From positions 1 to 34,954 of the forward strand of contig JAJYPS010000017.1 in the NCBI GenBank assembly GCA_021795215.1: a stretch of 34,954 bases of DNA, written 5' to 3'. This DNA is from Actinomycetes bacterium (GTDB lineage Bacteria; Actinomycetota; Acidimicrobiia; Acidimicrobiales; JAKAOS01). The notes under the pieces are model-generated. The model did no database searches and was not told the origin of the DNA. It saw nothing but the letters and a program-made list of their open reading frames with translations. This document shows positions 1-34,954 of this stretch, in pieces; within the stretch, counting starts at the first letter, position 1; each line of letters starts with the position of its first letter. Both the position numbers and the translations under genes were made by a program.

Positions 1-2
1 CC

Positions 3-2021
3 AGCGCGGACGCGGTGTCGCTCGGGCTGCTGTTCGAGCGGTTCCTGTCGCCTGCCCGTGACGGTCCTCCGGACATCGACGTGGACATAGAGAGCGGGCG
101 GCGGGAGGAGGTGATCGGCTACGTGTACGACCGGTACGGCCGCCACCACGCCGCCCAGGTTGCCAACGTGATCACCTATCGCCCCCGGTCGGCGGTCCGG
201 GACGCCGCCAGGGCACTGGGTTACCCGGCCGGGACAGCCGATGTCTGGTCCAGGCAGCTGGAGCGGCACCAGCCGGTGGCTTCGGCCGCTGCCGAAGTCG
301 AACCTTCCGGCGGTCCGGTGCACGACATCCCCCCGGCAGTGGTGTCGTTGGCTTCGGAGCTGGAGGGGTTCCCCCGCCACTTGGGCGTCCACTCGGGGGG
401 GATGGTGATCTGCGACCGTCCTGTCTCGGACGTCTGCCCGGTCGAGTGGGCGACGGCGCCGGGGCGCACCGTGCTGCAGTGGGACAAGGACGACTGCGCG
501 ACGGTCGGCCTGGTCAAGTTCGACCTGCTGGGCTTGGGGATGCTGGAGGCACTGCACCGGAGCATCGACCTGGTCGCGTCCTACCACGGGGTGGAAGTGG
601 ACCTGGCCTGCTTGGAACAGGAGCCGGAGGTGTACGACATGCTGTGCCGAGCCGATACGGTCGGGGTGTTCCAGGTGGAGAGCCGGGCTCAGATGGCGAC
701 GTTGCCCCGCCTCCGACCGAGGAGCTTCTACGACTTGGTGGTGGGGGTGGCGCTGATACGGCCGGGCCCCATCCAGGGAGGTTCGGTTCACCCCTACCTG
801 GCCCGCCGCAACGGAACCGAGCCGGTGACCTACCTTCACCCGCTGCTGGAGCCCTGTCTGCGGAAGACCCTGGGCGTGCCGCTGTTCCAGGAGCAGCTGA
901 TGCAGATGGCGATAGACGCTGCCGGCTTCACCGCTCCCGAGGCGGACAGGCTGCGCCAGGCGATGAGCTCCAAGCGGTCGTCCCGACGGATGGACGAGCT
1001 GCGGGGTCGCCTCTACCAGGGTATGGCCGACCGTGGGATCACGGGGGAGGTTGCCGACCGGATCTTCGCCAAGATGTCGGCGTTCGCCAACTTCGGCTTT
1101 CCCGAGAGCCACTCGGTGTCGTTCGCCTACCTGGTGTACGCCAGCGCCTGGTTCAAGCTGCACTACCCAGCCGCCTTCACGGCGGCACTGCTGAACTCCC
1201 AGCCGATGGGGTTCTGGCATCCCCGGACGCTGGTGGCGGACGCCCGCCGACGAGGGGTGGAGGTGCGGAGGGCCGACGTGAACGCCAGCGAGGTGGGCGC
1301 CTCGCTGGAGCCGGCGGCCGATCCACCTCGGCCGGCTGTACGCCTGGGACTGGGCTCGGTCAGGACTATGAGCGACCGGTCGGCGCGAAGGGTCGTGTCG
1401 AACGCGCCGTACCGGGACATGGAGGATCTGGCTCGTCGCAGTGGGCTGGACGTGGATCAGTTGGAGGCGCTGGCTACGGCTGGTGCGACCGGATCGTTGA
1501 ATGGTGGCGACCGCAGGGGCGCACTGTGGGCTGCGGGGGCGGTGGCCAACTCCGCCGGGCGCCTGGCGGGCATGGCGTTGGGAGCGGACCCGCCTCCACT
1601 TCCGCTCATGAGCCGTACCGAGCAGGTGGTCGCCGACCTGTGGGCGACCGGCGTGTCCGTCGACACCTCACTGACCGAGCTGGCCCGGCCGTACTTGAGC
1701 CGACTGGGGGTGATCCCGGCCGACCGGCTTTCGTCGCTGGCCCATCTGACCCGGGTCGCAGTAGCCGGCGTGGTGACCCACCGCCAACGTCCCGAGACCG
1801 CCAGGGGAATGACGTTCGTCAACTTGGAGGACGAGACGGGACTGGTGAACGTGGTCTGCTCGAAAGGCGTGTGGGCCCGCTACCGGCGGGTGGCCCAGTC
1901 GGCTCCGGCGATGGTGGTGAGGGGAAGGCTGGAGTCGGTGGAGGGGGTGGTCAACGTGGTCGCCGAGCGGATCGAGCACCTGGAGCTGGCGGCGGTCACC
2001 CGTTCGCGGGACTTCAGCTGA
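3..2021 (+). CDS. dnaE2: Error-prone DNA polymerase DnaE2 (5' partial)
   Basis: This is a C-family DNA polymerase alpha subunit of the error-prone DnaE2 type, which works in SOS mutagenesis and translesion synthesis with ImuA/ImuB. The frame is open to the window edge, so the PHP domain and the first part of the polymerase core lie upstream, and the ATG/GTG inside the window is not the true start. Visible parts are the palm motif PDIDVDIES with two metal-binding aspartates, a third acidic site in VKFDLLGLGML, the fingers and helix-hairpin-helix regions (FANFGFPESHS), and a C-terminal OB-fold (GMTFVNLEDETGLVNVV). The extreme C-terminus, SRDFS, matches the SRDF ending usual in DnaE2 and absent from replicative DnaE1. 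It converges on an SRAP protein, another DNA-damage factor. No LexA box can be judged because the promoter is outside the window. Confidence 0.93.
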   Translation, partial: SADAVSLGLLFERFLSPARDGPPDIDVDIESGRREEVIGYVYDRYGRHHAAQVANVITYRPRSAVRDAARALGYPAGTADVWSRQLERHQPVASAAAEVEPSGGPVHDIPPAVVSLASELEGFPRHLGVHSGGMVICDRPVSDVCPVEWATAPGRTVLQWDKDDCATVGLVKFDLLGLGMLEALHRSIDLVASYHGVEVDLACLEQEPEVYDMLCRADTVGVFQVESRAQMATLPRLRPRSFYDLVVGVALIRPGPIQGGSVHPYLARRNGTEPVTYLHPLLEPCLRKTLGVPLFQEQLMQMAIDAAGFTAPEADRLRQAMSSKRSSRRMDELRGRLYQGMADRGITGEVADRIFAKMSAFANFGFPESHSVSFAYLVYASAWFKLHYPAAFTAALLNSQPMGFWHPRTLVADARRRGVEVRRADVNASEVGASLEPAADPPRPAVRLGLGSVRTMSDRSARRVVSNAPYRDMEDLARRSGLDVDQLEALATAGATGSLNGGDRRGALWAAGAVANSAGRLAGMALGADPPPLPLMSRTEQVVADLWATGVSVDTSLTELARPYLSRLGVIPADRLSSLAHLTRVAVAGVVTHRQRPETARGMTFVNLEDETGLVNVVCSKGVWARYRRVAQSAPAMVVRGRLESVEGVVNVVAERIEHLELAAVTRSRDFS

Positions 2022-2042
2022 CGACCGCCGCATTCGGTACTC

Positions 2043-2127
2043 GGCACGTCGCCAGGTCCGGCACATCGACGGGCTCGGCACATCGGCAGGTCCGGCAAAT
2101 GGGCAGGTCCGACACATCGGCAGGTCC
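2043..2127. repeat. 17-bp tandem repeat, five copies
   Basis: Five head-to-tail 17-bp units fill the space between the convergent dnaE2 and SRAP genes. The third unit reads GGCACATCGGCAGGTCC, and the others differ from it at one to four positions. The period is not a multiple of three and there is no gene here, so this is a non-coding minisatellite-like array. It has no uridine tract, so a terminator role is not evident. Confidence 0.85.
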
Positions 2128-2177
2128 GGCAGCCACCGCTGCCCGACATCCGAAGCCGGGCCGACGCCCGAGCGCTC

Positions 2178-3020
2178 TCAGAACGGCAGGACGGGCGGGA
2201 CCGCTCCAGCAGACGTCTCGCCGACGGGTTCGATCAGATCCGGACCGTCATTGGCGGGACTGTTGACCCGGCTGCCGACCTCCTGCAGGACCAGCAGGCA
2301 GGGGGCCGGAGGGGCCAGCAGTTGCGCTGCCTCCGTCTCGTTCAGCGGGCCGGGACCAAGCCAACGGTTCCACATTTCCGGGGGCAGCACGAGCGGCATC
2401 CTGTCGTGCACCTGGTCCAGGTCCGAGCTTGCGGCCGTGGTGACGATGGTGCAGCTGTACAACGGCTTTTCCTCCGCGTCGTGCCACACCTCCCAGAGGC
2501 CTGCCAGGGCCAGGGGCGAGCCGTCGGCACTGTGCACGTAGAAGGGCTGCCGCGCACCCCCCCTTGTGCCGCTCCTCGATCTTGTTGCCCCGGACCTGGT
2601 CTCCCGGGAGCCGGTTTGCAGGGGGGCCGTTCGGCCGCCAGATCCGGCATGGCCTGCAGGGCCAGTTCGATCGGCGCCACCGGCTTTGCGCCATTCGTAG
2701 AAGCCGCTGGCGGGGATCAGGCAGCGGCGGCTCGCGAACGCCCTGCGGAAAGCGCGGCTGGTCCCGAGCGTTTCCGCTCTGGCGTTGATCATCCGGTTGC
2801 CGACGGACGGGTCGGGAGCCCAGGAGGGAACCAGACCCCAGCGGGGCGCCCACAGCCTACGCTCCTGGCCGTCCCGCCCGGAACTGACCACCAGCACCGG
2901 CTGGGTGGGCGCCACGTTCCACCGAGGACCTTCCCTGTCGACCCCAGGACCGACCTGGTCCACGGAGAACCTGGCAACCAGGTCCTCCACCGGTTCGTGA
3001 AGAGCGAATCTGCCGCACAC
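2178..3020 (-). CDS. SRAP/HMCES-family abasic-site protein (YedK-like)
   Basis: SRAP proteins form a thiazolidine crosslink with abasic sites in single-stranded DNA through an N-terminal cysteine. The start is fixed by this chemistry: GTG at 3020 gives MCGRFALHE, which places Cys2 directly after the initiator. Other family residues are present: Asn and the substrate loop in WNVAPTQPV, the arginine-rich INARAET motif, the glutamate of ASGFYEW, and the histidine of QVHDRMPLVL. At 280 residues it is longer than the usual 220-250. The excess is a low-complexity insertion of about 45 residues after FYEWRKAGG (about residues 115-160), rich in Gly, Arg, Ser and Thr. Convergence with dnaE2 suggests a damage-response neighbourhood. 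The assignment of family is firm; SOS control is inference. Confidence 0.93.
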   Translation of the reverse strand: MCGRFALHEPVEDLVARFSVDQVGPGVDREGPRWNVAPTQPVLVVSSGRDGQERRLWAPRWGLVPSWAPDPSVGNRMINARAETLGTSRAFRRAFASRRCLIPASGFYEWRKAGGADRTGPAGHAGSGGRTAPLQTGSRETRSGATRSRSGTRGGARQPFYVHSADGSPLALAGLWEVWHDAEEKPLYSCTIVTTAASSDLDQVHDRMPLVLPPEMWNRWLGPGPLNETEAAQLLAPPAPCLLVLQEVGSRVNSPANDGPDLIEPVGETSAGAVPPVLPF

Positions 3021-3074
3021 GGCTCCAGCATGGCACTCCGGGGCGGGTCCCAGACGCCACGGTCGGACGGCCGA

Positions 3075-3428
3075 CTATCCGGCTCTCTCGTGGTCCATCA
3101 GCTCCAGGAGCTTCTGTGCCGCCTCGGCGACCTCGGGATGGTCGTTCTGCACCGCACGCTGCTTGGCATGTACAAGCGCTGCTCGGTTGACCTTCGAGAA
3201 GTCCCCGTAAGGGAAGCGGTAGCGGGCCTTGGTCCGCTCCGAGGCGTCGGAGTCGACGGCAAGGTGCCATTCGCCGAAGCCTTCGTATCCGTGCCGTTTC
3301 ACTTCGTCGTTCGCCTGCGCCGCGGACGGCGCTGCGTCCGACCATTCGGTGCAGTCGTCGTACGCCCCGTCTCTTATGAGCTTCTTCGCCTTGGCCACGC
3401 CAGCATCGTGAACCCGGTATCTGGTCAT
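3075..3428 (-). CDS. Conserved actinobacterial small protein, unknown function
   Basis: This encodes 117 residues starting MTRYRVHDAGVAKAKKLI. The ATG at 3428 is chosen over the much longer upstream frame because homologous actinobacterial proteins, as I remember them, begin with this M-T-x-Y-R-x-H-D-A-G-V sequence, and a GAAGGTG Shine-Dalgarno lies just upstream. The pattern is charged, with conserved-looking GEWHLAVD, TKARYRFPYGDF and HRERAG-like helices. There is no membrane segment or cysteine pair. The family is common in actinobacteria but I know of no assigned function or reaction. It sits between the SRAP gene (about 54 bases downstream) and ctaA (about 74 bases upstream), on the same strand as both. 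Confidence 0.8.
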   Translation of the reverse strand: MTRYRVHDAGVAKAKKLIRDGAYDDCTEWSDAAPSAAQANDEVKRHGYEGFGEWHLAVDSDASERTKARYRFPYGDFSKVNRAALVHAKQRAVQNDHPEVAEAAQKLLELMDHERAG

Positions 3429-3502
3429 GGCACCTTCGTACCCGGCACGTGCCGGTCCGCGAACAGCAGGCACTTGCAGGCACTTGCCGCCGGTATGGGG
3501 AC

Positions 3503-4621
3503 CTATCCGTCCGACGCGGCTCCGCCGAGGGCAGCGCCGGCGGGGTGGCCGTTGGTTGCATCGCACGAGAGGGACTCGTGTCGAGTCCAGTCGGACCGTT
3601 CGGCGGGAAGCTGGCCCCAGTTCGCCTGCGCCGCAAGAGCCACCGCAGACACCCACAGCGCGGCGGCGAGAGCCAGATGGAGATCTTGAAGGACTGCCGG
3701 GGCGCCGAGGATGGCGACCTCGGCACCTGCCAAAAGCTGCAGACCAGCCAAGCTCATCACGGCAACCGGCAGCAGCTTGGACCAGCCGCGCAGCAGCGCC
3801 TTGGTGGCACCGCCGACGACTAGTGCCACTGCCACGGCGGCCAGTGACCTGTGAAGCAGGTGGGGAGTCAGCACTGCCACAGTCGACCCCGAAGGGCACG
3901 TTGGCAGAGATCGGCACTTGGCGGCCACTCCCGAGTCCACGACGAACCCACCGGCCGCCACGGTGGCAAGGAGCGCAGACACCGCCCAGTTCTCGATCTT
4001 GTGCCCGGTCCGCCGGGGCAGCCCTTCGCCCCGGGAGCTACCGGTGGGCGCTCGACCGATCGACGTCAGCACGGTCGCGACGGCGGTCACCACGCCGAGC
4101 AGGGTGAACGCAGCGACCAAGTGCACGCCGACCGTAACAGGAGCGTTGTGGGCGAAGACGGTGATGGCCCCCAACACGACTTGCACTCCGACGAGAACCA
4201 CCGACCACCGGGTCAGCTTGCGGAGAGCGAGGTAGGGCTTCGGCTGGGGTCGCCTCCCAGCACGGTGGCTCCTGCTTCTCCCGCCCAGCCGTTCGACGCC
4301 GACTGCAGTCACAGCTATCCCGATGGTCACGACGCTCGCCAGGTACCGGTGGGACTGTTCCAGTATTGCGTGGAACCGGTCGACGTAACCGAGGTGCCCG
4401 TAGCAGAGAGGCCAGCTGGGACAGCCCATTCCGGACTTGGTCACTCGCACGGTCGAGCCGAGCACGACGAGCAGGTAAGTCAGCGCCGCAGTCCCTACTG
4501 CCACCGACCGCAGGATGGTGGTTCCGGGTACCTTGCGGTCCAAGTCGTCCGTAGGGTGCCGTGGATGCGAGCCACCATGTCCGCCCGGCAGGGCTCCCCA
4601 GCTTCCTTTCGTATATTGCAC
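3503..4621 (-). CDS. ctaA: Heme A synthase (CtaA/Cox15)
   Basis: CtaA is a membrane enzyme that oxidises the C8 methyl of heme O to a formyl group, giving heme A for aa3-type cytochrome oxidase. The Bacillus-type signature is clear. The first extracytoplasmic loop carries a cysteine pair in GMGCPSWPLCYG, followed by the Glu-x-x-His pair in LEQSHRYLA. Further heme-ligand histidines are in AHNAPVTVGVH, LLHRSLAAV and LQDLHLALA. A second cysteine pair, KCRSLPTC, lies in the later loop. About eight hydrophobic segments fit the family. The GTG at 4621 gives a 372-residue protein; a TTG at 4543 (LDRKVPGTT) could be the true start because the first 26 residues are polar and glycine-rich. The upstream 190 bases are unusually AT-rich and probably hold the promoter. 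No ctaB or oxidase subunit genes are in the window. Confidence 0.93.
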   Translation of the reverse strand: MQYTKGSWGALPGGHGGSHPRHPTDDLDRKVPGTTILRSVAVGTAALTYLLVVLGSTVRVTKSGMGCPSWPLCYGHLGYVDRFHAILEQSHRYLASVVTIGIAVTAVGVERLGGRSRSHRAGRRPQPKPYLALRKLTRWSVVLVGVQVVLGAITVFAHNAPVTVGVHLVAAFTLLGVVTAVATVLTSIGRAPTGSSRGEGLPRRTGHKIENWAVSALLATVAAGGFVVDSGVAAKCRSLPTCPSGSTVAVLTPHLLHRSLAAVAVALVVGGATKALLRGWSKLLPVAVMSLAGLQLLAGAEVAILGAPAVLQDLHLALAAALWVSAVALAAQANWGQLPAERSDWTRHESLSCDATNGHPAGAALGGAASDG

Positions 4622-4814
4622 GGGTAAAACTGTAGTAGACCACTCAACGATAGGAAAGTCAGAAGGCTCGATCTACCGACGCCGCCCTCCGGGTGCTCGA
4701 TCTGTCATGCCCGTTCAGCTGCCATCTCGGCTGCCATCTCGGCGAGCAGCACGGACTGGACCTCGCACCGTCGCTCGTCCTCCGTCGTCCGGCCCGCCTA
4801 CTCGCTCGATGGAT

Positions 4815-5522
4815 TCACCATGCCGATGCTCCGATAGCCGTGACTACTGCACTGTCGATGTTCACGACTGCCACGTAGGACCTTGCCGTTCCTATGCGGA
4901 ATCCGGGCATGTCGGGCGCGGGCGTGCTCGTAGGGCCCGGAATACTGACCGTAACGAGCGCAGCCGTCTTGTCAAGTGGATCGGACGTGACAAACATCGC
5001 CGTGCTCTCGCCAGCAATTGCTCCCGAAGACGTAGCGCTCGGCGGGATCATCCCGTGGCTGGCGAGAGCAGTCAGGGCAGCAATGCCCAGTCGGTGAGCC
5101 AGAGGGTTGTTGCTGAGGTCGGCCAGGCACGTGGACAACGCATGGTTTGCCGGTGTCTGGAACACAGGACCAACTGCCTGTACCCCTCCATTTGCCTTGA
5201 TCTGCGACTCGACGAGATTCGGCGCAAGCGTACGATCGGCGCCGAAGATAGATAGGTGCAGTGGACCGCTGATCGTGGTGAGAAGCTTACCTCCTGTGGG
5301 ATGGCTGGACGGGGACACCGAGGCCATATATCCGATTGGCGGCTCAGCCCAGTGAGGGCATCCCTTTATATTGGTGGTCTTTATTCCGGGAAAATATTCC
5401 TTCGGCGCTGGTCCTGCAACCAAGGTTAGGTATCCCGCCACAATCGCGACTGATGCAAGGCCCCCAGCGAAAAAGGTATTTCGGTAATAGTGCTTTCGGG
5501 CGCCCTTTCGATGGAACTCCAC
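4815..5522 (-). CDS. Membrane-anchored extracytoplasmic protein, unknown function
   Basis: The GTG at 5522 is preferred because it follows a strong GGGAGGGGG ribosome site by 7-8 bases. It gives about 235 residues: VEFHRKGARKHYYRN, then one hydrophobic segment (FFAGGLASVAIVAGYLTLV) and a soluble remainder, a typical N-in signal anchor. An ATG at 5573 is an alternative start. The soluble part contains KGCPHWAEPPIGYMAS and a second cysteine in LSTCLADLSNNPLAH, so a disulfide is possible. I recognise no domain. The gene is lower in GC than its neighbours, with runs such as TTATATTGG and AAAATATTCC on the plus strand. Its position beside tRNA-Val and this composition suggest an acquired gene, but that is inference. 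Confidence 0.7.
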   Translation of the reverse strand: MEFHRKGARKHYYRNTFFAGGLASVAIVAGYLTLVAGPAPKEYFPGIKTTNIKGCPHWAEPPIGYMASVSPSSHPTGGKLLTTISGPLHLSIFGADRTLAPNLVESQIKANGGVQAVGPVFQTPANHALSTCLADLSNNPLAHRLGIAALTALASHGMIPPSATSSGAIAGESTAMFVTSDPLDKTAALVTVSIPGPTSTPAPDMPGFRIGTARSYVAVVNIDSAVVTAIGASAW

Positions 5523-5742
5523 TGTCAGGCCCCCTCCCAAGTACGCACTTGAGACTTTACCTCTCGTGATCATATACAGCCGAGAACATCCGTCAAGGGG
5601 CACATTTGCCTCCTGACCAATGAAGCCGTGGCTTGCGGCCACACGAAGGCGTAGGGACCGGTCCCAGGGCTCGCCAGAGCTGATCGTTTCAGTCTCTGGC
5701 GTGACAGGCGACCGTGGACCGGCTCGCACAATGGAATCTCGG

Positions 5743-5815
5743 TGGGCCGTGAGGGACTCGAACCCCCGACCCCTTGCGCGTCATGCAAGTGCGCTGCCAT
5801 CTGCGCCAACGGCCC
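5743..5815 (-). tRNA. tRNA-Val (anticodon GAC)
   Basis: A complete cloverleaf can be folded on the minus strand. The acceptor stem GGGCCGT pairs fully with ACGGCCC. The D arm is GCGC/GCGC. The anticodon stem CTTGC/GCAAG closes the seven-base loop ATGACGC, giving anticodon GAC (valine). The T arm has the TTCGAGT loop. The discriminator is A, and the next bases are CCG, so the 3' CCA is not encoded. The 3' end of the lysR reading frame overlaps its 5' half. Confidence 0.93.
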
Positions 5816-6779
5816 GACGGGTACGCAGCTTAGCACTTTGGTCGTTGCCGGCCCCTGCACCGGCGTCTGCCCGTACCGGGTTCAGTCCCTCGGGAAGCCG
5901 GGACCCCGGAGCTGTGACCTCGCGGAGGATGTCGAGCACGGCACGGGCAGGAGCAGTCGGGCGTCCACGCAGTCGAGTCGTTATGCCGACCTGCCGTCTG
6001 GGCATCTCGCCGACGTGCACCAGGCTCCACGAGTTGCGCATGTACTCCGGCACGGCGGTGGCCGGCAGGATCGCAGGCCCGTGGCCGTCGAACGTCAACG
6101 AAGCGAGCAGCCTGGTGCCGTCCACCTCCGCTCGCCGGAAGAGCACCACGCCGGCCTCGGCGGCCGCGTGGTCTATCTCTGCCCGGAAGGCGGTCCCGGG
6201 AAGGGGCAGAAGCATGGGCAGGGACTCCACGTCTCTCAGGCTCACCTCTTTGCGCTCGGCTATGGGATCGGACGAGGGAACGACGAGAACCAGGTCCTCG
6301 TCGAAGAGGGCTTCGAAGACGAGGTCGTGCGCGTCGTGAGGGCGCGTGCCGACGGCCAGGTCGACGGCCCCGCTCATAAGCGAGGCGTCGTGCGCCCCGG
6401 ACGTGCCCTCGATGATCTCCAGACGCAGCGCCGGGTGTCGTTCGGCGCTGAGAGCCAGCAGTGGTGGTACTAGCCATCGGGCGGTGGTGCCGATCATTCC
6501 GACGCGGGCGGTTCCGATGACCTCGTGGCGGAGAGCGGCCAGGTCCGAGGCGATGGCTTCCAGCTCCATCTCGACCCGGGTGGCGCGGGACACCACCGCC
6601 TTGCCCTGCTCGGTCAGCTGGCCCGTCGCCCGGTCCACCAACACGGCCTGGAGCTCGTTCTCCAACCGCGCCACATGGGCGGAGACGTTGGACTGCACGG
6701 TGTGGAGCACGTCGGCCGCCGCCGAGAAGCTCCCGTACCGGCCGACGGCGCTGAGGGCTCTCAACTGGTGCAAGTTCAT
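5781..6779 (-). CDS. LysR-family transcriptional regulator
   Basis: The ATG at 6779 gives MNLHQLRALSAVGRYGSFSAAADVLHTVQSNVSAHV, a canonical LysR winged helix-turn-helix starting at residue 2. The linker helix and a type 2 periplasmic-binding-like effector domain follow (from about residue 90: IGTARVGMIGTTARWLVPPLL). Length is 332 residues. The longer upstream frame is discarded because it adds low-complexity HHANP repeats. The effector and target genes are unknown; the divergent HAD phosphatase gene is a candidate, and autoregulation is usual in the family. The C-terminal tail is odd: its last ten codons and TGA stop are read from the tRNA-Val(GAC) gene, and the stop falls in the anticodon loop region. 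The final 35 residues are low-complexity and probably not part of the fold. Confidence 0.92.
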   Translation of the reverse strand: MNLHQLRALSAVGRYGSFSAAADVLHTVQSNVSAHVARLENELQAVLVDRATGQLTEQGKAVVSRATRVEMELEAIASDLAALRHEVIGTARVGMIGTTARWLVPPLLALSAERHPALRLEIIEGTSGAHDASLMSGAVDLAVGTRPHDAHDLVFEALFDEDLVLVVPSSDPIAERKEVSLRDVESLPMLLPLPGTAFRAEIDHAAAEAGVVLFRRAEVDGTRLLASLTFDGHGPAILPATAVPEYMRNSWSLVHVGEMPRRQVGITTRLRGRPTAPARAVLDILREVTAPGSRLPEGLNPVRADAGAGAGNDQSAKLRTRRAVGADGSALA

Positions 6780-6893
6780 CACTCGAAATGATGCCAGATA
6801 TCGCTGCAGACTGTTGGACAGATGAGCCGGGCTGCTGCATACTGGTCTACGTCCGCAGGACATCGGATCCCCCCTCCGGTTCCTAGCGGTTGT

Positions 6894-6930
6894 GCGAAGG
6901 GGCCGACTTCCCCCCAGTCGGCCCCTTCGC
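6894..6930. promoter_or_regulatory. Perfect 15-bp inverted repeat (hairpin)
   Basis: GCGAAGGGGCCGACT pairs perfectly with AGTCGGCCCCTTCGC across a seven-base loop TCCCCCC. A stem of this strength must form in RNA from either strand. No T-run follows on either side, so it is not a canonical intrinsic terminator. It could be a transcription barrier between divergent genes, a regulator binding site or an RNA processing signal. Confidence 0.75.
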
Positions 6931-6960
6931 CGCGTCCGGCGGGCGATCGCGCCCTGTGCC

Positions 6961-6996
6961 GGATTCGCATGGTGCATCGGATTCGCATGGTGCATC
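6961..6996. repeat. 18-bp perfect tandem repeat, two copies
   Basis: GGATTCGCATGGTGCATC occurs twice with no spacer. In the minus-strand ORF it would encode a repeated hexapeptide, but that ORF is not supported as coding. Confidence 0.9.
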
Positions 6997-7001
6997 TGGA
7001 C

Positions 7002-7051
7002 GAGCGGGCCCTCCGTGCGGATCCTCCCGAGCGGGTCCTCCGTGGTGGATC
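7002..7051. repeat. Diverged direct repeat, about 22 bp with 27-bp offset
   Basis: GAGCGGGCCCTCCGTGCGG and GAGCGGGTCCTCCGTGGTGG are near-identical copies, each followed by ATC. They lie just upstream of the HAD phosphatase gene and may be remnants of duplication or paired regulator sites. Confidence 0.6.
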
Positions 7052-7132
7052 GGTGGGTTCGCCGGGGGCGCCTCGTACCGTGGACGCAAGGTGCACCGGA
7101 AACCTGCGCCTATTGGGTAGAAGAGCGCAGCG

Positions 7133-7903
7133 ATGACGACCGCGCCCCTGCCCACCAGCCCCACCGCTGGCCAACCTACGCCTGACTCGGACCGGAGGGG
7201 CGACCCCGGCCCCTCTTTTCCCCCCGGACGGAGACCCGGCGTGCTGTTCGACTTCGACGGGACACTGGTGGACACCAACTATCTCCATACCTTGGCCTGG
7301 TCGCAGGCCCTTGCGACGGCAGGGGAGTGGGCGCCGATGAACGCCATCCATCGACTGGTCGGCATGGGCGGCGAGCAGCTTCTGGAGGAGCTCCTGGGGC
7401 ATTCGAACGAGGTGGCTCGAAGTGCCCGGCCCGAGTTCTACAAGCGCCTGACGGACCAGGTGCGACCGTTCCCGGGAGCGGGAGAGCTTCTCCGGGCCCT
7501 GCACGACAGAGAGGTGGCGGTGGTCGTGGCGACTTCCGCCCCCGAGGCCGAGCTGACGCCCCTGCTCGACCTTCTCGCCTCCGCTGATGCGATAGATGCG
7601 ATCACCACCGCCGACGACGTGGGGGAAGCCAAGCCGTCGCCAGAGGTGTTCCTGAAGGCCTTGGAGGCGGGGTCGGTGGACCCTGCCCGAGCGCTGGTGG
7701 TAGGCGACAGCGTCTGGGACGTTCGAGCGGCGCAGGCGGCGGGGCTGGGATGTGTGGGTGTGGAGACGGGTGGCTTCAGCCGCCACGAGCTCTCGGAGGC
7801 CGGTGCCGTCGCCGTCTACCGGGACGTCCAGGAGATGGGCCGTCAGCTGTCGACGGGGCCGCTGGCACATCTGGTGGTGGCGGCCGGATGGCAGCCGCAC
7901 TGA
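7133..7903 (+). CDS. HAD-superfamily phosphatase (phosphoglycolate phosphatase/beta-PGM-like)
   Basis: This is a soluble HAD subfamily IA hydrolase that removes phosphate from a small metabolite; the substrate cannot be read from sequence. All four HAD motifs are present: motif I DFDGTLVD (about residue 40), motif II in VVVATSAPEAEL, motif III lysine in GEAKPSPEVF, and motif IV GDSVWDVRAAQAAG. A helical cap follows motif I (HTLAWSQALATAGEWAP, with MNAIHRLVGMGGEQLL). The first 35 residues are a disordered Pro/Ser/Gly tail, so translation might start later; the ATG at 7133 has a purine-rich GAAGAG upstream. It is divergent from lysR and ends about 57 bases before murT, which has its own candidate promoter. 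Confidence 0.9.
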   Translation: MTTAPLPTSPTAGQPTPDSDRRGDPGPSFPPGRRPGVLFDFDGTLVDTNYLHTLAWSQALATAGEWAPMNAIHRLVGMGGEQLLEELLGHSNEVARSARPEFYKRLTDQVRPFPGAGELLRALHDREVAVVVATSAPEAELTPLLDLLASADAIDAITTADDVGEAKPSPEVFLKALEAGSVDPARALVVGDSVWDVRAAQAAGLGCVGVETGGFSRHELSEAGAVAVYRDVQEMGRQLSTGPLAHLVVAAGWQPH

Positions 7904-7948
7904 TGCACGCCGCTGGCGGCAGTCGAAATCGACTTTGCCCGAGGCGAG

Positions 7949-7954
7949 TAGGGT
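7949..7954 (+). promoter_or_regulatory. Candidate -10 element for leaderless murT
   Basis: TAGGGT fits the TANNNT pattern and ends six bases before the GTG start at 7961, where a transcript start would be expected. No Shine-Dalgarno is visible upstream of the GTG. No good -35 is seen. Confidence 0.4.
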
Positions 7955-7960
7955 TGACCC

Positions 7961-9382
7961 GTGGCACCTGCGCTTTCCCTGCGATCCCGGGCGGCCGCCA
8001 GGGCGGGGGGCTGGGCCGCCGAGGCGTCGCGGCGGCTGGGAGGTGGCGAGGGGCTGGTCATCGGCGGCCGTGTCAGCCTGGCTCTCGATCCGTCTCTGCT
8101 CGCCGGGCTGTCCCGTGACAGGGCCGTAGCGCTCGTCAGCGGGACCAACGGCAAGACCACCACCACCAGGCTGCTCGCCTCGGCGCTCATGGAGTTGGGC
8201 CCGGTCGCCCACAACTCCGGCGGTGCCAACCTGCCATCGGGCCTCGTTCCCGCGCTGGCCGGTTCGCCTGCGGGCTCACCCGCCGCTCTCGAAGTGGACG
8301 AAGGGTGGCTGGGCGCCGTTGCCGATGCGGTCTCGCCGGGATGCGTGGTCCTGCTCAACCTCTCACGGGACCAGCTGGACCGGGTTAGCGAGGTGCGGAA
8401 CGTGGCTTCCCGGTGGAGATCGGTCGTCGAGCGCCTGGGCCATGCCGTGGTGGTGGCCAATGCGGACGACCCGATGGTCGTGTGGGCTTCACGTGACGCT
8501 GCCCACGTTCGTTGGGTCGCTGGTGGCCAGTCCTGGCGGGAGGACGCGGCGGGCTGCCCCTCCTGCTCGGGAAGGATCGACTACGACAGTGAGGGCTGGC
8601 GCTGCGGTACCGGCTGCGGGCTCGAGCGACCGGCTCCTGCGGCGTGGGTGTCCGGAAGCCAGCTCGTGGTTCCGGGCAAGGGGAACCACTCCATCGAACT
8701 GGCCCTTCCCGGCCGGTTCAACCTGGCCAACGCGGCGATGGCGGCTGTCGCCGCCGCCGAGATGGGTGTGCCCCTGGAGCGGGCGACGGCAGCGATGTCC
8801 CAGGTGACCGGCGTGGACGGCCGCTACGAGGTGACGGCGGCGGGTGGTATCTCGGCTCGGCTGCTTCTCGCCAAGAACCCGGCCGGTTGGGCGGAGCTGT
8901 TCGACGTGCTCACGGAGGATGTCGCTCCCGCGGTCTTCGCCATCAACGCCAGGGTGGCCGACGGGAGAGACCCGTCGTGGCTCTGGGACGTGCCGTTCGA
9001 GAGGCTGGCCGGCCGCCTGGTCGTCGCGTCGGGCGAGCGCTGGAGGGACCTGGCTGTGAGGCTGCGGTACGCGGGTGTGGACCACGTCTGTGCCCCGGAC
9101 CCCCTTGCGTCTCTGGAGCTGGCCGCCGAGCACTACGGTACGGGCACGGGCGCAGCCGTACAAGTGGACCGCTGTGCTGATCCGGGCGTCCGTCGAGACT
9201 TCCGATCCGCGTCGGATCGAGAGGGCGAAGGACGGGCGGAGCGGGCCGTCGCCGACGACCGGGGCAGACGCATCGTGGACGTGGTCGCCAACTACACCGC
9301 CTTCCAGCGCTACCGGGCAGCCCTACGCCCCCTGCGGGACGCTCCCCGGCTTGCGGATCAGGCGCCGGTGTCCCTCAAGTGA
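7961..9382 (+). CDS. murT: Lipid II isoglutaminyl synthase, MurT subunit
   Basis: MurT is the Mur-ligase-like, ATP-using subunit of the MurT-GatD amidotransferase. The complex converts D-glutamate of the lipid II stem peptide to D-isoglutamine at the inner face of the membrane. The P-loop is SGTNGKTTTTRLL (about residue 60). The central domain carries the Cys4 ribbon specific to MurT (CPSCSGRIDYDSEGW then RCGTGCG). The C-terminal DUF1727 domain starts near LLLAKNPAGWAELFDVL and contains DGRDPSWLWDVPFERL, whose aspartate is the proposed catalytic residue. The GTG at 7961 is the start. Length is 473 residues, slightly long because of an Arg/Glu-rich insertion near the C-terminus (RIDREGEGRAERAV-like). 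The stop overlaps the gatD start by four bases (GTGA), so the two are translationally coupled. Confidence 0.95.
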   Translation: MAPALSLRSRAAARAGGWAAEASRRLGGGEGLVIGGRVSLALDPSLLAGLSRDRAVALVSGTNGKTTTTRLLASALMELGPVAHNSGGANLPSGLVPALAGSPAGSPAALEVDEGWLGAVADAVSPGCVVLLNLSRDQLDRVSEVRNVASRWRSVVERLGHAVVVANADDPMVVWASRDAAHVRWVAGGQSWREDAAGCPSCSGRIDYDSEGWRCGTGCGLERPAPAAWVSGSQLVVPGKGNHSIELALPGRFNLANAAMAAVAAAEMGVPLERATAAMSQVTGVDGRYEVTAAGGISARLLLAKNPAGWAELFDVLTEDVAPAVFAINARVADGRDPSWLWDVPFERLAGRLVVASGERWRDLAVRLRYAGVDHVCAPDPLASLELAAEHYGTGTGAAVQVDRCADPGVRRDFRSASDREGEGRAERAVADDRGRRIVDVVANYTAFQRYRAALRPLRDAPRLADQAPVSLK

Positions 9383-10167
9383 GCCGGGAATCCGCCGTCC
9401 GGATCGTGGTTGTCCACCCCGAGCTTCTCGGCACCTACGGCGACTCGGGGAACGGGCGTGTGCTTGCGACCCGGCTCCGTTGGCGTCGCATACCTTCCGA
9501 GCTGATCATGGCCCCAGCCGATCGTCCACTGCCACAGTCGGGCGACATCTACTGCCTCGGCGGTGGCGAGGACGGCCCGCAGGTGTCGTCCGCGGCGGCG
9601 CTGAACGTCGACGGCTCCCTCGTCAAGGCGGTCGACCGTGGTGCTGCCGTGCTGGCCGTATGTGCCGGGTTCCAGATAATCGGCAAGTCGTTCCCCGGAC
9701 CGGATGGCCGGGAGGTGCCCGGTGTAGGGCTGGTGGACGCGGTGACGCGGAGGGGACGGGGGCCGCGGGCGGTGGGCGAAGTGGTCAGCCGGCCGGTTCC
9801 GGGCCTGAGGCTCGTCCCGTTGAGCGGTTACGAGAACCACGCCGGAGTGACCCGTCTGGGCCCTGAGGCCTCACCTCTGGGAATGGTGCACAGGGGAGTA
9901 GGAAACGGGGGCGGCGACGGGACGGAAGGGGCGTGGCAGGACAAGGTTCTGTGCACCTATCTCCACGGTCCGGTCCTGGCTCGGAATGCCGCTCTGGCGG
10001 ACCACCTGCTGTCCTCCGTGGTCGGTCCTCTGGGCCTGCTGGACGACGCCGAGATGGAGGAGCTGCGCCGGGAGCGCATTCGCAACGGCATAAGTGGGCC
10101 CGCAACCGGCAGGGCCTGGGCGAGACACGTGTGGAGGAGACCCTCGGAGGTGATGACCAGGTTTTGA
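9379..10167 (+). CDS. gatD: Lipid II isoglutaminyl synthase, glutaminase subunit GatD
   Basis: GatD is a class I glutamine amidotransferase (CobB/CobQ-like) that releases ammonia from glutamine and passes it to MurT. The nucleophile is in AVLAVCAGFQIIGKSF and the catalytic histidine is in CTYLHGPVLARN. The N-terminus IVVVHPELLGTYGDSGN is typical of the family. Length is 262 residues. There is a Gly-rich insertion, GVGNGGGDGTEGAW, in a surface loop before the histidine motif. The GTG start overlaps the murT stop. The gene ends convergently with the PlsC-type acyltransferase, with 45 bases between them. Confidence 0.95.
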   Translation: MSRESAVRIVVVHPELLGTYGDSGNGRVLATRLRWRRIPSELIMAPADRPLPQSGDIYCLGGGEDGPQVSSAAALNVDGSLVKAVDRGAAVLAVCAGFQIIGKSFPGPDGREVPGVGLVDAVTRRGRGPRAVGEVVSRPVPGLRLVPLSGYENHAGVTRLGPEASPLGMVHRGVGNGGGDGTEGAWQDKVLCTYLHGPVLARNAALADHLLSSVVGPLGLLDDAEMEELRRERIRNGISGPATGRAWARHVWRRPSEVMTRF

Positions 10168-10212
10168 TCACCCGCCGGCAGGACTGGTTCACGGGTGCGC
10201 GCGGTCAGACGC

Positions 10213-11133
10213 TCAGACGCCGGGCCAGCGTTTCGAGTCGGACCGGGACCGGCCGTCGTTCGCAGGAAGGGCCCAGGAACGGCGCCAACCGGACCCTTCG
10301 GGACCTTGCAGAGGTGGAGTGCTGTCGGCCGAGGCGCGCAGCCTGGCCGACCACCAGTCGGTGGCACTCTCGTCGGCCAGCTGGGCCACCGCCTGCTCGA
10401 CTCGCACGGCGAACCGTCTGGCATCCTCTCCTCCTCGGGCGCGAACCGGGGCACCGAAGGTGACCACAGTCGGCGCCCGCCGCACCCGCACAGTGCCCTT
10501 GGGCAGTATTGCCCTGGTGCCGCTTATGTGGATCGGCACGACCGGCACTCCTGACTGGATCCACAGATGGGCGGCGCCCGCCCGGAACGGCTGCGCCCAT
10601 CCGTCGGGCGACCGCCCTCCCTCGGGGAAGATGATCAGGTTCCATCCCTCCGCAAGCCGTTCGGCCGCCATCTCCGACGACTGGCGATTGACTCGCTGGC
10701 GCTCCATCGGGATGGCGCCCAGGAGGCCGGCCGAGACGACCGCCTTCCACCCTCTGTCGAAGAAGTAGTCCGCCCCAGCGGCGACGATGCTGGCGTGGCG
10801 GAACCGCGGCGGCAGGACGGACAGCACCAACAGCGTGTCGAGGTGGCTGGAGTGGTTGGCTACGAAGATGGCGGGGGCCTCCAGCTCGCCCAGCCGGTCG
10901 AGCCCTCTCACTTCGGGCGAAGCCACCAGCGACGACACGGGCCTGCCCACCGCCTCCAAGAGGGCGGCCCTCACGGCCCGGGCGACGGGCGTGCGAGCCC
11001 ATGTCGTGTCGTATGCCGCTCCCAGCCCGCCTCTTGCGGCTGGCCGGGGCAGGCTCGTTGGCCACGTCGGGGCGGTCCAGGGGAACCCGGCAGGCACCTT
11101 GGACAGTGCGGCTCGGACCAGTCTCGATCTCAT
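10213..11133 (-). CDS. PlsC-family lysophospholipid/acyl-glycerol-phosphate acyltransferase
   Basis: This is a membrane-associated acyltransferase that moves a fatty acyl group from ACP or CoA to a hydroxyl acceptor. Family blocks are clear: FVANHSSHLDTLLVL carries the HX4D catalytic pair (about residue 95), GAIPMERQR is block II, LIIFPEGGRSPDG is block III, and GVPVVPIHISGTRAILPKG is block IV. The N-terminal 70 residues carry Arg and hydrophobic stretches that could bind membrane. The C-terminal 40 residues are low-complexity. It is the last gene of a leftward operon and starts three bases after the LarA-like gene ends, so its acceptor may be the product of the upstream reductase or dehydrogenase rather than ordinary lysophosphatidate. 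That link is inference. Confidence 0.9.
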   Translation of the reverse strand: MRSRLVRAALSKVPAGFPWTAPTWPTSLPRPAARGGLGAAYDTTWARTPVARAVRAALLEAVGRPVSSLVASPEVRGLDRLGELEAPAIFVANHSSHLDTLLVLSVLPPRFRHASIVAAGADYFFDRGWKAVVSAGLLGAIPMERQRVNRQSSEMAAERLAEGWNLIIFPEGGRSPDGWAQPFRAGAAHLWIQSGVPVVPIHISGTRAILPKGTVRVRRAPTVVTFGAPVRARGGEDARRFAVRVEQAVAQLADESATDWWSARLRASADSTPPLQGPEGSGWRRSWALPANDGRSRSDSKRWPGV

Positions 11134-11136
11134 CCC

Positions 11137-12747
11137 CTAGCGGACGTCGGCCATCAGCAGCGGGGGCGTGTGGAGGTGGGTCAGGGTCGGGTCCCGCCCC
11201 ACCACGTCCGAGGCGATCTCCAGCGCGTCCTGCATCGTCGACGCCGAGCGGAAACCGAGCCGACGGACCGCCCTGCGTTCCCCCCCCACCACGATCACCG
11301 CTCCCAGGTGATCCAAGGCGTGGGCAGTCCAGTACCACATGTAGAACGGGTGCACTCCGTGGTAGGCGTTCCCGGTCCGGTAGAGGTGTATGTACCACGG
11401 GTCGGTGGCGAAGGACTCCTCGAACTTGGCCTCCATCTCGGCCGGATCCGTGGTCTCGGTCAGAACCCTCTCGAAGAAGTCGATGTAGCTCGGGTGGTGA
11501 ACCGGATCGAACGCCCACGGCGTCGGGTGGGACATGATCACCACGCCGCCCTGTCGCACCAGCGGCTTGCCGATGTAGCTGTTGAAGAAGTAGCCCAGGC
11601 CCAGGCAGGCCACCAGGACGGGGTTCATGATCGAGTTCACGTTGTAAGGCCCGAGGTAGGTGAGCCCCATCGTGAGGATGTCCGCCTGGCCCTCCACCAC
11701 CACACGCTGTTGGTTCAGCACCACGTCGATCGTGCGGTCGTGCACCGCCTCCACCTCGCCCGCCTGCACGCTCGTCAGCCGGTAGGGGGAGCGGGTCCTC
11801 TGCATCATCGTCTGGGCCAGGCGGGGGGGCAGCCGGTCCAACGCCGTCTTCGCCCCGAGGAACGTCGCCCTGTCCCGTGCTTTCCACTCCCACTCCCGCC
11901 GGTTCAGGAACCCGTAGGCGTCGGGGAAGCTGCGGCCGTCCAGCGTCGTCTCGATCTGGAAGATCTTCACACCGGCGTCCCGGATCAGACGTCCCATCCT
12001 CCAGTTGGAAGAGTGCAGCTCGGAGCTGGCAGGGTCCATGAAGGAGCGGGAATGGACCATGGTGTGGGTGTTGTGGTGATGGCGCAGACTGCGATAGCTG
12101 GCCAGCCCCGTCGCAACGCTCTTGTGGCCGCCGTCCATCGACACCAGGTTGATGTTGACGTACACCAACAGGTCCGACGTGGCGGCCCGCTTGTTCAGCT
12201 CCACGTCCTCGCCCCGGTCGGTCTGGCCGAGATGGATCAAGTTGTCGTGGTCCTCGGCGTCGTGCTGGGTGAGCCGTCCGGTGGGTGCGAACGCGTCGTA
12301 GATACGGTCTCCCAGGACGTGGCGCAGCTCGGCCTCGGTCAGCCTCCGGTGCAGCGCCAGAGCTGCCACCAGCACGACGTCGTCCACCCCGGCTCGGGCC
12401 GCCTCGTCCAGCACCGCCTCGATCACCTGCTGGCGCACGTCGGGCGCCTGCATGGGAGGCAGCGGCAGGGAGACGTCGTCGAACGCGATGGTCAGCCGCA
12501 TCCCGGCCCGCAGCAGCGCCGACAGGGGCTTGGAGTCGCCCAGCGGGTTCTCGAGCGCCTCGCGGATCGCTGCGGTGGGGTCAGAGAGGGGCACGGCCGG
12601 CTCTGGCGGGTAGACCACCCTGGAACCCACCGGCAGCCTCTCCATGCGGAAACCGTCGCCGTGCCAGAACATGGTCGGAGGAGTGGAACGGTCCACCTCC
12701 AGAACAAGGCCAGGTCTTCCAACCGTCCCCGATCTTCCTGCAGTCAT
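11137..12747 (-). CDS. LarA-like (DUF2088) protein, nickel-pincer racemase family
   Basis: LarA proteins are racemases or epimerases of 2-hydroxyacids that use a nickel-pincer nucleotide covalently held on a lysine. The ATG at 12747 (MTAGRSGTVGRPGLVLEVD) follows a GGGAGG ribosome site; the 118-codon upstream extension in the ORF track is rejected. Against the Lactobacillus plantarum LarA motifs as I remember them, the DUF2088 region aligns: IAFDDVSLPLPPM for SDHTRPVP, AALALHRRLTEAEL for ATGFHRPSTHEEL (histidine kept), and DGGHKSVATGLASYRSLRHHHN for the segment with the pincer-binding lysine and a later histidine. The histidine normally before this segment is not conserved (VNINLVSMD). The 536-residue length exceeds the usual 420 or so. 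The C-terminal half has a hydrophobic stretch, PVLVACLGLGYFFNSYIG. Cofactor genes larB, larC and larE are not in the window. Substrate is unknown. Confidence 0.8.
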   Translation of the reverse strand: MTAGRSGTVGRPGLVLEVDRSTPPTMFWHGDGFRMERLPVGSRVVYPPEPAVPLSDPTAAIREALENPLGDSKPLSALLRAGMRLTIAFDDVSLPLPPMQAPDVRQQVIEAVLDEAARAGVDDVVLVAALALHRRLTEAELRHVLGDRIYDAFAPTGRLTQHDAEDHDNLIHLGQTDRGEDVELNKRAATSDLLVYVNINLVSMDGGHKSVATGLASYRSLRHHHNTHTMVHSRSFMDPASSELHSSNWRMGRLIRDAGVKIFQIETTLDGRSFPDAYGFLNRREWEWKARDRATFLGAKTALDRLPPRLAQTMMQRTRSPYRLTSVQAGEVEAVHDRTIDVVLNQQRVVVEGQADILTMGLTYLGPYNVNSIMNPVLVACLGLGYFFNSYIGKPLVRQGGVVIMSHPTPWAFDPVHHPSYIDFFERVLTETTDPAEMEAKFEESFATDPWYIHLYRTGNAYHGVHPFYMWYWTAHALDHLGAVIVVGGERRAVRRLGFRSASTMQDALEIASDVVGRDPTLTHLHTPPLLMADVR

Positions 12748-12749
12748 GG

Positions 12750-14042
12750 TCAGGCCTCCCTTGCTCGGCTCTGTGCCGAGCGGCTCTGGCGTCCCGATGG
12801 CGGCGTCCGCCTCGCACCGGGCTCGAAAACGATCTTCACTGCACCCCGCCGGCCTGCCGACGAGGCATGCGCCAGTGCCTCCTCGTGGCGGTCCAGGGGA
12901 TAGCTGGCAGACACCAGCCGGCCCAGTCCGGCGGCGGCCACCAGCTCGAATGCCATGTCGAAGCTCGACCGGCGGCCATCGCCGGAGCCGCCATCGCCCG
13001 AGCCGACCCCGCCGGGGCGGCCATCGCCCGAGCGGGCGCCACGGGTTCGGTCCTCGAGGCCGTACGCGTAGGCGCCGGCTAGCTTCACTTCCCGCTGCCA
13101 AAGGGGCGTCAAGTCGACCCTTGCAGGTGATGGCATCCCAGCAAGGACGATGGTGCCCCGGGGCCGCACCACCGCCAGGCTCTCATGAAGTGACTGCGCA
13201 CTACCGACGCAGTCGTACACCACGTCGGCACCGCCGGTCAATCGACCCCCGACCGTCATCGTGCGGGTCACGCGACGGACCGCCGCCACGGTGCCCTCCG
13301 AACCGACCGTCACGTCGGCACCCAGATGCACCGCCAGCTTCTGCTGGTGTGTGTGGCGGGCCGACACGACCAGCGACGCAGGCCGCACGAAGCGGTGAAG
13401 GGCCGCCGTCACGGCGAGGCCGACCGTTCCGGCGCCGACGACGGCCACCGTCGCGGCCTCCGCCTCCGGTGCAGCAAGAGCCGCATGGACCCCGCACGCG
13501 ACCGGTTCCGCCAGCACCGCCTCGGTGTCGCTCAGCTCGTCCGGCACCCGGTGGAGCTGGCTTTCGTGCGCCACGAGTGCACCGGCCCAACCGCCGCCGG
13601 TGTCGCAGCAGAAGCCCGTCTGCAGCCCCGGCGACAGCGCTCCCAGGGAGATGCTCTCGCAGTTGCCGACCCGTCCCGAGGCACACGCTGCGCAGGGCGG
13701 GTCGATCCCCCTGCTGGCACAGCTCAGCACCGCCTCCAGCACCACTCTGTCCGAAGGATCGGAGTCCACGTGTCCCACCACTTCGTGCCCGGGCACGAAT
13801 GGGAAGCTGACGATCGGCTCGAACCAGCGAGAGCTGCGGCCCTCCACGGTCGCCAGGTCCGAACCGCAGATTCCGGACAGGATCGTACGCACCAGGTGCC
13901 AGCCCGGCCCCGGTGGCCGCGGAGCGTCCACGTCGGCCAAGCGGACCGGTGAAACCGCCCCGCCCGGACCCATGCCGAGCGTCGATCTCAGCCGAGCCGC
14001 GGCGAACCTCGGCAGCGACCGCTCCACTACGAGCGCCTTCAT
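12750..14042 (-). CDS. Zinc-dependent alcohol dehydrogenase (MDR superfamily)
   Basis: This is a soluble medium-chain dehydrogenase that interconverts an alcohol and an aldehyde or ketone with NAD(P). Catalytic zinc ligands are Cys in SGICGSDLAT and the His-Glu pair in FVPGHEVVGH. The structural-zinc lobe is the cysteine cluster CASRGIDPPCAACASGRVGNC. The Rossmann motif is VAVVGAGTVGLAVTAAL (about residue 200). A Gly/Asp/Arg insertion, RGARSGDGRPGGVGSGDGG and onward, sits near residue 340 and is encoded by a 15-bp tandem repeat. The ATG at 14042 overlaps the stop of the reductase-phosphatase fusion (ATGA), and the stop is two bases before the LarA-like start. It is therefore the second gene of a four-gene operon and may act on the alcohol or aldehyde made by the first. 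Confidence 0.9.
   Translation of the reverse strand: MKALVVERSLPRFAAARLRSTLGMGPGGAVSPVRLADVDAPRPPGPGWHLVRTILSGICGSDLATVEGRSSRWFEPIVSFPFVPGHEVVGHVDSDPSDRVVLEAVLSCASRGIDPPCAACASGRVGNCESISLGALSPGLQTGFCCDTGGGWAGALVAHESQLHRVPDELSDTEAVLAEPVACGVHAALAAPEAEAATVAVVGAGTVGLAVTAALHRFVRPASLVVSARHTHQQKLAVHLGADVTVGSEGTVAAVRRVTRTMTVGGRLTGGADVVYDCVGSAQSLHESLAVVRPRGTIVLAGMPSPARVDLTPLWQREVKLAGAYAYGLEDRTRGARSGDGRPGGVGSGDGGSGDGRRSSFDMAFELVAAAGLGRLVSASYPLDRHEEALAHASSAGRRGAVKIVFEPGARRTPPSGRQSRSAQSRAREA
12973..13032. repeat. 15-bp tandem repeat, four units, inside the dehydrogenase gene
   Basis: The units are CGGCCATCGCCGGAG, CCGCCATCGCCCGAG, a diverged third and CGGCCATCGCCCGAG. They encode SGDGR-like pentapeptides on the minus strand. 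The period keeps the reading frame. Confidence 0.85.
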
Positions 14043-16420
14043 CGGCCCCTTCCGGCCATCGGCCTCGCCCCGCCCCGGATCCGAGGGCCCATCGGCAGCA
14101 GCGTCGGTCGAGCGCCCGGAGCCCTGTTCCAGTGCTCGAGGTGCCAGCCCCGCTTCCTCGCCACCGCGGCCAGCTTCGTTTCCGGGTTGACCGCCACGGG
14201 GTAACCGACCGCCTCCAGCATCGGCAAGTCCGACGTGGAGTCTGCGTAGGCGACTGCCTGTCCCAGGTCCAGGCCGTGTCGTGCCGCGTACTCCGCGATG
14301 ACCAGGGCCCTCGCCTCTCCCGTCGGTGGTACGGCCACCATCTCTCCCGTCAGCCTGCCGTTCCTCTCACCCAGCTTCGCACACACCACCTCGTCGAACA
14401 GCGGCCGGATCGGCTCTATGACCAGATCCAACGCGCCGGTGATGAGCAGCGTCCTGTGCCCCAGTCGACGGTGCTCCCGGACCCGGGCCAGCCCGGACGG
14501 GAACGCCTTGGTCATCAGCAGCGTGTTGAACAGCTCCCAGGCATCCTCCCGCAAGCGGGAGACCGGCGCCCCTTCGTAACGGCGGTAGAAGAAGCGCAGG
14601 AAGTCGCCCCTGTCCCTGCGGTCCAGGGCCAGCAGCGACGGTGCCTCCACCATCAGCCGGGCAGCCAGCTTCGCACGCGCCAGGTCCGGAAGGTGCCGGG
14701 TGGCAAGCCAGGCGTACGAATCGACCACGTTCGACGAGATCAGGGTGTTCTCCAGGTCGAACGCCGCCAGGTGCCTCTCCGGCGCCAGCACTGCGCTGCG
14801 GCCCCTCTCGCTCCGCTGCGACCTTCCCTTCCGGGACGGGGCTGTGCGCACCCGGGCGTGGGTCACGATGGACGGAAGGTGCACTTCTCTCACGTAACGA
14901 GACCAGTCGATCACCGAAGGGTCGAAGCAGAACAGCCGGCGATCGTCCTCGCTCAGGGTCTCCCACAACGACGTCAGGTGCTGCACCTGGAAGACCGTCT
15001 CGCACTCGGCGTAGGACCCGTAGAGCTCGACGTAGGACAGAGCCCGTTCGGCCTGCCCCCGACGCTCCTCCAGCTTGCCTGCAACCTCGGCGCGCCTGCC
15101 CCGTACCGGCAGAGCGGACAGCGCCCGCTCGGTGCCCTTCAGCACCTTGGTCGCCCTGGTCAGCTGTCGCTGCACCCGGCCCCGCCCGGGGAAGGACCAC
15201 TCCGGCACGACGATCGGCTGGCCGTGGGAGTCGTAGATGGGGTGCTCGGTGAACCAGCCCTGAACCAGGTCCACCAGCTGCCCGTACCGCAGGGGGTTGC
15301 GGGACCCCGACGCCACCTGGTAGAAGTCCGGCCCGTCCGCCGGCGGACCGGCGGCGGCCACCGCCAGCACCGCTGCGACCACCATGTCGACGGGAATCAC
15401 GTCGATGATCCCCTCCGGCAGTCCGGGGAACTCCCGAAGCAGGCCGCGGGCGTAGGAGATGATGACCGGTTCCGCCATCCGGAACCCTCTGATCCAGCCG
15501 GGCTTCGGCTCGGCCAGCGCCGACTCGATGATCGACGGTCGGACGATGCTGAGCGGCACCTCGCCCCGCTCCGCCACCAGCGCCCGCTCCGCCATCGCCT
15601 TCGTGAAGGCGTACGCGTCCGGCCAGCCGAGCATCCTCGCCCGCGCACGGCCGGCCTCCACCAGTTCGTTGCGGACCCATTCCCCTCTCTGGCGCTCGGC
15701 TCGGGCGGCCAGCAGGGGCGTCCCCGCCGCGCCCAGCTCCGAGGCCGCCTCCCGACGGAACCGGTCCAGCATCTTCGGTCGGCGGCTCTCGGCCTCCGTG
15801 TCCCCCCGAAGGCGATGTGCCGACGCCACCTCCGCTCGCCAGTCGGCCTCGCTGGCGAACGGCGTGTCCTCGAGGCTCGCTTCCGGCGCAGTGCCCCGGC
15901 GGGACCCCGCCACGTACGCCGTCGACACCGCAACCAGGTGCCCCGGGCTGCTGCCCCCGGCCATCGCCCTCGCTACCCGGAGCGGACCGAGCAGGTTCAC
16001 CTCCACGGCGGCGTCCAGTGGAGCGTCGAAGCTCACCGTGGCTGCCGAGTGCACCACCACGTCGGCCGAGGCCAACGCCTCCCTGGCCTGCTGGTCGAGC
16101 CCCACCCCATCCACCGTCACGTCCCCTGCCACAGGATGCACCCGGCGTGCCACCTCGTCGTCGAACCGGTCCCCGAGCTGATCCCGCAGTCGGTCGAAGC
16201 AGTCATTGCGCACGACGTCCCGAGCGAAGCGCGCCTCCGCTCCTCCTCTGCGGCCCGGTCTCACCACCGGTATCACCTCGCATCCCGGCACAGACCGCAG
16301 CAGCCGCTCCACCAGAGCCGTTCCCACGAAGCCCGTCGCGCCGGTGACCGCTATCCGCTTTCCCGACAGCGATTCGGGGATCGTCGGGGCTTCGGAGATC
16401 GCAGGGACCTCGGGCATCAT
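14039..16420 (-). CDS. Fatty acyl-CoA reductase fused to HAD-IB phosphatase
   Basis: The N-terminal part (about residues 15-340) is an extended short-chain dehydrogenase of the fatty acyl-CoA reductase type: GATGFVGTALVERLL binds NAD(P), VVHSAATVSFDAPL is the following strand, and YAFTKAMAE supplies the Tyr-x3-Lys pair. A FAR C-terminal region follows (LTSLWETLSEDDRRLFCFD, IDWSRYVREVHLP). The last 230 residues form a SerB-like HAD-IB phosphatase: motif I FDLENTLI, motif II LLITGALDLVI, motif IV YADSTSDLPMLEAVG. Motif I has Glu in place of the second Asp. The likely product is a fatty aldehyde or alcohol, with a phosphate removed somewhere in the pathway; no specific substrate is implied. The start is MM at 16420/16417, lying within an 18-bp repeat array, so it is uncertain. 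The gene overlaps the next one by four bases. Confidence 0.88.
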   Translation of the reverse strand: MMPEVPAISEAPTIPESLSGKRIAVTGATGFVGTALVERLLRSVPGCEVIPVVRPGRRGGAEARFARDVVRNDCFDRLRDQLGDRFDDEVARRVHPVAGDVTVDGVGLDQQAREALASADVVVHSAATVSFDAPLDAAVEVNLLGPLRVARAMAGGSSPGHLVAVSTAYVAGSRRGTAPEASLEDTPFASEADWRAEVASAHRLRGDTEAESRRPKMLDRFRREAASELGAAGTPLLAARAERQRGEWVRNELVEAGRARARMLGWPDAYAFTKAMAERALVAERGEVPLSIVRPSIIESALAEPKPGWIRGFRMAEPVIISYARGLLREFPGLPEGIIDVIPVDMVVAAVLAVAAAGPPADGPDFYQVASGSRNPLRYGQLVDLVQGWFTEHPIYDSHGQPIVVPEWSFPGRGRVQRQLTRATKVLKGTERALSALPVRGRRAEVAGKLEERRGQAERALSYVELYGSYAECETVFQVQHLTSLWETLSEDDRRLFCFDPSVIDWSRYVREVHLPSIVTHARVRTAPSRKGRSQRSERGRSAVLAPERHLAAFDLENTLISSNVVDSYAWLATRHLPDLARAKLAARLMVEAPSLLALDRRDRGDFLRFFYRRYEGAPVSRLREDAWELFNTLLMTKAFPSGLARVREHRRLGHRTLLITGALDLVIEPIRPLFDEVVCAKLGERNGRLTGEMVAVPPTGEARALVIAEYAARHGLDLGQAVAYADSTSDLPMLEAVGYPVAVNPETKLAAVARKRGWHLEHWNRAPGARPTLLPMGPRIRGGARPMAGRGR

Positions 16421-16475
16421 CGGGCCTCGGGCGTCATGGGGGCCTCGGGCATCGCAGGGGCCTCGGGGCTCGTCG
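16386..16475. repeat. 18-bp tandem repeat, five units, over the reductase start
   Basis: Units such as GGGCCTCGGGCATCGCAG and GGGCCTCGGGCGTCATGG repeat five times, with a weaker sixth at 16368-16385. On the minus strand they encode hexapeptides of the type MPEVPA/ISEAPT, and the array continues upstream of the chosen ATG with no stop. Translation seems to begin inside the array. Confidence 0.88.
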
Positions 16476-16511
16476 GGCGGTCCTTGTCGTCCACTCGGTC
16501 GTCCACGCTGC

Positions 16512-17075
16512 TCAGCGCTTCGAACGCTTCGGCGGCGTGTACCGCCTGGAGCGGCCGGGCCCCGAAGCGGCTGCTCCTGTTCTCCTGCTTCGAGCGCCAG
16601 CGGAGTCGGCCGACCGAGTGGTCCGTGCCTGACGCGATCCCGCTGCCCTCGCTTCCCCACGCCTCCCCGACGATCTCCATCCCGTCTCGTCCCCGTTCTG
16701 CTCCGCGAGCGTCCGCCTCGCTTCGACCCGCAGCCCGGCGAAGCGCGCCCAGCGAAGCATCTGCCATCCGGCGAGCAGGAAGAAAGGTATGCCGAAGATC
16801 AGCGGTCTCGCCCACGGTCCGAAGTCCCCCGTGAACAGGGACACGACCGCCAGGAACAGCCGCTTCCGGGTCAGCGACGCCGTCGCCAGGATCAGTGCTG
16901 CACCAAGCCCCACCTCCAGGCCCAGCGTGGGTGTGTAGCTGTTCGCTGCCCGTGCTCGGGGCGTCAGGTGGACATGCTGGCCGACGTGCGGAAGCCAGAT
17001 AGCCAGCGACAGGCCGGCCGCCAGAACCGCTGCCGCGTAGCCTGCCAGCTGCTCCCTGCGCTCGAGCGGTCTCAT
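16512..17075 (-). CDS. Small polytopic membrane protein, unknown function
   Basis: The ATG at 17075 gives MRPLERREQLAGYAAAVLAAGLSLAIW and about 187 residues. A GTG at 17114 (VPIPPDELASYATM) is an alternative. I see three or four hydrophobic segments: the N-terminal one, LGLEVGLGAALILATASL, RLFLAVVSLFTG, and PLIFGIPFFLLAGWQML. The C-terminal 65 residues are strongly basic and probably cytoplasmic and disordered. The segment YTPTLGLEVGLGAAL looks conserved in style but I cannot name a family. It lies 91 bases upstream of the reductase-phosphatase gene on the same strand and could belong to that operon. Confidence 0.7.
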   Translation of the reverse strand: MRPLERREQLAGYAAAVLAAGLSLAIWLPHVGQHVHLTPRARAANSYTPTLGLEVGLGAALILATASLTRKRLFLAVVSLFTGDFGPWARPLIFGIPFFLLAGWQMLRWARFAGLRVEARRTLAEQNGDETGWRSSGRRGEARAAGSRQARTTRSADSAGARSRRTGAAASGPGRSRRYTPPKRSKR

Positions 17076-17152
17076 GGTGGCGTACGATGCGAGCTCGTCC
17101 GGCGGTATTGGCACGGTCCGCCAGGCTAGCTGACGGTCGTCGTGGGCGGCAT

Positions 17153-17186
17153 CCCCATCGGGGCGACCTCCCCATCGGGGCGACCT
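17153..17186. repeat. 17-bp tandem repeat, two perfect copies
   Basis: CCCCATCGGGGCGACCT occurs twice in direct succession in the gap between the membrane-protein gene and the GGDEF/EAL gene. Each copy contains the small palindrome CCCC-ATC-GGGG. The rest of this 225-base gap shows nothing else. Confidence 0.85.
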
Positions 17187-17300
17187 CCTGCCGGTGTACC
17201 GCTTCGGGACTTGCAAGGCGCCGGACGGTGCTGGCCGGTGCCGCCGGCCGTCCGGTCCGCCAAGGGGCCGATCCGCCCGTCGACGTGGCGGCAGCCGCCC

Positions 17301-20300
17301 TCATCTCCTCCCGGGAGGAGTGGTGGGCAGGCAGGCGGACGTCCGAGTGGCGAGGAGCGCCTCGACCTCCCGGTGGGGCCAGGGACCGCCGAACAGCCGG
17401 CCCTGGCCCAGTTCCACCCCCAGGGACGCGAGCGACTCCCGCTGCATCTCCGTCTCGACCCCTACGGCGCAGACCGGGCACTCGAGCGCAGTTCCGAGGG
17501 CGGCAGCCAGACGAAGCACCATCGTCTGGCTCTGACCTTCGGGCACCACCTGCCGGACCAGCCTTCGGTCGATCTTGAGCAGTGAGAACGGGTGCTCCAC
17601 CAGCATCGACAGGGAGGTACCCCCTGCGCCGAGACGGTCCAGGCACGCTTCGACGCCGATGGCGCCGAGCGCTCCGAGCGCGTCCCACGCGATCGCTCCC
17701 GCCTGCGCCAGGGTGTCCTCCGCTACGTCGACCAGCAGCGACTCCGCGGGCACCTCCGCCGACTCGAGGAGGGCTCCGATGCGGTCGGCGATGTCCGATA
17801 CCAGCAGCAGGCGCTGGGAGATGTTGACCGAGATGCGGAGCTGCTCGGGTAAGCGGAGCTGCTCCGACCGGCCCCTCCTGCGGCAGCGCTGGAGTAGTTC
17901 CACGGACCGCTCCAGCATCCACCAGTCGATCCTGCGGATGAGCGAGCTCTGCTCGGCGAGAGCGGTGAACTGCGACGCCTCCACCAGCCCTCTGCTCGGG
18001 CTGTTCCAGCGCACGAGCGCCTCCCACAGCCTGGGCAGGCCGCCTTCGATCGGCACGACCGGCTGCAGCCACAGCTCCAGCTGCCCGGTGGTGATCGCCG
18101 CTGCCAGCTCGTCCTCCTGGCTCAGGCGATCCCGCTCGGCGGTCTCCAGGTTCGCCTGGTACAGCGCCCGGCGGTCCCGCCCCGCCTCCTTGGCACGGTA
18201 CATGGCTATGTCGGCCTGGCGGAGGATGTCGGCCGGCCCGGACCGCTCCTCGGACACCGCCACCCCGATGCTGCCCGTAATCGTCACGCTGTGCCCGCAC
18301 ACCTCGTAGGGAAGCCGCAACAGCGCCACGATCCGGTCCGCCGCCTGGATGGCGTCCTCCGGAGCCGAGATACCGTCGAGCAGCACAGTGAACTCGTCAC
18401 CGGCCAGACGGCTCACGGTGTCTTCCGGGCGCAGGCATGACACCAGCCTCCTTGCGGTCTCGACCAGCAGCGCGTCGCCAACGTGGTGCCCCAGTTGGTC
18501 GTTCACGCTCTTGAAGTGGTCCAGGTCGACGAACAGCACGGCCACCCTGCCGAGGCGCCGGTCGATCTTCGCCAGCGCATGGTCCAGCCGGTCGCCGAAC
18601 AGCGCCCTGTTGGCCAGGCCGGTCAGGGGATCGTGCAGGGCACGGTGCGCCATCTCGTCGAACCGCCGGACCTCCGCCTCCCGCAGCTCGGCATGGGCGA
18701 GCACCAGCGATCCCTCCAGGGCCAGCTGGCCCAGCACCTCCCGTTCCACCGGCTCCCACTTGCGCCCCGCCTCCGCCTGGCCGCAGATCACCACAGCCCT
18801 AAGCTGCTCCCGGACCCTCAACCCGATCGCCAGCCACGCGCCCATGCCGGCCAGCACCGGGTCGTCTTGATCGTCGACCGCCGCCGGGGCTCCGCTCGGA
18901 GCCCTGTCCGGAGCCCTGCTCTGCGCCCCGCTCGGAGCCCTGTCGCCGGTTCGACACCCTTGACGCGCTCCAGAGGCGCCTGGTGTGCTCCACCGGCCCG
19001 CACCGCCGGGCTCGCCAGTGGAGCCGAGCACCGTTGCCGGGGAAGGGGAGTTGGACAGACGGCGCCAGAGCGCAAGATCGGTGGCCGGCTGGCCCAGCAG
19101 CGCCTTGTGCGCCTCTGCCATCCGGTCCAGCGCCGTTCCGCTCGCCGAGATCGTCTCCACCCGCTCCCCAGGGGAGATCAGGATGCCCATCCCTAATTCG
19201 GCCTGGACCGCCTGGCGCATGACATTGCCGACCACCCGAACAGCGTCCGCCGGTGACGAGAGGTTCGGACCCGCCTGCAGCAGCTCCGTCACGGCGTCGG
19301 TCAGGCGAGACCGCACCTTTGCCCGGCCCCTTGCCCGCCAGTCGGCCACGATCCGACCTGTCTGCGAAGCGGTGGCCATCAACAGGCGAAGCTCCGTCCG
19401 CGACAGCGCCGTCCTGCGTCCCAGGTCGACCACCATGGCCCCGAGCGGTCCCGACGACGCCACCACGGGCACGGCCGTCAAGGCACCGGACCTGAGCGCC
19501 GCGGTCCATTCGGGCCCTACCAGGTCCGGGTCGGAGCCGTGCGACATCACGGGCACGCCCGAGTGGAACGCCGCTTCGGCAAGCGGCATCGGCACGCCGG
19601 CGGCGAACACGCCGCTCCACGACTCACGTGCTGCGAAGGGGCGGCACAGCTCTGCCGTCACGGGTGCCAGCGACACTCCGTCAGTCAGCATGACCATCAC
19701 TCCGCGGGCCGATATCCGGTGGGCGACCAGCCCCGTCACCGCCCGCAACTGCTCCTCCAGGCTGCCGGAGTGAAGGTCCAGCTCGGACAGGTCCAGGAGC
19801 AGCTCGCCCAGCGCCCGCCTGTTCTCGGCTGTTTCCGCTGCCCGCGCCAGGGCGGCACTGGAGGCGATCAGGGGCAGGAGAGGCCCCAGCTGCTCAACGT
19901 CCGCCACTCCGGCCGGCTCCACCGTGATGAACCCGACCGGCTGGTGGGAGCTGTAGAGCGACGCCGCGAAGACCGACTCGACCGACAGCTCCTCCACCAG
20001 CGACGCCGGGATGCCCGGATGCGCCGCCGCGTCCGGCACGACCACCATCGAGCCTTCCGTCGCCAGGAGGTCCCTGACCGCTCCGAACGCAGCCAGCGGG
20101 TACCTGCCATACATGCCGACCGGCTCCGACGCTCCCGAGGCGGACGCCACCACGCACGGCGACACCGACGTCTCGTCGTCGTCCAGCAGCCACACCCCGA
20201 TCCTCCGCGCCGACAACGTGTCTCTTACTGCCACGCACAGATGTGCCAACCGGGAACGTGGAGGCGGTGCTCCCGACCCGGGGCTCCCGTCCGAGGCGTG

Positions 20301-20420
20301 TACGTGCGTGTCAGAACGGCCAGCCACGGCAGCTTTCCGAAAGCGAGCGAGCCCCGTCCAAGTCCTGCAGTCGCCGCCCTTCTCGAGCCCGGGCGCCGAT
20401 CGGGCGCCGTTCGCTGCCAA
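17301..20420 (-). CDS. Multi-GAF GGDEF/EAL cyclic-di-GMP signalling protein
   Basis: The predicted order is three GAF-like sensor domains (about 55-200, 215-380 and 385-590), GGDEF (about 598-760) and EAL (about 785-1030). The GGDEF domain opens with HDPLTGLANRALFGDRL, has RLAGDEFTVLL as a variant active site, and keeps the RPED inhibitory site five residues before it, so cyclase activity with product feedback is plausible. The EAL domain keeps WEALVRW and LLKIDRRLV but has DRLGAG for DDFG and AVGVET for AEGVE, so phosphodiesterase activity is doubtful. No membrane segment is seen; sensing is probably cytoplasmic. A repeat-encoded linker, APSGAQSRAPDRAPSGAP, splits the third GAF. The start is uncertain: TTG 20420 is the longest listed, GTG 20327 has GGAAAG upstream, and an ATT at 20456 follows the best Shine-Dalgarno. 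Confidence 0.9.
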   Translation of the reverse strand: MAANGARSAPGLEKGGDCRTWTGLARFRKAAVAGRSDTHVHASDGSPGSGAPPPRSRLAHLCVAVRDTLSARRIGVWLLDDDETSVSPCVVASASGASEPVGMYGRYPLAAFGAVRDLLATEGSMVVVPDAAAHPGIPASLVEELSVESVFAASLYSSHQPVGFITVEPAGVADVEQLGPLLPLIASSAALARAAETAENRRALGELLLDLSELDLHSGSLEEQLRAVTGLVAHRISARGVMVMLTDGVSLAPVTAELCRPFAARESWSGVFAAGVPMPLAEAAFHSGVPVMSHGSDPDLVGPEWTAALRSGALTAVPVVASSGPLGAMVVDLGRRTALSRTELRLLMATASQTGRIVADWRARGRAKVRSRLTDAVTELLQAGPNLSSPADAVRVVGNVMRQAVQAELGMGILISPGERVETISASGTALDRMAEAHKALLGQPATDLALWRRLSNSPSPATVLGSTGEPGGAGRWSTPGASGARQGCRTGDRAPSGAQSRAPDRAPSGAPAAVDDQDDPVLAGMGAWLAIGLRVREQLRAVVICGQAEAGRKWEPVEREVLGQLALEGSLVLAHAELREAEVRRFDEMAHRALHDPLTGLANRALFGDRLDHALAKIDRRLGRVAVLFVDLDHFKSVNDQLGHHVGDALLVETARRLVSCLRPEDTVSRLAGDEFTVLLDGISAPEDAIQAADRIVALLRLPYEVCGHSVTITGSIGVAVSEERSGPADILRQADIAMYRAKEAGRDRRALYQANLETAERDRLSQEDELAAAITTGQLELWLQPVVPIEGGLPRLWEALVRWNSPSRGLVEASQFTALAEQSSLIRRIDWWMLERSVELLQRCRRRGRSEQLRLPEQLRISVNISQRLLLVSDIADRIGALLESAEVPAESLLVDVAEDTLAQAGAIAWDALGALGAIGVEACLDRLGAGGTSLSMLVEHPFSLLKIDRRLVRQVVPEGQSQTMVLRLAAALGTALECPVCAVGVETEMQRESLASLGVELGQGRLFGGPWPHREVEALLATRTSACLPTTPPGRR
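18892..18944. repeat. 17-bp direct repeat, 36-bp period, in the GAF3 linker
   Basis: CCGCTCGGAGCCCTGTC occurs at 18892 and 18928, with a partial copy between them. It encodes the repeated DRAPSGA peptide. The 36-bp period preserves the frame. Confidence 0.8.
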
Positions 20421-20743
20421 GCGTAACTCAAACGCCAGCCGAAGCTCCGAACAAATTGTCTATCTCCTCCCAAACAGCACCACCACGAAGCGTGCCCGTC
20501 CAGGGGAAGCCGAAACCGCGGCTCATTCTGACGTCATGGGTTGAAGCGAGTTGGGGGCTTGCCTCGAGACCGTTACGCAACAGTGTCGAACATCGCGGAG
20601 GACACTTACCGGAGGCGTAATGCAGTCATCCTGTTGGTTATCGGTCTGTTGTCGATCGGAGCATCATGCCCGTGCAAGCTCAGCACTTCCGACAAGGGCC
20701 ACGCACGAGGCTGCTCAGAGAGCTCGAACCGCACGTCGACCGC
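20421..20743. other. Upstream region of the GGDEF/EAL gene
   Basis: These 323 bases lie between the gmhA-like stop and the GGDEF/EAL gene and are less GC-rich than their surroundings. I find no supported gene. A plus-strand frame (20541-21065) encodes a short hydrophobic stretch, but it runs on through the gmhA-like gene in antisense and is rejected. The region should contain the promoter and leader of the GGDEF/EAL gene. No cyclic-di-GMP riboswitch consensus was recognised. Confidence 0.6.
20461..20471 (-). promoter_or_regulatory. Strong Shine-Dalgarno without a canonical in-frame start
   Basis: GGGAGGAGATA on the minus strand is the best ribosome site near this gene. Seven bases on is ATT (20456), in frame with the GGDEF/EAL protein. 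Overlapping it in another frame is TTG (20454), which opens an eight-codon frame. Either a rare ATT start or a short leader peptide is possible. Confidence 0.4.
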
Positions 20744-21388
20744 TCACCGACTGCCCTCCTCGGATCCTGCGGCGCCGACCAGCCTCTGCTCCACCAGTTC
20801 ACATATGGTGTGGCCCAGCAGCATGTGGCACTCTTGGATTCGCGGCGTATCGGTGGACGGCACTTCGAGCCAGTGGTCAGCCAGGGCCGCCAACTTACCC
20901 CCGCCCTCCCCAGTCATCGCCACGGTGATCATCCCAATAGCGGATGCCACCTCGAACGCCTTGATCAGGTTCGGCGAGTTTCCGCTTGTCGTCAACCCGA
21001 ATACTAAGTCCCCTTTCCGGCCGAGGCCGGCAAGCTGCCGAGAGAAGACATGCTCGTACCCATAGTCGTTTGCGACCGCTGTGGTCGTCGCAACTTGATC
21101 CGCCAGTGCCATTGCTGCAACGGGACGACGGTCCGCGTAGAAACGGCCGAGAAGCTCACCCGCCAAGTGGCCTGCGTCTGTGGCTGAGCCTCCGTTGCCG
21201 ATGAAGAACACGGTGCCGCCGCAGTGCGCAGTCCGGTACGCGAGGGCGGCCACGACAGCGGTGGTGCCAGGCAGTGCACTGTTACGCAGCATCTGCTCCC
21301 GGACGGTTATGGACGCACGGATGCGATTCGCTACCGCTCCCTCCCACGCGGTCTCAGATCCGTCTTGGGCTTCATCCACAGAGATCAT
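20744..21388 (-). CDS. gmhA: SIS-domain phosphoheptose isomerase (GmhA-like)
   Basis: GmhA converts sedoheptulose 7-phosphate to D-glycero-D-manno-heptose 7-phosphate, the first step to heptose-containing glycans. The 214-residue protein has the family hallmarks: FFIGNGGSATDAGHLAGELLGRF for sugar-phosphate binding, GLTTSGNSPNLIKAFE with the SIS serine cluster, and the C-terminal active-site helix RIQECHMLLGHTICELVEQ with Glu and His. The ATG at 21388 is the first in the frame; only a weak GAG lies upstream. The kinase, phosphatase and nucleotidyltransferase of the pathway are not nearby, so this is an isolated copy. It could serve cell-wall or glycoprotein glycosylation, or be a paralogue acting on another sugar phosphate such as in DiaA-like SIS proteins; the motifs favour GmhA. 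Confidence 0.88.
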   Translation of the reverse strand: MISVDEAQDGSETAWEGAVANRIRASITVREQMLRNSALPGTTAVVAALAYRTAHCGGTVFFIGNGGSATDAGHLAGELLGRFYADRRPVAAMALADQVATTTAVANDYGYEHVFSRQLAGLGRKGDLVFGLTTSGNSPNLIKAFEVASAIGMITVAMTGEGGGKLAALADHWLEVPSTDTPRIQECHMLLGHTICELVEQRLVGAAGSEEGSR

Positions 21389-21671
21389 CTCAAGGCACTT
21401 TCCCCTCCGGCACGCAAGATGAATCGGCCGAGACGACCTGCCGGGGAGGATGGCTGCACGCCGACACCGGCCCCGTTCCGACCGGTGGTCGCTGGAACCG
21501 GCCGACCCTCAGCCCTCAGCTGTAGTCGTCACCCCTTGAACTGGCCGTGCTTTCCGGGGATCAGCCGAGGCGAGCGCACCCGAAGCTCGGTCGACAGTCC
21601 CGGAATAGTTGCGGGCTCAATGATGTTTGGAAGCCTGTCGGTCGAGGAGGCCGAAGGTGGAGGAGGTCGCG

Positions 21672-22184
21672 ATGCCGGTTCAGAGGCTCAATCACGCAGT
21701 GCTCTTCGTGGCGGACGTGCCGAGGAGCGTGGCGTTCTACGCCGAGGCGCTCGGGTTCGAGACGGTGATGGCAATTCCGAGCGGTCGTGCGACCTTCCTA
21801 CGTGCTCCTGGGTCTACGAACGACCACGATCTCGGTCTGTTCGGGGCACCGGTGCGGGCGGCGTCGAGCTCGGAGAGACCGACCGCGGGCCTCTACCACC
21901 TCGCATGGGAAGTAGACACTCTTGCGGAGCTGGCGCGTCTGAAGGGAGTCCTGTCCGAGATGGGAGCACTGGTCGGGGCGTCCGATCATGGCACCACGAA
22001 GAGTCTCTACGGTCGTGACCCGGATGGGATCGAGTTCGAGATTGCCTGGGTCGTACCTGCTGCAATGCTGGACGACCAGGCCGTGGCGGCTCGTGCCGCC
22101 GTGAGGCCTCTCGACTTGGAGAGAGAACAGCAGCGCTACGGCGCCGAGACCGTGGGCGGAGTGGGTGTCTCGATCGCCGCATGA
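21672..22184 (+). CDS. VOC-family protein (glyoxalase/extradiol dioxygenase fold)
   Basis: The ATG at 21672 follows GGAGG by about six bases and gives 170 residues starting MPVQRLNHAVLFVADVPRSVAFYAEALGFE. Two beta-alpha-beta-beta-beta modules are visible. Candidate metal ligands are His in LNHAVLF, His in GLYHLAWEV and Glu in IEFEIAWVV, the H-H-E set of metal-using vicinal-oxygen-chelate enzymes. YGRDPDGIEFE is the usual last strand motif. It could be a ring-cleaving dioxygenase, a glyoxalase or a resistance protein; nothing nearby fixes the substrate. The C-terminal 35 residues form a charged tail. It appears monocistronic; the 283 bases upstream hold no gene, and the next gene is a tRNA. 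Confidence 0.87.
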   Translation: MPVQRLNHAVLFVADVPRSVAFYAEALGFETVMAIPSGRATFLRAPGSTNDHDLGLFGAPVRAASSSERPTAGLYHLAWEVDTLAELARLKGVLSEMGALVGASDHGTTKSLYGRDPDGIEFEIAWVVPAAMLDDQAVAARAAVRPLDLEREQQRYGAETVGGVGVSIAA

Positions 22185-22465
22185 ACCTCGCCGCCTCGTG
22201 AACGATCACACTGAGCAGCGGGGATGTTCAGCACCACTGCCTGTCGCGGGTCGACCCGGTCGGGCACCCCGCCAGAGCCCGTCGCGACGGTCCCGCACCC
22301 GAAACTGGCAACCACGGGCGGGCACGGGCGGGCGCGTGCTTCCCGGGGTTGCCACATGACTCGGCCGCCACTCGGACCGGGCGGCCCACTGGACAGTGCG
22401 GGGTGCTGCATCGCGGGGGTCCTGTATGTCGGATGCTCCGCACCGGCTATGGTCGGCGACCAAGC

Positions 22466-22542
22466 GGGCGCTTAGCTCAGTTGGTTAGAGCGCAGCCTTC
22501 ACACGGCTGAGGTCGGAGGTTCGAGTCCTCTAGCGCCCACCA
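22466..22542 (+). tRNA. tRNA-Val (anticodon CAC)
   Basis: The acceptor stem GGGCGCT pairs fully with AGCGCCC. The D arm is GCTC/GAGC, and the anticodon stem CAGCC/GGCTG closes loop TTCACAC, giving anticodon CAC (valine, codon GUG). The T loop is TTCGAGT. The discriminator A is followed by an encoded CCA. A TATGGT hexamer lies 12 bases upstream and may be its -10. The 281 bases before the tRNA contain a 10-bp tandem repeat (ACGGGCGGGC twice) but no gene. Confidence 0.95.
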
Positions 22543-22584
22543 GGGAGTTCTCTCCCCAGCAGAGGCTCGTGTGGCTACATGTGC

Positions 22585-22602
22585 TACGCTCACTGCGTGA
22601 GC
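22585..22602 (+). promoter_or_regulatory. Candidate vapB -10 and operator at the start codon
   Basis: TACGCT (22585-22590) lies six bases before the GTG at 22597, the spacing expected for a leaderless transcript. GCTCAC-TGC-GTGAGC (22588-22602) is a perfect inverted repeat spanning that start. An operator here would let the VapBC complex repress its own promoter, as is common for these systems. Confidence 0.45.
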
Positions 22603-22842
22603 GATTCGATCTCGGTGCGGGAGTTGCGTAACACGGTCAGCGAGGTGCTTCGCCGGGTCGAAAGCGGAGAACGTCTCACCGTGACGGTCGACCGCCGGCC
22701 AGTGGCCGAGATCGTGCCAATGCGGCGCCGCAGGAGAGTGCCTGCCGGTGAAGCCCTCGGCATCGCTGCGCGCTATGCTTCAGACCCTCGGCTGCTCGAT
22801 GACGTGCGTGAGCTGTTGTCCGATTCGACGGACGAAGCGTGA
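22597..22842 (+). CDS. vapB: Antitoxin, Phd/YefM-like, of a VapBC pair
   Basis: The start is taken as GTG 22597 (VSDSISVRELRNTVSEVL); the ATG at 22579 adds six unconvincing residues. The 81-residue protein opens with the Phd/YefM DNA-binding fold (ISVRELRNTVSEVLRRVESGERLTVTVDRRPVAEIVP) and ends in an acidic region (LLDDVRELLSDSTDEA), the usual toxin-wrapping segment. It would neutralise the downstream PIN toxin and bind its own operator. The stop overlaps the toxin start in GTGA, so toxin translation depends on antitoxin translation. It lies about 55 bases after tRNA-Val(CAC). Confidence 0.9.
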   Translation: MSDSISVRELRNTVSEVLRRVESGERLTVTVDRRPVAEIVPMRRRRRVPAGEALGIAARYASDPRLLDDVRELLSDSTDEA

Positions 22843-23222
22843 GGGCGTTGCTCGACACGTCCTTCTTTGTCGCCAACGAGGCGGGGCGACCCCTGGGCGA
22901 CATGGCTGGCGTGACGGAGACCGAGGTGTCTGTCGTGACGCTGGCGGAGCTCACGGTCGGGGTGCTGATGGCTGGCGACACCGAGCGTCCGGACCGGGTG
23001 GCAACCCTCTCGGCCGTCGAGTCGACTTGGGATCCGCTGCCAGTCGATGCCAATGTGGCGCGGCAGTTCGCGCGTATCGTTGCAGAGCTGCGGGGTCGTC
23101 GTCGGAGAGTGCCGATTCTCGACGCGCTTGTGGCGGCCACCGCTGCGGTGGAGCAGATTCCTGTGGTCACTCAAGACCGGGACTATGGAGCGATTCCAGG
23201 GTTGGAAGTCATTCGAGTCTGA
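22839..23222 (+). CDS. vapC: PIN-domain ribonuclease toxin VapC
   Basis: The 127-residue PIN domain has the expected acidic active-site residues: Asp in LLDTSFFV, Glu in LAELTVGVL, Asp in ILDALVAATA and Asp in TQDRDYGAI. VapC toxins cleave specific RNAs, often initiator tRNA or 23S rRNA; the target here is unknown. All catalytic positions are present, so it is probably active. The GTG start overlaps the antitoxin stop by four bases. A hairpin follows the stop codon and may end the transcript. Confidence 0.92.
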   Translation: MRALLDTSFFVANEAGRPLGDMAGVTETEVSVVTLAELTVGVLMAGDTERPDRVATLSAVESTWDPLPVDANVARQFARIVAELRGRRRRVPILDALVAATAAVEQIPVVTQDRDYGAIPGLEVIRV

Positions 23223-23223
23223 C

Positions 23224-23258
23224 GGGCGCCGGAAAGGAACGGCCTGGCCGTTTCGCCC
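23224..23258 (+). terminator. Possible terminator hairpin after vapC
   Basis: AACGGCC and GGCCGTT form a tight stem around one T, with GGGCG/CGCCC able to pair outside it. Three T residues follow the inner stem but there is no longer U-tract, so this is a weak terminator call. Confidence 0.4.
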
Positions 23259-23296
23259 GGAAAGAGCCAGTGCATGCTGCGTGGACGGCGGGCAAT

Positions 23297-23302
23297 TACG
23301 TT
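23297..23302 (+). promoter_or_regulatory. Candidate -10 element for leaderless bioF
   Basis: TACGTT fits TANNNT and ends seven bases before the ATG at 23310. No Shine-Dalgarno is seen upstream of that ATG. No clear -35 is visible. Confidence 0.35.
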
Positions 23303-23309
23303 CGCGACC

Positions 23310-24530
23310 ATGAGAACGTCGCCGGCTCCGAGCGCCGGCGTGCCGTCGCGGGGGGCTTTCGGCTGGGTGGAGGATTCGCGGCGACGCCTGGATCGGGCCG
23401 GCCTCGGTCGCCGGACCACCCGGAGGGTGCGGGGCGGCTCCGCCGTGGGCGGCTCCGCCGTGGGCGGCTCCGCCGTGGTCGGCTCCGCGGTGGTCGACCT
23501 GTCGACGAACGACTACCTGGGCATGTCTGCAAGGCCGGAACTGGTGAGGGCGTCGGCGGAAGCGGCGGAGCGTTTCGGCACCGGCGGCCGCGCTTCCCGG
23601 GTGGTCTCCGGAGGCTGCTCCGTTCACGAAGAGCTGGAGGACGCCCTGGCGGCATTCTGCGGCACCGAGGCGGCGTTGGTGTTCAGCTCCGGCTACCTGG
23701 CCAACATCGGGGCGCTGACGGCGCTGTGCCGTCCCGGTTCGCTGCTGGTATGCGACGAGTCGAACCACGCTTCGCTGATCGACGGGGGCCGGCTCTCGGG
23801 AGCGGAAGTGGTCGCAGTGGCCCATGCAGATCCGGCTGCAACCGCCGTGGCGCTGGCGCAGAAGGGGGCCCGGCGGGCCGTGTACGCCACGGAGTCGGTG
23901 TTCTCGGTGGAAGGGGACGCGCCGCCTCTGCCCCCCTTCCTCGACGCGTGCCGCTCGGCGGGAGCCGGGATGGTGGTGGACGACGCACACGGGTTCGGGC
24001 TGGTCGGCCCCGGTGGTCGCGGGTCGCTGCGGGCCGCTGTCGGCTGCCAGCCCGATGTGGTCGGCGTGGTGACTCTCGGAAAGGCGCTGGGCTCGCAGGG
24101 AGGGGCGGTGGTGGGCACGAGGCAGGTGATCCGGTACCTGGTCAACGTGGCGCGCAGTTTCGTGTTCGATACCGCTCTGGCTCCCCCTTCTGCTGCCGCT
24201 GCCCTGGCCGGACTATCCATTCTCCGGCGGGAGCCGGAACGGTCCCGGCGTGTGCTGCACCTGGCGACCAGGATGGCGGAACTGCTGGCAGACGCGCGTC
24301 TGCCGGTGAGCCGTCCAGGGGCGGCTGTGATGTCGGTGCGCTCGCCTTCGGCCAAGTCCGCCGTGGAGTGGGCTGGCAGGTGCGCCGAGAGAGGGGTCCT
24401 GGTCGGCTGCTTCCGGCCACCGGCTGTGCGGGACGGGATCTCGCGCATCCGCCTCGGGGTCCATGCGGCGCTCTCGGACAGGGATGTCGAACGAGCGGCG
24501 AGCGTGATCGTCGCCACCCGCCCCTGTTGA
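23310..24530 (+). CDS. bioF: 8-amino-7-oxononanoate synthase (BioF), alpha-oxoamine synthase family
   Basis: BioF condenses L-alanine with pimeloyl-ACP or -CoA, using PLP, to start the biotin bicycle. Family features run the full length: STNDYLGMSARPELV, GTGGRASRVVSGGCSVHEELE, the PLP-stacking SNHASLIDGG, the aspartate-histidine pair VVDDAHGFGLVG, and the Schiff-base lysine in TLGKALGSQGG. The late motif FRPPAVRDGISRIRLGVHAAL matches the RPPTVP block of true BioF better than serine palmitoyltransferase or glycine C-acetyltransferase, as I recall them. Length is 406 residues from ATG 23310. The N-terminal linker holds a repeat-encoded GGSAV array. The TGA stop overlaps a TTG in the frame of the next gene (TTGA), linking it to a P450 and an ACP. 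Other biotin genes are absent from the window. Confidence 0.87.
   Translation: MRTSPAPSAGVPSRGAFGWVEDSRRRLDRAGLGRRTTRRVRGGSAVGGSAVGGSAVVGSAVVDLSTNDYLGMSARPELVRASAEAAERFGTGGRASRVVSGGCSVHEELEDALAAFCGTEAALVFSSGYLANIGALTALCRPGSLLVCDESNHASLIDGGRLSGAEVVAVAHADPAATAVALAQKGARRAVYATESVFSVEGDAPPLPPFLDACRSAGAGMVVDDAHGFGLVGPGGRGSLRAAVGCQPDVVGVVTLGKALGSQGGAVVGTRQVIRYLVNVARSFVFDTALAPPSAAAALAGLSILRREPERSRRVLHLATRMAELLADARLPVSRPGAAVMSVRSPSAKSAVEWAGRCAERGVLVGCFRPPAVRDGISRIRLGVHAALSDRDVERAASVIVATRPC
23433..23492. repeat. 15-bp tandem repeat, four units, in the bioF linker
   Basis: GGCGGCTCCGCCGTG is present in three perfect copies plus one diverged copy. It encodes GGSAV-GGSAV-GGSAV-VGSAV between the N-terminal helix and the STNDYLG core. 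The period keeps the frame. Confidence 0.92.
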
Positions 24531-25801
24531 GTCCCGGGTCGTGCCCCGGCGCCCCCTCGCCGGTTGCTCCGTCCCAGGTTCCGGGGCACACGCCCGACCT
24601 GCTCGGGCAAGACGTGGCGATGGACCCGACCGTGTTGCGGAAGTTCGGCTCCCGGCCCTGGCGGGACCCGGCGACCGGCCTATGGGTGTTGTCCGGCTAC
24701 CGAGCAGTGAGAGCGGCGCTGGAGGATCACGACACGTTCCGCCCGGACAACGTGCTGGACGCGTTGGCGAGCCTGGACTGGGCGTCGAAGCGTGAGCTGG
24801 CGAAGGTTCGCTTCAATCTCCCTCCGACGCTTGCGAACAACTCTTCGGACAGCCATCCGGGGCTGCGGAAGCTGGCATCACGCTTCGTCGGCGGCGCTGC
24901 GGCGAGCCGGGCATCGGAGCGGGTGGCAGACCTTACCCGGTCGGCGCTGGACCGCTTGGAGCAGGAGCTCGATCTGACCGGGTCGGCGGACATGGTGGAG
25001 GTCGTGGCTCGGGACGTTCCCTCCAGGGTGATCCTCGAGGTGCTGGGCCTGTCGCCGGTGGAGCCGGAGCAGCTGGCTCGATGGACGTACGCGTCACTGG
25101 AGCTCTTCTGGGGCATGCCCGACGCCGGGCGTCAGCTGGAGCTCAGCCGTGCCGCGGCCGAGTTCTACGCGTGGATCTGTGAACAACTGTCGCGGTCACG
25201 GAGCGACGAAGGCGACTCCCTTGCCGGGGCACTGCGCGCTCATCGCAAGCCCTGCGGCAGCCGTCTCGGCGCTGCGGAGAAGGCCGCGACGACGTACTTC
25301 TTGATCATCGCGGGACACGTCACCGTGAGCCAGATGCTCAGCATCGCGTTCTCCCGCCTCGTCGCATCGCCCTCCGCCTGGCGGGAGCTCTCGGCAACTC
25401 CCGATTCGGTCGGGCTGGTGGTCGAGGAGCTGCTGCGCTCCGACACGCCGCTTTCGACCTGGCGGCGGATCGTCTCCGAAGCCGTCCGCGTGGAAGGGGT
25501 GGACATCCCTGCCGGGGCACCGGTGCTGCTCGCACTTGGCGCCACAGGCCACGACCCGAACACGTTCGCCGATCCGGGACGCTTGTGCCCCGGTCGCCGC
25601 GACGGGTGGGCTCACCTGGCGTTCGGCTCCGGAAGGCACAGATGTGCTGGAGCTTCTTTTGCACGGATGGAGCTGGCCACGGTGCTGTCTGTCGCAGCAG
25701 CACGCCTGCCCGACCTTCGCATTGTCCGCAGCCCGGCCGTGCACTGGTCTTTTCTGTCGTTCCGGGCCCCCAAGCAGGTGCTGGTCCGGCGGGGCCCGTA
25801 G
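24527..25801 (+). CDS. Cytochrome P450, possibly BioI-like
   Basis: This is a soluble bacterial class P450 of about 424 residues from TTG 24527, or 394 from ATG 24620; either is near the family norm. The heme-binding loop is FGSGRHRCAGASFAR, with Cys as the iron ligand. The K-helix motif is EELLRSDTPLSTWRR. The I-helix is FLIIAGHVTVSQML, where the usual acid-alcohol pair is replaced by His-Val-Thr. No membrane anchor is present. It follows bioF with a four-base overlap if the TTG is used and precedes an ACP gene. Bacillus BioI (CYP107H1) cleaves ACP-bound fatty acids to pimeloyl-ACP for BioF, so this neighbourhood suggests the same role. That is inference; an unrelated oxidation of an ACP-bound substrate remains possible. 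Confidence 0.88.
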   Translation: MSPGSCPGAPSPVAPSQVPGHTPDLLGQDVAMDPTVLRKFGSRPWRDPATGLWVLSGYRAVRAALEDHDTFRPDNVLDALASLDWASKRELAKVRFNLPPTLANNSSDSHPGLRKLASRFVGGAAASRASERVADLTRSALDRLEQELDLTGSADMVEVVARDVPSRVILEVLGLSPVEPEQLARWTYASLELFWGMPDAGRQLELSRAAAEFYAWICEQLSRSRSDEGDSLAGALRAHRKPCGSRLGAAEKAATTYFLIIAGHVTVSQMLSIAFSRLVASPSAWRELSATPDSVGLVVEELLRSDTPLSTWRRIVSEAVRVEGVDIPAGAPVLLALGATGHDPNTFADPGRLCPGRRDGWAHLAFGSGRHRCAGASFARMELATVLSVAAARLPDLRIVRSPAVHWSFLSFRAPKQVLVRRGP

Positions 25802-25850
25802 GGCGCAGCGGCGACGACAGCGCAAGGTCACCGGTGGCGGTGGCCGCCGC

Positions 25851-25856
25851 TATTTT
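25851..25856 (+). promoter_or_regulatory. Candidate -10 element for leaderless ACP gene
   Basis: TATTTT ends six bases before the GTG at 25863. It is the most AT-rich hexamer in this stretch, and there is no Shine-Dalgarno. Spacing fits a leaderless start. Confidence 0.45.
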
Positions 25857-25862
25857 CGGGCC

Positions 25863-26180
25863 GTGCCCGACGCTCGACCGACTCGTCCGCAGGGCGTTCC
25901 GGCCGCGGGGCCGCACGGGACCATCTCCGGACGGCCGGCCACCGGTGAGGTGTTCGAGACGGTGAGCCGGTGCGTGACGGAGGTGCTGGAGGTCGATGCG
26001 GCGGATGTGAACCCCGACGCACGTTTCGCAGAGGACCTATCGGCCAACAGCCTGACGTTGATCGAGGTGATGATGGCCTTCGAAGAGGCGTTCGGCATCG
26101 AAGTGAGGGAGGCCGACGTGGCGGGCGTGGCGACCGTCGGGGACGCCTGTGCGCTCGTCTCTCGACTGCTCGAACAGTGA
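25863..26180 (+). CDS. Acyl carrier protein
   Basis: The GTG at 25863 gives 105 residues. The first 25 form a Pro/Gly-rich leader and the rest is a four-helix ACP: VFETVSRCVTEVLEVDAADV, then DARFAEDLSANSLTLIEVMMAFEEAFGIEV, then ATVGDACALVSRLLEQ. The attachment serine for 4'-phosphopantetheine sits in ANSL, where most fatty-acid ACPs have DSL. Such a protein would present an acyl chain to a partner enzyme, here plausibly the adjacent P450. It is 61 bases after the P450 stop and may also be expressed from its own leaderless promoter. It is not near fatty acid synthase genes, which argues for a dedicated carrier. Confidence 0.88.
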   Translation: MPDARPTRPQGVPAAGPHGTISGRPATGEVFETVSRCVTEVLEVDAADVNPDARFAEDLSANSLTLIEVMMAFEEAFGIEVREADVAGVATVGDACALVSRLLEQ

Positions 26181-26315
26181 CGCCGAGCGCCGAGCGCCGG
26201 GGGCCGCACGGGAACGGACCTGCCGGGGGCCGAGATGCTCGCCGTCGGTCGTCAGGCCGCGCCGGCGGGCGTCCGATGCCCGGGCCTTGGCAGAGCACCA
26301 GCCAGGCAGTCCCGG

Positions 26316-26420
26316 CACCTCGCGGACGTAGTGGCTCGCCGGACCGGTCGGCCGCAGGAGGACGTGGAGGCGGAGCTGGCATCCGGTCGTTGGCTGGACA
26401 GTGGAGCCGCCTTGAGAGGA
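26316..26420 (+). pseudogene. Possible ClpP C-terminal remnant
   Basis: A short stretch reads LADVVARRTGRPQEDVEAELASGRWLDSGAAL. This resembles the C-terminal helix of ClpP-family proteases (a HTGQP...V/IEKD...RDRW-SAEEA pattern), and HQPG is found just upstream in another frame. There is no intact gene. The rest of the 280 bases between the ACP gene and the broken large gene holds nothing else I recognise. This is a weak call. Confidence 0.2.
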
Positions 26421-26460
26421 CGGAGCGGAGCTCCCCGAGAAGGAACGATGGGGGTGCGTC

Positions 26461-28057
26461 ATGGCCAGCGCGGTGTCGGTGAGGGACCTGCTCGACAATC
26501 ACGTGGTCTTGGATCTCGAGTGCCTGGATCGGCTCTACCTGAACGCCCTATGTCCCGAACTTGCAGGTGAGCGGGCAGGTGGTCACCTTCATGCGCGATC
26601 ATCTGCGCTGCCCGATCCCTTCCCCGGCGATCATGACCAGGATCGGCGAGCGGTTCCGCGCCGCGGTGACGGCGTTCGCCGAGTCGGCGGACATCCCGGT
26701 GATCCGCTTCAAAGCCGATGACCGCCAGATCGACTTGGCCCGGCCCTACTGGCAACGGGCGACCGGGCCGGGGGTGGTGGCCATCGGGGTGGCACAGGAG
26801 TTCCAGCGGGTCTTCACCGCCCACCAGCGTCCGACGCGCGACCCCAGCGTGAAGCTGTTCGGGTTCGACAAGGCCGACCGGCGAGTCACCGTCTATTACT
26901 TCTATGTCCTCGACGCCGACTTCGGGCCCGGGTTCATCAAGATCTGCTCGTACTTCCCCTACCCGGCGAAGGTGTGGGTCAACGGGCATGAGTGGGCGAA
27001 GCGTCAGGCAGCCAAGGCCGGGATCGGCTTCGCCGAGCTGGCCAACGGGTTCGCCAGCTGCGACGATCCGGTCGGCCTGCAGACGACCTGCGACCAGCTC
27101 GGTCCAGCCCACATCCAGGTGTTCTTCGAGCGTTGGCTACGGGCCATCCCGACCCCCCTCGACGAGATCGACCGAGCAGCGGGCTACTGGTGGGAGCTGG
27201 CGATGCGCCAAGTCGAGATGTCCCGCACGATCGTCTTCGACGCGCCACGCCGTGCCCGGGCGTTCTTCGAGGCGACGGTCGCCGACAACATCGACGTGGG
27301 CCGCCCCGACGAGATCAAGGTGATCTTCGACCGCCAGACCCGCTCCAACACCAAAGGCGAGTTCGCCACCAAGGTCGTCACCCGAGGCACCGACGTGACG
27401 ATCAACGCCTTCTACAAGCACTCACGGATCAAGGAATAATACCTGAAGCAAGGTTGTGCGCTTCGAATCGAGACCGTCGTCAACTCGCCCACCGACTTGG
27501 GCTGCCAGCGACGCCTCATCAATCTCCCCGAGCTCCAAGCCAAGGCCCGAGCGGCCAACCGCCGCCTGCTCGAGGTGCAACGTGCCGGTCAGGGCTGTGC
27601 CATCGAGACCGCTCTGTTCGAGCGGATCTCACAGCCCTCGCTCGAGGAGGGCCAACGAACCGGAGCCTTGCGCTTCGGGGACCCACGCGTCATGGCCCTG
27701 ACCGGCGCCCTCTGCGTCGCCCTGGTGGCCACCGTCGGCTTCACCAACAAGAGCCTTCGCGCCTTGGTGAGCAGCCTGCTCGGTGCCCCCTACGGTCCCG
27801 CGCAGATGACCTATGACCTGCGGCGACTCCGGCTCAAAGGCCTCGTCGTTCGGGTCCCGCACTCCAACACCTACACCCTCACCACCGACGGGTTGAAGGC
27901 AGCGATCTTCTACACCAAGCTCGACCGCCGTCTCCTCCGCCCCCTTCTCGCCGCCGACCAACCCCCTGCTCCAGCGCCACTACGGGCGGCTCTCGCGACG
28001 ATCGACAAGACGTGCACCGACTACATCGCTCGCGGCCGGTTAGCGCCCGCCGCGTGA
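26461..28057 (+). pseudogene. Broken copy of a large conserved actinobacterial protein with C-terminal winged helix
   Basis: Three consecutive ORFs join into one protein of about 530 residues. The first piece (ATG 26461, MASAVSVRDLLDNHVVLDLECLDRLYLNA) leaves frame at a CCC run at 26546-26548. Removing one C restores LNAYVPNLQVSGQVVTF and the long central ORF. That ORF stops at an in-frame TAA (27437-27439) after FYKHSRIKE, but the same frame continues YLKQGCALRIETVVNSP to a proper stop at 28057. I remember related full-length actinobacterial proteins that read LYLNxYVPNLQ and SRIKQYLK at these points. The central part is a conserved block (FIKICSYFPYPAKVWVNGHEWAKRQ). The last 150 residues look like a winged helix (GPAQMTYDLRRLRLKGLVVRV). 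Function is unknown and nothing proves mobility; no inverted repeats were found around it. Confidence 0.8.
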
Positions 28058-28158
28058 GACTTGCCTCAAACCTAAAGACCACGGCACCAGAGGAGCCCTA
28101 GCGGCGCTCGATCAGTGATGCCCATCGCGTCGCGGGGACGTGGCAATATGGGCCGGCC

Positions 28159-28212
28159 ATGGCGAAGACGCCGACCACGCGCCGTCCGACGAGGGAAGCC
28201 ACACGGTGTTGA
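28159..28212 (+). CDS. Possible 17-residue leader peptide before blaI
   Basis: ATG 28159 opens MAKTPTTRRPTREATRC, and its TGA overlaps the GTG/TTG starts of the blaI-like gene. CAATAT lies about nine bases upstream of the ATG, so the frame may be leaderless. Whether it is translated is unknown. A good ribosome site, GAGGGAAG, for the regulator lies within it. Confidence 0.25.
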   Translation: MAKTPTTRRPTREATRC

Positions 28213-28574
28213 GGCGCGCAGCGCCGGGCAGCTTGGAGCAGGCCGTGCTGGAGGTGCTGTGGGACGACGGCGGGTGGCTCACGCCTGGTGAGGTGCACGA
28301 ACGCCTCGACGGTGCCCATCCGCTCGGCTACACCACGGTGATGACGGTCCTGGTGCGGCTATGGAGAAAGGGCCGCTTGGAGCGTCAGAAGACCGGGCGT
28401 GCCTTCGCCTACCGTCCCAACTCCAGCCGCGAGCAGAGCGTCGCCGAGCGCATGGAGACCATCCTGGCTGCCGCCGCTGACCGTCCGACCGCTCTCGGGC
28501 ATTTCGTCGAACGCCTCGACGCCGCAGAGCGAGCCCAGCTGCAACGCCTGCTCGGCGCCCGGCGCAAATCATGA
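28206..28574 (+). CDS. BlaI/MecI/CopY-family repressor
   Basis: The GTG at 28206 is chosen because GAGGGAAG lies seven bases before it; it gives 122 residues. The winged helix covers LEQAVLEVLWDDGGWLTPGEVHERLDGAHPLGYTTVMTVLVRLWRKGRLERQKTGRAFAYRP, a textbook Penicillinase_R domain, followed by a C-terminal dimerisation region. These repressors bind DNA as dimers and are released by proteolysis through a BlaR1-like partner or, in CopY, by metal. The CopY metal-binding cysteine motif is absent here, so direct copper sensing is unlikely. The stop overlaps the start of the M56 peptidase gene (ATGA). It probably represses its own operon and perhaps the module starting at 29561. Confidence 0.9.
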   Translation: MLRRAAPGSLEQAVLEVLWDDGGWLTPGEVHERLDGAHPLGYTTVMTVLVRLWRKGRLERQKTGRAFAYRPNSSREQSVAERMETILAAAADRPTALGHFVERLDAAERAQLQRLLGARRKS

Positions 28575-29497
28575 TCGCGCTGATCCTGGCCGCCGGCCTC
28601 GTCGTGGCGGTGCCTGGCGCGCTGAGCCGCCACGTCGCACGGCGGCTCCCGCCTCGAGCGTGGGCCATCCTTGCGCTGGCCAGTGTCGTGTCGGCCGGTC
28701 TCTACGTGACGGTCGGCTTGGCGTTGCTGAGCGCACCCGTCGTCCTGCCCGTGCTCGCCGGGTCGTCAGTGGCCGAAACGTGCCGGGTGCTCCTGGAGCG
28801 CTTCGAGCCCGGCGGGGTGGCCACCGCGTGGGCGGCCACCGTGCTCCTCGGCTCTGCCGTTGGCGCGGCCACCGTTCGCCGCTGGCGGTCCCGTCGCCGC
28901 CGGGCGACCCTACGGGTCCCTTCCTACCTCGGCGTCCACGAACAGCAGGGCGGCTTCGAGCTCGTCACGCTGCCGACGCCGACGCCGCTCGCCTACAGCC
29001 TCGGCGGCCCGCATCCCCAAGCCGTGATCTCGGCGGGGCTGCGCTCCCGGCTCGACGGATCACAAATCGCCGCTGTCGTCGCCCACGAGGCTGCCCACCT
29101 CCGCTGGCACCACCAGCGCTGGCTCGACGCCGTAGACCTGGCCACCGGGCTGTTGTGGTTCGTTCCCTGGGCCCGGCGCAGCGCGCACTCCGCTCGGGTA
29201 GCCCTTGAGTGCTGGGCCGACGAAGAGGCCGCGACGGTGACCGGACGCGACGCGCTGCGCAGCGCCCTGCTCCTCGCCGCCGACGTCGCCCCCACCGCCG
29301 CTCACGTCGCCGCCCTCAACGGAGCCGACGCCATCGCCGAACGCGTGACCATGCTCGATCAACCCTCGGGCGGCTCCGGCGGGATCGGGCCCGCGACAGC
29401 GGGGCTGTTCGTCCTCGGTGCCGTCGCCGCGGCGACCGGGGCCGTGGGAGGGGCACCGCAGCTGGCCACACTGTTCTCCCATCTCTGCCCCCTGTAG
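28571..29497 (+). CDS. M56-family membrane metallopeptidase (BlaR1/MecR1-type)
   Basis: This encodes 308 residues. Hydrophobic segments lie at the N-terminus (IALILAAGLVVAVPGAL, AWAILALASVVSAGLYVTVGLALL), in TAWAATVLLGSAVGAATV, and near the C-terminus (IGPATAGLFVLGAVAAATGAVGG). The zinc motif HEAAH is in VVAHEAAHLRWHHQRW, and the third ligand is probably Glu in ALECWADEEAA. No penicillin-binding sensor domain is attached, so it is the short M56 type. Its likely role is to inactivate the co-encoded BlaI-like repressor in response to a signal that cannot be read from sequence. It is translationally coupled to the repressor. Confidence 0.9.
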   Translation: MIALILAAGLVVAVPGALSRHVARRLPPRAWAILALASVVSAGLYVTVGLALLSAPVVLPVLAGSSVAETCRVLLERFEPGGVATAWAATVLLGSAVGAATVRRWRSRRRRATLRVPSYLGVHEQQGGFELVTLPTPTPLAYSLGGPHPQAVISAGLRSRLDGSQIAAVVAHEAAHLRWHHQRWLDAVDLATGLLWFVPWARRSAHSARVALECWADEEAATVTGRDALRSALLLAADVAPTAAHVAALNGADAIAERVTMLDQPSGGSGGIGPATAGLFVLGAVAAATGAVGGAPQLATLFSHLCPL

Positions 29498-29523
29498 ACA
29501 GGGTCGTTCGGCTGTGCCGACTG

Positions 29524-29553
29524 TTGGCAATCTACGACAGCCGGTACTAGCTT
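29524..29553 (+). promoter_or_regulatory. Sigma-70-type promoter before the redox module
   Basis: TTGGCA (29524-29529), an 18-base spacer and TAGCTT (29548-29553) form the best promoter-like pair seen in the window. The -10 ends seven bases before the GTG at 29561, so the transcript would be leaderless. No Shine-Dalgarno precedes that GTG. Confidence 0.6.
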
Positions 29554-29560
29554 GTGGCCC

Positions 29561-30106
29561 GTGAGCGACGAGGTCACCCACGGGAACGCAACCCCGGACG
29601 CTGCCGTGATCGGCGACACGGCCAACGAGCGGGTCCCATGGCAACGGTTCAGTCTGCTGGCGGTCGGGATGGCGGCAACATATGTCGTGGTCATTGGGGT
29701 GCCCACCGCTATCATCCCGAACCCGCTGTTCCACCGGATGATCTCCGCCGGGGCTTGGAACTACATGGCCTGGCTGCTCCCCGCCGCTCTGTTCGGTCCG
29801 CTGGCGGCCACCTTCTTGGTGCCCTGGCCGCAAACCTGCCGAGTCGACCGCCGACTCGGTGCTGGCGGGCTGGCATCGTTCCTGGCGGTGGGTTGCCCGG
29901 TGTGCAACAAGGTGGTCGTGCTCGCCGTCGGGGTGAGCGGCGCCCTCGACTACTACCGCCCCCTCCAACCTCTCCTCGGAGGGCTGTCTTTCGCCCTACT
30001 CGGCGTGGCCCTGTGGACGCGGTGTCGGACCAGGCCCGTCGCCCTTCGCGCCCGACCCGGCGCTCCGGCCGGCCTCTGTGCAGACGCGGACCCCAGGCCT
30101 CGATGA
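29561..30106 (+). CDS. Polytopic membrane protein with a CPVC motif, unknown function
   Basis: The GTG at 29561 gives 181 residues with four or five hydrophobic segments: FSLLAVGMAATYVVVIGVPTAII, MAWLLPAALFGPLAATFLVPW, LASFLAVGCPVCNKVVVLAVGVSGAL, and LLGGLSFALLGVALW. The CPVCNK motif lies at the start of a membrane helix. It resembles a CxxC redox or metal site and recalls vitamin K epoxide reductase and CcdA arrangements, but it matches neither family as a whole. A third cysteine is in WPQTCRVD. The stop overlaps the Sco gene start (ATGA). The neighbours (Sco, CcdA, TlpA) suggest membrane thiol transfer or metal handling; I cannot assign a reaction. Confidence 0.82.
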   Translation: MSDEVTHGNATPDAAVIGDTANERVPWQRFSLLAVGMAATYVVVIGVPTAIIPNPLFHRMISAGAWNYMAWLLPAALFGPLAATFLVPWPQTCRVDRRLGAGGLASFLAVGCPVCNKVVVLAVGVSGALDYYRPLQPLLGGLSFALLGVALWTRCRTRPVALRARPGAPAGLCADADPRPR

Positions 30107-30852
30107 GCACCGCTGCCGAGCCGTCCACGACCCAGGAGCGTCCGCAACGGCAAGCCCAGCCGCTCCTGCCACGCTGGGTGAGCTTCGGAGTGATGCCCTT
30201 CGCTCTCGCCGCTGCGATCTCGATGGCGGCGAGCGCCTACCTCTACGTCCATGCGCGCAACGCCGCGGCGGTCCCGAGCCCCATGGTGCAGCTGATGGGC
30301 CTCTCCGACGGCTCAGGGCACCCCGCCCCCGGCTTCACGCTCACCGACCAGCACGGCCGGCCGGTCTCGCTTTCGAGCTTCCGGGGCAAAGCGGTCCTGG
30401 TCGCCTTCATGGATTCGCGCTGCACCCAGGTGTGCCCGGTGCTCGCCCAGGAGTTCCTCCTCGCCCAGCACGACCTCGGCCGGGCGGCCCCCCACGTCGC
30501 GTTCGTCGGTGTCAACGTCGACCCGATGGGTGAGTCGGTGGCAGCCGTCGAGCACTTCACCCAGCTCCACGGCCTCTCCCGGCTGCCCAATTGGTACTTC
30601 CTCACCGGGCCGACCGCCGCTCTCAAAGCGGTGTGGAGCGCCTACGGGATCCAGGTGTTCCTCCCCAAGGGCGCCACCCAGACCGTGCACGCCGACTACT
30701 TGTACTTCCTCGGCCCCCACGGGCGCGAACGCTACATAGCGAGCCCCCAGGTCGACCAACGCAAGAACGGCACCGGCTACCTCCCCCAGAGCGACCTCAA
30801 CAAATGGGGGCGGGGCATCGCCACCTACCTGCGCCGGTCGCTCGCGAAGTGA
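30103..30852 (+). CDS. SCO1/SenC-family copper chaperone or thiol reductase
   Basis: Sco proteins are membrane-anchored thioredoxin-fold proteins outside the cytoplasm that bind copper and help build the CuA centre of cytochrome oxidase, or act as thiol reductases. The protein has 249 residues. A single anchor is at about residues 26-50 (WVSFGVMPFALAAAISMAASAYLYVHA), then PGFTLTDQHGRPVSLSSFRGK begins the fold. The CxxxC site is in DSRCTQVCPVL, and the distal histidine is in VHADYLYFLGPHG, so the Cys2-His copper site is complete. The start overlaps the upstream gene by four bases. Presence of ctaA elsewhere in the window is consistent with a heme-copper oxidase in this organism, though the two loci are far apart. 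Confidence 0.9.
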   Translation: MSTAAEPSTTQERPQRQAQPLLPRWVSFGVMPFALAAAISMAASAYLYVHARNAAAVPSPMVQLMGLSDGSGHPAPGFTLTDQHGRPVSLSSFRGKAVLVAFMDSRCTQVCPVLAQEFLLAQHDLGRAAPHVAFVGVNVDPMGESVAAVEHFTQLHGLSRLPNWYFLTGPTAALKAVWSAYGIQVFLPKGATQTVHADYLYFLGPHGRERYIASPQVDQRKNGTGYLPQSDLNKWGRGIATYLRRSLAK

Positions 30853-30896
30853 CCCGCCTGGCTCTGCCCGAGCGGACCCGAAGGTAGGCGAGGCCG

Positions 30897-31622
30897 GTGT
30901 CACCGCTGTTGCCGCTGCTCGCCGTCGTCGCCGGGATCCTGTCGTTCAGCTCCCCGTGCGCGTTGCCGCTCATCCCGAGCTATCTCTCCTACGTGTCGGG
31001 CCTGCCCATCTCCGAGCTCGACCACCGACAGGCGACACCGCTCGTGCTGCGCTCGTCGCTGGCCTTCGTCGGCGGGTTCACAGTCGTGTTCACCGCGCTC
31101 GGCGCGTCGGCCACCCTGGTCGGCTCGCTGCTGCTGCGCAACCTGCCGGTCATCTTGGACGTCGCCGGGGTGTTCATCATCGTGCTCGGCCTAGCCTCCG
31201 CGGGACTGCTGCGCGTCCCGTTCCTCGCCAGGGAGCGACGCTTCGACCTCTCCCGGGTCCCCAAGGGACCCAAAGGGGCGTTCCCGTTGGGCATGGCGTT
31301 CGCTTTCGGCTGGACGCCTTGCATCGGCCCGGTCCTCGCCACTGTGCTAGCCGTCGCCAGCGCCACCAACACGGTCCTGGACGGAGCGGTGCTCTTGGCG
31401 TTGTACTCCCTCGGTCTCGGGCTGCCCTTCCTCGCCCTCGCTGTCGGGTTCTCCCGGGCCCGGACCTCGCTGTCCTGGCTGCGCCGCCACGGCCGGGCGA
31501 TCGAGGTGGCAGGCGGCCTGCTGCTCGTCGCCGTCGGCGTCATGTTCGTCACCGGAGAATGGAAAAGCCTTTTCATCCCCCTCCAAGCCCGCTTCGCCCG
31601 CCTGGGATGGCCGCCACTGTGA
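30897..31622 (+). CDS. ccdA: Cytochrome c biogenesis/thiol-reduction membrane protein CcdA
   Basis: CcdA carries reducing equivalents from cytoplasmic thioredoxin across the membrane to extracytoplasmic thioredoxin-like proteins. The 241-residue protein has six hydrophobic segments and both redox cysteines in their usual proline-rich settings: SFSSPCALPLIPSYLSY in the first segment and GWTPCIGPVLATV in the fourth. The GTG at 30897 follows a GGCGAGG ribosome site. The gene overlaps the start of the first TlpA-like gene, which is the expected electron acceptor. Together with Sco and a second TlpA it forms a complete extracytoplasmic thiol-reducing branch. Confidence 0.93.
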   Translation: MSPLLPLLAVVAGILSFSSPCALPLIPSYLSYVSGLPISELDHRQATPLVLRSSLAFVGGFTVVFTALGASATLVGSLLLRNLPVILDVAGVFIIVLGLASAGLLRVPFLARERRFDLSRVPKGPKGAFPLGMAFAFGWTPCIGPVLATVLAVASATNTVLDGAVLLALYSLGLGLPFLALAVGFSRARTSLSWLRRHGRAIEVAGGLLLVAVGVMFVTGEWKSLFIPLQARFARLGWPPL

Positions 31623-32302
31623 CCACTGAGCATCTTGACCAGAAGCCTGGAAGCGACCAGCCAGTCACTCCGGACGCGGCGACGCCCGTTCGCTGGCGTG
31701 CCGGGAAGCGATGGTGGGCACTTGCTGCCGCCGCGGTGGTGGTCGGCTCGCTCACCGGGGTGACCGCCTCGTACCTGGCCAGGCCGAGCACCACGTTGCA
31801 CGCCACCTCCAACAAGATCATCACCTCCACCGGCGGGGTGTTCACGAAGGAGACTGGCCAAGTAGCCCCGGTCTGGTCGCTGCCCGACCTTCGCAACCCT
31901 TCCACAGCCGTGGCACTAGCCCAGTTCAAAGGGCACCCGGTCGTGGTGAACTTCTGGGCGTCGTGGTGCCCGCCGTGCCGCAAGGAGATGCCCGCCTTGG
32001 AGGCCACCGCCCGGCGTCTCGCCGGCAAAGTCGACTTCGTCGGTGTCGACACCAACGACAAGCGCAGCGCAGCGCTCAGCTTCGCTGCCAAGACCGGGGT
32101 CTCCTACCCCCTCGTCTTCGACCCTCGCTCAAAGGTCGGCGGAAATTACGGCGTCTACGGGTTGCCCACCACGTTCTTCGTCTCTGCCCAAGGCAAGCTC
32201 CTCGGGCGCCAGGTAGGCGGCATGACCGAACAGCGACTGGCCCAGCTGATCAACCAAACCTTCAAAGTGCCGGTAGCGGCCAGGGCGGGATCACCGGGAT
32301 GA
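31607..32302 (+). CDS. TlpA/ResA-like membrane-anchored thioredoxin, CPPC type
   Basis: The ATG at 31607 gives 231 residues; a GTG at 31619 overlapping the ccdA stop (GTGA) is an equally good start. One anchor, WWALAAAAVVVGSLTGVTASYL (about residues 36-57), is followed by a thioredoxin domain. The active site is VVNFWASWCPPCRKEMPALEA and the cis-proline is in YGLPTTFFVSAQG. CPPC is shared with TlpA/ResA proteins that reduce apocytochrome c or copper-site cysteines, including those of Sco. It probably receives electrons from CcdA just upstream. Its stop overlaps the next TlpA gene by four bases. Confidence 0.92.
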   Translation: MAATVTTEHLDQKPGSDQPVTPDAATPVRWRAGKRWWALAAAAVVVGSLTGVTASYLARPSTTLHATSNKIITSTGGVFTKETGQVAPVWSLPDLRNPSTAVALAQFKGHPVVVNFWASWCPPCRKEMPALEATARRLAGKVDFVGVDTNDKRSAALSFAAKTGVSYPLVFDPRSKVGGNYGVYGLPTTFFVSAQGKLLGRQVGGMTEQRLAQLINQTFKVPVAARAGSPG

Positions 32303-32913
32303 CTCTCAGACTCAGGCAGTCCCGAGGTGGCGCTCGGAAGCTGATGCTCGTGACCAAGGTCGCCCTTGCTGTAGGCGCTGCGCTCGGGATGCTCGCAGCC
32401 TTCGCGGTTCCCAGACCGGGAGCGACCAGGTCACCGCCGCAACCATCCCAGCCCCAAGGCCCGCTCAAGAGCATCTCAGTTCTCCCCACCAAGGTTGACC
32501 GACCCGCGCCAGGCTTCATTCTCCCGCTCTTGAACGCCCATGGCACCCAAAGCCTCACTTCACTGCGGGGAAAGGTCGTAGTGCTCAACTTCTGGGCAAG
32601 CTGGTGCGTGGCCTGTCGAGCCGAGGCACCTCAACTCGAGGCGCTGTGGCGCCGCTATCGCCGCCGGGGAGTGGTGTTTCTCGGCGTGGACGTCAAAGAC
32701 ACCGCTCCGGCTGCCTCTGCCTTCGCCCGCCGGTACGGGGTGACCTACGCGAGCGTCGTGGATGCTGCGGGGTCCACGACAGCCACGTACGGGATACTGG
32801 GGCTCCCGGATACGTACATCGTCGACCCACACGGCAACATCCGCTTCATCATCATCGGCGAGATCGACCCCGCTTCGTTCCGCTCGGCCCTCGATCGGGT
32901 TCTAGCGTCGTGA
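32299..32913 (+). CDS. TlpA-like membrane-anchored thioredoxin, CVAC type
   Basis: This second thioredoxin-fold protein has 204 residues. An N-terminal anchor (LVTKVALAVGAALGMLAAFAV) follows basic residues. The domain shows APGFILPLLNAHGTQSLTSLRGK, active site VVLNFWASWCVACRAEAPQLEALW, and cis-proline in YGILGLPDTYIVDPHG. CVAC differs from the CPPC of its neighbour and should change the redox potential, so the pair may have different partners or work in sequence. Start and preceding stop overlap as ATGA. A 63-base gap separates it from the permease. Confidence 0.92.
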   Translation: MTLRLRQSRGGARKLMLVTKVALAVGAALGMLAAFAVPRPGATRSPPQPSQPQGPLKSISVLPTKVDRPAPGFILPLLNAHGTQSLTSLRGKVVVLNFWASWCVACRAEAPQLEALWRRYRRRGVVFLGVDVKDTAPAASAFARRYGVTYASVVDAAGSTTATYGILGLPDTYIVDPHGNIRFIIIGEIDPASFRSALDRVLAS

Positions 32914-32976
32914 TACCGGACCCGGAACAGCCAACGACATCGCCAGCAGCCGCTGGCACTGTCTCTGGAGGCTGAC

Positions 32977-34311
32977 GTGCTCATGCGGGTGCTGGATGCG
33001 TTGGGTCACGCGCTGGCAATTGCCGCTTCGATGACCTGGGAGATCCTCTGGGCGCTGATCTTGGGCTTTGCGCTGTCCGGGGTGGTCCAGGCACTGGTCC
33101 GTAAGTCCACGATCGTGCGCCTGCTCGGCGACTCCTCGCCCCGCACGCTGGTCATGGCTTCCGGGCTCGGTGCCGCCAGCTCTTCCTGCTCCTACGCTGC
33201 GGTCGCACTGTGGCGCACGCTCGTCCGCAAGGGAGCCGACTTCACTGCGGCGATGGCCTTCGAGATCGCCTCCACCAACTTGGTGGTCGAGCTCGGGATC
33301 ATCCTCGCGCTGTTGCTCGGCTGGCAGTTCACGCTCGCGGAGTTCGTGGGCGGGCCGCTCATGATCGCGTCAGTCGCCGTGCTGTTCAGGTTATTCCTGC
33401 GAAGCCGACTGCTCGACGGCGCCCTCCGCCAAGCGGACCTTGGGCTCGCGGGCTCGATGGAGGGCCACGCCGGAATGGACATGTCGGTTACCGGGGAGGG
33501 CGGCCTGTGGGCCCGGCTGCGCTCCCCCGAGGGCCTGACCGCTGTCTCGCACGTCTTCGTGATGGAGTGGGCCGCGGTGCTGCGAGATATCGTGGGCGGC
33601 CTGCTCATCGCAGGCGCGCTCGCTGCATGGGTACCGGACGCCTTCTGGCAGCACTTGTTCTTCACCGGCCACCCCTTGGCCGCGAAGTTGTGGGGTCCGC
33701 TCATCGGGCCGGCGATCTCTGTGGTCGCCTTCGTATGCAGCATCGGCAACGTGCCGCTGGCCGCTGTGCTTTGGAACGGCGGTATCAGCTTCGGCGGCGT
33801 CGTGTCGTTCATCTTCGCCGACCTGATCATCATCCCGATCCTGTCGATCTACCGGAAGTACTACGGCACCCGCATGACCGCTTTCATCTTCGCCACCTTC
33901 TACGCCACGATGAGCCTCGCTGGGTACCTCGTAGAGATCATCTTCGGAGGCGCGGGCATCGTGCCGACAGCGCGCAGCGCTCATGTGATCGAAGCTCATA
34001 TCTCGCTGAATTACACAAGCGTACTGAACATCATCTTTCTCGCATTGGCGGCCACATTGGTGTGGCGCTTCGTGCGTACCGGCGGCATCGGCATGCTTCG
34101 AATGATGGGTGGTGCCCCCAGTGGCGAGCCACAGAACATGTCCGCGATGAACCACGGCGAGGTGATGCCGGGTGGCAATGGTCACCACGGCGGCGGTGGC
34201 CACAGCGTGCCAAGCGATAGCGGCACCGATGGAGAGGATGTGGACCGCGCGGGCGACCTGCCGAACGGCGGCAGCGAGCCAGACGAGCGGCACGGCGGGA
34301 AAGGCGCATAG
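32977..34311 (+). CDS. DUF318-type permease with Met/His-rich segments
   Basis: GTG 32977 follows GGAGG by five bases. The 444-residue protein has about eight hydrophobic segments in two halves, as in the UPF0718/DUF318 permeases that include ArsP. The signature region GLGAASSSCSYAAVALWRTLVRKGADFTAAMAFEIASTNLVVELG holds a conserved-looking cysteine. The second half has FVCSIGNVPLAAVLWNGGISFGG. Two segments look metal-binding: MEGHAGMDMS in the central loop and MSAMNHGEVMPGG plus HHGGGGH in the long hydrophilic C-terminal tail. Export of a soft metal or metal-organic species is a reasonable guess; arsenic, copper and others cannot be told apart. It closes the redox module. Confidence 0.85.
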   Translation: MLMRVLDALGHALAIAASMTWEILWALILGFALSGVVQALVRKSTIVRLLGDSSPRTLVMASGLGAASSSCSYAAVALWRTLVRKGADFTAAMAFEIASTNLVVELGIILALLLGWQFTLAEFVGGPLMIASVAVLFRLFLRSRLLDGALRQADLGLAGSMEGHAGMDMSVTGEGGLWARLRSPEGLTAVSHVFVMEWAAVLRDIVGGLLIAGALAAWVPDAFWQHLFFTGHPLAAKLWGPLIGPAISVVAFVCSIGNVPLAAVLWNGGISFGGVVSFIFADLIIIPILSIYRKYYGTRMTAFIFATFYATMSLAGYLVEIIFGGAGIVPTARSAHVIEAHISLNYTSVLNIIFLALAATLVWRFVRTGGIGMLRMMGGAPSGEPQNMSAMNHGEVMPGGNGHHGGGGHSVPSDSGTDGEDVDRAGDLPNGGSEPDERHGGKGA

Positions 34312-34927
34312 GCGCAAGGAGGCCATCAAGACCGCCGGAACGACCGCACCGGCATCCGGGCATCGGCGGCCAACCTGCGGACCTGGCAAGCCAGCGTTAC
34401 GGTCGTGAAGCGCTGATGCTCGGCGTTCTCCGCCCCACCAGGGACGAACGCGCCGCCTGGGCGCCCCAACGGTCTGCGACGTTCGTCGGGCCGAGGTGAT
34501 CGTCTGCGGTGGTTGCCGCAGCGTACCCAGAGCTGCCGGACACGGTCACCACGGGGGTTCACAGGTGGGGAATCACTCTCGATGAGTCGATCTGCTCCCA
34601 GTAGCGCAGAATCCGGACCACCAAAGAGACCACCCCATGACAGCGCATCCGCCGCCTGACCCGCCCGCCCGGCTTCTCCTCCCGCGCGCTCAACAGCCGG
34701 GAACGGCCCAAAACGGGGCCGAAAGAAGTCAAGAGCGGGCGGGGACAGGCACACACGGCCGTCTGTGAACAGCTCAAGCCAACAGGACCCCTTCACCAGC
34801 AAGAGTTTTTCGGGGCGAAGTAGTTAGTGACACACTCGGAGCGTCACTGAGGATCCCCTACCTGTCATACTAGGACTTGCCGCTCGGCAGGGCTGGTAAT
34901 CGATGAGGGCGGAGGAGGTGAACGAGA
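34312..34927. other. Intergenic region without a supported gene
   Basis: These 616 bases follow the permease. A minus-strand frame (34326-34802) starts LVKGSCWLELFTDGRVC, but it has no recognisable domain and turns into Arg/Pro-rich sequence, so it is not called. An 8-bp inverted repeat, GACGAACG/CGTTCGTC (34443-34450 and 34480-34487), could form a long-loop hairpin. The last 130 bases probably hold the promoter of the gene that begins at 34928. Confidence 0.5.
34824..34850. promoter_or_regulatory. Inverted repeat upstream of the last gene
   Basis: TTAGTGAC and GTCACTGA flank an 11-base spacer, with one mismatch. A CATACT hexamer 17 bases after GTCACT could be a -10. The arrangement suggests an operator over a promoter, but this is speculative. 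Confidence 0.35.
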
Positions 34928-34954
34928 ATGACGGTAGTGACGACAGATGACGCG
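34928..34954 (+). CDS. Start of an unidentified gene (3' partial)
   Basis: ATG 34928 opens MTVVTTDDA and runs off the window. It follows a very strong ribosome site, GGAGGAGGTG, by about seven bases, so it is likely a real start. Nine codons do not allow identification. Confidence 0.5.

Follow-up and report, generated by a model that had tools for sequence, protein, structure and literature searches.

The pimeloyl (seven-carbon) unit of biotin is made differently among bacteria. In Bacillus subtilis, the cytochrome P450 BioI (CYP107H1) is encoded in the bio operon and has been captured in P450-ACP structures (3ejb/3ejd/3eje); the same organism also has BioW, and to our knowledge no acyl carrier protein (ACP) is dedicated to BioI. 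The B. subtilis BioF cannot use pimeloyl-ACP (review PMC11089781). The mkp cluster of Streptomyces makes alpha-methyl-KAPA, and deletion of mkpC, mkpD or mkpG abolishes the product (PMC13336041, 2026), showing that the two partners of this P450/BioF pair can serve a single pathway. In that publication the P450 MkpG is called “homologous to BioI”, and its text mentions neither Saccharothrix nor Kribbella. The acidomycin P450 is part of a different cluster (PMC13111796).

Gene structure of the bioF-P450-ACP triad

The window, which denotes the whole 34,954-nucleotide stretch of DNA analyzed here, is contig C151 of a 2.6-Mb metagenome-assembled genome (MAG; 152 contigs, 92.7% complete) and encodes a BioF, a P450 and an ACP side by side (Table 1). 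TIGR00858 (bioF) is the top NCBIfam model for the window BioF at 341 bits, against a model cut-off of 426 that is passed by none of 59 genomes in the order and none of 30 actinomycete genomes. Together with this best model, the PLP lysine in TLGKALGSQGG and the DDAH and NHASL motifs identify the protein as a BioF (KAPA synthase), and it is the only BioF detected in the whole MAG. Repeats are present in its N-terminal linker (Table 1), and QGSPAP repeats lie near the N-terminus of the BioB of the same genome (L043).

Table 1. Positions of the triad genes and of segments within them, numbered from the first letter of the window.
Feature	Position	Strand	Remarks
bioF	23310..24530, or 23274..24530 with earlier start	+	Intact frame; best NCBIfam model TIGR00858
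15-bp tandem repeat	23432..23491	+	Unit GGCTCCGCCGTGGGC; encodes GSAVG repeats, BioF N-terminal linker
Cytochrome P450, actinobacterial BioF-linked family (MkpG clade)	24527..25801	+	TTG start in TTGA overlap with bioF stop
P450 I-helix segment IAGHVTV	25307..25327	+	Val at acid position, neighboring Thr kept
Acyl carrier protein, MkpB-like	25863..26180	+	Likely start GTG 25863; carrier domain from ~25947

The four-base overlap between bioF and the P450 gene, recorded in the initial annotation, is indeed present (TTGA, 24527-24530) and needs a TTG start for the P450. The TTG is a plausible start, being the sole in-frame ATG/GTG/TTG upstream of an N-terminal stretch common to the relatives of the P450; ATG 24620 lies within that conserved stretch. 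PF00067 matches the P450, which retains the heme motif FGSGRHRCAG, and its AlphaFold model (pTM 0.80) predicts a normal P450. The ACP described as following the P450 is likewise found, as an intact frame ending at 26180 on the + strand, and matches PF00550 plus an ACP subfamily model above cut-off (Pfam, NCBIfam). Its phosphopantetheine Ser lies in SANSL, in which the Asp of the usual DSL is replaced.

Directly upstream of bioF, the window carries a tRNA-Val (cac) followed by a Phd/PIN toxin-antitoxin pair (22466-23222); no flanking repeat marking this region as an island was found. Downstream of the ACP, a 292-aa open frame (26561-27439) has no Pfam or NCBIfam match, and apparent SCO1-like and CcdA-like proteins, a pair of TlpA-like thioredoxin proteins and one permease were recognized by eye at 30078-34311.

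Relatives of the triad and linkage of the P450 family to bioF

The three proteins share common descent with MkpB, MkpD and MkpG. Specifically, the window P450 falls in the MkpG clade in two trees (support 100/96 and 98/97), the window BioF has MkpD as its sister in two trees (99/96 and 94/94) and is distant from the BioFs typical of its own order, and the ACP shares 62-63% identity with two MkpB proteins versus 50% with the housekeeping ACP of its own genome. The P450 and BioF trees are concordant on the placement of the window. The P450 branch is long (1.24), and a position nested in the MkpG clade and one sister to it are both tenable (AU p = 0.079). Residues separating mkp from biotin-linked types were rejected as a discriminator, being few and mixed (three mkp-like and two biotin-like in BioF, two of each in the P450).

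The I-helix was said to lack the acid-alcohol pair, which is half right: the acid is lost (AGHVTV), but the Thr is retained. The further suggestion that this loss suits C-C cleavage does not hold, as the acid is kept both in BioI (AGHETT) and in the biotin-operon relatives (AGQETT), and we therefore rejected acid loss as a mark of such chemistry. The acid is missing in the window P450 and MkpG and retained in the biotin-operon P450s and the bioF/P450 pairs of Pseudonocardiaceae. However, it is also missing in P450s that are linked to bioF but fall outside the mkp clade (L127, L137, L138 and L159), so its loss does not discriminate between biotin and alpha-methyl-KAPA.

Among 397 genomes of the same order, the P450 family occurs only in the window and in one further genome (G032), the next match falling from 676 to 229 bits and lacking the family signatures. 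In G032, the P450 is the last gene of a bioB-bioA-bioF-bioD-P450 operon on a 7.3-kb contig that also encodes a transposase-like protein. A near-identical contig exists in a Nocardioidaceae MAG, and the operon clusters with Kribbella. It may be misbinned or transferred and was set aside as same-order evidence. Near-identical bioB-A-F-D-P450 operons are seen on short contigs of two differently named MAGs: L044 (G032:C65), equal to L175 in record length, and L174. One of them neighbors a transposase-like gene, and the operons reflect either misbinning or a mobile biotin operon.

One scan across named genomes of bacteria and archaea, with only the P450 as its seed, gave 80 loci, and in 40 of them a BioF is encoded within ~8 kb of the P450. 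At ~3 bioF-family genes per 8 Mb, fewer than one such locus is expected by chance, the loci not being independent of each other. The linkage of this P450 with bioF is family-wide and takes three recurrent arrangements: bioAFD-P450 with bioB nearby in Kribbella, with a similar set in a MAG (L119); divergent bioF/P450 pairs in Saccharothrix, Streptoalloteichus, Allokutzneria, Crossiella, Umezawaea and others; and the mkp cluster of Streptomyces, which includes a BioF, a ketosynthase and an ACP, its loci having been identified as mkp by species, gene content and gene order as in PMC13336041 and not by accessions. About 34 more loci, nearly all from Streptomyces, encode a solitary family P450 with no BioF nearby. 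The solitary P450s among L120-L172 (mostly Streptomyces; for example, L131:8001-9209) have an AGQSTT I-helix and occur in many Streptomyces, of which they may be an unlinked biotin P450; P450s of this type lie opposite bioF in L127, L137, L138 and L159. Additionally, five P450s close to MkpG (L099, L102, L105, L108 and L163) have an AGQATT I-helix; the flanking sequence retrieved for them showed neither a BioF nor an ACP.

As a test of primary function, bioF-family hits were counted in 15 Pseudonocardiaceae and three Kribbella genomes and the extra hits read. Many of these proved to be glycine C-acetyltransferases, sharing 61-66% identity with E. coli Kbl, and the remainder are distant alpha-oxoamine synthases with at most 43% identity to KAPA-type BioFs; the P450-linked BioF is therefore the sole KAPA-type BioF in all 18. 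In contrast, Streptomyces has a separate primary bioF opposite bioBAD, without the P450. A literature search found no publication on the Pseudonocardiaceae bioF/P450 pairs or the Kribbella bioAFD-P450 sets; with subscription journals mostly outside its coverage, it also returned nothing that places this P450 family in primary biotin synthesis, nor any account of actinomycetes making biotin for primary metabolism by a P450 route.

A candidate front end for biotin synthesis

The remaining biotin genes named for checking, bioA, bioD and bioB, are all present in the MAG. bioA (521 bits) and bioD (99 bits) lie side by side on contig C27 and bioB (331 bits) on contig C48, all above cut-off. BioW and BioC were to be checked for absence; in the 92.7%-complete MAG, BioW has no match and no BioC reaches its cut-off, the best candidate being a methyltransferase at 57.7 bits versus 185, and a bioF or bioC may possibly have been missed at this completeness. 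The BioB is of the ordinary type (56-60% identity, versus 37% to the S. lydicus mdb type). BioA was rejected as a sign of an mdb-type cluster, as it is equally close to the Streptomyces primary and mdb BioA. The tetranucleotide pattern of the triad is closer to the genome's own contigs than to the Streptomyces loci, which gives no sign of misbinning or very recent import and led us to reject a recent transfer from Streptomyces. Two genomes of the same family lack a BioF match at E 1e-40, and neither has a bioB above cut-off. A P450 sharing a contig with bioB (G018) is unrelated (24% identity, ~4.6 kb away), and the bioA-bioD pair (L097:1990-6722) lies, by eye, beside apparent cytochrome c oxidase genes and insertion-sequence fragments.

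Taken together, the sole BioF found, the presence of bioA, bioD and an ordinary bioB, the failure to find a BioW or a BioC above cut-off, the lack of an MkpC beside the triad and the linkage of the P450 family to bioF, sole BioFs and bio gene sets across Actinomycetota suggest, at the level of sequence, that the triad is probably a dedicated front end of biotin synthesis, providing a P450 route to pimeloyl-ACP. We infer its substrate, cleavage position, ACP dependence and product as follows. An acyl chain would be built by a type II fatty acid synthase, of which the one FabF-like ketosynthase of the genome (encoded elsewhere) would be part, and loaded on the ACP of the triad; the P450 would bind this acyl-ACP and oxidize it at carbon 7, by C7-C8 cleavage or terminal oxidation, yielding pimeloyl-ACP; BioF would condense pimeloyl-ACP with L-alanine to KAPA; and BioA, BioD and BioB, from two other contigs, would complete biotin. 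The P450 would thus work like BioI, yet it represents a separate P450 lineage. The initial annotation had called this a BioI-type route, and its P450-ACP-BioF pimeloyl logic is supported, but the assignment to the lineage of CYP107H1 is not.

What counts against the biotin reading is that all three genes group with mkp genes, whose tested product is alpha-methyl-KAPA and not KAPA. The secondary-metabolite alpha-oxoamine pathway raised at the outset accordingly takes a concrete form: the triad, like mkp, would convert a branched acyl-ACP into 6-methylpimeloyl-ACP and condense it with alanine to this biotin antimetabolite. The clade shared with MkpG, the sister relationship to MkpD, an ACP nearest to MkpB and the I-helix acid lost in common with MkpG all point this way. 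However, the essential ketosynthase MkpC does not adjoin the triad, and its only match in the genome (55%) lies on C136 in a fabG-acp-fabF group; mkp-carrying Streptomyces also have a separate primary bioF alongside bioBAD, and no such second copy turned up in the MAG, so that bioA, bioD and bioB would be left without KAPA; the BioB is not of the mdb type; and acid loss extends to bioF-linked P450s outside the mkp clade. We consequently rank alpha-methyl-KAPA synthesis below biotin and regard it as unlikely, though a serious contender.

Two further explanations fare worse. BioF could be an ordinary KAPA synthase beside a P450 and an ACP that are decaying or belong to an unrelated pathway, with the pimeloyl unit coming from an undetected route. 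The long P450 branch, the unusual AGHVTV I-helix and the incompleteness of the MAG would fit, but an open P450 frame with its heme cysteine motif and an AlphaFold pTM of 0.80, a P450/BioF partnership conserved across families, and the failure to find BioC or BioW in the MAG make this quite improbable. A Bacillus-type BioI proper, acquired horizontally along with its BioF, is very unlikely. The two P450s share a fold (among the PDB matches, BioI comes up only from rank 13, TM 0.79 by query, behind CYP116-type P450s and CREJ as the closest solved structures), and both are associated with bioF, here with an ACP nearby. Nevertheless, BioI, compared as a B. subtilis sequence identical to PDB 3ejb over 394 residues, is only 27% identical to the window P450, lies outside the well-supported family clade and lacks the family signatures LANNxxxxH and SLELFWG; a profile of the family comes closest to CREJ and CYP116-type P450s, and the inability of the B. 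subtilis BioF to use pimeloyl-ACP also argues against such an origin. The window P450 was therefore rejected as a BioI orthologue.

Beyond this locus, we see about an even chance that many Actinomycetota start biotin with a non-BioI P450 family of their own, of separate origin and partnered by BioF (and by a dedicated ACP in the lineage of the window), which was later copied in Streptomyces for alpha-methyl-KAPA antimetabolites, the window being a relative from primary metabolism. The P450-BioF linkage is a concrete candidate that can be tested in culturable Kribbella, Saccharothrix or Allokutzneria. It also suggests that mkp, whose antibiotic product targets the making of biotin, has its origin in a module for making biotin, and a natural P450/ACP/BioF unit might serve biotin engineering.

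Comparison with described systems

Compared with BioI from the B. subtilis bio operon, the window P450 is likewise encoded with bioF, yet it belongs to a distinct lineage and has lost the acid that BioI keeps in AGHETT. The Pseudonocardiaceae pairs and Kribbella sets share with the window the same P450 family (~38-48% identity), the same broad BioF clade and a P450-linked BioF that is the only one of KAPA type; unlike the window, they have no ACP detected alongside, their P450s carry AGQETT, and their genes are divergent pairs or lie within bio gene sets. The closest characterized relatives are MkpD, MkpG and MkpB of Streptomyces virginiae / S. avidinii / S. lydicus, with which the window shares the P450 signatures, an MkpB-type ACP without the Asp of DSL and an acid-less I-helix. 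In contrast to mkp, however, the window triad has neither an adjacent MkpC nor other mkp genes, is arranged co-directionally in the order bioF-P450-ACP with bioF and the P450 gene overlapping, and contains the sole BioF of a genome whose order lies outside Streptomyces.
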